DNA of 64,000 nucleotides from Brachypterus glaber (taxonomy: Eukaryota; Arthropoda; Insecta; Coleoptera; Kateretidae). The first letter of the stretch is position 1. Each line of letters begins with the position of its first letter. This document shows, piece after piece, positions 1 through 64,000 of the stretch. The notes under the pieces were generated by a model. The model was not told where the DNA came from and did no database searches. It was given only the letters and a program-made list of their open reading frames with translations. A program made the translations under genes and the position numbers. The stretch spans positions 2,749,816 to 2,813,815 of the forward strand of contig OY294052.1 in assembly GCA_958510825.1 (NCBI GenBank), written 5' to 3'.

Positions 1-964
1 GCCTATTGGTCTAAAAACAATACGTATTCAACCGTAATCAAGCTTAAAATTTGATTTACTTACTTACGTGCTTGAGGATTTACGAATTTTTGAGCCCCTT
101 TTATCTAAATATTACGAACTTTTTTAAGTAATCCTTTCTCTAAGTGTAACGGCTTCAGCAATTAAAAAAATATAAAATTTATTTTTCTCGACTTCGCAAC
201 GCGTTGTGACGCGTCACAAAAATAAGCGGAAAATATTTTATTATCTGAAACCCATAAAACTTGTCTTCAAAAGTTTTAAAATTCTAAAGTTGGTGTAAAC
301 TAGCCGAGATAGTTAAATTATTTATGAACGAAATTTAATTAAAGTTGGACTAAAATACTTTAATCAGTACATTAAGCTTTTTACTTAACGCCAAAGACAG
401 ACACGAATGATAAGACAATGTCTTCGCAGGATGACTCCTTTTTACTTTGACCAAATATCCCATACTAGCCGTGAAACCCGTTTTTCGCATGGAATATCTG
501 AATAAAATTAGATCTCTCTATGCTAACCTTGTTTAGTAATTTCCCCCAAGGGGTTAAGGGGGTCAATGTTTGGGTTATTTTTTTTTATTTTTATTTTTTT
601 TTACACACGTACAAAATTTCATGTATTGCATATTAAAGTTAATAAAAAGTTGACAAATCATACTGTTTACCAGGAGAGTGAAATAACAAAGAAACAATAC
701 TCATTAAAGTCTGCCATTGGGACTGGATTCGATAGAGAAAAGCCAAAATTTTGAATTTTCCATCGGTGACATTTTTTTAGCCTCCCTGTTAAATAATAGT
801 GAGCACCAAAAATTTCAACTGCAGTAAAACCAAACGAGATAGAAAAAATATAAAAACAGATCTGGTTTCAGCGTGAAAAGTACTACCAGAAACAAAAAAA
901 ATATGAATTAATGGACTGTATCTCGATTAAATATTAGAGCATAAGTTTTTACTGTAAGTTATGC
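1..964. other. AT-rich stretch, no gene seen
   Basis: I see no gene or recognisable element here. A 62-codon open frame at 566-754 starts in a poly-T tract and translates to low-complexity phenylalanine-rich sequence, so I do not call it. Confidence 0.6.
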
Positions 965-1013
965 TTTATAAAAGTGTATACACTCTTTATAAAGTGTATA
1001 CACTCTTTATAAA
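965..1013. repeat. 20-bp tandem repeat, about 2.5 copies
   Basis: The unit TTTATAAAGTGTATACACTC is repeated head to tail and runs directly into the left arm of the palindromic element at 1011. The unit contains the self-complementary core GTGTATACAC. Confidence 0.75.
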
Positions 1014-1133
1014 GAACCTTGTTTTCCCATGCGTATGATTTTCACCAATGCACTACCGGATTCGTGACCTCAGGCGTACGCTTTTTACTATTTCATTGGT
1101 GGTAATCGCACGCATGCAAAAACAAGGTTCTTT
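1011..1133. mobile_element. Short palindromic MITE-like element
   Basis: The outer arms AAAGAACCTTGTTTT and AAAACAAGGTTCTTT are exact reverse complements. Pairing continues inward with a few mismatches (ATGCGT/GCATG, CACCAATG/CATTGGTG). The whole 123 bp can fold into one hairpin. No coding frame; family not recognised. Confidence 0.6.
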
Positions 1134-3289
1134 CTAGGGTGGTTTACCTGTGAACAAAGTATTAATTATATTATATAAACTATATTTATTATAACCTAAC
1201 TATTATATGCTTATTCGACAACCTCAATAACTTTTTTATTACGTTTGTTGAACTTCATTGGAATAATCCAAAACCAGACGCAAATGATAATGTCTCTTTT
1301 TAACAGCATAACGCGTCTGGTATTAGGCACATAATGAAGGGGGTTGTGCCAGAGAATGATAATTGAAAATTTTACAATAACGCTTCTCAAAAACGACATT
1401 AGGGAATTATATTCGGTGACACTTTCACGTCTTCTTACGCCTCTCAAATTAAATTAGAACCACTCTCATACATTTATGGGTTATTCCCGCGTAACTGACG
1501 AACATTTCAGCACATTCTTTTAGTGATTTTAAATTTTCTTAATAGATATTAAGAAGAAGAATCTTTAAGGAGGTGGAAATATGTTACAAACGTATTAATA
1601 GAGCAAAACACAATTATTGGTATTAAATTGAAAGTAACTTAGAGTTTTCCTGAAAAAGTTTAATGAAAATTAGTCGTAACTGACGTAACAGGTTTTTAAC
1701 CTGGCAACAGTTAATTACAGTTAATAATTCAATTTTATGGGTATTTGTGGAACTAATTACACAGTCCTGCAAGGTCCTGCTTCATAAATTCGAATATATG
1801 ATTTTGGATAATTCGACTATGCTGATTTCGATGCTGTACTTAGTTTTTTTTCCATCACGTCAAGATTTTGTGCAATTAAAAAAATAAGGGTTTAAAATGA
1901 ATAATTTTTTTTACAAGGTTCATATAGATATCCCTCTATAATGATTTATTACATAACCCATATTTATAAATAGCGCCATCTATAAATATGTATTTTTTAA
2001 CAAACCAAAAACAAATTCTTATCTAATGTATAAATGGCGCTTTGTAAAATAAAGTATACCTATTGATAAATTATTATAAAGCTTTTGTAATAAACCATTG
2101 TATAGGGCTTAAACTTTTATTTCTTACCACCAATCAAAAATATTTATATGTTTTTGTTTACTATTTTTTCATTTGCGCAAAGCTCATAATATCCAAAATC
2201 ATATATTCTCATCCAGGAAGCAAAAAAAAAGTTAAATTTGTAGGGCTGTATTATGAGGGTTAAACTAAATTAAATTCCACAGCATATAATGCTTAAATAT
2301 AAACTAAACTTTAACAAGATACTAAGAAGAATAGAAAAAAGTAACTGACGAACACAGTTTTCGTAACTGATGAATAAGTATGGTTTTGACGATAAAAACC
2401 GTGTTTAAAGTCCCATTTAAAAATGTATTACCTAATTTATTATTAACTTAAGAAATGTAATTTGCATTCATATAACGCGGTGGCGGCTCTGATTATTTTT
2501 ATAAAAGAGGTAAAATATATAATAACGGCAACAAGCTAAACGAAAATACCGATGAAGTTTGGTTTTTCACAAATATGCATCTAAGGAATGAAAAAATGAC
2601 CTGATGTTATTTAAAAAAGTATTTGTATAATTTTTAACGAACAACACTGGATATAGCCACAATTAAGGAACTTGGACTGAGAGGTGTATCTTTATTTATT
2701 ATCCCGTTATTGAAAAACTGAGATACAACTTTTTCTGGAATGGCCCTTCAGCGATTTTAAGAGCTTTAAGGATAAAATGTAATGTATATAATCGCACGCA
2801 AACTAACGGCAGACTTTATCTGTGATATGGTCTAGTGGATTATGAGAAATTTCATTATTTTTGTTTTAGAAGTTACGAAGTTGTAACGACTATTTAACGA
2901 TACGAGTATTTTATGCATGTAATGGGTGACTTTGTCAAGGGTGTAAAATACATTTTGAAAATATTAGGTTTGGCAGAAAAATACTAAAGAATCTGAATTT
3001 GCAATGTAAAGTAGTCCCTAAATCTCATGACACGTGAAATGCGCATTGGGAGGAGCATCATCCGCGTATTAAGTGAAAGTTGAAAACATCGACTTTAAGA
3101 AGAGATTTTAAAGCAACTTTTGTAGCCAGATGTTTTTAAGATGGGGTAGGGTGGGCGACTTATGTTTCTGCGCAACAAGTAAGTAAGACAGTTATTTTTG
3201 TACAAATACACTGTAGGAGCAACTGTTAAAAAAAATGCAATAAAGAGGAACTAACATTTTGTTCCACCAAAAATGTTACTTTTTAAAAG
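1134..3289. other. No gene; scattered TAACTGACG motif
   Basis: AT-rich sequence without a supported gene. The motif TAACTGACGAAC or a close variant recurs near 1493, 1678, 2342 and 2362, which suggests a degenerate repeat. A small inverted pair AGCGCCAT/ATGGCGCT lies at about 1971-2041. Confidence 0.5.
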
Positions 3290-3545
3290 GCTATAACTCC
3301 TTTAATATTAAATTTAGGTGTTTCGGTGAAGAATACTTTTTGCTTAGTTTTAAATAAAGAATCGCCTTGCGGCATTAAAATTTTATTGGTGCTTTTTTTG
3401 TTCCCTATTCAATGTCCATCTTCGAAGGGACATAGCTTCCTTAAGGCTCATTTCCGGACCAACTTTAAAAAAAACTTTTTTTCATATTTTTTGATGTAGA
3501 ATCACCTCCTAAATTTTGGCATGCCTGTTACTGATCACCTTGTAT
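3290..3545 (+). repeat. Dispersed repeat family D, copy 1
   Basis: This is the first of at least seven degenerate copies in the window. Markers are a 'TTTAGGTGTTTCGGTGAAG'-like stretch, 'CATTAAAATTTTATTGGTG', a 'GGGACATAGCTTCCTTAAGG' block, and the end motif 'TGATGTAGAATCACC'. The 39960-40205 copy aligns over almost its whole length. Other copies end in ACACCGTGTATA. No coding capacity seen; the class is unknown. Confidence 0.65.
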
Positions 3546-3595
3546 GTATACCTGCATGTAAAAATCAATGAAGAAGAAAAGAAGAAATGTTGTGC

Positions 3596-3666
3596 AATCC
3601 AGTGTGTGCTTCGAGTCCACCTTCGAGTGAATACTATTCTCAGGTGGACTTGAAGCACATTCTGTG
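3596..3666. repeat. Isolated hairpin, about 22-bp stem
   Basis: Arm TGTGCTTCGAGTCCACCT (from 3605) pairs with AGGTGGACTTGAAGCACA (ending 3659), with one mismatch in 18, then a further GAG/CTC. The loop is about 14 nt. It is unusually GC-rich for its surroundings and has precursor-like size, but nothing shows transcription. Confidence 0.6.
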
Positions 3667-4190
3667 TTGTATACTATCATGTTATTTGGTGTAATATGAC
3701 AATAAAATTAAGAAAACTATATTTTCCTATGATCCTCTATGAAAATGACATTTAGCACACTCTTTTGTTCTTTAGAAAACGCCTCATGTCGTACTAGTTT
3801 GATATTTTTATATCACACTCGTGTGATATTTATGTATGGAGGTTTGCCTAATTTTATTTAGATATATACCTCGTAGATTCTACGAATTTTATTCGCCTTG
3901 TTTTATAAACCATTTTCCACCTTTCACCACAGCCTTTTATATCTTTTGGGTGTTTTAATCCAAATATTTTTGTTTTTCATGTCAAAAATAGAAACTATAG
4001 TTATAACGTTGCTATTTTGACCATTACTGTCTAGCCTAGACAGTCTGGATCTTATAAAAATTACTTAATTTTTTATTTAGTTACCTTACATTACATAAAA
4101 AACATCAAAATACACAGTATTATTCTTATGAAATGTAAAACAGTACAATTTTACTGTCTTATATGGCAGCATAACCACAGAAATTTAATT
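3667..4190. other. No gene seen
   Basis: AT-rich. It contains one small perfect palindrome, ATATCACACTCGTGTGATAT, near 3810-3830. Confidence 0.5.
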
Positions 4191-4234
4191 TCGTCTTCTT
4201 CTTCTTCTTCTTCTTCTTCTTCTTCTTCTTCTTC
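4191..4234. repeat. (CTT)n microsatellite
   Basis: About 14 uninterrupted TTC/CTT units. The poly-serine open frame across it is a by-product of the repeat. Confidence 0.95.
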
Positions 4235-4892
4235 AAAGAATCGTCGCCTTTTCCTTTGGAATTTGGCCAGCTCGATACAAATATGTATTTGTACCCTATT
4301 TTTTCTTTCTGTAATCTAGGAATTCGATTTTTGATGTTCCCAAAATTGAGTTTTCCGGCCGGAAAAAGTAGAAATGTTCGTTCAATTAAAAATCCCTTCG
4401 TTCAAGAACTAGCTATTGTGATTAGGAACAACACCTTAAAATTGATTGATTGATTGGTAAATTGGTTTTTGAGAAATCTTGGTCACCTCAAACGATAGGC
4501 GTTTCGGGGCCAGGGGCCATGGTTTCCACAATTTTCCGAATTTTTCAATAGACAATGTTTCGCAAACACATCGAAACATATACTATTTGATATTTTGTAG
4601 GTCGTTCGAATAATGTTGTGATTACATACCTGAAAAAATCCTTAATTTTCCCGAGCCAGCTAGGTAATAATAATAAAAATATTTATTGGAACCTTCCAAC
4701 AGGCTAACGACCGGAGTCTTTATGCCGTAATACTTTGTATTATTTGAGCAAAATCAATTTATTAATAATTAGTTTGTGTTGTGAGATTCAATGAAAACCA
4801 CTCAAACGATACAATATAAGATAGTTATTGAAGTTAGTTTAGAAATAGATTAAATTTTGAACATGAAGCAATTCATCAAACTCGATTGACAT
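4235..4892. other. No gene seen
   Basis: No recognisable element or convincing frame between the microsatellite and the hAT foldback. Confidence 0.5.
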
Positions 4893-4900
4893 TAGGCGAG
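4893..4900. repeat. Target-site duplication, left (TAGGCGAG)
   Basis: The 8-bp word TAGGCGAG directly precedes the terminal inverted repeat and recurs immediately after it at 5938-5945. An 8-bp duplication is the hallmark of hAT transposition. Confidence 0.92.
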
Positions 4901-5192
4901 TAGTGTTGCCGCCTAAAGCGATAGTCATCGCCAATAAATACATCTCGTATCGCAACTACGATGCGATAGTTCAAAAATTATCGTCTCGCACAAACGATAA
5001 CGAGAGGCCTTTCGTTATCGCCTACCTCTCGCCTACCTCTCGCGATAACGATACTTATCGTTCCAGCGTAAAAGTTGAATATTTCAGCCATCTAATATTA
5101 GTTAAATAAATTTGACACAAACGTCATTATTTAATTTTTGGATTTAATGATTTTTAAAATGCAAATATATTCTTTAATAGGCATTAAATATA

Positions 5193-5255
<63 letters not shown>

Positions 5256-5937
5256 GCATCATACATTAGCACATTATAAAAGGCTTTTATCCTTTAAAAT
5301 GGTATCACAGGCAGTAACCGCTTCAACATTGTTCCTATTTTTATAGCAGATACAAAAATATGAACTCCTGGCAGATACACTAAGGATTTGACTGCTAAAA
5401 ATCAATTTTAATAGTCTTCATATATTTTGCTTTCCCATTTTTACTTTCTCATAAAGAAAGTATTGTGACTGACGGGCCTTCTTTTAAATTACCCCTCGTA
5501 TTAGTCAGATACTACCGTACTTACTATAAGCCTAACTAGGTACTTAGTGCAACTGCCAGGAGTACATATTTTTATATGTGCTATAAAAATAGGATAATAT
5601 TGAAGCAATTTCTGCCTGCGATAGGATTTTAAAAGATAAAAGCCTTTTATGTATGGTGCATAATATCTATTAAAGAATATATTTGCATTTAAAAAATTAT
5701 TAAATTCAAAAATTAAATAATGACGTTTGTGTCAAATGTTTTTATCTGATTTCAGGTGGCTTCAACATTCGACTGTCTCTGACTGTACGATAGTTATCGC
5801 TCTTGCTTCGGTCTCGTTACGGGCGAGAGGCCTCTCGTTATCGTTACAACGATACGATATTTTTCCACCTCTCGCTATCGTTCTGTTCAACGATAACGAG
5901 ACGATAGCGAGACGATAGGCCTTAGGCGGCAACACTA
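4901..5937. mobile_element. Non-autonomous hAT-type foldback transposon
   Basis: Its ends are exact inverted repeats, TAGTGTTGCCGCCTAA and its complement, matching the hAT terminal pattern (Y-A-x-x-G). It is bracketed by the 8-bp duplication. Inside the ends, both arms carry clusters of CGATAACGAGAG-like subrepeats in both orientations. Further inward are more inverted pairs: TGACACAAACGTCATTATT (about 5112) with its complement (about 5718), AAAAGGCTTTTAT with its complement, and CTCCTGGCAG with CTGCCAGGAG. No transposase frame remains; the 63- to 68-codon frames in the arms are made of the subrepeats. The subrepeats are plausible transposase-binding sites (inference). It must be mobilised in trans. 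Confidence 0.88.
5193..5255. repeat. (ATT)n microsatellite inside the hAT element
   Basis: About 20 ATT units. There is no matching tract in the right arm, so it expanded after the foldback formed. Confidence 0.95.
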
Positions 5938-5945
5938 TAGGCGAG
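5938..5945. repeat. Target-site duplication, right (TAGGCGAG)
   Basis: Perfect copy of 4893-4900. Confidence 0.92.
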
Positions 5946-6494
5946 TATCCAGTAGCATAGAACTGAAATACTTAAATACTGAAATTTAGAAAAAAACCCA
6001 GTAACTATAATTAGAATACCACTTTAGAGATGCTTTTATTTGGTAACACATCCACACAAAAAAAAGGTTCGAATTTTTTCGAAGAACTATTGTATTCCTA
6101 TGATAGAGATAGGTTAATTTTTACGCTGGCGAGCTGTTTTTTTCTTTTGAATACTTAAAAAATATTAGGCTACTATTCGGTTAAAATAAATCAGTTATAT
6201 TTATTTTGTCTGGGTTGGTATCGAACCTCGAAAACAATATAAGAAAAAACTATGAAATCTCTTTTGTTAACGACTAATGAATTCTTGGATTTGCCAAGTG
6301 AAATCTGATTTCCCTTCATCAGTTGAAAACCCGTCGAAGTGTAAAGGCCCGTCATTACTACCATACTGGAATGCTGTTTTCTTCTTGTCAATACGAGACC
6401 GAGCAAGATATTAAATTTGCTTTGTGATTCCGCAATACGATATGGAATTATTTCCCATTGTCTGTGGAGAGAATTGCCTTGCTTTACCTAATGA
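5946..6494. other. No gene seen
   Basis: A 71-codon minus-strand frame (6191-6406) resembles no family I know. A B-box-like GGTTCGATACC on the minus strand near 6220 has no A box upstream. Confidence 0.5.
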
Positions 6495-7045
6495 CCATAT
6501 ATCAGAGAACTTTTACCTCAAGAAGTAATTTCTGACCAATGTTTATAAAGGTGTCATCTTTTTGTTTGTTTATTTACTGACAGAAACGCGATCAGCTTTG
6601 TGGTGTAAATGTAGATGTCGCTAGTCGACTTTCAGGCTACCTAGTAGCGATGTTGCGTAGTTTCCACCTTATCATGAATTCAAATCATTATACTTAAATT
6701 GAAAATGTAAAAAACTTTATTCTGTATACTATAATTATGTTTAATATTTTAGTATATTTAAATCTATTAAAATTAAACTACTACTTCATATAAAACTCAT
6801 ACAGAACTAATGTTTCTTAAAATTTACAATAAAATATCCAAAGTATATGTTTCCAATCAGCAACACTGTACCCGAGTCAGTCATTTGACGACATTAGACT
6901 GTGAGTTTACACATTCTTTCTCTCTGTTTACGCGTACTAAGTGTAAACAATAGTCACTCCCCACCGTAGTTGGTTCAAGCTTCAAACAAAGCATACGGTA
7001 GATTTCATCATGTTCCTTTTGAGGTAAAAGTTCTTTGCCATGTAT
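6495..7045. mobile_element. hAT-like MITE, copy 1 (with probable 8-bp TSD)
   Basis: The element runs 6503-7037. Ends are CAGAGAACTTTTACCTCAA and TTGAGGTAAAAGTTCTTTG, inverted with one mismatch. Flanks CCATATAT (6495-6502) and CCATGTAT (7038-7045) match 7 of 8, consistent with an aged hAT duplication. A second copy lies inverted at 28287-28834 and aligns over the full length. Overlapping 61-86 codon frames in it are not conserved as protein. Confidence 0.78.
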
Positions 7046-7266
7046 ATATATACGCTGTGACGTCATTATTTAGTTTACGCGCTCTGACGTCAAAGTGGTA
7101 TTCTCTCATTAAATGGAGTATAATAAGGAATCGACTCTGGAATCGAGTAGTAATATCAGAGTTTAAGGGTATTTTTCTTGCTATCTTTTTGCCGAACCGT
7201 GTACCCACTTTTAACATTTTTTACCCTTAAAAAGAGACAAATATGCTAATTTTCTGACGTTAATAC

Positions 7267-7998
7267 ATATATGTACATACAGAGCGGTCCAAAAGTCACC
7301 CCCTCCCCTCTTAACTTTTCAACCAGTTGAGATATCGACTTCAAATTTGGAACTTTTAAATAAGACAACTTAAACTATTTTTTAGTATATATTTAATACT
7401 TTCAGCTCTTAAAATGTGGGCAGGGGGGCATGGGGGCACATTTTTTAAATGGAAAGGGGGGTCGTGTAATACATCATTTTAAAGCTTATAAAATTCTCCA
7501 TTTAACTCCATATTTTTAAATACAAAAAAAAATTGGGTTTAAAATGGGGTTGAAACATGGTATTAATGTCAAAATTCCTCTAAAAAAACAAATAATTTTT
7601 TAAAAATGCCTAATTTCATCATAAAAAAATGTTAATTATACTTTCAAACTAATTTTAGTTGATATAAATAAAAATTTATAAAAAAAACTTAAAAAATCGA
7701 ATGTTTTAGCACAAAAAAATGAAAAATCAAAACCTTAAAAAACATTTCTAAAAAATTTAAAAATGTTAGTTTAATTAGAGAATTTTATAAGCTTTAAAAC
7801 CCCCCTTTCCATTTAAAAAAATGTGCCCCTATGCCCCCCTGCCCACATTTTAAGAGCAGAAAGTATCAAATATATGCTAAAAGATAGTTTAAGTTGTCTT
7901 ATTTAAGAGTTCTAAATTTGAAGTCGATATCTCAACTCGTTCAAAAGTTAAAAGGAGGGGGGGGGGTGACCTTTGGATCGCACTGTATGTACATATAC
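7267..7998. mobile_element. Large foldback element, family F1 copy 1
   Basis: The arms are about 230 bp each and inverted. They run from TATGTACATACAGAGCG through a 'CAAAAGTCACCCCCTCCCC' block, 'TGAGATATCGACTTCAAATT' and 'AAAATGTGGGCAGGGGGGCA', and are mirrored at 7785-7998. The middle is A/T-homopolymer-rich. A related foldback at 51179-51866 shares the inner arm sequence. No frame. Confidence 0.82.
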
Positions 7999-8281
7999 GA
8001 TTAAACAAACTAAAATGTATTTATAATCAAGTCACTTGCGTGAGAGATTGTTGACACATTACACCTGTTCGCAGATGTTAACAAAGTACTCTAAATAATT
8101 TTTTACCCAAGGGTTTAATCAGTTGAATTGAATTTTAAAAAGTCTGCATGTCTGAATGATGTTATTGTTTTTGATTACTACTTCTTTTTTCTATTTTAAA
8201 AAAGCAACTTCAGTTTATTTTGTAAAAATGAATGCTTTAAAAATATAGGTATGAGGTGTGAGTGACTTTTAAAGAAATCAG

Positions 8282-8939
8282 TTAAGGGGCCTTTCTACCT
8301 TTGTTTTTAAACTTTTGTTTATATAGAAAGAAAAAAGATATTATTGTGATGTTTTGTATGTATGTTTATTTATATTTAAAGAATACATTTTTTTTAGACT
8401 TTTAAAGTGCCAATTTTTGCCATAAAATGTTCTTGAAAAAAAAAACATCAAAAAACGATGGTCGCCATGATTCCGGCCGTTTGTAACGACTAAAAAAAAC
8501 GGGATATTTATCAATATTGAAGTCGCTATAGCCCTATCTAGAAGAACATTTTTTTGGCCAAAAAATAACAAATAGCGAAAATTTTTCTTGAAAATTATTT
8601 AATTTTTTTTGAAAAACGTCCGCCATTTTGTTATTTTTTGGCTAAAAAAAAAATTCTTCTAGACAGCGACTTTAGTACTGAATAATATTTCGTTTTTTTT
8701 TCAGTCGATCCAAACGGCCGGAATCATGGTGACCACAGTTTTTTAATGTTTTATTCAAAACAATTTAATGGTAAAAAAATGGCCTTAAAAAATCTAAAAA
8801 AAATAATTGTTTTCTTTAAATATATAATATATAAATAAACACACCTACAAAATTTTACAATGATATCATTTTTCTTTCTATAAAAAACATGTTTTAAAAC
8901 AAAATAATTTTAAAATTTGAATGTAGAAAGACCCCTCAA
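8282..8939. mobile_element. Foldback element F2, TTAA/GGGG ends
   Basis: Ends are TTAAGGGGCCTTTCTAC (8282) and GTAGAAAGACCCCTCAA (to 8939). Inner arms contain 'GATTCCGGCCGTTTG' and its complement near 8468 and 8718, and 'TCTAGAAGAA'/'TTCTTCTAGA'. The outer TTAA is TCAA on the right. A TTAA target would suggest piggyBac-type mobilisation, but that is inference from a four-base word. A half copy lies at 60724-60985. Confidence 0.75.
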
Positions 8940-9140
8940 ATGCTACATATCGTTGTGTTTCTTTCTCCACCTTGTATCTTCCAAAAATCAATTTGGCAAA
9001 TTATTGTTTTTTATTGGACATTCAACCATTGTACTTTAACCCGAGATAAATTTTTAGTAGGTACTGATATAAATTTAATGTAGAGATAAACACTCTTTGG
9101 TATAAAATACTTTTTCTATAGGTCCCTGTGACGAGTATAA

Positions 9141-9145
9141 ATGAA

Positions 9146-9204
<59 letters not shown>
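9141..9204. repeat. (AAAT)n microsatellite
   Basis: About 16 AAAT units. It creates the tyrosine/leucine/isoleucine-rich spurious frame on the minus strand. Confidence 0.95.
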
Positions 9205-9206
<2 letters not shown>

Positions 9207-9535
9207 CTATATAGGACATTGTAGAAAATACTGAAATAGATTTAGCTCAAGATAAGGAACGAACAATAATTTTTTCCTTGCCCATACGCGAAAATAAATG
9301 GAAAAAGACATCCGAAAACTAATAAAAGACCTTCTCTTCTGTTATAAAAATAGTTTCAATTTGGACATTTAATCAGAGGCTTGGAAATACCATGACTTGT
9401 CCTGTTTTTTAATACAATCACGTAGATTCTGAAATGAAGAGTACAACATTCATAAGACATTAACGCCGTTTTTGGCGATATAAGTTTATTTACAAGAAGG
9501 GACGCCTAAAAAAGCTGATTTAACTTCAAAATCTC
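9205..9535. other. No gene seen
   Basis: Plain AT-rich sequence between the microsatellite and the SINE insertion. Confidence 0.5.
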
Positions 9536-9836
9536 TGGACTGTTATGTTTTTATGTTTTTATGTTTTATGTTTGTTTTTAACCTCGTACTATTCTACTTA
9601 ATTAAGCATCCCCTAAGTCCAGGACTTGTGTGGGCTAGTAGTAGAGGGAACCACCGGCTTTAATTGACTTTCGAACCAATATATCTAGGGAGTACGCCTT
9701 CGCCAAATTTCAATTATTAATTTACTGAAAAAGGCAATCGGCGCCAGTGAGGTTTGAACTCACGATCATTAGATCAGTGTCAGGCTATATCGATGCCATT
9801 GACCACTGAGCTAAATCTCCCATAATGGACTGTTAT
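9536..9836 (-). mobile_element. Complete tRNA-derived SINE with 11-bp TSD
   Basis: The insertion (9547-9825, minus strand) is flanked by the 11-bp direct repeat TGGACTGTTAT at 9536-9546 and 9826-9836. Read on the minus strand it opens with a tRNA-like head. An A box, TAGCTCAGTGG, starts about 10 nt in, and a B box, GAGTTCAAACCTC, follows about 50 nt later, so it carries an internal RNA polymerase III promoter. The 5' bases GGGAGAT do not pair with the tRNA-like 3' part, so it is not a working tRNA gene. A roughly 190-bp unrelated body follows, with markers 'AATTTGGCGAAGGC' and 'GGGGATGCTTAATTAAG'. It ends in a tandem ACATAAAAA-type tail. Mobilisation by a LINE in trans is the usual route. A 3' fragment recurs at 55198-55256. 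Confidence 0.9.
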
Positions 9837-10004
9837 ATCGTGTAAGTTAGTCTAAACCTCCAAAAGGGCGTTTAAAACAGCTTTATCACCGAGTATCGGA
9901 AAACTATTTCGGATATTTGCTCGAGCGCCAGATTTAGAAATAATACTATTTATTTATAACAAAAACCTAACAACATTTACTAAATAATACTGTATATATT
10001 ATTC

Positions 10005-10195
10005 TCGGGTTCCTACGGGATCAGTCAGTCTCCGGGACCTTCCACAGGTGCACAGTAGTCGGGTTCGGGTCTCGATCAGACGGGGCCTCTCAGGGGTCTG
10101 AGAGTAAAGGGGTCCACTTTAAGCCGTTCGTAAGAGTTAGTGATCGCAACCTCTTAAGAAGAGGCCGATACCAACGGTCTCGTAAAATACCGTTA
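10005..10195. other. GC-rich island of unknown nature
   Basis: This block is strikingly GC-rich for the region (for example 'GACGGGGCCTCTCAGGGG' at about 10080). All frames are interrupted by stops within about 35-45 codons, apart from short runs. It includes a small CCTCTTAAGAAGAGG hairpin. It could be a decayed exon, an LTR fragment or a promoter; I cannot tell which. Confidence 0.4.
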
Positions 10196-10735
10196 AAAAT
10201 AACCGCATAAAAACAAAACCATATTTTTTATTATATCTTCTTATGAAATTTGTGTTCTTTAAATTTAATGTATATTACGTGACACGTTCTTGTTGCCGAA
10301 TTAGCGAAATAATCTGAAAATGGCGCAGTTATTAATTATAATGAAATTAAAGTAGTGCGATAAATGTGCAACATCTGCTGAAATTAGTGTCAATTAAATT
10401 AATTAATTTATGTTAATGCAATAATAACACTGCAACAAAAAAATAAATGTCATGTATTTTTGAGCAGACCACCATATCCATATATCTGATGTCTGATGCG
10501 CTTAGACAGGATCCAGTATCCGATGTTTTAGCTTTCCACAAAAAAAATCCTCAAAATTGCACGACCGGACTTAAATTGTATGCCTTATTATTAAGATAGA
10601 TATATAGATAGATATATTTAGTTTTCTACTACCTAATTAAGTGCTAGCTTACATATTATCTACCGTTGTCAAGGCTTATTTACGTTGACAACCAATAAAA
10701 TCAGTGAACTCATTTATAGGCTATTTCATAATAGA
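10196..10735. other. No gene seen
   Basis: AT-rich sequence without an identifiable element. Confidence 0.5.
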
Positions 10736-11005
10736 GTTATTATCAACGAACTAATAACTCTTCTCTCTAGAATACGCAAACCGTTAAAATAAAGTATCGC
10801 CAACATCTCGGTTTGTTTGTAAACAAATAGTAGGTATATTCAGGCCTGAACAATAACAGTTACCAGTAACTGGTATTGTTGTCTCTGTTAGAACAAAGAT
10901 GTGCGAGTAAGACAAACGAATATTTATGTTGCCGACGTTTTTGTAAGTTTTAACGAAGGAAATGCCTATTCTAGAGAGAAGAGTTATTAGTTCGTTGGTT
11001 ATTAT
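10736..11005. mobile_element. hAT-type MITE with perfect 8-bp TSD, copy 1
   Basis: The element is 10744-10997 (254 bp). Its ends are CAACGAACTAATAACTCTTC and the complement, extending through TCTCTAGAATA. The flanks GTTATTAT (10736-10743) and GTTATTAT (10998-11005) are identical. Internal landmarks are 'AGTATCGCCAACATCT', 'TTGTTTGTAAACAAATAG' and 'CAGGCCTGAACAATAA'. Copy 2 is inverted at 34094-34364 with its own 8-bp duplication, so two independent insertions define the family. Confidence 0.9.
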
Positions 11006-11062
11006 ATACTTATTTTAAACAATTGAATTTGATTTGAGTTGCAAATTTGGCGAAGGCGCATG

Positions 11063-11285
11063 TACACTGAAAAAAAGATCTAGTTAATGAAAATTTTTGA
11101 TTTTTGTAGGTTATATACGATATATTAACCAAAATGGTGTGAAACTCAAAAAATGAACTTTTAATTTTAAGCATCTGGTAAGCACTTTCTTTTGTCGTGT
11201 TGAATCTTTTAGTAAAACTGCACCGTGCACAATCAGTGAGAAAATTTTTTTATAGAATACATGGTTAACTCTTTCTCTCGGTGTA
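11063..11285. mobile_element. TA-flanked MITE, CACTGAAAA-type ends
   Basis: Left TA then CACTGAAAAAAAGATC; right CTTTCTCTCGGTG then TA. The ends are inverted with a few mismatches. 219 bp, no coding. It belongs to a set of MITEs here with TA-CACxG ends. Confidence 0.6.
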
Positions 11286-11766
11286 TATAAAGGATAAAAT
11301 TAAAAAAAAAGATAATTATAGTTTGCATTTAGATTCAAATTATAATTTGAACGAATTTGAATAATGTCATTTAATGAAGAACAGATAAATAACATTGTCA
11401 AAGCCTAGAATGACGGTATTTATTTTGTAATTTGAAATTTTGTTTATTTATTTACATGATCAATTTTCATTCGCATCCGAATATTCACGGATTCTGTTTA
11501 TTTCCCGAAGCGCGCTGGCTAATATTTAGATTTGTGGTATGTTTATAATGACATTTTATAAAAATAGATAGGTACATAGGTAAATAAAAAATAACTACAC
11601 GCAGAGAATTAATTTATTTATTCACTACTATTTTACAGGCGAACCCAATTACAAAATACAGAGAAAAAAAATACAATTAATAACATTAGATACATAATAA
11701 ACGAGATTAGATGAATGCAATATAAAAAATTAATACAATATAAAAAATTAATAAAATATATTAAAA
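11286..11766. other. No gene seen
   Basis: AT-rich; several near-repeats of AATATAAAAAATTAATA around 11720-11760. Confidence 0.5.
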
Positions 11767-12065
11767 GTTTTTGAACTAAATTGATAAACAACTGGTCAAA
11801 TATTAAGAAAAACTAATAAACTTTATGTAATTTTAACGCACAACTTTAAATTGCATTAAATTATTCAATATTTCATGGTAAAATACATATATTTTTGCTA
11901 ATTTTGCTACAGTTTTCTTTACTTTTATAAACAAGAGATGGCACTACATGTGCTCATTCTAACACTTGATATGGAACATTCATACCGTATCAAGAGCTAG
12001 AATGGATTCATTCTGTGTTTGAAAAGTGTGTGTATTTGCTTACATTCTAAAGCAGTCGTAAAAAA
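11767..12065 (+). repeat. Dispersed repeat R1, copy A
   Basis: About 300 bp repeated in direct orientation at 22566-22853 with high identity ('AACTGGTCAAATATTAAGA', 'GCTACAGTTTTCTTTA', 'AGAATGGATTCATTCTGTG'). It contains the hairpin CTTGATATGG...CCGTATCAAG around 11967-11995, which is less well paired in copy B. Boundaries show no inverted ends. Confidence 0.8.
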
Positions 12066-12510
12066 AATATTTTTTGGTTGATTTTAATAACGGGTGTGTC
12101 CAATATATTATAATAATAGGAATAACACAACAGCCAATAAGGATATCGGTAATATTATATTACTCTTGAAAAATCCCGTCACGTTTTAATCTGATGAAAA
12201 GGACTTGAATAATGTAGGCTTTAAAACGAAATTTTCAATTAAAATCCATCAAATTAATTAAAGATGGCTGGTTAAATAAATAGAGCACTCGATTTTCTTT
12301 TTTTTAGAGAAAAAAATATAGTGCTTCACTATTTAATTTTAAATTAAAGTTTTCAAAAAGAATAACTGAAAGGGAGATTAATAAGAAATGAACTTTATCT
12401 ACTAGGACGAACATTTTTAAACATACACGATAGAAAAAAACTAAAAATAGTACAACCAAACGTTGTTGGAACAACTTTGAGGTATATAATACCCTGTTTA
12501 CGATTATTCT
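12066..12510. other. No gene seen
   Basis: No element or frame that I can support. Confidence 0.5.
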
Positions 12511-13026
12511 ATTAGTATATTAAAGTACTTGTTTCATAACATACAAAGTACAAGTTTAGAAAACGAGCCGCTTGCGGCGAGTTTTCTAAAGTACTAGTGC
12601 GCTAAAAACGTGTTATGAAACGAGTGCTTTATACAATTTTTTCTATTTTGCTCTAAAATTTCAAAAAACTTACATTTAAATTGATGACTGATTTAGGGAT
12701 TTTTGTTTTGGATTGGCATTACAGTTTACACCATGTTTAAAATTCTAAGAACAAATGATATTTTGATATATTTTATAGTCGTATCTTCTCTTTTTTACTG
12801 CAATTAACCAAGCCATAATTTTAACATGGTAAAAATAACCTAAACAGAAAATTTTGTAGAAAATTCAACTTTAAAGCGACATTGACATTTGCACGGAAAA
12901 CGTCAAGTGATAGGCCAGGTCTGTTGCCAACCCAAAAGAACAAAAAGTACAGACCTCTTATGGGCCTATAAGAACACACAAAATGCGTGTGATTATGAGC
13001 TTATAAGAGTCGTAAAATAGAAAAAG
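12511..13026 (+). mobile_element. Hairpin-ended element family A, copy 1
   Basis: The left 130 bp is a nested hairpin. The outer arms are AAGTACTTGTTTCATAACA and TGTTATGAAACGAGTGCTT. The tip is GAAAACGAGCCGC TT GCGGCGAGTTTTC. A body of about 385 bp follows, bounded by TTTTTCTATTTTG and its inverted form at 13010-13026. Copies occur at 39182-39633 (inverted) and 40745-41214 (direct). The outer start TTAGTATATTAAAG corresponds to AATAGTATATTAAAG in the other copies. Short frames in the body are not convincing. Confidence 0.8.
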
Positions 13027-13908
13027 GTTTAAAATACACCTAAAAGGTATTATTATTATTGATCATTTTGTTTCTATTGGTATGTAAATAAAAATAGATT
13101 ATATTTACCTTTGAAACGTTATTGCATTTATTTTTTTTTTGAGAAAATAGGATGTCAACAAAACTTACGGACAACGTATATCATAAATGAAAAAAATGAA
13201 AAATCATCCATCTATCCATCAATAAAATGTTTAGTCCACATTGTTTACGGTTCTGAAAAATATTAAAATAGACATGAATTTATTCATTAAATTTTCCAAT
13301 AAATATATTTATTTTATCTATAGATAAAAGTCCAAAGCTTTTAAAAAGTTAAAATATTTTTCAGTCAAATTATAAACAAATTAAAATGTAAAAAATATGT
13401 TTTTTATATTAAAAATGGATGAAGTATCTATACTAAAATTTTAAATATAAATATAAAGATAACAAGAAAAATTGTAGTGCTTACCAGATGCAGATATTTG
13501 TAGAAATTCGTGTAGATCTCGCTTGTCCATGCATCTGTTCGTCCGTCCATCTCTTAATGCAGAAAAATTAGAGTAAAGAAGCAAATTGGGATTATCAAAA
13601 GTGTTTTATTGAAAAACCTATTATTATTATATTTATTATTAGATAACAGAGGGGATTTTCGAGGTGATTTTTCAGTCGTTTTCTGAATGAATCGATTTTG
13701 GAAAATGTCATTCAAACCTGTTTATGAAAGAAATACTCTAAATCCTTTTCGGCAGAACGTGTGAATTAGTGGTAGATTAGGAAAGATTTTATTCGGGTGT
13801 AGTAAAAGAAATAGACATGAAAAAAGCCTAAAAAAAGCTTAGACATCCATCATCGTCACAGTTGATAAATATGTGCTCTTGTATGGAGTTTAGTTACCGA
13901 TATAGTTT
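13027..13908. other. No gene seen
   Basis: AT-rich sequence without a convincing frame. Confidence 0.5.
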
Positions 13909-13980
13909 GACGCACGGATCTGTGGCTACGGGAAATATGTTTGGAATGTGTGTGCAAGCGGGAGGCCCGTTGTAGGCACG
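13909..13980 (+). repeat. Short dispersed repeat (pair with 59306-59378)
   Basis: 'CACGGATCTGTGGCTA...AATATGTTTGGAATGTG' matches 59306-59378 with a few differences, including the CACGCACGC tract. Confidence 0.6.
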
Positions 13981-14029
13981 CACGCTTTATAATAATGACA
14001 CAAGCCAGAGATTATAAAACAACATGAGA

Positions 14030-14169
14030 AAGGGTAACGCGCTACTCGTTGGTAAGTTTTTTTTCTGTCTTCTGTCGTGTTTATGGACCTCAGCTCCGCT
14101 TCGGTCCACAAAATACGACCTCACACAGAAAAATTCACTTACCTCTACTAGGAGCTCAAATAACTATTT
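14030..14169 (-). mobile_element. Hairpin end of element family H, copy 1
   Basis: On the minus strand it starts AATAGTTATTTGAGCTCC (minus 14169-14152). It then folds: GTCGTATTTTGTGGACC pairs with GGTCCATAAACACGAC around the tip GAAGCGGAGCTGA, and outer segments (GGTAAGTGAATTTTTCTG with the complement near 14050) extend the stem. Copies are at 36106-36480 and 45939-46335. Confidence 0.75.
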
Positions 14170-14655
14170 TAATTACATTTTTTTAGATATCTGAACATTA
14201 TTATTTTTTAAAAAAAACGCTTTTAAATTTTATTTTCGTCTAAATTATTTGTACAAAAACTAAAAGAAAATTATATAAATTTGGTTACTAAAAACCAATG
14301 CAATGCATATCTATTAAATTTTTTATGTCAAAAATCTTCTTGAAAATGTCATTAAACAAAAACTCAGAAGTCCGTGCAGAAATGTTTTTTTTTTATTTTT
14401 ATTGCTTCATCCCTCGACCTTTATGAATTTAAATAACTACGTAGACATTTGTAAAATTTACTTTGTAAATATGATGTTTTTTTTAATAAATATTGACTTA
14501 GTATAATGCAATAAAGGTTGCATCAATCAAATCAAATCAAATTACGTGATTGTCTTTGTTTCTAGGTCATCGTCATTTTATGTTATATTACATGTCTATT
14601 TTGTGTAAAATTACATAAATATGTTATATTCGTTGTTAATTAATAAAAAAATTGA
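14170..14655. other. No gene seen
   Basis: AT-rich; a short (ATCAA)n-like tract near 14523-14540. Confidence 0.5.
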
Positions 14656-14905
14656 TATATTTATTGTAAATTAATAATAATTATCCTTCTTCTTCTTCCT
14701 TTTTTTTGGCCATTCCTTAGTGAGATAATTAGCCAGATCCCTCTTAGTTACTTAATTCAGCAAGAGTGGTTCTTGTCTGGCTTGGCACCATGTCCACTCC
14801 TGTTTTGATTATAGAAGTCTTCTGTAAGACCTTTTCTTTCTCTTTTCCTTCTTCCCTTTTCGTGTTTGCTGTTGGTTGTGTTAGTTGTTGACAAGGCTGT
14901 TTTTT
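14656..14905 (-). pseudogene. Frameshifted coding remnant, 3' end with polyA signal
   Basis: The minus strand holds two overlapping open frames with ordinary protein-like codon content, unlike nearby AT-rich frames. The upstream one (14744-14905, about 53 residues) begins after a TAG and is rich in Gln, Thr, Lys and Glu, with 'KREEGKEKEK' and 'TRTTLAEL'. The next (about 14671-14751, shifted by one base) encodes a basic tail including 'RDLANYLTKEWPKKRKKKK'. An AATAAA on the same strand lies at 14660-14665. No Met start is present and I do not recognise the family. It could be a retrotransposon ORF 3' end or a decayed terminal exon. Function unknown. Confidence 0.4.
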
Positions 14906-14908
14906 CTA

Positions 14909-15330
14909 ATTTGTAATTATATTTGCGCATGCGCTAGTATATAAAAAAATTCTGTACGTGTTGCTTCCAAATCAAAATTTATCAGCATTATAAATGATTA
15001 AAAAACATAAAATTCCCTTCTTACTCCAATATAATCACATGTTTGTCATTACACTGCACATCATCCATACAATAAATATAAAATATATAAAATCGAATCC
15101 AGGGCATATCTAAGATAGCAAATAAATAAATAAATAACTATACTAAAACACTTGATGCTAAAAATTAAACGCGATTAACGGATTACATAATTCTTGCCAA
15201 AAGTATATGTTCCTGGTTTCACGGGTGAAAAGCGACTGGTAATAATAATAATTATGATATGGTATTTAGTGTATAATCTTTTTGTGTAAATTGTTTACTA
15301 GAAACACAAATCTCTTGTTAAATTACTACC
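14909..15330. other. No gene seen
   Basis: AT-rich sequence; an (AATA)n tract at about 15118-15137. Confidence 0.5.
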
Positions 15331-15885
15331 TACACGGTGTATTTGAAATAGGGTCGGAAATTTTAACAGATGGTTTTACATCATAAAAAATGACAAAAAG
15401 TTCCTGTAAACATATGTCTAAAAATGCGTCATAAGGGAGCTACGCCCCTTTGAAAGTGGCTAAAAAATCGGTTTTTATTTAATAACTCAGGAACCCTTTT
15501 AGATATATTAACGAGGTTTTGCACGTGAATTAATCCTAATAAGGCCCATCTTTGTATGTAATTTTCACGTACTTATTTAAACCAGGGGTGTGCGAAACGG
15601 GGGGGGCTTATCAGTTTTTTGTCCCAAACTTTTTTCTGTGTAACTTTTTTGCAATTTTATTTTTGAAATATGATTCCCCAGATCAAAATACATAAAAAAG
15701 GTACTCTTGTTGTAATACTGTAGGATTAATCGTTTTCGAGAAAAATTCATTTGAAGGTAAAATTCCACGGTTCGAGGACGAAAAATTAAATACTAAAATG
15801 TTGAAAACCATACATACAGTAATATTTACAGGTTTTGTCCATGTGAATTTGGTGTCAAATTCCTCTTCTATATATTCATATTGGT
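15331..15885 (+). repeat. Dispersed repeat family D, copy 2 (longest)
   Basis: It starts TACACGGTGTATTTGAAAT and carries 'AAGGGAGCTACGCCCCTTT', 'AATAACTCAGGAACCC', 'TAAGGCCCATCTTTGTATG', an 8-G run and 'CCCAAACTTTTTTCTGTG'. Its second half ('ACTCTTGTTGTAATACTGTAG') recurs at 45670-45790. An inverted copy lies at 32285-32580. Open frames of 63-68 codons inside are not conserved. Confidence 0.75.
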
Positions 15886-15909
15886 ACATAATATGTATAC
15901 ATATTATGT
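15886..15909. repeat. Perfect 24-bp palindrome
   Basis: ACATAATATGTA followed by its exact reverse complement. It sits just outside the family D copy. Confidence 0.85.
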
Positions 15910-17471
15910 GAATTATTTAATTACTAGCTAAGAAACGCTCATATTTAAGCCCGTGCAGTTTTTGATGACGGCGCCTTCTCCATTTTTGTAATTAATATAT
16001 TGTTTTGAGTAAAATTTGGGGTTCTAGACTTTTCTCATTAACAAACCCAGGATCCTGACTTACATTACAAAAGTCAAAGATTTATCTAAAGTTATTCTTT
16101 TTTCAGTTTTTCTAAATCTTTTTGTTGCTGACTTTACAGTCGTTGAATGTAATTTTTTTGGACATTTTCAAAAAACGGTTTGTTTTTGTTGTAAAAACTG
16201 TTATACTATTTATAATAATGGTTTAAATTTTGTGTAATATTACTAATTTTTAACGATTTTGGCTAAAATGTCAAGCGAAAGCCAAAGTAGTTGGATAGGC
16301 CAAGTTCGCCACAGAAAATATGTTGCCACAAAAAGCTGCTCGACGGTACGACGTAACGTAACCAATAATATAATACATATTGTAAATAAAAAAAAAATAT
16401 ATATATATATAATTATTTTTTTTTTATTTTTATGACAGTTTCCAAACAGATATTTAGTAAGTTTTCAGGTTTGTATTGATGGTCGTAGAAAAAGTATAGT
16501 ACCTTACTCAAGTTGCAAAGCATCTCTTTAAATATTATTTTAAAAAAGTTGTAAATCAAATCTTCCATCAAAACTTTATTCAAAAGTAAACTTGTAACTT
16601 GTAAATGTCAATCAAGCAGGCAACTTTAAAAACTTTTGATATAAAATTAAGAAACATGTTTTTTATTTTCTTAACTTGGTTTAAATTTATAAAACAAGGT
16701 TTATAAAATTATAATAGGTATAAATATACAAACATAAAATGTTTACAAAAACATCTATCAAAATATAAATTTTCGTATTGAATCAGATTACCGCTATAAT
16801 TCCTTATGTGCTATTTTAAGACACGTCCTGATCAGTTGACTGGTAAAACGTAATGGATTTGTGGTTTCTTTTCTCTATTTAAACCTCAAACCGTTTATGG
16901 TTAAATGGAAATGAATTCAAATTTTGCTCCGAATTTAATTATACTCGCATTTTGGCAAATAGCAACATTAAAAAGAAATCGTTTGTGTGGCAAATCTGTT
17001 GATTTAGGCGACATCAAAAACATCGAGACTTTCCTTGTTTTCTCCCCTAAATATTGTTTGTTGGCTTTGTACGAAAATCCGGCTTCTAAGTTTAAAATTC
17101 TTTTTTTGAAGAAAATAAAACGAAATTAGGCCCGCGGGCTCTCAATAAAATAAACTTTTTGCCTGTATTTCTTTTAGATTGTTTGGTTTTGGTTGTAAAT
17201 AAAAAAAAGATGAGAGAAAAAATACGGTGCAAATACAACAATTTAATGAAAAAATAATTAGTTTTTTCGCAGAAAATTAAACGTTATAATAATAAATACA
17301 TTTAATTTTACATAAAATTTCGTTTTGGCTACAAACGGGTTGAACTAATGATACCTATTAAGTTTTGATGACTGGATCTGATGAGATCGACTGCAATTAA
17401 TTCTGATGCTTGCAATGTCAACGACAGCTGGTTGAAGGGGACCAAATAGCATTTAAAATTTGACCCGGATT
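15910..17471. other. No gene seen
   Basis: A 74-codon frame at 16905-17129 is the best open frame, but it matches nothing I know and is AT-rich. A small (TA)n lies near 16397-16412. Confidence 0.5.
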
Positions 17472-17671
17472 NNNNNNNNNNNNNNNNNNNNNNNNNNNNN
17501 NNNNNNNNNNNNNNNNNNNNNNNNNNNNNNNNNNNNNNNNNNNNNNNNNNNNNNNNNNNNNNNNNNNNNNNNNNNNNNNNNNNNNNNNNNNNNNNNNNNN
17601 NNNNNNNNNNNNNNNNNNNNNNNNNNNNNNNNNNNNNNNNNNNNNNNNNNNNNNNNNNNNNNNNNNNNNNN
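17472..17671. other. Assembly gap (200 N)
   Basis: Exactly 200 N characters. The round number suggests a fixed-length scaffold gap, so the true distance is unknown. Confidence 0.98.
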
Positions 17672-18636
17672 CCAGTGAAAAGTATAAAATAAGAAGTAGT
17701 GATAAGTGTTCTTAAGTGTTATCTAAGTGATTTAGTGTGTTGTTAAATAAGTGTTTCTAAATAGTTTTTTGTTAAGCTTTGCACACTGAGATTTTAGTAA
17801 ACCCGGATTACATAACAATACATAAAATCATAGGTTATCTAACATATTCTTTTTATGTGAATCCTGTGTGAATTCATTTTCTCAGTGTACAAAATTTACA
17901 TACTAATTCAAATTGTCTAATTACACCGTCCTAAACTGTTTAGCCGATGTACTACACGCGCTGGGTGTTAACAGTATACATATTGACTTCACTTTGTTGG
18001 TTTGGATGTCCAGTTTGTTTAAATTTCAATATGTGTATGTCAGGCTGTCAATAGTCAACAAATCTGCGACCATTTGTGAGTAGATTTGTCACGTAAAGCA
18101 CGCAGCAGTGTTTGTTACGATAAACAAACCGTGGAGTAAATCCTTATTATTTCTTGATGCAAATTCTTCGGGAATATAGGCAATACTTTCAAAAGGAGCA
18201 ATAAAACAAAGTTTAATAATAACAAATAACATAATAATTCTTCTAGAGGGAAGTCTACGTTGACTCTGAGACTGTGTCATCGAGGAGAAGCGTTTAAGGT
18301 GAATTACTAAGATTTTGGGAATTTTTGAATTTTAAAGAATTTTGTGCATTTCGGCCCTCTTTGCATTTTGAACATGTAGTCCAAACGATTCTTTCCGTGT
18401 GAAGGATTCCAAACAATGTGATAAACTTAATTGACCGGTGTGTTGTGGAAGAGAGAAAGGTCCCAGAATGGTTCGAATGTGACGGAACAATGGCTGCAAT
18501 GGGTGCAAGTGTTCTTGCGTTACTTTCTCAACTTCATATCTCCAAATTTGAGTTTTTATAAGAATTCAGTTAACATGTACAGAAGTCATTAATTCAAAGA
18601 AGAAAAAATCGTTTTGTTGTTAAGAAAATATTAGTT
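17672..18636. other. No gene seen
   Basis: Sequence after the gap is somewhat less AT-rich (for example 18370-18540), but no frame is convincing. Confidence 0.45.
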
Positions 18637-18720
18637 AATAGTATATTACGTACCGAGTACGCGGACCTAGTTTTATTGAGCACTGAAATGGTTTGCGTCG
18701 AGGTGCTTATACTGTTTTTC
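18637..18720 (+). repeat. AATAGT-core fragment, family G copy 1
   Basis: It begins AATAGTATATTACGTACC and continues GAGTACGCGGACCTAG, then GAGCACT. A second copy is inverted at 41872-41944 (AATAGTATATTACGCACC). The same AATAGT core starts other hairpin families in the window. Confidence 0.65.
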
Positions 18721-20319
18721 CTACGACCTAACACCTACACATCCAAAAAAACGCAAAAATTATCTTAAAATTAGTTTGCCAATTTGAGGTTATGTGTGTG
18801 ACCATGTTTACTAATTTTCTGACAGCAGATATGTAAAATCAGCTGATTTCCACTTTCCAACCGTTGTTATAGGCAACGGGTGGGAAATTGGCACTAACTA
18901 CTAACTAGGTTGTAGGAAAAAGTTATTATAATGTGCATTCTGTTAAATACGACTCGTTAAGTATCGTGGTAATACTATACCGAATAATGAATGTTTTGTT
19001 CGATAAAAGGTGATAAAAATAGCGAAACGAGGAAGTCAGAAAGCGTAGGGTTTTGCAGAGTATTGTTTTAACGGTCCGTGGCAAGAACAAGTTTTTTCCT
19101 GAGAAGGCAAATGGTAATAACTCGAAACATGTTATAGCATTATGAACAATTTGAAGTCCCAACTAAAAATATTATGGATTAGAAGATTTCTGCCACTGCA
19201 AATGCAATTGCGCAAGTAAGCTAACAAGAAAATTATCTGAGTACTACATTTGGATTGCATGGATTTGTATTTTTGGCAAAATATTTATTTGTATATGAAA
19301 GGCTAATGCAAGCTTCATTATGTCCATATTTATATTTATTATTAGCAAAAAAAATAAAGATTCCTGCTTACTTCCAGTATTTAAACAAGTCCCAAGTTTC
19401 ATTTAAAATATTTTTTTTTCAGTACAACCTAATTTTATATACTAAAATAAATGTATACATTAATTAGGGTAATTAAAATTTTATTTTATTTATTAAGACT
19501 TGATACATTATACAGGGTTATTCAGAAATAGGGTCATTAAAAAAAACACATACAGGTCCATGTACAACCAACTATTTTGTGTCATTTTCGAGTTAAAAAG
19601 TGTTGATTATTTGTTTTGATTTTTTTCGAGGATATGAGTTAAATCTTAAACTGAAAGTGATTTTTTTATATTAATTATAATAAAACAATGATTGAGTGTT
19701 ACATCAGCTCTAAAATCACAAAAAGTAAATTGTTTTTCAACCGTGGTAAATTCGGCAACCTGGAAAGAGACTCGCTTTAAGCGAGATAGAAAATCTGGAA
19801 AGCGAGATAGAAAAGCAAGGTAACAAAAAAGTAACTCAGATCAGGGGATTTTTTTAAATAAATTTTTTGATTTTTTAAATTCTGATTTCACGCTGTTACA
19901 TTAAAGTGGTTTTCTTTCATTGAATGGAGTTTGGTTTCCTTTTTGCCTTTGAGGCACAAAATTAATTGAGTTATGTGGTTCCTAACCGAACAGATCGCGA
20001 ACACATATCAACACAATAAATTTCGGGCCAAATATTACCAAAATCTAATTACAAGCCGTTAACGAGGTGAAGCACGTTAACTCGCTATAAAGTTTCTCGG
20101 GGAAAAACCGAACGATAAACATAAAACTGTGCTGCGACACGGCTAATAATAAGTCATGCATTATCCTGGAAAAGGACAACCTAGTACAAGCAGAGAGTTT
20201 TATTATGGGATGTCCTACGTGAATAAGTCCCATCAAGTAATATTTTATTAAACTGGTAAATTTAATGATATCGGTTTTAATATTATAAATAATGTATGTG
20301 TGTAACTTTTTCGCTTATA
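18721..20319. other. No gene; one small hairpin and one solo terminus
   Basis: A hairpin at 18855-18889 pairs TTTCCAACCGTTG with CAACGGGTGGGAAA. Near 19513 'TACAGGGTTATTCAGAAATA' resembles the end of the foldback at 61309. Open frames are not convincing. Confidence 0.5.
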
Positions 20320-20334
20320 ACTAGTTGTATAAAG
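20320..20334. repeat. Target-site duplication, left (15 bp)
   Basis: ACTAGTTGTATAAAG, repeated without mismatch at 20871-20885. The size suits target-primed reverse transcription. Confidence 0.93.
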
Positions 20335-20376
20335 TTTATTATTCCATCAATCTATTTTCTAATCATCGTACAGAGT

Positions 20377-20429
20377 GATATTGGTACTGAAGAGGGCCAG
20401 CAGCCCGAAACTGTCAGTCTACCAATATC
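20377..20429 (+). ncRNA. Hammerhead ribozyme 1 (type I)
   Basis: All conserved hammerhead parts are in order: stem I 5' strand ending GATATTGGTA (to 20386), core CTGAAGA (20387-20393), stem II GGGC-CAGCA-GCCC (20394-20406), core GAAA (20407-20410), very short stem III CTGTCAG (20411-20417), then TC (20418-20419) and stem I 3' strand TACCAATATC. Predicted self-cleavage follows C20419. Stem I can extend to 52 perfect base pairs (20335-20386 with 20420-20471). The very short stem III is typical of mobile-element hammerheads, which often cleave as dimers. Confidence 0.93.
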
Positions 20430-20730
20430 ACTCTGTACGATGATTAGAAAATAGATTGATGGAATAATAAATTAATATTTTTATAATTTTGTTTAAAATT
20501 AAAAATTTCTGTCCTTACTAATTTTACGTCTAACCACCCGTTAGTGGTACTATGTGCTTGAGACACACAAGTCTTCAACTTGCTACCATTCAAAGTCTCC
20601 AGATTAGGAGAGGTATGAGTAGTTGTCTACATCTAGAAATAGATGGCGCACAAGTCTACATCAATCTAATGGCTATATTCCTTTTGCGAGTAAAGTCTAA
20701 AAACGTTTTCTTAATCAGCGTGCAGAGTTG

Positions 20731-20785
20731 ACTCTTGGTACTGAAGAGGGCCAGCAGCCCGAAACTGTCAGTCTACCAATATCAC
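20731..20785 (+). ncRNA. Hammerhead ribozyme 2 (type I)
   Basis: Core CTGAAGA (20741-20747), stem II GGGC-CAGCA-GCCC (20748-20760), GAAA (20761-20764), CTGTCAG (20765-20771) and TC (20772-20773) are identical to ribozyme 1. Predicted cleavage follows C20773. Stem I is natural and imperfect here: ...GACTCTTGGTA against TACCAATATCAC..., with pairing resuming at GCAGAGT/ACTCTGT. This imperfect stem is probably the ancestral state. Confidence 0.92.
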
Positions 20786-20870
20786 TCTGTACGATGATTA
20801 GAAAATAGATTGATGGAATAATAAATTAATATTTTTATAATTTTGTTTAAAATTAAAAATTTCTGTCCTT

Positions 20871-20885
20871 ACTAGTTGTATAAAG
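20871..20885. repeat. Target-site duplication, right (15 bp)
   Basis: Perfect copy of 20320-20334. Confidence 0.93.
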
Positions 20886-20961
20886 GTTTTTTTAACATTA
20901 TTTTGTTTAAAGAGAAGGTTAGAGGACTGAAACCGTTACGAAAAAAACCGTTACGAAAAAG

Positions 20962-21207
20962 TGGCTGGGATCGAGAAATCGTGAGGAAAATCCCAACAAA
21001 AATCGTGACAATTGTGACAAAATCGTGAGAAATCGTGAGGAAAATCTCGTGGAAAATCGTATAGAAAATCCCAACAAAAATCGTGACAATTGTGACAAAA
21101 TGGTGAGAAATCGTGAGGGAAATCCCAACAAAGATCGTGACAATTGTGAGGAAATCGTGAGAAATCGTGAAGAAAATCCCAACAAAAATCGTAACAATTG
21201 TGACAAA
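20962..21207. repeat. 54-bp minisatellite with multiple-of-three units
   Basis: Units begin TCCCAACAAAAATCGTGACA. Starts at 20991, 21069, 21123 and 21177 give periods of 78, 54 and 54 (78 is 54 plus 24). Because the period is a multiple of three, long frames stay open on both strands: 97 codons plus, and 98 and 131 codons minus. The plus frame repeats an 18-residue Asn/Arg-rich unit with 'NPNKNRDNC'. Openness on both strands points to a repeat artefact, not a protein. Confidence 0.85.
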
Positions 21208-21870
21208 AATTCATGGGTTTTGAGCCATAACACATTTCCAATGTCAACTTTAAATCTATGTAACGCTCGTATTGAGTTCTCGGCTGGGATCATTGTTGAT
21301 ATCGTAAGCGTCACATAGATTTAAAGTTCTCGGCTGGGATCATTGTTAAATGCGTTCTACTGTACAAGTAAAGCAAAACCGTGATAACATTAATATATAT
21401 ATATATATATATATATCGCTTACGATATCAACAAAATTCATTGAGTTCTCGGCTGGGACAATTGCTTTTATATGACGCAAAAGTGTCCCAAAAGTATGTG
21501 ATGCAAAAGTGTCCCAAAATTATGTGAAGATCCCAGCCGAGAACTTAAAATTTTATGTGACGCTTACGAAATTAAGAAACCCGTGTCTCGTAACTGGAGC
21601 CTTAAAACATATTAATGTTATCACGGTTTTGCTTTACTTTTACAGTAGAACATTTTTAACAATAGAATCTATAATTTATTTGAGGCGTATATATATATAT
21701 TTATTAATTTAATGTTCTAGGTGCGCCTGATAAGAACATTTTAATTTTATTTTCTGTTTTAGATTGTTTATCGATATAAATAATCATTGAGGCGAAATGG
21801 CTCAAATTAATAATGCTATAAATTTTTAACAATGATCCGATCCGAGAACTTTCATATATCATTATAGTTT
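21208..21870. mobile_element. Mosaic foldback element with TCTCGGCTGGGATC modules
   Basis: The module GTTCTCGGCTGGGATCATTG occurs near 21276 and 21330, degenerate near 21447, and inverted near 21527 and 21833. A longer inverted pair, 21342-21395 with 21613-21664 ('AAGCAAAACCGTGATAACAT'), brackets an (AT)n tract (21391-21416) and inverted 'GATATCGTAAGCGTCACAT' segments. The GGCTGGGATC word also starts the adjacent minisatellite, so the two may be one element resembling Drosophila FB in design. Confidence 0.65.
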
Positions 21871-22074
21871 TTTGTTAAAATTAGACTAAAATAGCGTTAG
21901 GGAAGCTTTAAAAGGAACTATAAAACAGTATAAAGCAGTATTGTCCGACCGGACGGCTAAAGGGTATTACGGCCATATGTTGCAAGACAAAGTGTATTGT
22001 ATATTCCATTATTACGGACATGTTTTATAGTAAAAGGGGCTCTTTCGCAAAGCGGTGACGGCAGAGCCGGACCA
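21871..22074. other. No gene seen
   Basis: A 143-codon minus frame (21957-22388) spans several different repeat pieces (this stretch, the X fragment and the hairpin), so it is not a gene. Confidence 0.5.
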
Positions 22075-22150
22075 CTATGGGTCATTATCAAATGTGGTTT
22101 AACAAAAATAAAAAATATAACGGTAGTTTTTTGGAATTTTATAGGAGTAA
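22075..22150 (+). repeat. Element X 3'-end fragment, copy 1
   Basis: 'GGGTCATTATCAAATGTGG...TTTTTTGGAATTTTAT' matches 55160-55280 (+) and 23290-23340 (-). In the other two copies this stretch reads as the last codons of an open frame (SLSNMVKQK, stop). Confidence 0.65.
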
Positions 22151-22159
22151 AATAATATA

Positions 22160-22268
22160 TTTTATAACTAGTATGAAATAGACAATAATCCGCGCAAGCG
22201 GAAAGTTTGTCATACGAGCCGGCAAGCGAGTATGACACTCCCGCGAGCGTGGAGTGATTATTCCATAC
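22160..22268. repeat. Three-armed (cloverleaf-like) GC-tipped palindrome
   Basis: An outer stem AATAAT (22184-22189) with ATTATT (22257-22262) encloses three hairpins: CCGC-GCAA-GCGG (22190-22201), GTCATAC...GTATGAC (22209-22236, tip GAGCCGGCAAGCGA), and CACTC...GAGTG (22236-22256, tip CCGCGAGCGTG). The GC-rich tips are unusual for this DNA and match the style of the other hairpins listed here. Confidence 0.75.
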
Positions 22269-22565
22269 GTGTTGTAGACTATACTTTTTCTTCGACTGCA
22301 AATATGAAACACTGTATGGCTTTAAACTGCGGACAAGGTTAAAAACAATGTTTTTTTGTGACTCGACATTGTAAATGCAACAAAACACATATTTTTAAAT
22401 AAAGCAATTAATGTTATTTAATAATTTTATCAAATCAGTAGTTAAAAAAGATTTTTATTTAATTTTAACACATATTTACAAATTATAATGCAAAAATTGA
22501 AGGTTATGTCAGATTGTTGTGACATATATCAGATTTAAATATTTACCAATAGATGGTGCAGTTTT

Positions 22566-22853
22566 GATTTTTTGAACTAATTTGATAAAAAACTGGTCAA
22601 ATATTAAGATAAACTAATACATTTTATGTAATTTTAACGCAAAATTTTAAATTGCATTAAATTATTCAATATATATATATTTGCTAATTTTGCTACAGTT
22701 TTCTTTAATTTTATAAACAAAAGATGGCAATACATGGGCTCATTCTAACACTTGATACGAAATATTCATACCATATCTAGAGCTAGAATGGATTCATTCT
22801 GTGTTTGAAAATTGTGTGTATATGCTTACATTCTAAAGCAGTCGTAGAAAAAA
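22566..22853 (+). repeat. Dispersed repeat R1, copy B
   Basis: Direct copy of 11767-12065 with scattered substitutions and a shortened ATATAT segment. It runs straight into element X sequence at 22853. Confidence 0.8.
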
Positions 22854-23340
22854 AGCATTCTTAGATTTATATGTATTTAAACACTTTAGCAAATCGCAGC
22901 ATAAATAAAAAAGTAATAGAAAATTGTTGCAAATATAAATAAATATGATAACGGAGAACTCGATTTATGTTGGACCAATGTGATTTTCTAGTGAATGATA
23001 CAATGTTACTCACCTCTGAATTTTAAGACACTCACTGCCCAACGATCAGATTGCAATTAGAGTCTTCCAGATCAGTTTGCCATATAAATGGAAATGAAGC
23101 GCTCTATGTGTTTAATTATCACTAGAAAGGATGTTACAACATTTTTCATATACTCCGTGATCAAATATTTAGTTAAAAATAAAAACACTAGAGAGCTTCA
23201 TTTGCATTTATATGGCAAACTGATCTGGAAGACTCGGGTGGAAATCTGATCGTTAAGCAGTGAGTGTCTTAAAATGTAGAGGTGAGTAAAATTCACCTTT
23301 ATATTCTTCATTTTTGCTTAACCATATTTGATAATGACCC
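22850..23340 (-). mobile_element. Element X, minus-strand copy interrupted by a foldback
   Basis: 22850-23005 matches 55293-55455 ('GCAGCATAAATAAAAAAGTAA', 'ATGATAACGGAGAAC'). 23290-23340 carries the minus-strand frame end SLSNMVKQK-stop, with a synonymous AAG/AAA difference from 55166-55192. The foldback at 23006-23289 sits between the two parts, so it inserted into X. Confidence 0.65.
23006..23289. mobile_element. 284-bp foldback MITE (TTACTCACC ends)
   Basis: Left arm TTACTCACCTCTGAATTTTA and onward through 'ATCAGTTTGCCATATAAATG' is mirrored in the right arm ending GGTGAGTAA; arms are about 105 bp. The loop holds 'ATATACTCCGTGATCAAATA'. A copy lacking its right arm is at 55955-56140. No clear duplication flanks it. 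Confidence 0.82.
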
Positions 23341-25074
23341 CTATAAGGCAATAAAACCAGTAATTAATTAAACATCTAGGTCAACTGACTAAACAAAAGC
23401 ATTTTTAGTTCGATATTTTATTATTTAATATACATATCAGTCAGTGGATTCATTAATCAAACTATTTTTGAAGCGGAGAGAATTATTTTAAGTTGAAAAC
23501 AGGCGCCAATAATAAAAACACATGGGTATTTTCACACTACAGGTCAAATACAAAGAAAAAAAAACAAAGCTTTTTCTTATAATGATTTAATGTAAAGGTG
23601 TCTATGCAGTAATTAAATAAATATAATCATAAATTAAACTTCAGTCAAGGAAAAGCGTTTTCTAAGGAGCTTGGTCTGATTAATAAGACCTGTAGGTGGT
23701 AATCGACGTTTATATTACTTTTAATGAAACAAAATAAAAAAAGTTATTTATTTAGTAATTAAATAACTCGCCATACACAACAAATGTATCGTATATATTT
23801 TGTATTTGTACTTATAAGTGAAGGTAAATTAATTATTTTAATAACGTTAATTTGCAAACATTAATTAAAATTAATGGCCATATATTTGCGTGTTGTTTAA
23901 TTATGTATAATATATTTGCGTTAACGAAGAAACATTACGATTTTGCCACAAAATTTAAATGCAGATTAAAGATAATATTATGTTTACAGGTCTCTGAATG
24001 AATTGACATTAAACTTTATTTAGGGACCCTAGACTTATACATTCAGAATTCTTTTGTTATAATATCACATCAGGGATGAAGGGATGGGGGATAGTTTGTA
24101 AAATCCACTTTCCAGTTGGATGTGGAGTTATGGAGTATTGTAGCACAACGGTGGTGGTAAACTAACGTTTGGACCAACCTGAACAGCTTAAAATCAAATC
24201 CACGAGTAGATTTTTTTCCGTGTGGTCCTACCACTTTTTATAATTTACTTCTTGATACTCCGGATTACGTCTAACACTGTAAGTTTTGCAGATTCTTGAA
24301 GCGGTTTAAAGCCATTATGAAAAATTTTCGAAAGTTTTGGTGAGACCATTAGGTTTTCTCTATTTAAAAACTTTTATTGGAAGGCGAACCGTAAACCATG
24401 AAATTAAGTTTGGTTGCTATAAAGTTTTTTGTTAATTCCCGAAAGTTGGATCGAGTGCAATCTTTCCCCTCTTGCTCTCACCGGTTCAATTTTACCTCCA
24501 TTTTTTACAGTGTAAACCTTATTCAAGACAACCGTGTAAATATTTTTGATCTGTTAAGAATTGCGTACTCTTCAAATAAGTCAACTAAGTGATTGATTTA
24601 AATTTGAAGATTTTCATGGAAAGAGATATTTTCCAAAGGAAAATTTACGTCTCGTCTCGTGAATCTGCTGACACACGTGGTTTGGAAATGCTTCAATAAA
24701 CATTTTCAAGCCTCAAGCACGAAAATTGTTTTTCAGTGAGCTAATTTGATATTTACGTTGATGATATGGAACGCGATATCATTTCCTGAGGGAAAATACT
24801 TAACCCTATATTGCACCTTGTTCCCATTTGGAAACACTGGGTATTAAGACCCCGGAATTCTTTAATAATCAAAATACAAACTTTAGCTGCACCTAGTTTT
24901 TACTTGGGAATACTGGTCTTCAAGTTGGATTATCTGTTGATAGATGGCAGTATCTACTATTGCCGGTAAATATTCAAACAGCTGATCCTGTCACGATTTT
25001 ACCTATATTTACTGGAATTAAACATGCTGAGATTTTAGTAAAAGTACGGTTAAAATGAGTTATTCTGAATGACT
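23341..25074. other. No gene seen
   Basis: AT-rich. The 64-codon frame at 24398-24592 matches nothing I know. Confidence 0.5.
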
Positions 25075-25095
25075 GGGATTTTTTTTCACAATGCA

Positions 25096-25690
25096 TGCAA
25101 TACAATACAATACAATATAAGTGGGGTTGTGAGGTAAGATACTGCCTTTCAAAGCACTGCGACCAATGAGATCTATTGTGAATCCCCTTTACAAGTTAGC
25201 CCACATCAAACTTTAGGCTTCCAAAGAAGCCTAAGAGTTTTTTGGGGGCTACTTGGAATATATCTGCAAGTCTTGGGTATACCTGTTCTAGATACTGTAG
25301 CCTTGTGCGTGCAATGGCTTCGCAGAAGCACATAATGTGATCGGCCGTTTCTGGTGCTTTTGAGCAAAGACGGAATGTGTCGATTTCAGATTTTCCCATT
25401 TTTTTAAGATGAAATCTTAATGGGCAGTTTCCGGTTAACAGCCCTGTCTTTAGGTCCGTCTTGCTGAGATCGAGTATCTTTCTTGTTCGATCAGGTTCAT
25501 ATTTTATGAATATTTTGGCCTGTCTTAAGTTTTGGTCTTTCCAATATCAAGTTTTGATTTTGGTTTCCCATTCCTTAATTGCCTCTACCTGATGGCTTTT
25601 GTTAAAGCCACGGAAAGGTTGAGGGCCAATAAATTGAGTGCATGCTCCCTCTCTCTCAACATCCTCGTGTCCTGGCAATTTTGCGAGATT
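25096..25690 (-). pseudogene. 5'-truncated non-LTR retrotransposon (RNase H/C-terminal end)
   Basis: Minus-strand frame from about 25688 to the TAA at 25196-25198, about 164 codons, broken by one TGA at 25547-25549. It begins at the tail of an RNase H domain ('LPGHEDVEREGACTQF'), continues with 'RTRKILDLSKTDLKTGLLTG', and has the Cys/His-type end 'CSKAPETADHIMCFCEA' and 'RTRLQYL'. That order is typical of I/Jockey-group LINE polyproteins with RNase H; the exact clade is uncertain. The 3' UTR follows to a tandem TTGTA-type tail (about 25102-25121). The copy is dead on arrival: no reverse transcriptase or endonuclease is present. Confidence 0.85.
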
Positions 25691-26809
25691 TTATGATTTG
25701 GCATATAAATTTACATATTTTTTTTAGTGTACTGCCTTGCTAATCATAATTTTATGGCACGTAATAAATTATGATTATAGTCGACAAGTTTAAGCCTAAT
25801 ATCGCTAACACAACTATTTTATAATTATAATTACGTTTAAATACCAAAAGTAATCCATTAGTTCTAATACCAACCACTACAGCATTATTAGTCTAAAGCG
25901 AAGTATCATCCTTCCTAGAAGTTTTGTAATAAGTTTTAGACATTCTTAGAACATGCATGTATAAAACTTCCATGCACGGAGATTTTAAAATAGCCCAAGT
26001 AATTTTAAGGGACAAAAAATGTAAATAAAGCTCCTATAAACATATCGTCGTATGGGAACAACAAGGTTTCAACTGTATAAATTATAGATTTGAGTTTTGA
26101 TCAATCAAAACTTTAAAATCATGAAACTTACCTTAAATTTCATAATTGAGCTGTGCATTATGCTGGGATGGGCTTAGATTAGGATAAATTAGTACCTATA
26201 ATACACATTTTGTTGATATTTTAAATATTATCTAAAATAAATAATCAGTTGGAACTTTGATAACCCAAAAATCTATAAAAAGTAGTAGTACAACAGTGTT
26301 CTAACTGAGTTAAAACCGTTTTGCATTAAACACATGTTTTTTGGCTGTTTGTTTTAATAATTTGTACATAAATGAAATATTTTGCATAAATTATTATTAA
26401 TTATTATTAAAATTGATAATTAATAGTTGTTTCGCACAAGTATACTTCATCAACCTCCATAATTTTGGTAAAAATGACAGGCCAAACTATTTATGCATTA
26501 GTGATATCGATGTGACTTAAGTTAATTTTCATTAACGGAGTACCTGATTTTTAAGTAATAAATTCAAATTAAACTTTATTCAGTTAGAACTTTGTTGCAC
26601 TAAAAAAGCTTAAAAAATGCAGATAGAACATGGTTTTATTGTATATAAAATGGACTATTTGCATAATATTTTTATTTTTTAAGTACAGGAAAAAAAGTAA
26701 TAAAAAGCTATATTCAAAAATGCAAAAAAGTGAAAACCTGAAAAAATGTTAGTTGAAACCTTGTTGTTCTGATAAAACGATATGTCTAAAAATAGGTTGT
26801 ATCCAAAGC
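25691..26809. other. No gene seen
   Basis: AT-rich sequence with no supported frame or repeat. Confidence 0.5.
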
Positions 26810-26811
26810 TA

Positions 26812-26998
26812 CACTCTAAAAAAACTTCCTATAAGTGTATGGTAATTTTTCAATAACACGGTATGGAAAAATTAATTATTTTTATAGCATATGCGTGTAA
26901 ATGTTGTTAAGTTTTCGATTAAGGTATAGAAATTTTACTATACTGACGACAGTTGTACATACATATGTATGGTATATTTTCCATTATTTTTTACAGTG
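26812..26998. mobile_element. Small MITE, CACTC/CAGTG ends
   Basis: Left CACTCTAAAAAAACTTCC and right CCATTATTTTTTACAGTG are imperfect inverted ends; TA precedes the left end. 187 bp, no frame. Confidence 0.5.
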
Positions 26999-27045
26999 TT
27001 TCTCAAAATAAGAAATTTTATGTTAGCTTACTTACAGCAGCCTGC

Positions 27046-27076
27046 TAGAAGAAAAAGTAACTTTTTCTAGCTTCAA
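27046..27076. repeat. Palindrome GCTAGAAGAAAAAGTTACTTTTTCTAGC-type
   Basis: CTAGAAGAAAAAGT with ACTTTTTCTAG, almost perfectly self-complementary (a GAA insert in the left arm). Confidence 0.6.
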
Positions 27077-28022
27077 GGATGTCATATCGTAAAAGCAATT
27101 ACAAAAGACCTATATAGGTGCAGCTATACTAATTATTCTTGTTTTTCAAAAATGATTCGTTATTGGCACATAATGTGACCATTTTAACAAAATTTTAAAT
27201 TCAGGAGGCATTTCTATTCGGGTTTACTTGCGCCAAAGCTGTTTATTTATTTGAAACTTACAAAGCCGCTTTTCTACATCAAAAGAAAGATAAAAGAAGG
27301 ATTTCTCTTAGTCCCAGCTATCACAGCCAATGTTAACGTAAGTACTTGCACGGAAAATATAAACCCCGTATTTTTGCCTTAGTGGTGTATAACATACAGT
27401 GTATTATTATTTAGAATACATTTTTAGTTTAAATTAACTTTTATTTTACGTCTTAAAAATAATTATAAAAGAATGTGTTTAAAAAGTGAGTTTGTTTTTA
27501 CTATAATTTTCAATTTTCCCGAAGGCGCAGTATCTCTAGATGTACGGTACTTTTAACGCTTTCTGTTTATGATCCTTATGGAATAAAGGGTCAATAAAAT
27601 AAATAGTAAGTGTTTAAAAAACACATTTTTGAAAAAGGAAAGCATATCTTGTTTTAGCTTGGCAGGGTTGAATAGTCTTTCGCTCTTGAAGACTTGTTTT
27701 AAGAAGTATTTTCTAGTTCTTCTACTTTTTGAAGCATTAGCTCTAACGGGCCAATCTATACAGGGAATGGTTTCAAATTGTTTTCAATATACAATAAGGA
27801 AAAGAGGATCACGGTCATGATGTTTTCCGTTTGTTTCTTTATTCAAATCAAATTACAATAAAGTTGCTCTTTAAAAAGCTTTGAAACTCGCAAAAAAAAC
27901 AACTATAAATGTATTTTCTTTTATGTACTTTCTTTAAAGTCAAAGTTCAAAGGTTCGTTTTTCAAAAATTGGTATTTAAAACTAAGTTTTAAGTGAAAGT
28001 TAGCAGAATTGCATTCTTGGAC
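27077..28022. other. No gene seen
   Basis: A 63-codon frame (27629-27820) is leucine-rich but unrecognised, and I do not call it. Confidence 0.5.
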
Positions 28023-28135
28023 TGCATTACATATTGAACGATATATAACACATATAATACATATTTATTTATTTATTTATTAACGGGAAAACCCCACTAC
28101 ATATTAAACGATATATAATACATATAATTTAGGTA
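28023..28135. repeat. Direct repeat separated by (TTTA)n
   Basis: 'TACATATTGAACGATATATAA' (about 28029) recurs as 'TACATATTAAACGATATATAA' (about 28100). Between them are a (TTTA)4 tract and GGGAAAACCCC. Confidence 0.7.
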
Positions 28136-28286
28136 GGCCAATTGTTGCCATGTTCCTAATATTTCTACCCCCTCTTAAACTTGTTAGTTCGTCCTCTGCG
28201 TCATAGATGGCACTGTTAGTATATCTGTTATATCGACAAGATGCCTGTAAATATTATGTATCTGTATCCAGTTGATAATGGCGTAC

Positions 28287-28834
28287 CAAAGAACTTTTAT
28301 CTCAAGAAGGAACATGATGAAATCTACCGTATGCTTTGTTTGAAGGCGTGAACCAACTACGGTGATGGGCTGGTGGGGAGTGACTATTGTTTACACTTAG
28401 TACGCGTAAAGAGAGAGAAAGAATGTGTAAACTCACAGTCTAATGTCGTAAAATGACTGACAGGCGTACAGTGTTGCCGATTGGAAACATATACTTTAGA
28501 TATTTTATTGTTTATTTTAAGAAACATTAGTTCTGTATGAGTTTTATATGAACTAGTAGTTTAGTTTTAATAGATTTAAATATACTATATTATAAAACAT
28601 AATTATAGTATACACAATAAAGTTTTTTACATTTTTAATTTAAGTATAATGATTTGAATTCATGATAAGGTGGAAACTACGCAACATCGCTACTAGGTAG
28701 CCTGAAAGTCGACTAGCGACATCTAAATTTTACACCACAAAGCTGATCGCGTTTCTGTTAGTAAATAAACAAACAAAAAGATGACACCTTCATAAACATT
28801 GGCCTGAAATTACTTTTTGAGGTAAAGTTCTTTG
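28287..28834. mobile_element. hAT-like MITE, copy 2 (inverted to copy 1)
   Basis: Ends CAAAGAACTTTTATCTCAAG and TGAGGTAAAGTTCTTTG. It is the reverse complement of 6503-7037 over its full length, including the marker 'TAGCGACATCTA' and the AGAGAGAAAGAATGTGTAAA stretch. No matching flanking duplication, so the flanks are older or rearranged. Confidence 0.82.
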
Positions 28835-29009
28835 ATTAAAAACAGTTTTACCTGTATTTGCTATTTCACGCCAAATTTTGTGGTACATACCGTATTTAAA
28901 ATCCCCAAAACGGAAGGAATCAGGACTCATTTAATTATAACCTAACGACCCTTTATGGTGCCAATTTTCTAGTTTGGCATAGAAACCCACATTAAGGGGA
29001 TCAAGAGTA

Positions 29010-29025
29010 GGGGGGGGGGGGGGGG
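29010..29025 (+). repeat. Poly-G tract (16 G)
   Basis: Sixteen consecutive G in a very AT-rich neighbourhood. It can form a G-quadruplex in principle and is also prone to sequencing error. Confidence 0.9.
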
Positions 29026-29219
29026 TGGTCCGAGGTGATCCGGATGGCCATCGGACCATTAAGATAGTGGATAACATAAAGCCCGGTGGTGTGGAAACAA
29101 ATTTTATTGCGACTTCAATATAACCCAATTCTTTAAAAAAAAACTTAATTATTTGGAGCACTGCGAACATTTTAAGACTAAACTTAAAAAAATCGATGAT
29201 AAATATTCTAAAAAGGCGC

Positions 29220-29243
29220 TTTAAAAGTACCGGTACTTTTAAA
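29220..29243. repeat. Perfect 24-bp palindrome
   Basis: TTTAAAAGTACC followed by its exact complement GGTACTTTTAAA. Confidence 0.85.
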
Positions 29244-29308
29244 AAATCACTCATTTTTTGACTTAAAATCCGATATCTAATAAATAATGTTTAAATCTCA
29301 TATTTTTT

Positions 29309-29394
29309 TCTTACAATACAATACAATACAATACAATAAAATATAAGTAGGGTTGTGAGGCATGGTACTGCCTTTCAAATCACTGCGACCAATG
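29309..29394 (-). mobile_element. LINE 3'-end fragment, same family as 25096-25690
   Basis: Minus strand: 'TGGTCGCAGTGATTTGAAAG', then CTCACAACCCTACTTATATT, then a tandem TTGTA tail. It matches the 3' UTR and tail of the 25.1-kb copy. A very short 5'-truncated insertion. Confidence 0.85.
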
Positions 29395-30151
29395 AGTCTT
29401 AAGTTTTGGTATTTTTTTCTTAAAACAAATCGTTTTTTCTCAAAAACGCATCGATGGATTTTATCATTTTTTTTTTAATGATCGTAGTATTCTATCTAAT
29501 CGAGTTTTAAACAAAAAATGTGTTGTTTTGAAGTCGCATTAAAACTGGTTTCCGAACCACCGTGAGTGGATAACATAAAGAATGATAAAGAGTGCACGCG
29601 CTGTGCCTTGTCAGGTGAATTAGCAGCGTAAATTATGAGGCGCTCAGCTCTGCCCGGACATTGAACGATTACCCCGGAAATCTGATAAAATTATTTTTAC
29701 TGACAGTTTTTCTGGATTTTGCTTTTATAGTCTAAGAGCTGGTGAATATTTTCAACAAGTTATTTGCTCCCGGCTGAATTATTCATATGTGTTCACCCGT
29801 CACATTCACATTTTTCTGTAAGGAGTGTTTTAAAATGCATGTAGTTTCCTATTTATTTATTTATAGTTTAGCATATGCAGAAGTTACGATTTTTATCTTT
29901 TAGCAAGTGAATTTTACTAATAATCTTTGTTTAACAAGCAAAAACGTGAAAATTTTTTTGCATAATACCTGATAAATATTTCATATATTATAATAATACA
30001 ATAAATTAAATTATTTTACGGGCCAAAGAATAAAAACAGTCCTTTAAAAGTTGCTGTACCATATTTTAGATCTAAATCGTTGAAAAAGTACTATTTATAT
30101 AAAAAGTTATTTTATAAATTCTCATTTATTCAAAAATTTAGATTTTTCTTA
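29395..30151. other. No gene; one shared dispersed segment
   Basis: 'GTCTAAGAGCTGGTGAATATT' and the next 50 bp (about 29730-29790) recur at 50290-50350. Confidence 0.5.
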
Positions 30152-30413
30152 TACCCTGAAAAAAAAAGGATTTCTTGAACCAAGGACACGTATCTTTCGA
30201 TATCTTTAAAGCCATATTCTCTTATTTAAAGGCTAGCATTCCTTGAACCAGTCAATGTCTTTGAATGAAGAGCACCGGTTTTGAATGAAGATCCGCGCTC
30301 TTCATTCGAGGACATTGTCTTTGGTTCAAAGAAATGAGCCTTGAAACAAGAGAATATAGATTTAAACATATCGAAAAACACGTGTCATTGGTTCAAGACA
30401 TTCTTTTTGTGTA
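30152..30413. mobile_element. Foldback MITE family K, copy 1
   Basis: TA-flanked. Left CCCTGAAAAAAAAAGGATTT, then 'CTTGAACCAAGGACACGTAT' and 'AAAGCCATATTCTCTTATTT'; the right half mirrors this down to TTTTTGTG-TA. The centre GAAGAGCACCGG / CCGCGCTCTTC is the hairpin tip. Copies: 43843-44077, 50822-50897, 52918-53149, 56182-56247, 56672-56808, 60289-60558. Confidence 0.85.
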
Positions 30414-32284
30414 TGTGTCAAAGGCACTTTTTAAAGACTAGTTTTACCCCCTTGGTGCCTAAATTATTGTGTCTAACTATAAAAATAGCCTACTAGAAAT
30501 GTAATAAATGTAGTGTACATAGGTATGACTCGATAAGTTAAAACCAAAGTTTTAGGGTTCATCTTTTGGCACCTTTTTTGAGCTTCTCCATCCAAAGAAA
30601 CCGGATCCAAAACCTGGCAATAGCCTAATTAGAATGTACTTTAAGGCATATGTAAAACTCATCCGGGAAAAAATAAATTGTTGAAAATTAATACCAGCTC
30701 TCCGACAATTATAAATGGTTTATCATACGAATAATCGTTTTTAGATTATTTAGGGTTTTTTGACAAGTAAATTCTGATTCCAATTCTAAAACTTCTTATC
30801 TACTCTTTGGAAATGTAAAAAATATCATTATCTAGAGTTGCTTTTCATTCAAGTTTAAAGTTAGCCACCTTACTAATTTTGGCGTTATTTTTCAAATTCT
30901 AACTTGATCTAAATTTCACATAACATTCACAAAAGAAAATAAAAATGTCTTGAAAGCTAAAAAATTAAATAATTTACGATATATTTCACAATTATTTCAG
31001 TTATTGGATAAAAAATTGATGAAATAAAATTAAGACTTGAAAATTTATTCAAATTTTAATTCAAATTTAATTATTCAAACGACGTAGCTTCGAAATTCTC
31101 TAATACTTGCCATTAACATTCATATTCTTTAAATAGGTAATGGATAAGCTTATCAAATTAACTTCTGTTTGAACTACCAGTGTCAAACTGACTGTATCTT
31201 ACCGCGCCACAGCTCCAAAACAAAGTAGTTTTAGGCATATGTTCATATAAACTTTTATAAAACAAATCTTTTAAAAGTTAACTAATAAAAATTTGGTAAT
31301 TCTGGACCTGACAGAAGTCATTCCAAACTGAATTCAACAAAAGAATGCCACTTTGACTCCATAGCGCTTTATTGAGGCTGAACCTTATTTCTTAATGTTT
31401 AAGGAGTACTTACTAAGAACTTTACAAATACGAATTATTTAATCTAAAACTATGCATGCTTACCAACCAGAAATGTACGCATAATACTAAATTACAAACA
31501 TCATATCATACTTAAAAGCTCTAAAATTAACGAACTATGTATACAAAAACAAAACAAAACAAAATCTAAATGTTGAGGTATCACATCACAGTGTTAGTTT
31601 CGAGCATCAAGTGTCTACCATTGAGTCTCCTCGGATGTGAGAGTCCAATTTGGACCTGATGGTCCATATTTAGATTTCGGGAATGATCGGCCACATATCG
31701 TATGACGCGACTAGTTCGACACGCTTATTAGATTGGATTAAAAAATAATTAAATATCCTTAAATATTTTATGGAAATTTGTATGGTTTTTAACATTTAGT
31801 GTTTATTTTTTCGCCCTCGAAATTTTTCATATATAATTACACAAGATGCTGAGAATTATGCGGGAGAGATTCGCTGTTTTCATGAAAATTTCCTGTCTGG
31901 AAATAATTACGACCGGGACATCGCCCATGGAGTAATTATTTCCTTTGAAAGCAAATTTGAATGAAAACTGAATTTTTCCCGATAACTCGAAGAATCATAT
32001 GTAATTCGGAAGATTATTTTTTAACGATTTATAACATGTCAAACCTACTTTTATATTTTTTTTTCATCGCAAAATTACATAAATCGTTTTATTACGTATC
32101 TTAATATTTTTACAGAAATAAACACGTGATCAGAAATATTGTTAAATGATTGGTTGACAAAAACGTTAAAAAATAATCCTTCAAATTAATTTTTCTTGAA
32201 ACGGTTAATACTACAGTATTATAATTACCAGAGTACCTTTTTTATGTATTTTGGCTTGAGAAATCATGTTCCAATAATAAAATT
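30414..32284. other. No gene seen
   Basis: Slightly less AT-rich around 31590-31740, with a GGACC...GGTCC mini-hairpin, but no supported frame. Confidence 0.5.
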
Positions 32285-32580
32285 AAAAAGATGTTACACA
32301 GAAAAAAGTTTGGAGCAAAAAACTAATAAGGCTTTCCCGTTTCGTACGCCCCTGCTTAAAATAACTACATAAAATATGAAGATGGGCCTTGTTAAGATTA
32401 GATTCCATGCCAAACTTCGTTGCTATATCTCAAAGGGTTCCTGAGTTATTAAACCGAATTATTTGGCCACACAAAGAGGCTTAGCTCCCATACGACGCAT
32501 TATTAGACATATATTTATAGAAACTTTTTTTCATATTTTCTGATGTAGAATCACCCCTTAAAGTTTTAAACACACCGTAT
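32285..32580 (-). repeat. Dispersed repeat family D, copy 3 (inverted)
   Basis: Reverse complement of the 15400-15640 segment: 'ACACAGAAAAAAGTTTGG', 'AGATGGGCCTTGTTAAG', 'AAGGGTTCCTGAGTTATTAA'. Confidence 0.7.
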
Positions 32581-33499
32581 ATGTCTAAAAATAATTGTTA
32601 ATTACAATTATGGTACTTGGCAATTCAAAAGTTAAAATCCAAGCCGTTAATGCAAAAAAATTGTAGTTTCGATTTTTTATTCCAATCTAAGGTGCCTAAC
32701 CTTAGGAACCGCCAGACCTTTCGACGCCACCAAATTGGATTTATGCATAACATTGCGCCAAAAACAGATTTAGATTGTTTTCATTTGAAATTGCACTGTT
32801 CTTAAATATATACGCCGCTTTACATTCCTTACTTGTCGTCTCTAACGTGGAATTATCGTTCCATATATTCTATTACCGCTCTGGAAACGACTGAAGGCGC
32901 ACACTTTACGTATATCATACAGGGGAATTCAAAACTAACCTCAAATTTTACTAGAAAAGAAAAACTAGTCCGACGGCATATCGGTAGATCAGTTCTAATA
33001 TATCTTGAAACTTTGATTCAGCAAGCGGCCAAAGTTTTCCTACTTACTTGCTGTGTTATTGAATTTGCCTAATTTTGAGATACAGCAGTTAAAAGTGAGG
33101 TGTCGATATCTCCATTTGCAATTAATTTTAGCCGGTGCCTTTATAGTAAATATTTTACCACAAAAAAGAATTTTTATTTTTTAATTAAGCTATAAATATA
33201 TTTTTGCACGACTGGGACTAAAACGTTATTTTACTCGCGCTTGTTCTCCACGATAGCTGTACAATTTTTCTTTGGCAATAAATTTAAAATAGCCCCTGCT
33301 GCCTGTTTCGATTGGCTGCAGCCTTATTTCATCTAAATCCGTATTTGTTATTACTGTTTCTTGAAAACCTTTGTTCTAACAGCGTGCCACATTTAAAATA
33401 CCACTATATTGATAAAAAAACAATTAAAACCGCAAACCTGTCATTTTGCGACATATTTTAATTTGAATTGTAAGTAAATATAGTTGTCGCTCGTGCAAA
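32581..33499. other. No gene seen
   Basis: The 62- and 79-codon frames at 32617-33072 look ordinary in composition but match no family I recognise. Confidence 0.45.
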
Positions 33500-33560
33500 A
33501 AATAGTGTATATACCCTTGCCTGGCTCCTCTACGGGACTAAAGGAACTAGTTTATTCCCT
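33500..33560 (+). repeat. Half of an AATAGT hairpin (family E relic)
   Basis: AATAGTGTATATACC is identical to the right-hand end of the hairpin at 44556-44699. The following 'GGGACTAAAGGAACTAG' is a degraded arm without its partner. Confidence 0.5.
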
Positions 33561-34048
33561 ATTTTGATATTTATATATTTTTTGTTACAGGTAAGCTCAA
33601 CCTATAAATCTGCATTAACGTTAAAATAAACACATGAAGTCCAGGTAAGTTTTTTTTAAGTTTATTTGAAAATTTGAATTAATTTTTTTAGTAAATGGCG
33701 TATACTCGAAAAAGTAAAATTTAGACAGTACAGTTTTTTCCTGGGGTACAGACATTGTTTCGTCACTTCTTTATGAGGATTTATATTTAATTAGCAAAAA
33801 AACAAAAAGGGTTGTAATACTATGGGATTGACACCCGACAGGTTTTTACCCTTAAAATGGCAAAAACTCTTATACTAATAAAAAGTTAGTGCCCTAGGCG
33901 CCTAAACTGCGACTTTGAAGTAGGCTTAAGAGCCTTTTAATAGGAGGGGTAACCATTTCCTTACTTTCCCAAAACAAAAGTGATTAATGGTGTTATTCTA
34001 TTTTAAGTAATTATATTTTGTTTAATTTTATATTTTGTTTAATAAGTA
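33561..34048. other. No gene seen
   Basis: AT-rich sequence; no supported element. Confidence 0.5.
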
Positions 34049-34463
34049 CACTGTCCTAGTACGCTAGAAAGCAGTAACTCCATTTGTTGCATACAACTCT
34101 TCTCTCTAGAATAGGCATTTCGTTCGTTAAAACTGACAAAAACGTCGGCAACATAAACATTCGTCTGTCTTACTCGCACATCTTTGTTCTAACAGAGACA
34201 ACAACACCAGTTATTGGTAGATAGATAAATTATAGATAGTTACCGGTAATTATTATTGTTCAGGCCTGAATATACCTACTATTTGTTTACAAACAAACTA
34301 AGATGTTGGCGATACTTTATTTTAACGTTATGCGTATTCTAGAAAGAAAGTTATTATTTCGTTGGTTGCATAGCAACGTTTTCACGTCAACTCTGATGTA
34401 ATATTTTGAAAACGCTGCTACCTAGCGACAAATGGAGTTACTTTCTAGCGTAGTAGGGCACTA
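34049..34463. mobile_element. Outer MITE carrying a nested MITE
   Basis: Ends CACTGTCCTAGTACGC(TAGAAAG) and, on the right, the inverted TAGTGCCCTACTACGC(TAGAAAG). Both run on to CAGTAACTCCATTTGT-like sequence, about 37 bp inverted. It is split by the hAT MITE at 34094-34364. I find no clear duplication around the outer element. Confidence 0.75.
34086..34372. mobile_element. hAT-type MITE copy 2, nested, 8-bp TSD
   Basis: Element 34094-34364 between identical GTTGCATA words (34086-34093 and 34365-34372). It is the inverted copy of 10744-10997. Its left end lacks about 9 bp (GAACTAATA), and an extra TAGATAGATAAATTATAGATAG-like segment lies in the middle. Confidence 0.9.
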
Positions 34464-35109
34464 TTTGTTTCTTTAGATTTAGCCGGGTAGAAAGTTAAAC
34501 TTCCTAATTTGGGGCACAAGGTGGTAAATTAGTCAAAAGTTAGTCAATATCGCATCAACTGTATTATAAATAATAAAATTTTTGCAAATATTGACAAAAA
34601 TGATATTTAAAATGTTCACCCTGACCTTTATTTGATGAAGGGAAGAATAAAAATAGCATATCTTGAAATGAACTTAAATAACGTGAAAAATCAATACAGG
34701 TAGCATTATTTCAAATCATTTGGTATACCGGTATTTAATCAAAAGCATATTTAACTTTTTAATAAATAATCAGAATTTAAAGCAGGAAAGAAAAACAGGA
34801 GAAAATAGAAAAAAAGGGAAATGAAAATATTGTATTTACTTTTCTGGGCTGTTTAATTTTTAATAAAATTTATCACTTTTCCCTAAGAAGGGAGCCAGGT
34901 CTTTTGAGGGTCAGTGATCTTTTTAAAAAATATATAATATATATATATTATATTATTATATATTATATAATAATTAAACTTAATATAATTTTAATTATTA
35001 TTATTGAACTTAATATAATTAAACTTTTTAAGAAATATAATAACTGAACTTTATTTTGAGGGCCGGTTTATTTTCAATTTTGGCGAAGGCGCATACTAAC
35101 GGCTTATTT
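34464..35109. other. No gene; AT-repeat tracts
   Basis: Low-complexity TA/TTA sequence at 34928-35035. No frame. Confidence 0.6.
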
Positions 35110-35420
35110 TAATTTTTCCGAGGAGAGTCTTGCGTTAGTACAAAAAAATATATCTGTGTGTCTGTCCGGTAAATTTTTAACCATGGGAACTAGAGAACGC
35201 TCTGAGCTAAAGACTTTAAATTTAAACTATAGGTTACTTATCCAAAGTTTTAGGCTGGAATTGTTTTTGGTAAAAATCGGGGTGGCTTAATGGGGTAAAA
35301 ACAATTTTTTCAAACATATTTGTTTCTTCAAATTTTCGTTTTTCGAAAAAGAAACTTTTCTGAAAAAAAAATGTTTAGAAAATTTTTTTAAAAAAATTTT
35401 TCTTAATTTTTTTTTTAATT
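35110..35420 (+). repeat. Dispersed repeat family P, copy 1
   Basis: 'GTCTTGCGTTAGTA', 'TGTGTGTCTGTCCGGTAAAT', 'AGAACGCT', 'TATCCAAAGTTTTAGGCTGG', 'GTAAAAATCGGG'. The inverted copy is at 63410-63735. No protein frame. Confidence 0.7.
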
Positions 35421-35772
35421 TTTATTTTAATATTTTTTTTTGTCTTTTTTTATAAATCTAGGCCTACAGGGGAAAGTATGCCATTAAAGGCTGAATTATT
35501 TCACGAAGTGATGAAAATTTTTTATTAGAACTTTTTCATAAAAAAAGAATTTATACATTTTTGTCCCTTAACCACAGTGTGACATCTCTCAGCACCAGCT
35601 ATTGACAGTTTTTATTGTTAAGTCCTCAACATGACGCGTTTTCACAAAAAAAATATAACAATGGGTCTTTTATCCACCGTTGAAAGGCCTTTTAATATAT
35701 TATTGTGCACAAAATTTATTCACCTAAAGAAATTTGATTACAAATCGGGAAACAGCTACATACAAAAAAATA

Positions 35773-36110
35773 TTTATCCAATACATACAGATAATGAGAC
35801 AATTACCAGCTTTATTTTAAATAGATAAACTCAATAATAACCCTCGCGTGGCTTTTACTTTATTGAGTGGATAATTATTTATTTTACCCACTCAACTGTC
35901 ACTTGTCAAATTATTTTCTTGTAAATGTCATTAAAATTTTTAATAAAAATATGAATTCCTAAGCTATTTATTGGATAAAACCTTGTATGGCACTCATGGG
36001 TAAACCGATATTGCCCTCTCGAAAATTAACCTGCTTGGCTGACGCCTCGCAGGTTAATTTTCTCATGGGCAATATCTTACTTTACCCACTAGTACCATAC
36101 ATAACTATTA
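35773..36110 (+). mobile_element. Hairpin-ended element family C, copy 1
   Basis: It begins 'CATACAGATAATGAGACAAT' and has a small hairpin ACTCAATA...TATTGAGT with a CTCGCGTGG tip (35829-35871). It ends in a large nested hairpin (35987-36110): GTATGG/CCATAC, TGGGTAAA/TTTACCCA, ATATTGCCC/GGGCAATAT and GAAAATTAACCTGC/GCAGGTTAATTTTC around a 14-nt loop (36035-36048). The outer right end is AATAGTTATGTATGG on the minus strand. Copies: 58950-59265 (loop inverted), 48215-48345 (left part) and 50353-50480 (hairpin with a different tip). Confidence 0.85.
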
Positions 36111-36480
36111 GTTGCGCTCCTAGTAGAGGTAAGTGAATTTTTCTGTGAGGTCATATTTTGTGGACCGCGGCGGAGTTGAGGTCCATAACACGACCGAAGA
36201 CAGAAAGCAAGTAGCGCATTACGTTCTTCTCACTACCAAGGAGTTAAAATGGTATTTTATTAATAAGTTTTTTGACATTTATATGTGGGACAATTCAAAA
36301 AATTATTTTTTTATGGAGTCACTCTATAAAATTAAGAATAGTAATCTTGTATCGGACACTTCGTGTCCTTTAAATCGGTAAATCGTTTTTTCTGTCTAGT
36401 TACGGTTTTGTTTGTATTGATTTCATCTATCACTAAGTGTGCTCGATATAGTACTTTCCAAGTTTAGTAATAGTTTTAAA
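36106..36480 (+). mobile_element. Hairpin-ended element family H, copy 2
   Basis: Starts AGTTGCGCTCCTAGTAGAGG, fused to the end of family C. The hairpin TGGACC-GCGGCGGAGTTGA-GGTCCA lies at 36160-36184. The body aligns with 45939-46335 to 'AGTGTGCTCGATAT' and ends AGTACTTTCCA. The 82-codon frame at 36133-36381 is not conserved in the other copy, so it is not called as protein. Confidence 0.75.
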
Positions 36481-37324
36481 ATATCTAACAAATTAATTGT
36501 TCCAAATTTCAAGTTTATATCTTAAGCAGTTTAAAAGTTAAAGGGAGTGTGGCGGACTCTAGACACGCACTGTATAGACTAAACCAGAAGTGAACCTTCT
36601 TAACTATTTCTTAATGGGTTCAATCAAGTATTATGGAGGTACTAAATGACAAACTTCTTCAGAAGAGTCATAAAGGGTTTACGTTAAAGTCTCTCGATTG
36701 GTTATAAACAAAATATATTGGTACTTTGCATTATATTGCATTTGGAGATACACTGTGAAAGTATTTATCTCGCTATTCCCAATTATTTTTCTTTTCTATA
36801 TCTCAAAAAAGTATCCTTAGAAAAAAATATATTGCTTTTTTCAAACTGTTCATGATGAATTTGGCAAACCACGACTAAAGCAGGCCTGTACTCTTTATGC
36901 ACCACCAAAGTAGACTTGAAATATTCCCGTACTGTTTTTATAAAACCAAACCGTACTCAAAGTGACTTCAAAATTTTTATCTGCTCCCGAAGTAGCCCTG
37001 AATCTCCACCGAATTGGCCTGATACAATTAACGGATATTTAAGGGTAAGGGTGTGCTTTAAGTTTGGTTCGGTAGTTCGGTGTTTCAGGTCTTGTAAAAT
37101 TATTTCCACTTTCTTCGTTTTAAATAATTATAAAAAAATGCAAAAGTTTATATTCAATTAAATGATATGACATAAAAATATAACCTATTTTTTCAAGACA
37201 TATTTATACGACACTTCAGATTTACGCAAAATGCCATTTTCCACCAGGTGATCTACATACAAAGCTAAACTAAACCTAGTAACTTTTTTAGTTACTAACA
37301 TTGAAATGAAATAGGGTGCAGTTC
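36481..37324. other. No gene seen
   Basis: The 81-codon frame at 36916-37161 is plausible in composition but unrecognised. Confidence 0.45.
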
Positions 37325-37935
37325 ATTTCAACAAAACTGGAAAAGTGGGGTTATAAAAAAAAAATTACATTGTGAACTATCTTTCATTTGACAAATATCT
37401 GTTTACTTGTTAATAAATTTAGTGTCAATATTGTTATTGCCACATCAATGTCAAAGTCAAAAAATGTTGATGTATTTTTTTAAAATTGGGAGATATAAAG
37501 CAGAAAAATAAGAATACTCTAAGAATACTGGTGTAAAACCCATAATTATAATTTTTAAATTAAGGAACTATGAGGAATACCTGGTTGTAGGAGACCAATA
37601 TACTAGTAGTGTTTTTTAAAAATAAAGGTATTTAAAAAAAGTTTATTAGATACAAAATATATTGATAAGGGGATTTAATAATAGACATTTTAGAATAGGG
37701 ATATCTTAGAGCAGAAATACAGTAATTAACAATAGAGATACGCCTGAAAATCCAAATAGTATTTACTAAACACAAATGCATAGAATAACATATGATTTTT
37801 GACATGGTTAAACTAACCTTATTTTTCAAACAGGCATAACCCCATTTAAATAATCCACATTCACACAACTAAATTTTATGGAAAAAATGAAATTTTACTT
37901 AACCCCACTTTTTCAGTTTTTTTGAAATTTTTAAT
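37325..37935. mobile_element. Element with about 40-bp inverted ends (GTGGGGTTA/TAACCCCAC)
   Basis: ATTTCAACAAAACTGGAAAAGTGGGGTT-type left arm (37325-37352) is mirrored at 37901-37930 (AACCCCACTTTTTCAGTTTT...GAAAT). The AT-rich interior carries a 78-codon minus frame with no recognisable product. Confidence 0.6.
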
Positions 37936-38228
37936 ATTAATTAAGTTTTCCTCTGTAATTAGGTAAAACATTTCAATTTTCCCGAAAATAATAATTATAT
38001 AATATGTATCTGTTGTCATTTTATAAATTATTCAAATAAATCTTCGCTAAAAATGAATATTTAAACAGCTATTCGCGGAAACAGTTTAATTATGAATAAA
38101 GGTAAACATTAATATTTAACCAAGCTGCTTAAAATAACATTGTTTTACAAAATGTTTGTACACAATAACAGAGGGGATAAGAATGCGAAGATTTAATTTT
38201 TTGCCTCCGGGTATTTTCCATTTCATTA

Positions 38229-38349
38229 TACACTGTAAAAAATGTAATTACGCATGATTTTTTATGTACATGTGACTCAGTGCAGATACATGTAATATTT
38301 ACTAGATGTCACATGTAATTTTACAAATGTTTATCTAATTTTACAGTTA
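38229..38349. mobile_element. Small TA-flanked MITE (CACTGTAAAA ends)
   Basis: TA then CACTGTAAAAAATG on the left; TTTTACAGT then TA on the right. An inner pair ATGTACATGTGACT/AGATGTCACATG is present. About 117 bp. Confidence 0.5.
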
Positions 38350-38379
38350 CTAGGAGCAAAGTAACGTTTCCTATCTTAT

Positions 38380-38455
38380 ATGTTGTGGCCGTACTCGCTT
38401 CGCTCCACTTCGCTCGTTTTACTTTTCGTTCTTCTATAATAATGTACTATTTTCT
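38380..38455 (-). repeat. AATAGT-core fragment with GAGCGAAG tip
   Basis: Minus strand: AATAGTACATTATTATAG, then GAACGAAAAGTAAAACGAG, then GAGCGAAGCGAGTACGG. Core and GC-rich tip resemble the hairpin families; the partner arm is lost. Confidence 0.5.
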
Positions 38456-38479
38456 ACAATGTGGAAAAGTGACATATTA

Positions 38480-38717
38480 TTAAGGGGTTGTTCTGAATTT
38501 GGTTTCAAAAAATCGTTTTTTTTTATTTTTTATACTTCTTAATATGTAGCTTCTATAATACTTTGACGAAATTCGTCTTCTTTAAAGAGTCATACATATA
38601 TTTTAAAACATGCATATACTTTGTAAAAAGTTTTGTACATAAAAATAATACAAGTTTTCTGAAAAAAAATCCAAAAATCGGTAATTTTTTACCTCAAAAA
38701 TCAGAGCAACCCCTTAA
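38480..38717. mobile_element. MITE with TTAA-GGGGTTG ends
   Basis: TTAAGGGGTTGTTCTGAATTT at the left (38480) and AAATCAGAGCAACCCCTTAA at the right (to 38717) are inverted with one or two mismatches. The flanking TTAA on both sides suggests a piggyBac-type target, though the symmetry could also be part of the ends. The 73-codon frame inside is lysine/asparagine-rich noise. Confidence 0.65.
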
Positions 38718-39181
38718 TAATAATATTTTTAATAATATTTATGCAATTTCACTAATTTTAATATCCTGCCGTGGAAGTTATTAGATAATTCCACTTTATC
38801 TAGAATAATAAAAAAATATCCGCGAAAATTAAATAAAGAACTACGAATAATTAGAAAATGAAGTATTGATTTTGCGTCTTAATATAATATAAATCACTGG
38901 ATGGGGTGTCTAACTGAAAGAGAATTAAAGCCAAATTTATACAGGGTGAGGCGCAGACAGGCTATATTTTTTTAATTAATGGATTCCTGACAGTCTTTTA
39001 TGATTTAAGTTATTGGACGTCTCGATAAAATTAATATTTCCATTTTTCCACTGTCGAATTCCTGAAATTAAAAAAGTCTGAACCAAGAGAGTTTCATATT
39101 TTAATATTACTTCCCCTTATCATAAAACAAGAAAACTTTATGCTAGTAAAAAAATTAACAATAACTCAAATACTTAATTTT
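38718..39181. other. No gene seen
   Basis: 'ATACAGGGTGAGGCGCAGAC' at about 38940 looks like a solo terminus of an ACAGGGTG-type element. Confidence 0.5.
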
Positions 39182-39633
39182 TCTATTTTGCGACTCTTAT
39201 AAGCTCATAATCACATGCATTTTGCGTGTTCTTATAGGTCCATAAGAGGTCTCTACTTTTTTTTCTTTTGGGTTGGCAACAGACAAGAGCCTATCTCTTG
39301 ACGTTTCCCGTGCAAATGTCAAAGTCGCTTTAAAAATTAATTTTCTACAAAATTTTGTGTTTAGGTTATTTTTTCCCTTGTTAAAATTGTGTTTTATATT
39401 CGTTCCTAGAATTTTAAACATGGCAAAAACTGTAATGCTAACCCGAAACAAAAATCCCTAAATCAGTCATCAATTTAAATGTAAGTTTTTTTAAATTTTA
39501 GAGCAAAATAGAAAAAATTGTTTCATAACACGTTTTTAGCGCACGAGTACAAATTTAGAAAACGATCCGCTTGCGGCGAGTTTTCTAAGTACTAAAAACG
39601 TATGTTATGAAACTAGTACTTTAATATACTATT
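39182..39633 (-). mobile_element. Hairpin-ended element family A, copy 2
   Basis: Inverted copy of 12511-13026. The hairpin is at its right end, with the tip AAAACGATCCGC/GCGGCGAGTTTT. The minus-strand outer start is AATAGTATATTAAAG (39619-39633). A 62-codon plus frame (39273-39461) crosses the body, but its reading is broken in the other copies. Confidence 0.82.
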
Positions 39634-39959
39634 AAAATATAGAGTTCTTACACAAACTTATAGCATTTCGTTATATAATTTTATCAAAAAAAAAAAATAA
39701 ATAAATTAGATGAAAAATTAAAATTAAGTTCTTTTAAAGATTTTTTAACGTCAAGGAGATCCTGTAAAAAAAGCCCGTTTGGCATTGGGGGTGAAACGTA
39801 GGTTTTATATATTTTTTAAGAGTGCCGAAAGGCGAACTTGTCGGTACCTCAAAATCAGAAAGGAAGCGATTTTAAAATGCTGCCAAAAGTTGTTACTTTT
39901 ATAAGTTTTTTTTTGTTTATTTTTTATATCTACTTTTTTACGATGAAAAGGTGTTTTCT

Positions 39960-40205
39960 TCTAAGTAAAATGTTTTTAATATTAAATTTAGGTATTTTGG
40001 CGAAGGATACTTTTTCTCTTAAGTTTAAATGAAGAATACCCCTGTAGCATTAAAATTTTGTTGGTGTTTTTTTGTTCCCCATTCAAGATGTCCATTTTCG
40101 AAGAGCCGTAGCTCCCTTAGGGCTTATTTCCGGACATGTGTTGTTGTTGAAGGTTTTTCATGTTTGTGATGTAGAATCATCCCCTTAAGACTGCAAACAC
40201 CGTGT
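39960..40205 (+). repeat. Dispersed repeat family D, copy 4
   Basis: Aligns with 3290-3545: 'TTAAATTTAGGTATTTTGG', 'GCATTAAAATTTTGTTGG', 'TAGGGCTTATTTCCGGAC', ending 'ACACCGTGTATAT'. Confidence 0.75.
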
Positions 40206-40500
40206 ATATCATCTGCCTTCAGCGCCTCGGCGAGTTCGAAGTAAACTTTTTTCCATTTTCAGTTTTGCAGGTGCGGCCTCTTTTTTCGTGATTACGATGC
40301 AGCCGACGAGCCGGTCGGTTCATCAGCGATACTTGTGATGTCCAGCACGCCCTCGCTCCCTCTCTCTCTCGCCCCGATAAACTTTTCAGCTTTTTTCCAT
40401 GGCCGAATCTGATTAAGATGAAGATAGCAGTGCCCTCTATGTTAGGTTGGGTAAAAAAAATGGGCAGCAGGTGATTTTCAGTCACGACATGAAACTCGAT
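40206..40500. other. GC-rich island of unknown nature
   Basis: CpG-rich for the region ('CCGACGAGCCGGTCGG', 'CTCTCTCTCGCCCCG'). An 88-codon minus frame (40219-40485) is basic and low-complexity in part; I cannot assign it. It could be a decayed exon or a promoter region, or transferred sequence. It abuts family D. Confidence 0.35.
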
Positions 40501-40744
40501 TAAAATCCTTTGGCACGCACTTCAAAACTCTGATTTTATATTACTATACAGTTGTAGTAATGGTGGTAACTTTTTAGGGTATTACATCCAAATGCACCAT
40601 ATTTAATGATTCAGTTTAATTTCCTATAAAACCGTAAAAAAATCGATTTAAGTCTTATAGCTCTCTTATTTTACCCCCATTTCTACAGTGAGATTTGATT
40701 TATAATTCGTATTTTTAATTTTTCCTTGTCATTAACAGACATTT

Positions 40745-41214
40745 AATAGTATATTAAAGTACTAATTTCATAACATACATTTTTAGTTTAGAAAACGAGC
40801 CGCTTGCGCCGAGTTTTCTAAAGTACTAGTGCGCTAAAAACGTGTTAAGCTAAAATTTAAAAAAACTTACATTTAAATTAATGAATGATTTAGGGATTTT
40901 TGTTTTGGATTGGCATTACAGTTTACACCATGTTTAAAATTCTAAGAACAAATGATATTTTGATATATTTTATAGTCATCTCTTCTCTTTTTTACTGCAA
41001 TTAACCAAGCCACTATTTTAACATGGTAAAAATAACCTAAACACAAATTTTGTAGAAAATTTAACTTTAAAGCGACATTGACATTTGCACGGAAAACGTC
41101 GAGCGATAGGCCAGGTCTGTTGCCAACCCAAAAGAACAAAAAGTACAGACCTCTTATGGGCCTTTAAGAACACGCAAAATGCGTGTGATTGTAAGCTTAT
41201 AAGAGTCGCAAAAT
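40745..41214 (+). mobile_element. Hairpin-ended element family A, copy 3
   Basis: Starts AATAGTATATTAAAG. The hairpin tip GAAAACGAGCCGCTTGCG is followed by a deletion of about 35 bp at GTGTTAAGC, then the body, very similar to 12660-13020 ('TTGGATTGGCATTACAG'). Confidence 0.85.
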
Positions 41215-41871
41215 AAAAGAAACAAAAAATATTAAATTAGTAATATTGGACCCAGCCTACTTAACTCGCCTATCCTTCGATTTTTAGTTTTTTTTTTCTT
41301 CCTTCGTTATACGAAAACTTTTCTTTCTGCTAATTTTATTTGTACAGACTGATTCTAAAGGAAAATTCTAATTTTAAACTAGTTGTAATCACGTTTATAG
41401 CGTGTATTTTAACGTCATGCAAAGCAAGCCCTAACAAAAATCATTAAAAATTATAAGCCCGACTACGTTACGTATCTCGTTCGCCATTTTTTCAAATCGT
41501 GTGACAAGAAACTTCCAAACAAGTCGTATGTCGTCTTAGGGTGGACCCTATTTGTTTTACTGTTTAAAAATTTTCATTCTGTTTTATCTAAAACTTTTCT
41601 AAGGGTTCCAATTGTACCCCTAAAATCGTGAAATTATGCAAAAAACTTAAAAAATCGTTGAAAATGGACTGTACGTTTTGTCAGTCAGTCAGTGGAAAAT
41701 CTAAAAGCCTTGAAATCTTAATTTTATTCCTTTTGAGTGTACAAAATTATGTGCCAAATTTCAAAATGATCAAAAGATCAGGTGCCGAAAAACTTGCCCC
41801 TAAAACACTAAATTTGACGAATTTCTACCATAAATGTGAGAAACGCCAAAAAAGCATTTAAAAATATGTCG
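41215..41871. other. No gene seen
   Basis: No supported element; a 77-codon frame (41628-41861) is lysine-rich noise. Confidence 0.5.
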
Positions 41872-41944
41872 GCTGCGCCTCGTAAAAAAAGCACTATCGT
41901 GCACTTAAAACCAGGTTCGCGTACTCGGTGCGTAATATACTATT
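41872..41944 (-). repeat. AATAGT-core fragment, family G copy 2
   Basis: Minus strand AATAGTATATTACGCACC, GAGTACGCGAACCTGG, then GTGCACGATAGTGC. Matches 18637-18690. Confidence 0.65.
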
Positions 41945-42199
41945 GCCTTGACTTTGAGGCTCAAAGTTTGATATACGAAATAAGCAAAGATTAAATTTCC
42001 ATTTCTTAATCAACAAGTAGATTTTAATTTATGGTAAATATGTATATTTTCACACTGATTACCATAAGTTGACTTAATCATTCCTTATGTTAATTAAAAT
42101 GTCGGGAGTAATATTGCTTTTTAACCACTTTGACAAAATCTCATTAGCACTTTCCATTTATCGCAGGATATTTCCATGACATATACCTATGTAAGTAAA

Positions 42200-42625
42200 T
42201 AACACAGGTTTACAAAAAAAAAAGTCAGGACTATTTGACCGGACCATGGTATTCCTAGGTATTTTGGCGCCCTGAATCAGATCCCGGGGTCAGTTTTGCC
42301 CCATCACGTCAGGAAAACGAGATTTCAAGGTCATTTGGAGGTCAAAATGGTGATTTTTTGGGAGCGGCCCCGGGACAAGATCTCAACGTTCAGAAAGTAT
42401 TCAGGACCTACACAGTTACCCGTGAAGTTAACAGGTCGCTTGAGATATTGTCCCGGGGCCGCTCCCAAAAAATCACCATTCTGACCTCAAATGAACTTGA
42501 AATCTCGTTTTCCTGACGTGATGGGGCAAAACTGACCCCGGGATCTGATTCAGGGCGCCAAAATACCTAGGAATACCATGGCCCGGTCAAATAGTCCTGA
42601 CTTTTTTTTTTGTAGACCTGTGTAA
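42200..42625. mobile_element. 420-bp near-perfect foldback, TAA-flanked
   Basis: Arms 42203-42387 and 42440-42622 are inverted with about 97% identity by eye. They include TGGTATTCCTAGGTATTTTG, 'GATCCCGGGGTCAG' and 'GGGAGCGGCCCCGGGACAA'. The loop is about 52 bp. TAA occurs on both outer sides, compatible with a PIF/Harbinger-type 3-bp target (inference). The arms are much more GC-rich than the neighbourhood, and their near identity suggests a recent origin. A 62-codon frame crosses the left arm but is not conserved elsewhere here. Confidence 0.88.
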
Positions 42626-42715
42626 TTGTTACATTATATTGCCGTATATTAGAGGTCGGGCCATGGTATTTATTTACCAGGAACTGACGAAAAATTTAAG
42701 TTAAAACCAGCTGAA

Positions 42716-43443
42716 CAGTTGCAAGCACCTTGTCAAAACATCGGCACTAGGCACTAATTTGAAACGTTATAAAATAGGAATTTGTGTGAATAGGCAACCA
42801 TTAATACACCTGAGTATTGCATAATTTATTAAAGTTTGAAAGTCTGTATCTCCAAATCGTTATATTCAATAGCAAAAACTGTATGTAACATTTTCTGTAG
42901 GGCTTAAAAAGAGCTTTCATTTGAAATATAATTTTTTGAAATCGGTTTATAAATAAGTTATGCTTAAAAAACATGTTACTGAGTTAAACGCTAATATCCC
43001 GAAAACAATGTATTTTAGGAAAAAGTAGTTTATAACAATTTTTGAGCAATTTCAAAAAAATCTTTTTTTAAGTACTAAATTAATAAAACACAATAATAAT
43101 TAACTTAATTATAACCAAAAACGCTAAAAATAGGCGTTTTACCCCATTCTTACCCCCTTACCCCCAGTTGTTTACCCCCAAAATCTAACCAGCTCTTTGA
43201 AATATGATAAGAAACAATATTCAAAAAACAGCTCGACATATTTTTTAGAAATTGAGTTAGCGAGTTTATACCCAGACAAACAGACAGACAGACAAAGAGA
43301 CACAGACAGATGGAGGCAATTTTTTTTACTGTTTTCGACTCAGGAAGGTCTAAAACGTCGAAAAATGTGAAAAAAAACATGGTTAAAGATTTTGAGTTTT
43401 CGGCGAAAATTTCAATACATCGGCACTCTTAGTGGTACTGTCA
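42716..43443 (+). mobile_element. Element Q copy 1 (CATCGGCACT ends)
   Basis: Left AAAACATCGGCACTAGGCAC; right TACATCGGCACTCTTAGTGG. The interior includes 'TTACCCCCTTACCCCC', a CAGACAAACAGACAGACAGA tract and 'TTTCGACTCAGGAAGGTC'. An inverted, diverged copy lies at 62352-63035. No protein frame survives. Confidence 0.72.
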
Positions 43444-43842
43444 CCGATATTTAAAAATATATATATATATATTTTTTTTTATTTTTCAAAAAATACGCAA
43501 GCTATGGGATAAAATATTCAAAATCCATTATTACGCAAAAACCACAAAAGTTAACTCAATTACACATATGAATTCAGCAGCTTAAAATCTATTTTTGTTA
43601 GGTCATGGATAAATCCCTGCCCCTAAAATCTTTACGAAAGTGCTAAGTTAAAACCTATGAATGTGGTGTGTAAGTTTTAATAGAAAAGATAGTTTTATAT
43701 TCGCAGCATTTTTAACTGTTTCGTTAAAGCTAAGAAGCAAGCTTTCGTGTTTCTGTTAATTAATAATCTCGACGCTGAAAAATGACGAGCGTGGTAAAAG
43801 CAGTGATAAACCGCAACTGAGCTAAGCTAAAATCACGATATC

Positions 43843-44077
43843 GGATTCCTTAAAGCAAGGACACGTGTCTTTCGATATGTTCAAAGCCATATTCTCTTGT
43901 TTTAACCAAAATCAACGTCTCTAAATAAAGAGCACGGCTTTTTGAATAAAGATCCGTGCTCTTCATTCAAGGACATTGACTTTGGTTTAAATAAATGAAA
44001 GCCTTGAAACAAGAGAATATAGCTTTGACATTTCGAAAGGCACGTGTCCTTGGTTCAAGAAATCCTTTTTTTCTGTG
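43843..44077. mobile_element. Foldback MITE family K, copy 2
   Basis: Starts GGATTCCTTAAAGCAAGG (outer CACAGAAAA lost) and ends CCTTTTTTTCTGTG-TA. The centre 'GATCCGTGCTCTTCATTCAA' folds onto 'TAAATAAAGAGCACGG'. Confidence 0.8.
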
Positions 44078-44139
44078 TAATTCCTAAGTATTTCTAGAAG
44101 AGATTATACTTCCTTTTATCCTAGACGTTTAAAGTGCTA

Positions 44140-44460
44140 TATCAAGGCGTTCTATTGTCAAGATAGGCTTTCTCGTGAGTAGTAAAAAAGGAAAGCCCTT
44201 CCAGAATAATAAGACCGTTTGTATAAATAATGAGTAATCGATATGGAGGAGCGGCAGAATGGGCAAGTGCGGGCACCGACTTACTCCAAATATTGACTGG
44301 GGGGCGAGAGACCGTGCTCCCTGGCACACAAACACCCATGTGTATATGTAAACTGGGCCCCTTGATTACGATAAAGCCGGTCATTAGCGCCGGACCTCTC
44401 TCACGAGGCTCTAATGCACGAATGCCACACACAGAAAAAGAATATCCCATTTTAAGTAAA
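44140..44460. other. GC-rich block, unrecognised
   Basis: Open frames overlap on both strands (79 codons plus, 102 and 68 minus). Longer frames simply reflect the GC-rich composition ('GACTGGGGGGCGAGAGACC', 'GGGCCCCTTGATTACG'). No family recognised. It may be decayed coding or structured-RNA sequence. Confidence 0.35.
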
Positions 44461-44490
44461 TGTATGTAAGTATGTATGTATGTATGTATT
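44461..44490. repeat. (GTAT)n microsatellite
   Basis: About seven GTAT units. Confidence 0.85.
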
Positions 44491-44555
44491 TGGCTAAGTG
44501 AATCATATTAGGCTATTTAGGCTAAGTAAAATACGTTTTTCAATAAAACGCTAAT

Positions 44556-44699
44556 AATAGTTATTTATATACCAAGGGACTAAACTTGGTGTTTTAGTCC
44601 CGCTGCATTAGTGTTTCCTGAGCGAGCGTAGCGAGCGAGGGAAACAGAAATGGAAGGGACTAAAACAGCCAAGTTTAGTCCTGAGGTATATACACTATT
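44556..44699. repeat. Nested GC-tipped hairpin, family E, AATAGT ends
   Basis: Both ends start with the core: AATAGTTATTTATATACC on plus, AATAGTGTATATACC on minus. Inside, GGGACTAAACTTGG pairs with CCAAGTTTAGTCC, and GTTTTAGTCCC with GGGACTAAAAC. The tip is GTTTCCTGAGCGAGCG-TAG-CGAGCGAGGGAAAC. A complete, well-preserved folded module of about 144 bp. Confidence 0.88.
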
Positions 44700-44905
44700 T
44701 TTTGCAAGACCAAACATAATTTAGGTAGGTAGATAAAATTAAAATTAAAAACCACGCGCCTAAAATTGGTTGTTTTATTTTCGTAATTTAATCAAGATGC
44801 CTGTAAATTGCGAAAAGTCAGTTTCATGGCTATCGCAATTTCAATTGTTTTTTAATATGGTTGACACAAACGTCAAAAAAATGGACGAAGATGATAAATT
44901 TTAAG
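44700..44905 (+). other. Body beside hairpin E, with a short open frame
   Basis: Contains MVDTNVKKMDEDDKF-stop (about 44860-44905), an acidic start like those of other short frames beside such hairpins. Too short to assign. Confidence 0.3.
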
Positions 44906-45054
44906 TTATGTATAAATTGTTATAACAATACGAAAAATACTGTTTTTAGAGCGACTACGGAGATTTTAATTTTCGGCCTAGGCCTTAAAGGTTTATTACA
45001 CAAAAAGTGGCGCTTTTAGATACAGTTGGATGTTTTAATATATTATGTAAATTT

Positions 45055-45125
45055 TATTGTCCAAACCAAAATGATCAAAATTTGCGTTACCTAATACTTG
45101 AACGTTCCCTTATAGGGAGATATGA
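45055..45125 (-). repeat. Short dispersed repeat (pair with 62215-62290)
   Basis: Minus strand 'GGGAACGTTCAAGTATTAGG' followed by 'TAACGCAAATTTTGATCATT' matches 62221-62265. Confidence 0.65.
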
Positions 45126-45539
45126 AATGTGTACATTTTGGACATTAAAAAAATACTTACTTAAATAATGAAAATTCTTTTTATATTTTGAAAATTTTAA
45201 TACTTTTTACGTCCTATCATAATGAAGTTAAAATACTTGGTTTAAATTCTCTTAATTTAAAATGTTCTTTTTCTGTGTATAACGCAGGAATAAGTGGTTT
45301 ATTAAAAAACACCTTACTTCAAACATTTATTATAGTATTAGTAGCTTTTGACATATTTGGGTCTAGAGATTTAGAATACTTTAGGGATAGAACCTAAAAA
45401 GTGACGTGAAATTATAAATGAGTTAAAGTTCCTTAATAATAGCTGGCAATATTTATAATGATTAGTTCATAGGTTATTTACAGCATGGCTCAATGAGATT
45501 TTATACATGGTCTTTGCAGTATTTTGTCACCTATTAAAG
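45126..45539. other. No gene seen
   Basis: The 69-codon frame at 45188-45397 is AT-rich and unrecognised. Confidence 0.5.
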
Positions 45540-45905
45540 GATATAATTCTACATCAAAAAACATGAAAATCGCTATTGGAACATAGGTCCGGAATCGAAC
45601 CCCAAGGGAGTTCTACGACCCTGTAAAATTGTAATAAAGATATGGTTTTTATTATTGGAACATGATTCCTTAAGTCATAATACATAAAAAAGGTTCTCTT
45701 GTTGTAATACTGTAGGATTAACCGTATTCGAGAAAAATTTATTTGAAGGTGCAATTTTACGTATCGAGGGCTAAAAATTAAATACTAAAATTTTGAAAAC
45801 CAAAAGTTTGTTTCGGGGACTATGTTCCTATAGTAGTTTTTTTATGTTTTTTGATGTAAAATCGTCTTCTTTAATATTTGACATAAGACTGCAAACATCG
45901 TGTAT
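45540..45905 (+). repeat. Dispersed repeat family D, copy 5
   Basis: Shares 'CTCTTGTTGTAATACTGTAG' and 'AAATACTAAAATTTTGAAAA' with 15700-15810, and ends 'CAAACATCGTGTATAT'. A B-box-like GGTTCGATTCC (minus, about 45592) has no A box and is not a tRNA. Confidence 0.7.
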
Positions 45906-45938
45906 ATAAATTAGAGCTCTTTTCTGACCTTAGTCAGA

Positions 45939-46335
45939 AATAGTTATTTGCGCTCCTAGTATAGGTAAGTGAATTTTTCTGTGGAGGTCGTATTTTGTGG
46001 ACCGAAGCGGAGTTGAGGTTCATAAACACGACCGAAGACAGAAAAAACTTACTCGTAGGTAAGCATTACGTTTTTCTCACTACCAAGGAGTTAGAATCCT
46101 GTTTTAATTATAATATGTGTGACAATTCAAGAAATCATTTTTTTATGGAATTTATAAAATTATAAGTATGATAGTAGTCTTGTGTCTAGATGTCCCCCTG
46201 CGGTAAGTGTAGCACACTGTGCTTGCGCGGTAAATCGTTTTTTCTGTCTTTAGTTACTCTTTTGTTTGTATTGATTTGATCTAAGTCACTAAGTGTGCTC
46301 GATATTATATACTATAATAGTACTTTCCATTTCTG
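45939..46335 (+). mobile_element. Hairpin-ended element family H, copy 3
   Basis: Starts AATAGTTATTTGCGCTCC. The hairpin GTATTTTGTGGACC / GGTTCATAAACACGAC has the tip GAAGCGGAGTTGA. The body aligns with 36106-36480 and ends near AATAGTACTTTCCAT. Confidence 0.78.
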
Positions 46336-47123
46336 TCGACTTTTTGAACCTAGTTGGTAGTGAGAAAAGGTAACTTTTGACTAAAGGTCTAGATATTAAT
46401 ATAGCGCCTTAGATTTGACTAGATTTTAAGTGATTTGGGCTGACTTCAAAACATATTTTGCAGTTTCTAATTATAACGCCATCAAAATAACTGCTCTTTG
46501 GTTGGCATTTCCGCGGATCCGCAGACCCGGTAATCTAAACACATCACATCAAAAATAATATTTTAAAAATGTGAATTGTGTCCTAGTGTCGACATGTCTC
46601 TAGTTTTAGCTATTAATTGAATTAAGAAAATTACTTTTATTTTAAATATAGAAAGTGCATTACTTTTAATTAAATGTGCAAGGCGAAATTTATTTGAATC
46701 GACGTTTGTTATCGAATTCTTATTACTTTTAAATTTAATTCAACCTGTACGCTATTAACCCAGTTTCTAAAATTGGATTTTATGGGCTTCGAAGGCCGAA
46801 TAATATATAAAAATGGAAGTGACTGTGGACAACCCAGACCGTGCAATTAGAACTCCTATTTTTTTTTCTACGGTCGCTTCTAGAGATTTACGAAGTATAT
46901 TTTCACGGCAAATATTTTACTTTTAAACTAAATCATCTGTCGTTTGTAAATAGAAGAGGAACGAGGCTCTTTTTTCTAAATTAAAGGTGTAAATGTGGAG
47001 TGTCTAGATCTAGATAGATTAAACAATTTTTGAGTTATTTTTGAGACTTGCAAAAACAAAATAGTATACTGTGAAGTTTAGATTTATTTTTAATAGAACT
47101 GTTAAAAAATAAATGTAAGCTTA
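46336..47123. other. No gene seen
   Basis: Mixed AT-rich sequence with no supported frame. Confidence 0.5.
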
Positions 47124-47522
47124 TACACTGAAAAAAATGACGTTCTTGGCTCAAAGTAGTCAACAATCTTGGCAGTTATTCTTTTAGCTTAAAATATGTG
47201 TATCTTCAAACAAAAGTATTTTTTTTGTCTCAAGAAAAGTGTTGCCTTTGAAATATTTTTAAAATTCTCTTGGACCTGGAGCATTTGAGGCAAAAACCAT
47301 TTATCTTGTTTTAAGATTATTAAAAATTAAATAATTTAAAATACAAAGATTTTTTTTTTTTTGAGACAAGACCACTTGCATTTCATACAAGATCAAAGAA
47401 TCAAAAAGATCTTGGCAAGTGAATTATATTTTCATGTTAAGAGAAGGCGCTTTTGGACTTATTCAAGAGTGCCAAGCATTTAGCCTTATTTCATATGCCG
47501 CAAAGAATCCTTTTTTTCAGTG
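47124..47522. mobile_element. MITE family L, copy 1 (CACTGAAAAAAA ends)
   Basis: TA-CACTGAAAAAAATGACG at the left, CCTTTTTTTCAGTG at the right; 397 bp. The inverted copy at 52495-52917 aligns throughout ('GAAGGCGCTTTTGGAC', 'AAACCATTTATCTTGTTTTA'). Only the outer 14 bp or so are inverted, so it is not a foldback. Confidence 0.8.
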
Positions 47523-47619
47523 TGATACGTGCTTTGAAGAGTGTACTATTGATTAGAACTGTCAAGTAAAATAGTGCATTATTTTTATTGACAGTCCTTT
47601 TTTCGTCAATTCTGATTGT

Positions 47620-47667
47620 CGACTATTATTAGTCAATTAAGTCAATTAAAAGTCAATTAAAAGTCAA
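47620..47667 (+). repeat. 11-bp tandem repeat AGTCAATTAAA
   Basis: About four units, the first shortened. Confidence 0.8.
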
Positions 47668-48214
47668 TTAAAACTTAAAAAATGAGAACTAACAATAAAA
47701 AAGCGCAGTTTTTAACGTCCGTAGAATGTCTACAAATGTGGTAACGCTGGCAAAGAATTAACGTCACGTGCGTAAAACGTGTATATTAAAGATACGACCG
47801 TCCGTACAAAAAGTCACGTCGTATAAAAAGGTACGACCGATAAACAACAAAATAAAATGAATTCAAATATTTACTTAATGGAGGTAATTTAAACGGATCC
47901 CTTGCGACAAAAGGACTTGCAGGAAGTGGCTTCGGATTACAATAAAAACCGGTCATTAACTCCGAAATCTATCCGGAGTTGCTCTCGAACTGAACTTGCA
48001 GGAATCAAGAGGATACAACCTCAAATTACCGAAAGAGTTTATTTATTTTTTTTATAGCCTAGAACATAAAATAACGTTTTCAAATAAAACAAATAGTTCT
48101 GCAAACCGGGAAAAGGTGGGATATATTACACAGATAAGACTTTTGTCTTAACATGTCATTCAAATTAATTAATTAATTTAATAAGGACGTACTTTAAATC
48201 AATAATATTTTTTA
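47668..48214. other. No gene seen
   Basis: Includes a moderately CpG-rich stretch (47700-47850) with 'ACGTCACGTGCGTAAAACGT', function unknown. Confidence 0.45.
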
Positions 48215-48345
48215 TCCAATACATACAGATAACAATTACCAGCTTTATTTTAAATAGATAAACTCAATATTAACCCCCGCGTGGCTTTTACTTTATTGAG
48301 TGGATAATTATTTATTTTACCCACTCAACTATCACTTATTTTTGA
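48215..48345 (+). repeat. Element family C, left-end fragment
   Basis: Matches 35773-35890, including the ACTCAATA...TATTGAGT hairpin with a CCCGCGTGG tip. It stops after 'CCCACTCAACTATCACTT'. Confidence 0.8.
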
Positions 48346-48839
48346 TTGAAACCAATTATGTCCAAACAGACCGTTTTTGTTGGATGAACTTTTTTATTTT
48401 TGGGAAGGAGTAAAATACGATAAATAAATAATAAATATGCATGCAAAATAAATAAAAACAAAAAATAATAAAAATAATAATAAAACAGTAGTAGTTAAAA
48501 TATTGTAACTTCTTTAGCACATTCATGACGTTTTTAAAAGAACATTCTTACTGTCACTAACGTCTCATTTCTCATATTAGCTAATTACCTGCATAATAAG
48601 CTATATTTTGCATAGTTGTACCTACAATATATGTACGTGTCAGGCACACGTGTAGAAAATTAAAACATTAACAATGGAGAGGAAAAACCTCACGCAACTC
48701 TCGCTACACGGTTCTAATCTAAAAATGCAAATCTTCCAAGTTCAGTTCTTTTGTATTTACATTTCTGTATTTTTAAACCCCACCAAAGAGGAGTCCCTTC
48801 TTACCGCAATTAACCGATAGGGGAGAGTGAGTGTACGGG
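48346..48839. other. No gene seen
   Basis: AT-rich with AATAAA/AATAAT tracts at 48415-48490. Confidence 0.55.
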
Positions 48840-49060
48840 AAGTTTTTTTCATAGTTTTTGAACTGGAATCGCCCTGTAATATTAAAATTTCACTGGCGCA
48901 TTTTTTAGTTCCTATTTTGGATACTCAGAACGTGAAATTTTCTCCTTAACTTCAATTTTATCGAAAACGGTTGGCCCTAAGGTGGTACATAAAGAGTACA
49001 TAAAGAGTACCACCAGTACCTGTCTTTTATTGAGAACATGTCAAAAAATCTAAAGTTTGG
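48840..49060 (+). repeat. Dispersed repeat family D, fragment 6
   Basis: 'TAATATTAAAATTTCACTGG' and the surrounding segment match the 3370/40045 region in degraded form. Confidence 0.5.
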
Positions 49061-49339
49061 GGCAAAAAAGTGACATCGCCCCCCATTTCGCACGTCCGTG
49101 GCTAAAATTACCAAATAAAAATTACAAAAAATGATAGCCTTTATTAATGTTATGACATGTTAAAAAGTTCTTTACTGTGATTTTTAGGGTTCCAGAGATA
49201 TTTAGAGCGTTCGGGTAGGACGATCTTTTAACTCCTTTGAATCCATTTCTAACTTCAGGCAATGTAGATCGAACACAATGGAGCTCTCTACAACTAGAAT
49301 TATGAAACAAAAGACGTCTTCCCTATCTCTATCTCATTT

Positions 49340-49431
49340 GTGCTACACTTTTCAGTCAACCAAGTAAATACTGTATTTGTTTTTCATACAATAAATGCAG
49401 TATTTATTTGGTTGGCCGGAAAGTGTAGCAC
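49340..49431. repeat. Long precursor-like hairpin 1
   Basis: GTGCTACACTTTTCAG and CAACCAAGTAAATACTG (49340 onward) pair with CAGTATTTATTTGGTTG and CCGGAAAGTGTAGCAC (to 49431). The stem is about 38 bp with few mismatches, around a short AT loop. A sibling lies 100 bp downstream. Confidence 0.8.
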
Positions 49432-49527
49432 TGAGCGCCACGAACGAACATAGCTAATGTGAATCTGTAGAATAAGATAATTCTACTAAAATTTAGATGG
49501 CGCCAGTAATTTCTTTAATAAAAATAA

Positions 49528-49604
49528 CACTTCGCCCGGCCAAGTAAATATTGTATTTGTTCAACAAAGAACAAATACAGAATTTGTTTGGTTGGGTGGA
49601 AGTG
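49528..49604. repeat. Long precursor-like hairpin 2 (same family)
   Basis: CACTTCGCCCGGCCAAGTAA to GTATTTGTTC pairs with GAACAAATAC to GTTTGGTTGGGTGGAAGTG. The core arms resemble hairpin 1 (CCAAGTAAATAYTGTATTTG), so the two are related. Confidence 0.8.
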
Positions 49605-49706
49605 GGAGTGTATGTATGTCTTCTATCCTTTTTGGGTAGAACTTTTGTCCCTGTCTAATCTAACGGGATAAATCGCAATTAGATAATAAATACTTTTAGA
49701 TGTATG

Positions 49707-49870
49707 TACACTGAAAAAAAATTGCACCGAAAACTGTTATTGTATCGATGCTTAAAATACCTTACCTTTATTTATAAATTCATTTTAATAACAAATTTTA
49801 TTATTTAAATACATTTTACATTTAGACAACCAATTTTAAGCATTGATTTTATAACATTTTTTGTCACAAT
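49707..49870. mobile_element. TA-CACTG MITE-like inverted repeat
   Basis: TA-CACTGAAAAAAAATTGC start. ATCGATGCTTAAAAT (49744) pairs with ATTTTAAGCATTGAT (49834). The right terminus is unclear. Confidence 0.45.
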
Positions 49871-49908
49871 TAAAAAAGAACATCGGTGCGAAATCAATGT
49901 AAATTTTA

Positions 49909-49926
49909 TTGATATCATGATATCAA
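49909..49926. repeat. Perfect 18-bp palindrome
   Basis: TTGATATCATGATATCAA. Confidence 0.85.
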
Positions 49927-49949
49927 CGTGCACGTAAAATTTTGGTTTA

Positions 49950-50090
49950 ATGTACCTTTAGGAGGGTCGTAGCTCCCCCTTAGGGCTCATTTCCGGACCA
50001 ACCTTTATTGGAGCTTTTCAAATTTGGTTCATATTTTTTAATGTAATCACCCCTTAAAATTATATACTTCAAATATATGTTCCAAAGGTC
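49950..50090 (+). repeat. Dispersed repeat family D, fragment 7
   Basis: 'CGTAGCTCCCCCTTAGGGC', 'CATTTCCGGACCAACC' and 'TAATGTAATCACCCC' match 3440-3520. Confidence 0.65.
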
Positions 50091-50352
50091 CCCGCTCTCC
50101 CTACTAATCAGCTTTCTCTCATAAGATCGCAGCCATTATCTCATATTCCGTAAATTATGACCAATTCTCTCTGCAGCTTCTCATACACAAACTTCATTAA
50201 CGCGGGCAATTAGACCCGGTCCTGTTTGGTATTATGCAGATTATCTAAAGGTGCTCCATGGCAACGGGAATCGCACACCATTCTTATTGTCTAAGAGCTG
50301 GTGAAAATTTCCAACAATTAATTTTCTACTGCCTGAAATTTACATATGTCTT

Positions 50353-50505
50353 AATAGTTATTTATGGTACTTGTGGGTAAAGTAAGATATTGTCCACACG
50401 AGAATGTTTGACCCACGACGGCCGTAGGCCAAGTGGGTCAATATTCTTGAGTGGACAATATCTATTTACCCACGTGTGCCATACAACATTTTATCCAATA
50501 CATTT
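50353..50505. repeat. Hairpin of family C with a different tip
   Basis: Starts AATAGTTATTTATGGTAC. It shares the outer arm TGTGGGTAAAGTAAGATATTG with 59165-59185, but the tip is TTGACCCAC-GACGGCCGTAGGCCAA-GTGGGTCAA. The closing arms are CAATATCTATTTACCCAC and GTGCCATAC. So the tip was replaced while the outer stem was kept. Confidence 0.78.
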
Positions 50506-50670
50506 GTAATCATAAGAAAATGCGATTTTCGATAATGCGTTTTTATGTACACACAATATCTTATTTCCGCTGTAATAGTAGGCGGCTACGGTACAAAAAA
50601 AAACAATTGCAAGTTTGACAGTTTAAAATCAAGAATTATTTTACCGCGTGGCATCGTTTTCAGATTCAAA

Positions 50671-50790
50671 ATGGACTTTAAAGATAAAAATAGTGTTTTA
50701 TTCCCTGAAGACATTCGGGAAAAAGCAAAAGTGGCTACTTTTATTACTATTATGAAATTGTTATCATTAATTTTAGCTGTGATCAATTAA
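50671..50790 (+). CDS. Short relic frame, possible tyrosine-recombinase N-terminus
   Basis: 39 codons starting at the ATG in 'CAAAATGGAC'. The first part, 'MDFKDKNSVLFPEDIREKAK', has the acidic/FPED-type start that I associate with Crypton-like tyrosine recombinase proteins of insects. It then turns hydrophobic and stops. It lies 170 bp from the hairpin at 50353-50505. The resemblance is by eye only. If real, it is a decayed fragment with no catalytic residues; the open frame extends upstream without clear sense. Confidence 0.3.
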   Translation: MDFKDKNSVLFPEDIREKAKVATFITIMKLLSLILAVIN

Positions 50791-50821
50791 ATGGGCTAGC
50801 ATCGACTTTGGTGTAAAGAAA

Positions 50822-50897
50822 CGCTAGCCTCGAAACAAGATAATTTGATTTTGAACATATTGAAACACACGAATCGAGGAATCCTTTTTTTCTGAGT
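50822..50897 (+). repeat. Foldback MITE family K, right-half fragment
   Basis: 'CGCTAGCCTCGAAACAAGAT' through 'GGAATCCTTTTTTTCTGAG'; the left arm is missing. Confidence 0.7.
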
Positions 50898-51178
50898 CGA
50901 GAACTGGTCGAGACAAGATCAATCTTTTTCTTGTCTCGAAAATCGAGACGAGAAGTTTCGTTTTTCGATTTTCGTGAAGCCCTACTTTTGAAAATAGTTG
51001 GACTATAAACAAACTAAAAAACTTCATTTACATTTTACTATTTTGCAATAAATTCACCTAAAATGAAATAACAGTTCTATGTTAACTTTATATTTTCATT
51101 ATGAAGAGCTTTAGTTACTAATTAGTCAAAGCAAAAGCCTTTGCAAATCACAGAGGTATTTTGTTTGGAATAAATTAA

Positions 51179-51866
51179 TATACCGGGTGTCCCAACTATA
51201 TTTACCCAACGATTTTCTCAAAAACTTAAAGAGATTATCAAATTATGCGAAAAATATCTTAAATAAGACATCTTAAACTATCTTTTAGCATATATTTGAT
51301 ACTTTCAGCTTTTAAAATGTGGGCAGGGGGGCATAGTTGGACATTTTTTAAATGGAAAATGGGGTCGTGTGATACATCATTTTAAAGCTTATTAAATTCT
51401 CCATTGAACTGTATATTTTTTATTTTTTCTAATATTTTTTTTGGGTTTAACTAGTATTGGGTATTTTTGTCAAAATTACTCTAAAAAAATCAAACAATTT
51501 TTTAAAAAGTAATTAATTTCATGATGAAAAAACGTAAATTATACTTTTAAACTAATTTTTATTGACATAAATAAAAATTTACAAAAAAAAACTTAAAAAA
51601 TCGTATTTTTTTGGCACAAAAAATTAAGGAATCAAAACTTAAAAAAAATTATTCAAAAAATTAAAAAATATACAGTCTAATAGAGAATTTTATTTGTTTC
51701 CATTATTCCCGTGTCCCCCTGTCCACATTTTTAGAGCTGAAAGTATCGACTATATGCTAAAATATAGTTTAAGTTTTCTAACTTAAGACGATTTTCGCAG
51801 AACTTGATTATCTCTTTTAGTTTTCGAGAAAATCGCTGGGTAAATAGAGTTGGGCCACCCGGTATA
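51179..51866. mobile_element. Foldback element F1-related, TA-TACCGGGTGTCC ends
   Basis: TACCGGGTGTCCCAACT (51181) is mirrored by AGTTGGGCCACCCGGTA (to 51864), with TA on each side. Inner arms 'TTTTAAAATGTGGGCAGGGG' and 'TAAACTATCTTTTAGCATAT' match the 7267-7998 foldback, while the outer 90 bp differ. So two foldbacks share inner arms but have different tips, suggesting end replacement. Confidence 0.83.
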
Positions 51867-52492
51867 GGGTGGTAAAAATGTGGTAAAGTAATTTAATGTT
51901 TTTTTTTTAATATTGTGTATACTGAACCCTAAATTATTGCTTGTGTAAAACTTCCTAATTAACCACCAGTAATTATTTGATTTTATTTTTTTAGAATCAT
52001 TAAATAAATTTATGATTCAAAGAAGAAAGATAAAATTTGTGCTGCTTGAAGTATTTTAGTCCATTTTGGTGTCTCTATCATTACAAGGTCAAGTTTACAC
52101 TTCCGTTTTTTTTTTACCACTATATAATTTTGGAAACAAACCGGAAGGCTTTAAAATGCATAAGTATTTAAATATGGAGCTATAGAACTAGGCCAACGAT
52201 ACGATCTGTTAAGTTTATCCAATAAAAAAGTCGGGAAATGTAAATTTTTGTAACGGACGTCGAAATGCACCTACTATAATATTACAGAATTACCATAGTC
52301 AATGTTAACATTTACGTTCTGTTTATTATTATTATCAAGGTTCTTGCGGTCAGCAGTAACATTTGAAACAAACCCCTAAATTTACATAAATGAATATAAG
52401 AAAATCATAAATTATATTTTATATTCCCTTCTTGAAACTTAACTTTTTACCAGGGTTGTGGATGTGATGTCTTGATTTAATTTACATATTTG
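51867..52492. other. No gene seen
   Basis: AT-rich, no element recognised. Confidence 0.5.
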
Positions 52493-52917
52493 TACACTGA
52501 AAAAAAGGATCCTTTGCGGTAATGCCATATGAAATTAGGCCAAATGCTTCGCACTCTTGAATACGTCCAAAAGCGCCTTCTCTTAATAAGAAAATATAAT
52601 TCACTTGTCAAGATCTTTCTGATTCTTTAACTTAAGATTCTTTGATCTTGTATAAAATGGAAGTGGTCCTGTCTCAAAAGAAAAATTCTTGGGCCAAAGT
52701 ATTTAAAATTATTTAATTTTGAACAATCTTAAAACAAGATAAATGGTTTTTGCCTCAAATGCGCCAGGTCCAAGAGAAATTTAAAAATATTTCAAAAGCG
52801 ACACTTTTCTTGGGACAAGATAAATACTTTTGTTTGAAGATACACATCTTTTAAGCTAAAAGAATAACTGCCAAGAGTGTTGACTACTTTGAGCCAGGAA
52901 CGTCATTTTTTTTAGTG
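52493..52917. mobile_element. MITE family L, copy 2 (inverted)
   Basis: TA-CACTGAAAAAAAGGATCC left end, AACGTCATTTTTTTTAGTG right end. Full-length inverted match to 47126-47522. Its right end joins directly to a family K foldback. Confidence 0.82.
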
Positions 52918-53149
52918 TGTCTTTCGATATGTTTAAAGCCATTTTCACTTGTTTCAAGGCTAGCATTTCTTGGACCACAGTCAATGGCCTTGAATAAGAA
53001 GGACAGATCTTTATATAAAAATCCCTGCTCTTCATTCAAGGACATTGACTTTGGTTCAAAGAAATGCTAGCCTTGAAACAAGAGAATATGGTTTTAAACA
53101 TATCAAGAGACACGTGTCCTTGGTTCAATAAATCCTATTTTTCTGTGTA
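52918..53149. mobile_element. Foldback MITE family K, copy 4 (left end missing)
   Basis: Starts inside the left arm at GTCTTTCGATATGTTTAAAG, directly after the family L end, and ends 'CCTATTTTTCTGTG-TA'. The arms 'TTGTTTCAAGGCTAGCATTT' and its complement pair well. Confidence 0.8.
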
Positions 53150-53472
53150 GAGAAAAACTAAGTAAAAGCCTTCTGACCAATATTCTAAAAGTCGCAAGTT
53201 TAATGTATGGTTTTGATATCTCAGCTACTTGGATTACTTGGTTATAGTGGAAAACATTGACTCTAAAAATGTTCGTCACATATAGAATTTTTTAGAGTAA
53301 AATATTGCATCTATTTTTGTTCCTGCTTATTTCTATGGACTTGACATGATTTGTGATAAAATCTGCATGTAACAATAAAAAAAAACAATTTTTTACAGTT
53401 GCCTTTAAATTTGTTTGCTCATATTAATGGATTTTCTGTCTGCTGCAAAGGCAATTGAAAAACTGTCCGGTG
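53150..53472. other. No gene seen
   Basis: AT-rich sequence preceding the TATA-like motif. Confidence 0.5.
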
Positions 53473-53601
53473 TATATAAAAAGGGGTCAAAGTCGGTTGT
53501 TATCGAAACATCAGCTGTTCGTCAGTGATTTTTGGACATGATTGATGTCCAGCCGATGGCAGGAGGAAACGCTGGATATTCCAGAATGATCCAGTCATGA
53601 C
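53473..53601 (+). promoter_or_regulatory. Candidate core promoter with short leader
   Basis: A clear TATA box, TATATAAAAAGGGG (53473), is followed 38-50 bp on by arthropod initiator-like words (CATCAGC at 53510, GTCAGTG at 53521). The downstream 80 bp have balanced composition. They include TGGACATGATTGATGTCCA, a palindrome, and an ATG (53539) opening a 20-codon frame. The TATA-initiator spacing is longer than usual and no coding exon follows, so this could be chance. Confidence 0.3.
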
Positions 53602-53748
53602 AATGCCTTCATACATATTTCATACTCTAGAATTGGCGCACTATTGTTCATTTTTGTTGTGTAATGGCCAGAAGGATAGAAATTCATTTCTGTGTATTTT
53701 TATGTAAATCTTTGATTATGAATCATAACACTGCTCTCCAAAAAAAGA

Positions 53749-54346
53749 TTTTTTTCTTCAAGCGTACTAAAATGTTCATATTTTATAACTGAACACACTA
53801 GTTAGAAGCGATCTATTTTTTACAGTAAAAAAATGAGTTCATTGTTGTACGCCGTAAAAAAAAGTTAGTTAGCAAAACCACCACTGGCGGCAGCACTCTT
53901 TGACTTTGATGACAACCATACTTCAAACTTGTTTGTTTATTATGTAAACAGGTGGTTGACTCGAGATTCTGTGCAAAAACCTTGTGTCAAATTGATTAAA
54001 AATGATTGAAGAAGAATATATGGTTTATACACCTACAAATCTCTCCGAAATTGCAAATTCTACATTAGACAAGTTACCATCGAAATCGCGAAAAGTTTAC
54101 GATTTAGCCCACGTAAAAAATTTAAAATGAGCTAAGGAAGGTTTAAGTTTATTTCGAAAGGGTTTTTAATTAAAAAAAAACATACTTTATTACTGAATAG
54201 ATTAAATTAAAAATTAATATTTAAAAAATATATATGCTTGAAGAAAAAATAGTATGTTTCACTCAGAGAAGCTTTTTTTACTTGTCTGTAGTTTCCGGAC
54301 TCCGCTTCGCGTCGTCCGTAAATTCTACAGACTATAATATACTATT
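53749..54346 (+). mobile_element. Hairpin-ended element family F, copy 1
   Basis: About 600 bp, nearly identical to 57743-58404. Order: leader, short frame (54002-54130), AT-rich spacer, then the terminal hairpin. The hairpin's outer ends are AATAGTATGTTTCACTC (54248) on plus and AATAGTATATTATAGTC (54346) on minus. It pairs GTCTGTAG with CTACAGAC and CGGAC with GTCCG around the tip TCCGCTTCGCGTC. No inverted repeat at the far left end. Part of the outer arm is lost relative to copy 2. Confidence 0.82.
54002..54130 (+). CDS. 42-residue frame, possible Crypton-like recombinase N-terminus
   Basis: Starts MIEEEYMVYTPTNLSEIANS and continues 'DKLPSKSRKVYDLA' before a stop. The 'LPSKSRKxYxxA' pattern after an acidic start recalls the first helix of the N-terminal SAM-like region in insect Crypton-like tyrosine recombinases. 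The second copy (57996-58124) keeps the frame with few changes: N20 to A, and a different last six residues (ACEKKLK against AHVKNLK). Catalytic domains are absent, so it cannot be an active recombinase. Whether the short peptide is made is unknown. Assignment is by eye. Confidence 0.42.
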   Translation: MIEEEYMVYTPTNLSEIANSTLDKLPSKSRKVYDLAHVKNLK

Positions 54347-54904
54347 TTTTATTTTCTGGGGAGCTTTTAGTTGCTTTTAGTTGCATCTGTCTATATTTGA
54401 TGCGCTGATTCCGGAACCTTTTTCCGTGTTTCTCGATCAGCTCGTTTTTTAATTTGGAGTTTTGAGACCTCAAAATAAAGATATAACTAACCTCAAAATT
54501 CAAATTAAGATTCATCGGTTAAATTTTAAATCGGAAGCAATAAATATAAATAAAGATAACTGTTTATGAATTTTAAACATAACTTTTTATATGTTAGCGC
54601 CTGCGCAGACATTAATACCTAGCGAGAAGGTCCTGTGTAGGCCGTAAGAATAATACATATTGAGCTGGCTAATTATCCGAAAAAAAAATGCATAAGTAAA
54701 GAGAGAGAGATATTTAAATTCTTTTCAATTAAAAACTTTTTTACGATTTGTTAGCATACGTATTTATTCTTGGTTGATATAAACGCATTCTATGCCATGG
54801 TGTGACGAAAAATCCTCGACAATTTTTTTTTTTTTGAATAGCAATTCCGCTTATATATGATCCAATAAATCCCGCCATTCTACATGTATAATAGAGATAT
54901 ATAG
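54347..54904. other. No gene seen
   Basis: A (GA)n stretch at about 54702-54709; otherwise unremarkable. A 74-codon minus frame (54741-54965) is not convincing. Confidence 0.45.
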
Positions 54905-55192
54905 CAAGCGAGTGTTGGAAAACTAGGAAAAATACCCCTGGATGGGCCACTAGATTTATATCCAAGTCTAACTTTTACGTTATCGGACGTTCATAGAGCG
55001 TCATATTTTGAACAAAGCAATTCCAGCGAAAACCGAATCGAGCATAAAAATCTGACAAAAAGCACAACGACGAGTGCCACTATAAATTCAAATGTTTTTA
55101 AAGGACCTGCTCCAATGAAAACAGTCGATTTAATTAATAGGCTTTTACGAGAAATATCTGGGTCATTATCAAATATGGTTAAACAAAAATGA
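54905..55192 (+). pseudogene. C-terminal relic frame of element X (possible tyrosine recombinase tail)
   Basis: 95 open codons without an early Met, bounded by TAG and TGA, with protein-like codon use unlike surrounding frames. Residues 32-46, 'ASYFEQSNSSENRI', resemble the catalytic-tyrosine segment (xGYIExSxxxKxxI) of Crypton-like recombinases. A polar tail follows, ending 'SGSLSNMVKQK'. The last nine codons also occur at 23290-23340 with a synonymous change, and degraded at 22075, which argues for former coding. The conserved Arg/His boxes upstream are not found. Gene class is inference. Confidence 0.4.
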
Positions 55193-55197
55193 AAAAT

Positions 55198-55256
55198 ACA
55201 TGTTTGTTTAACCTCGTTGTACTCCACTCAATTAAGCATCCCCTAAGTCCAGGACC
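55198..55256 (-). mobile_element. SINE 3' fragment nested in element X
   Basis: Minus strand 'GGTCCTGGACTTAGGGGATG', 'CTTAATTGAGTGGAGTACAA', matching the 3' part of the SINE at 9547-9640. It interrupts the X sequence that is continuous at 22105-22125. Confidence 0.75.
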
Positions 55257-55292
55257 ACCATTTTTTTTGGAATTTTATTGCTTTTATAAAAG

Positions 55293-55455
55293 ATAAAAAA
55301 GCATTCTTAGACTAATATGTATTTAAACCTTTTTGCAAACCGCAGCATAAATAAAAAAGTAACAAAAAATTGTTGCAAATATAAATAAACATGATAACGG
55401 AGAACACGATTTATGTTTGACCAACGCAATTTTCTAATGAATGATAGAATTTTAC
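55293..55455 (-). repeat. Element X 3' region, minus copy
   Basis: Matches 22850-23005 ('AGCATTCTTAG', 'TTGTTGCAAATATAAATAAA', 'CGATTTATGTT'). Confidence 0.7.
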
Positions 55456-55465
55456 TCCGAGTTAC

Positions 55466-55567
55466 AGCATGGCCTTTAAAAGGGACGGGTGTAGCCTTCT
55501 TGGCACATTCCAGTGCAGCGAATTCGCCATCTTTTATGATGTGCCTCGTGTATTTTTGTTTTTCCAT
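55466..55567 (-). CDS. Possible short coding exon, unknown product
   Basis: 34 codons on the minus strand from an ATG right after 'TATAAAAG' (55567) to a GTAACT donor-like site (55465). It begins 'MEKQKYTRHIIKDGEF' and continues 'ALECAKKATPVPFKGHA'. Codon third positions are mixed, unlike AT noise. The sequence just downstream is element X, so it may be part of that element or a host exon. No family recognised. Confidence 0.3.
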
Positions 55568-55617
55568 CTTTTATAATGCCTAGAGTATTTTTATATTAAT
55601 GTTTTATGTACAAGTTA

Positions 55618-55618
55618 A

Positions 55619-55693
<75 letters not shown>
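55618..55693. repeat. (TA)n microsatellite
   Basis: About 37 TA units framed by AACCAT and ATGGTT, so the whole tract is one palindrome. Confidence 0.95.
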
Positions 55694-55694
<1 letters not shown>

Positions 55695-55954
55695 TTATTA
55701 ATCGTGTGAACTGTTGAATTTTAAGTGAATAATAATGGACGTTTGAAGATATTTTTTTTGTGTGTTTTTAATGATAACTTTTTATATTAGCGTGGAAATT
55801 ACTACAGTAGTAATTTATTAGTGATAGTGCGCAAGTCAGGATACATATCCGATTAGTACTTGCGCACTGGAAACCTCATGATTATATAGAGAAACCCTGG
55901 TTAATTATATGGAAGAAAAAGACCAAATATATAGAGAGAGTGAGAGAGAGAATT

Positions 55955-56140
55955 TTACTCACCTTTAAATTTTAAGACACTCACTGCTCAACGAACAGAT
56001 TGCAACTAGGTCTTCCGGATCAGTTTTCCATAAATGCAAATGAAGCGCTCTATATGTTCTTATTAGTAATTAAATTTATATTTAATCACGGAGTATATGA
56101 AAAATGTAACATGCTTTCTAGTGATAATTAACCCCTTAAC
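55955..56140. repeat. Half copy of the TTACTCACC foldback
   Basis: Matches the left arm and loop of 23006-23289 ('AATTTTAAGACACTCACTGC', 'ATGAAGCGCTCTATATG'); the right arm is absent. Confidence 0.8.
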
Positions 56141-56181
56141 GCATTCACCCTAGTTAACTCGTTTACAGTAGGTTAGCAATA

Positions 56182-56247
56182 AGAGATTATGGCTTTAAAC
56201 ATATCGAAAAACACGTGTACAGGGTTCAAGGAATCCTTTTTTTTGTG
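56182..56247 (+). repeat. Family K right-end fragment
   Basis: 'GATTATGGCTTTAAACATAT' to 'GGAATCCTTTTTTTTGTG-TA'. Confidence 0.7.
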
Positions 56248-56671
56248 TATATATTTATTTATTCGTTTTTTAAATAAAACATTTCGTTCTTTTTCTACAT
56301 CATTCATCATAGCCGTAATTATAACATAATATTGTTTTATCTCCGCTCTACGCTCTATGCTAGAGCAATTAGTACGTTATTATAATGACAAAAACTCCAA
56401 CATAATTGAAATTCAATTGCAAAATCGTTAAGCTCCGTTGAAATATGTTCACATTCATTTTATATTTCGAACCGAAAATAGTTCGAACCCAAGTAATTCA
56501 TACAAGTATTATTATTTTGCTAAATTTCATTGTTTAACGTCGACAGGTAGTTGTTGCTCTTTAGTACTATCTAATTTGTCATATGTACGAGGCATATAGA
56601 CAGAGGCATCCCTTGGAAAAACACTATACTTGAAGCTTAGGCTTAGCTCAGCTGATTAGCTGATAAAATAT
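56248..56671. other. No gene seen
   Basis: No supported element or frame. Confidence 0.5.
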
Positions 56672-56808
56672 TTGAATCAAAGTCAATGTCCTTGAATGAA
56701 GATCTGCGCCCTTCTTCATTCAAGGACATTGACTTTGGTACAAAGAAATGGTTTTAAGAATATCGAAAGACACGTGTCCTTGGACCATGGAATCCTTTTT
56801 TTTCTGTG
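56672..56808. mobile_element. Family K, internal hairpin plus right end
   Basis: AAGTCAATGTCCTTGAATGA pairs with TTCATTCAAGGACATTGACT; it then runs to CCTTTTTTTTCTGTG. The outer left arm is missing. Confidence 0.78.
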
Positions 56809-56873
56809 TCGAAGTTTGGAATGTCTATGGTTATAGCTTTCTATAATTGAGCTATTTGAGCCTGGTTTTTACT

Positions 56874-57301
56874 TACACGGAAAGAAATTAGTGGGCTCTG
56901 CGCTATACATTATAAGATATTTGGTAACAGTGGCAAATTATAGTGATTTAAGCTATAGATTATAAGGGACACAATAACTAATAATGTTAAAAATAAATTG
57001 GAAACGATTATATATATTACAGACACGATTATATTTATTACAGGCACTATTATAAATTTACAAAAATTTTATTATATTATAAAAATTATTAGCACGAACA
57101 ATAATTAAATCTATTTAAGCTATAAATGCCATACTATTTGTTATATTTTATTATTCACTAAACAATTAAAGTATTTCATATAAATTTTTACACTGACTGC
57201 CATAATTGTAAGAGAAAGCCTTGTATTTATATAATAAGCGATTATAATTTGCTTGGTATGTGTGTTATAGCGCTCCTAGCTATAATTTTTTTTTCCGTGT
57301 A
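56874..57301. mobile_element. TA-flanked MITE, CACGGAAA ends
   Basis: TA-CACGGAAAGAAATTA and the inverted TAATTTTTTTTTCCGTG-TA. Inner TGCGCTATA/TATAGCGC supports the pairing. 424 bp with an AT-rich interior; no frame. Confidence 0.75.
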
Positions 57302-57742
57302 CCATACAATTTTAAATTAAATAAATTTTATTTAGGGAAAAAATAATATCCGTTTCAGAATTTAACGTGTATGTTTTGTATTTATTGTAGAGATTTAATA
57401 CAGTTTTTATCATGTACTTTTTTGAGAGTCATAAATTTAATTTTGGAAAAACAATATAATATGTAAAAAATAAATTACTTCATATTTATATGCCACGTCA
57501 GCGCATCTGCTGATAAATTGCCTTTAGAGATAATACAGTGGATAAAAAATGGGCTAAAAAGCATGTGAAATAAATCAAATATGGTAAAAGTCAAGAAAAT
57601 TGATAGATTGAACCTAGTGTATCGGAAGAGAACTGGACAACTACAAGAAAGAAATGTGAAATTGCAATAAAAACTTAGGAAATATGTTAAGTCCTAAAAC
57701 GTGTTGAACTTTGATTGATGTGCATTACATTCAAATAATATA
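57302..57742. other. No gene seen
   Basis: AT-rich sequence. Confidence 0.5.
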
Positions 57743-58404
57743 TTTTTTCTTCAAGCGTACTAAAATGTTCATATTTTATAACTGAACACACTAGTTAGAA
57801 GTGATCTATTTTTTTACAGTAAAAAAATGAGTTCATTGTTGTACGCCGTAAAAAAAAGTTAGTTAGCAAAACCACCACTGGCGGCAGCACTCTTTGACTT
57901 TGATGACAGCCATACTTTAAACTTGTTTGTTTATTATGTAAACAGGTGGTTGACTCGAGATTCTGTGCAAAAACCTTGTGTGAAATTGATTAAAAATGAT
58001 TGAAGAAGAATATATGGTTTATACACCTACAAATCTCTCCGAAATTGCAAATGCTACATTGGACAAGTTACCATCGAAATCGCGAAAAGTGTACGATTTA
58101 GCCTGCGAAAAAAAATTAAAATGAGCTAAGGAAGGTTTAAGTTCATTTCAAAAGGGTTTTATTGGCCTATTTTAATAAACAAAACATACTTTATTACTGA
58201 ATAAATTAAATTCAAAAATTAATATTTAAAAAATATATATAGGATACTTGAAGAAAAAATAGTATGTTTCACTCAGAGGAAAAGTGCTTTTTTTTACTCG
58301 TCTGTAGTTTCCGGACTCCGCTTCGCGTCGTCCGTAAATTCTACAGACTAGTAAAAAAAGCTTCACTTTTCCTCTTAGTAAAACAATATACTATATCCTG
58401 CAAA
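57743..58404 (+). mobile_element. Hairpin-ended element family F, copy 2 (better preserved hairpin)
   Basis: Near-identical to 53749-54346. The hairpin is longer: AGGATA...TATCCT, TCAGAGGAAAAGTG with CACTTTTCCTCTTAG, TTTTTTTACT with AGTAAAAAAA, GTCTGTAG with CTACAGAC, CGGAC with GTCCG, tip TCCGCTTCGCGTC. The AATAGTATG core starts at 58258 and an ATAGTATATT core lies on minus near 58394. Confidence 0.85.
57996..58124 (+). CDS. 42-residue frame, second copy
   Basis: Same start and length as 54002-54130, with 'DKLPSKSRKVYDLACEK'. Synonymous or conservative changes dominate (TTA/TTG Leu, Ser/Ala at residue 20), and there are no frameshifts. Two copies are too few to separate constraint from recent duplication. 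Same assignment and doubts as copy 1. Confidence 0.42.
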   Translation: MIEEEYMVYTPTNLSEIANATLDKLPSKSRKVYDLACEKKLK

Positions 58405-58414
58405 AATAAAAGAC

Positions 58415-58579
58415 TTATCTCCTAAAAAGAATATATTTAAAAAAGAAATTTATAATTTTATAATGCTGAATCCAAAAAAGTTTTATCCTTGAGTTTTTGT
58501 CGCATTGTTTCTCCTTTCTTTCGCTGTTTTTCACTTGTACTCCTAATCTTGTGTTATCATGGATACTGTTTTCTATATC
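58415..58579 (-). pseudogene. Possible recombinase C-terminal exon relic
   Basis: Minus-strand frame of 54 codons. It follows 'TTATTTATAG', which looks like a splice acceptor, and starts '(D/Y)IENSIHDNTRLG'. If the exon begins after that AG with a split codon, the first residue could be Tyr, giving the YIExSI tyrosine segment of Crypton-like proteins. A polar tail follows ('VKNSERKEKQ') and the frame ends at TAA 58415. It lies directly beyond the family F hairpin, in opposite orientation to the N-terminal relic. Very tentative. Confidence 0.3.
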
Positions 58580-58587
58580 TATAAATA

Positions 58588-58949
58588 AAAGATAAAAAAA
58601 ATAACTAAGAATAATTATAAGGCATTTAAAATTTGGAATGGAAAAAATATATAAAATATATAAAAAATATATATATATAAAAAAATGGAAATATATTTAA
58701 ACCTAAATATATAAATTAAATTAAAAATAGTATTAATGTTTATCAAATTAAAAACAATCAATTAATTTATTTATATAAGTTTTTTTTTGTTAAAGTGTAA
58801 TTATTTACTATTATTATATATTATAGTGTAAGTTCTTATTTGGAACACAATACAAGCTCTGCTTAGAGTGTTCCAAAAAAATGTAATAATTAAGTATAAA
58901 ATATTAATGTATGTCTAAAAAAAAAAATAAATACTTACTTACTTACTTA
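58588..58949. other. No gene; AT repeats
   Basis: ATATAAAA-type tracts at 58648-58690 and (ACTT)n at 58933-58948. Confidence 0.6.
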
Positions 58950-59265
58950 TACATACAGATAATGAGACAATTACCAGCTTTATTTTAAATAGATAAACTC
59001 AATAATAACCCCCGCGTGGCTTTTACTTTATTGAGTGGATAATTATTTATTTTACCCACTCAACTGTCACTTGTCAAATTATTTTCTTGTAAATGTCATT
59101 AAAATTTTTAATAAAAATATGAATTCCTAAGCTATTTATTGGATAAAACCTTGTATGGTACTAGTGGGTAAAGTAAGATATTGCCCATGAGAAAATTAAC
59201 CTGCGAGGCGTCAGCCAAGCAGGTTAATTTACCCACTAGTACCATAAATAACTATTATTCACAAT
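58950..59265 (+). mobile_element. Hairpin-ended element family C, copy 2 (tip inverted)
   Basis: Near-identical to 35773-36105 up to the hairpin. There the 14-nt loop between AACCTGC and GCAGGTT (59205-59218) is the exact reverse complement of the loop at 36035-36048. The distal arm lacks TTCTCATGGGCAATATCTTA. The right end on minus is AATAGTTATTTATGG. Confidence 0.87.
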
Positions 59266-59305
59266 CAAAGAGTAAAATGTCATTATAAAAAATTGCAAAG
59301 TATTG

Positions 59306-59378
59306 TTCGGCACACGGATGTGTGGCTATTGAAAATATGTCTGGAATGTGAGTGCACTTGCACGCACGCACGCACGCT
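59306..59378 (+). repeat. Short dispersed repeat with CACG tract
   Basis: Pairs with 13909-13980; contains (GCAC)n at about 59357-59377. Confidence 0.6.
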
Positions 59379-59491
59379 TATGACGTAAAGAAGAGAGCGC
59401 GCTGTCCGTTCGGTGATATCTCCCCCTTGCGTCGCAGCTTTTCTACCGTGTGGATGACTATATATCATTTTTATTTACTTTTTAACAAGTA

Positions 59492-59560
59492 AGAAGAGTT
59501 ACCCTTTTCCTAACCAAAGCCAGAAAAGAACTCTTTTCTAACCTGTTTTGGCTTTAGATT
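59492..59560. repeat. Imperfect hairpin AAAGCCA/TTGGCTTT
   Basis: AACCAAAGCCAGAAAAGA (59512) pairs imperfectly with CTTTTCTAACCTGTTTTGGCTTT-type sequence (59533-59555). Confidence 0.45.
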
Positions 59561-60288
59561 TTATCTCATAGATGGCGCGATATGATTGTCATAACATAAC
59601 CAAACATTTGTTTAAATTTAATTACTTTTGTAATACTTTCTGAACAGAAACAAAACATTTTGATTGTGAATGATAGTATATTTCCAAATAATTCCATATT
59701 TAACCAAATCAAGACATTAAACATTTCCAACTTGAGAGTTGGAGATGTAATTTTCTTATAAGGTTAGAACAGTATTTTTTTTTACTTAAAAAATACCTAA
59801 ATAAAAATGATATAAATGTAAATAAATTTAACTACCTTCTGTTTAGAAAGAAGAGAAAATCAAGAATTAGCCCAAGGCATATAAAAAGAAACGTGAAAAA
59901 AAAAAATGTAAAATTATGTCGTAATATTTACAAAAGGCATACCATCTATTGTCCTTTTTAGCAGTGAATTCTTAAAATATGAAAAACATTACTATTTTTG
60001 TCCTAGACATAAGTAAGTTATAAAGGGTGGGCGTCTGTGTGCACTGCACAATGTTATAGCATTTTTTTGTTTTTCTTTCATGTTTTTTAATCTAAAATTT
60101 TAGTATTATATACATGTATATTACACAGGTTTATGTGACATCGTAAAACCGTGGGTTTTGTCTGATTTATGAATACGCCATACTTCCATCTTAGTGTGTG
60201 CATATAGATACACTGAGAATGCATGTTGTTTACTGCTTCTGTGATAGGCAAATTAACCTCTCTTTTGTTTTGTGTCGTTTTTTTTTAA
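59561..60288. other. No gene seen
   Basis: AT-rich sequence with no recognised element. Confidence 0.5.
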
Positions 60289-60558
60289 TACACAGAAAAG
60301 AAGGATTCCTTGAGCCAAGGACACGTGTCTTTCGATATGTTCAAATACGTATTCTCTTATTTTAAGGCTAGCATTTATTTGAACCAAAGTCAATATCCTT
60401 GAATTAAGAGAACGGGTTTTTTAATTAAGATCCGTGTTTTTTATTCAAGGACATTAACTTTGTTTTAAAGAAATTCTAGCTTTGAAACGAGATAATGTGG
60501 CTTTAAATATATCAAAAGACAATTGTCCTTGGTTCAAGGAATCTTTTTTTTCTGTGTA
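60289..60558. mobile_element. Foldback MITE family K, full-length reference copy
   Basis: TA-CACAGAAAAGAAGGATTCC at the left and GGAATCTTTTTTTTCTGTG-TA at the right, 266 bp between the TA words. It has the complete paired arms of the family and a central GATCCGTG tip. Confidence 0.88.
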
Positions 60559-60723
60559 AAATTGTGGTCTTTTACTTTTAAAGCTTGTCTAAATTCTCAG
60601 TATATTTGTGCTAAATAAACTTTTCTTATTCTATTTTTTTTAATTGGCTTAAAGCAATGACCTTTTTTATTGGTAATAATTACCTTTAAATTTTAAAAAT
60701 AATTTTTTTCAACATTTTTTTTA

Positions 60724-60985
60724 TAGAAAGAAAAAAGATATCATTGTGAAATTTTGTATGTAGATTTATATTAAAAAAAAACAAAAAGAAATAGATTTTT
60801 ACTTAAAGTGACATTTTGGGCAATACAAATTTTTAGAAAAAAACATAAAAAACGCTGGTAGCCATAATTCCGGCCGTTTGGATCGACTGGAAAAAAAACG
60901 AGATATTATTCAGTATTGAAGCTATAGAAGAACTTTTTTTGCCAAGAATTACAAGATGGCGGACGTTTTTTTTTTTTGAAAATTG
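60724..60985 (+). repeat. Half copy of foldback F2
   Basis: 'AGAAAGAAAAAAGATATCAT', 'CCATAATTCCGGCCGTTTG' and 'GATGGCGGACGTTTT' match the 8325-8640 segment; the distal half is missing. Confidence 0.75.
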
Positions 60986-61308
60986 CACCCGAATTAATAT
61001 AATCTACGCCTTTTGCCACGCTTTCGCAAATAAGTAACTGCACGTTTCATTGGAACTATAAGTTCAAGTAAAAAAATACTGTTTTTCTTAAAAGAAAAGC
61101 TAGTCATATCTATAAACACATATTAAGATAACATAGCCCGCCACACAATAATATCCATATCTTTATTAGGCTTTGTCAGTTTTACGCAGATAGAGGAAAA
61201 TGCCAAAAGCGTATTTCACATTATATAAATATACAAGCTTATCGTAGCTCTTCGTTTGCGTGATGGTTTTAGCTACCCAGCTTTTGGACTTTCGTAAAGT
61301 GAGAATTT
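60986..61308. other. No gene seen
   Basis: No supported frame or repeat. Confidence 0.5.
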
Positions 61309-62193
61309 TATACAGAATAATTCAGAAATAAGCTACAAAATTTTAAGGAGTGTTTTTTTAACCTAAAACTTTCAAATATCTCGAATACTATGCATTTTAG
61401 AAAAAAAAATGTCGGATAAAATTTTTTTATTTTAATGATGGAAACAAAATGTATTTATTTTTACGGATATTTACGTTTTCAAGGTCATTTCAAGGTAAAC
61501 TTGTTTTTTTTTTTAAATACAAACATATATATTTTTCACTGTTATTTAATTTCCCTCAAAAAAATAAAAATCTTTTGTAAAAAACTTTTTTTGATCGGAC
61601 TTTAATTGCAGAGATAACACAGCCACACAAAATTAAAAAAGTTGCATCTCCGACGAACTCTACTAGTCAATTCCTCTGTATTTTGAGCCGCTGAATCCGA
61701 ATCTGAGGTCGGAATTTAAAATTTAACTTCCATTTTCAACATAACCTCAAAAAACATACTTTTCGCAATGATATGATATGTTTTTTAAGGTTATATTAAA
61801 AATGAGAGCTAACTGTTAAATTTCGACCTCAGATTCGGATTCAGAGGCTCAAAATACATAGGAATTGACTAGTCCGTCGGAAATGCAACGTTTTAAATTT
61901 TGTATGGCTGTGTTATATCTGCAACTAAAATTCCGATCAAAAAAAGTTTCTTACAAAATATTTTTATTTTTTTGAGGAGAATTATATAACAGTAAAAAAA
62001 TATATGCTTTCATTAAAAAAAAGAAAGTTGACCTTGAAATGACCTTGAAAACGTAAATATCCGTAAAAAATAAATACGCCATTTTGTTTCCCCCATTAAA
62101 ATAAATAATTTTGACCTTTTGACCTTTTTTTTTCTAAAATGCATAGTATTTGAGATATTTGAAAGTTTCAGGTTAAAAAAAACACCCGGTATA
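61309..62193. mobile_element. 881-bp complete palindromic foldback, TA-flanked
   Basis: TA-TACAGAATAATTC left, ACACCCGGTA-TA right. Arms of about 430 bp pair along their whole length, e.g. 'TATTTACGTTTTCAAGGTCA' with 'GACCTTGAAAACGTAAATAT', and 'CCGAATCTGAGGTCGGAATT' with its complement near 61835. The symmetry centre is near 61755 with almost no loop. No surviving frame. A long dsRNA would form if transcribed. Confidence 0.9.
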
Positions 62194-62214
62194 AACCACA
62201 GTAACGAATTTTAA

Positions 62215-62290
62215 CCATCCAGGGAACGTTCAAGTATTACGTAACGCAAATTTTGATAATTTTGGACTTTTTATTATCATGACATGTGCT
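62215..62290 (+). repeat. Short dispersed repeat (pair with 45055-45125)
   Basis: 'GGGAACGTTCAAGTATTACG' onward, inverted relative to the other copy. Confidence 0.65.
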
Positions 62291-62351
62291 CTAAATGCAT
62301 GCCTTATTTGGTTTGTTTCAATTTAGAATTTAGGTTAATGTTATTTTGCAG

Positions 62352-63035
62352 TTTACATCGGCACTTAGTGCTACTAAGAGTGCCGATGTATTGAAATCTT
62401 CGCCGAAAAGTCAAAATCTTTGACCACGTTTTTTTCACATTTCTTGAAGTTTTAGACCATTCTGAGTCGAAATCAGTAAAAAAAATTTTTGCGTCCGTCT
62501 GTCTGGGTGTAAACTCTCTAACTCCATTTCTACATGAGATATCGACTTGCCGTTTTTTGCATATTGTTTTTTATCGTATTCCGAAGAGCTGATTATATTT
62601 TGGGGGTAAACGATTAGGGGTAAGGGGGTAAAAATAGGGTAAAACTCCTATTTTTAGCGTTTTTTGTTTATAATTAAGGCAATTATTATTGTATTTGGTT
62701 AATTTAGCACTCATATAAAAAATAATTTTAAATTGGTCAAAAAATGTTATAAACAACGTTTTCCTAAAACGCATTGTTTTCGACATATTGGCGTTTAAAG
62801 CAGTAAAAGGTTTTTTAGCATATCTCACATATTTAAAACCCGATTTCAAAAAATTATATTTTAAATAAAAGCTCTTTTTAAGCCCTATGAAATATGTTAT
62901 TATACAGCTAGAATATAATGTTTTTAAGATACAGAATTGAAAATCAAACAAAACACCTAGTTTGAAATTTGCAAACTAGATGGCTCTAGTGTACAATAGT
63001 GCCGATGTTTTGACAGGGTGCTTACAACGTTTCAT
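62352..63035 (-). mobile_element. Element Q copy 2 (inverted)
   Basis: CATCGGCACTTAGTGCTACT at the left and AGTGCCGATGTTTTGACAGG at the right. Interior 'CCGTCTGTCTGGGTGTAAAC' and 'GGGGTAAGGGGGTAAAAATA' match 43150-43290 inverted. The left end also forms the small hairpin GCCGATGT/ACATCGGC. A 126-codon minus frame (62571-62951) is phenylalanine/lysine-rich and is broken in copy 1. Confidence 0.72.
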
Positions 63036-63212
63036 CTAGTTAACATTTGAAACTATTTCGGGAAATTGAGGATCAAGTGGAATGGTTAATTCACGAGACA
63101 CGAGTCCTTTAGTTAAATAAAATTAACTACAGTTTTGGTAATATTTGTTGAGAACTTCAAAGGTAATTAAATTATCTAATGAAATCCTATTTAAAATACA
63201 ATTTTATAATAC

Positions 63213-63260
63213 AGGGTGTTTCAAAAATAGATGCATTTGTTTTAAGGGTTAATCAAAATA
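63213..63260 (+). repeat. Solo ACAGGGTGTTTC terminus
   Basis: TACAGGGTGTTTCAAAAATA resembles foldback ends at 51181, 61311 and 19513; no partner end was found. Confidence 0.45.
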
Positions 63261-63409
63261 CTGCTGCCACAAAATAATACTTTACCCTATAGCCCTAGGT
63301 TCAGTAAAATCAAAAACAAAACAAAATTCAAATAAAAAAATTAAAAAAAATATCAGTTTAAAAAAAAAAATTGTTTTCAAAAAAAAATTCTTTTTTCGTA
63401 AAACAAAAA

Positions 63410-63735
63410 ATAAATTGGAAAAAATGTGTTTTTGAAAAAAATTGTTCTTACCCCATTTTACCCCCTTACCCCCAACCCGATTTTTACGAAAAACAATCCC
63501 AGCCTAGAACTTTGGATAATCAATCTGTGGTCCAAATTTGAAGTCTAGCCCGAAGCGTTCTTGAGTTATTGTGGTCACAAATTTCCCGGACACACAGACC
63601 GACAGATAGATTTTTTTTACGGAAATCATATTTTTTGTATATATGGATATAAAACGTCCAGAAACTTAAAAAAAGCAATAAAAATTTTTCGAATTTTTTT
63701 ACTAACGCAAGACTTTCCTTGGGGAAAGTAAAATA
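63410..63735 (-). repeat. Dispersed repeat family P, copy 2
   Basis: Inverted copy of 35110-35420 ('TCCCAGCCTAGAACTTTGG', 'CCCGGACACACAGACCGACA', 'ACTAACGCAAGAC'). Confidence 0.7.
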
Positions 63736-63754
63736 TGAAAAAGTTGGTATAAAC

Positions 63755-64000
63755 ATACGTCCTCAAAAAGGTCGCAAGGGAGCTGCGTCCCTTTAAAAGT
63801 GGTTCTAAAAATTCGGTTTTTATTTAATAATTCATTACCCCTTTGAGCTTTAGCAACAAGGTTTTGCATGTGATCGAACCTTAATAAGGCCTATTATCCT
63901 ATGTTGTTTTCAGTAGGTGATTTATCAGCTTTTTGCCCCAAACTTTTTTGTGTAACTTTTTTTCAGTTTTATTACAGGTAAAAACAGATAAAATCGATCC
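63755..64000 (+). repeat. Dispersed repeat family D, copy 8 (runs off window)
   Basis: 'CGCAAGGGAGCTGCGTCCC', 'TTTTTATTTAATAATTCA' and 'TTTTGCCCCAAACTTTTTTG' match 15425-15640. Confidence 0.7.

Follow-up and report, generated by a model that had tools for sequence, protein, structure and literature searches.

The insertion and its surroundings

The window analysed here (the whole 64-kb stretch of DNA) carries a 536-bp insertion at 20335-20870, which lies between two copies of a target-site duplication, ACTAGTTGTATAAAG, at 20320-20334 on the left and 20871-20885 on the right. The duplication is perfect over its 15 bp, as an earlier note on this DNA had claimed, and is the sole pair of 15-mers 551 bp apart in the window. 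Its right copy begins with four bases (ACTA) that also continue the repeat unit of the element, possibly a primer/template match of 4 nt. Within the insertion, two identical hammerhead cores start at 20387 and 20741, confirming the 354-bp spacing given in the same note, and sit in a direct repeat (20381-20520 and 20735-20874, spacing 354) in which 140 of 140 bp are identical. The cuts predicted after 20419 and 20773, which agree with the core coordinates, delimit a 354-nt monomer on the forward strand (20420-20773; non-coding, 36% GC), and the element holds about 1.4 such units in tandem. No open reading frame (ORF) of at least 110 amino acids is found within the element, the longest open stretch in the tripled unit is 65 codons, and there is neither a poly-A nor a simple-repeat tail at 20870. 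The flanks are AT-rich at the insertion site, with 71% AT over 200 flanking bases. No second copy of the element is present in the 64-kb window, where only short AT-rich matches were obtained (best E 0.008), and the copy is judged to be recent from its identical repeats.

The window as a whole looks like an AT-rich eukaryotic genome, with a GC content of 26-36% in 2-kb steps, and is dense in dispersed repeats and apparent miniature inverted-repeat transposons. Long imperfect palindromes, 75-89% self-complementary over ~250-850 bp, occur at 61353-62181, 42198-42627, 8300-8903, 30163-30408 and 23002-23293. Imperfect tandem arrays at 20930-21208, with periods of 15, 54 and 78 and rich in AAATCGTGA and GACAATTGTGAC, begin 45 bp past the right duplication. 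A Pfam scan of 10 of the 146 open stretches of at least 60 codons gave no match at the family cut-off. Below the cut-off, 25199-25546 (reverse strand) resembles the C-terminal zinc finger of LINE reverse transcriptases (zf-RVT, E 0.006), a fragment for which the search for protein relatives returned one candidate and none at E 0.001; 18092-18331 (reverse strand) resembles a ubiquitin carboxyl-terminal hydrolase (UCH, E 0.015) and is possibly an exon or a pseudogene, while the neighbouring stretch 18335-18565 matched no Pfam family.

The inverted 5′ arm and the 3′ tail

The insertion opens with a 52-nt inverted arm (20335-20386, reverse strand), which replaces the natural stem I 5′ strand. This arm is the exact reverse complement (52/52) of 20420-20471, the stretch immediately downstream of the first predicted cut, with 52 pairs running outward and 0 inward into the core. 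It has only TTGGTA in common with the natural stem I strand next to the core, and the switch from inverted to direct orientation thus falls within 20381-20386, at the cut or at most six bases from it. At the other end of the insertion, a partial unit continues for 97 nt beyond the second cut (20774-20870, forward strand), and its last 45 nt (20826-20870) constitute a tail that has no counterpart in the 5′ arm; the arm starts 52 nt past the cut, whereas the 3′ end lies 97 nt past it. The long strand, from 20870 back to 20381, measures 490 nt, or 1.38 laps of the 354-nt unit. Directly 3′ of its putative reverse transcription (RT) start, at unit position 97/98, folding predicts hairpins (20517-20580, forward strand), a candidate RT-recognition region by analogy to what is described in passages of PMC11167929. 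The arm and the tail, which the earlier note missed, are the most informative part of the element and, as far as sequence can tell, point to a Penelope-type insertion.

The hammerhead motifs

The two cores (20387-20419 and 20741-20773, forward strand) share the sequence CTGAAGA-GGGC-CAGCA-GCCC-GAAA-CTGTCAG-TC, which comprises CUGAAGA, stem II (GGGC/GCCC) with the loop CAGCA, GAAA, stem III and U16.1-C17. The catalytic core of hammerheads follows the consensus CUGANGA...GAAA...UH, and neither copy departs from it at any invariant base. Each copy can be drawn with three helices, of which stem I is open while stems II and III are closed; this is not the minimum-energy fold. Stem III has 3 bp and a 3-nt loop, and when formed between the two copies it becomes 8 bp plus a U-U mismatch. 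The complementary stem I strands that the earlier note had seen in each core do pair in both copies, but the two stems are not equivalent. In copy 2, the natural 5′ strand (20712-20740, forward strand) forms 6 bp, a 6x4-nt internal loop with 20780-20783 and then 16 bp with one mismatch, and this internal loop is accompanied by a 5-nt loop II. In copy 1, stem I is a perfect 52-bp helix without an internal loop because 20335-20386 is the exact inverted copy of 20420-20471.

A descriptor written after the site was seen (core, stem II of at least 3 bp, stem III of at least 3 bp and stem I of at least 4 bp) matched twice in the window and never in 200 dinucleotide shuffles of it, both strands included, the two matches being tandem copies and thus a single event. 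Rfam gave no match at the gathering score anywhere in the window. A permissive scan of 20250-20950 (701 bases) gave six matches, among which RAGATH-1-hammerhead (RF03152) fell on copy 1 only (23.7 bits, E 0.16) and was outranked by E-value by MIR171_1, a microRNA family on the opposite strand (E 0.078), which is probably a chance match; a 161-base scan of copy 2 gave RAGATH-1 at 21.3 bits (E 0.12) and Hammerhead_HH10 at 13.6 bits (E 2.8). RAGATH-1 is thus the best Rfam hammerhead model on both copies, and its core and stems align with them, but 21-24 bits against a cut-off of 56.3 bits makes neither copy a member by Rfam's rule. The earlier note had named a covariance score below threshold for both motifs as evidence against its own proposal, and this is the outcome that we obtained. 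We do not take it as decisive, since every invariant base of the catalytic core is present, and with scores this far under the cut-off the covariance models neither confirm nor exclude a hammerhead motif.

Searches of two other collections returned no exact copy of the core in viral contigs; a looser core pattern had no match in genome contigs and ten loci in viral contigs. In none of these ten was a tandem unit seen, the first 20 core nt occurring once per stretch when exact matches are counted. No covariance model was built from these loci, as they were picked with this element's own pattern and such a model would be circular. Loci L001, L006 and L007 (one sequence) and L002 and L008 (one sequence) carry single hammerheads with a GGGC/GCCC stem II, as here. 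The former group also carries the CTGAAGA core variant, and the A found at N7 in our element accordingly recurs in three of the ten matches, which represent a single sequence.

Folding and predicted activity

Folded as a circle, the monomer has a minimum free energy of -93.3 kcal/mol (z -5.3 against 100 shuffles), with 64% of its bases paired. In this predicted circle, the core CUGA pairs with the UCAG of stem III, with a probability of 0.96-0.999. Forcing the active monomer fold places it 6.3-9.5 kcal/mol above the minimum, varying with the stretch folded, and the paired (dimer) double hammerhead, which is nested and free of pseudoknots, costs 4.2 kcal/mol in three contexts, all of these being energies that leave out tertiary contacts. 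By a like method, seven distinct viral-contig hammerheads (the ten loci less three same-sequence repeats, with a stem III of 5-10 bp and picked by a pattern from this element) have active-fold costs of 0-4.2 kcal/mol. The folds suggest little activity for one ribozyme by itself and more for a pair, and copy 1, whose stem I internal loop is lost to the arm, may be the slower of the two. Dimer hammerhead action is described for axolotl retrozymes, and is reported for vertebrates rather than for most invertebrates (PMC7229834). On the minus strand, the region of copy 2 folds into a hairpin under DNA parameters (z -4.2), a structure that would make it easier for the first strand to snap back.

A model for the insertion and its alternatives

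We propose that this single locus holds a copy of an animal-type non-LTR retrozyme that owes its insertion to the enzyme of a Penelope-like element (PLE), a member of a poorly understood group of retrotransposons, a reading that we hold with a little better than even confidence. The hammerheads would cut tandem transcripts, probably acting best when two of them join through their near-palindromic stem III, and ligation of the monomers would give circles, as in published retrozymes. A staggered cut of the target would leave two 3′ ends 15 bp apart, in keeping with the 15-bp duplication. The bottom-strand end would then prime internally at unit position 97 and copy 490 nt. A cleaved linear monomer would give only 97 nt instead of 1.38 laps, and the bottom-strand template was thus presumably a circle or an uncut multimer. 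The top strand carries a 52-nt antisense copy, whose match extends from unit position 52 to position 1, which is the hammerhead cut. Since the arm stops at the cut, where a circle would not force it to stop, it would stem either from a second priming on cleaved RNA or from the first strand snapping back on itself at stem I, each of which would produce the junction found here. We slightly prefer two-end priming, because it also explains why the arm starts where the tail begins. The two strands would finally have met through six complementary bases of stem I, TTGGTA/TACCAA, an overlap that is present in the sequence.

Several observations stand against insertion by a PLE enzyme or against parts of this scheme. 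First of all, the 15-bp duplication, the lack of an Rfam call and the fold costs (6.3-9.5 kcal/mol for the monomer and 4.2 kcal/mol for the dimer) all count against it. Second, according to passages of PMC11167929, the authors looked in vain for ends of RNA at the ribozyme cut and unprocessed RNA was the main substrate in vitro; neither finding favours cleaved RNA as the template of the arm. Third, the enzyme of that study, from an Anolis PLE, started at a non-homologous target, and the possible 4-nt primer/template match here thus counts against a PLE enzyme. Finally, the same enzyme prefers 5′-ATT-3′ in AT-rich DNA according to these passages, whereas ATT is absent at both inferred cut points of this insertion, which lowered our confidence slightly, from a position somewhat further above even. 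One weak test for a PLE protein, with one Penelope RT peptide, gave nothing significant in the window (18.9 bits, E 1.2), and in two collections not meant for animals, where the outcome carries little weight, the same peptide returned 27 pattern matches with no confirmed relative (viral contigs) and two weak matches of 33-35% identity in bacterial records (genome contigs).

Mobilisation of the retrozyme by a LINE-type enzyme, with the arm derived from an ancestor, from template jumping or from twin-priming and with no special tie to PLEs, is a serious alternative, though in our view an unlikely one. PMC7229834 lists LINEs or PLEs as candidate mobilisers, 15-bp duplications in Nematostella repeats were likened to LINE mobilisation in passages of PMC4918200, and the sub-cut-off zf-RVT fragment at 25199-25546 is a LINE-like sequence within the window. 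The 3′ end, on the other hand, is neither A-rich nor a simple repeat, the combination of a one-sided tail with an inverted arm closely matches what is described for PLEs, and the arm ceases to be complementary at the ribozyme cut. We give distinctly less credence to hammerheads that are genuine by descent yet have very little or no activity, so that the locus would be a dead retrozyme or a fragment of a pLTR (the terminal repeat of PLEs) and would yield no circles. The missing call at the Rfam gathering score, the sequestration of the core CUGA by the stem III UCAG in the predicted circle, the height of the active monomer above the minimum and the loss of the stem I internal loop in copy 1 would all fit such an element; against it, neither copy has lost an invariant core base, the repeats are identical, the energies ignore tertiary contacts and the 4.2 kcal/mol of the dimer fold equals the top of the range for the seven viral-contig hammerheads, whose stem III is longer (5-10 bp). 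It is highly improbable that the locus is a DNA transposon of the hairpin type, or an artefact of assembly, with the motif present by chance: several long imperfect palindromes in the window do resemble miniature inverted-repeat transposons, but both inverted arms here lie on the 5′ side instead of bounding the element, which is flanked, beyond the arm, by the perfect 15-bp duplication and has no further match in the window except the short AT-rich stretches.

The Penelope-type ends of this retrozyme also suggest that the hammerhead may help to join cDNA strands. More specifically, the hammerhead could be part of the integration chemistry as well as an RNA processor: the RNA cut would set a 5′ end where synthesis of the top-strand cDNA stops by run-off, the final bases of this cDNA would be complementary to the other cDNA strand because they make up stem I, and stem I would serve as the joint that closes both strands, a proposal that we consider rather unlikely as it stands. 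Were it true, the stem I joint would explain why type I hammerheads are kept by both retrozymes and PLEs, as well as the palindromes at Penelope inverted junctions.

Comparison with known systems

By its sequence features, the element fits an animal-type non-LTR retrozyme. Such retrozymes are characterised by a type I motif, units of 170-400 nt, low GC, the absence of LTRs and duplications longer than 4 bp (PMC7229834), and the element shares with them the tandem type I hammerheads, a 354-nt unit within this range, low GC, a non-coding sequence, a long (15-bp) duplication and an RNA that is self-paired as a circle. The earlier description of a retrozyme-like element with a 354-nt monomer thus stands as regards these features; Rfam does not call the motif, and the self-pairing is somewhat below published values (64% here, against more than 70% for the examples in passages of PMC4918200). 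Our element differs from metazoan non-LTR retrozymes in its short stem III, which favours dimer action, and in its 5′ inverted half-arm ending at the cut and its one-sided 3′ tail, neither of which is mentioned in the main text of PMC7229834. In the literature searched, which consisted mostly of passages without supplements, so that an earlier description is possible, we found no account of an inverted arm on a retrozyme. Plant LTR retrozymes, as presented in passages of PMC4918200, likewise have a hammerhead-bounded non-coding unit that is thought to move via RNA circles, but theirs are type III hammerheads with LTRs and 4-bp duplications; an LTR retrozyme was set aside here, the duplication not being 4 bp and the motif being type I.

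Descent of retrozymes from PLEs, or dependence on them, has been proposed before: PLEs are named only as strong candidates for moving retrozymes in PMC7229834, and passages of PMC11722881 suggest that retrozymes may be reduced PLEs. According to passages of PMC7761336, the repeats of retrozymes share no conserved motif that would reveal their partner. A retrozyme with Penelope-type ends makes the question of the mobilising enzyme directly testable through a survey of ends in genomes rich in retrozymes.

The element lacks an ORF and any RT or GIY-YIG domain, in which it differs from PLEs, and with no RT it is not itself a PLE but at most a non-autonomous partner. It further differs in that its hammerhead is fuller, stem I of copy 2 carrying a loop, and in its 15-bp duplication, against 8-10 bp or none in the PLEs described in passages of PMC3846280. 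The word hammerhead does not occur in the main text of that paper. The Anolis PLE of PMC11167929 carries a hammerhead in its repeat, as here. The likeness to PLEs lies in the ends. First of all, passages of PMC3846280 describe PLEs with two direct pLTRs and an adjacent inverted pLTR, which has a 15-bp overlap with the direct one and is 37 bp shorter, together with an optional 31-bp tail; palindromes at the inverted junction led its authors to deduce self-priming. Second, passages of PMC11167929 report that a purified PLE enzyme cuts and extends both strands in vitro, with RT starting inside the RNA at two sites, although the strands were alike in start site; the tail is the stretch of 30-40 bp between the two RT start sites, slightly shorter than the 45 nt found here, where the tail is at the 3′ end only. 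Third, the main RT start of that PLE is at 111-118 in the ORF and its ribozyme cut at 26, which by subtraction places the start 85-92 nt past the cut, against 97 nt for the 3′ end here, a post hoc comparison on one copy. Finally, as far as these passages go, the PLEs of Adineta vaga and Anolis share with our element the direct repeats with an inverted partial 5′ copy, the one-sided tail, the target duplication and an internal RT start at a like distance past the cut.
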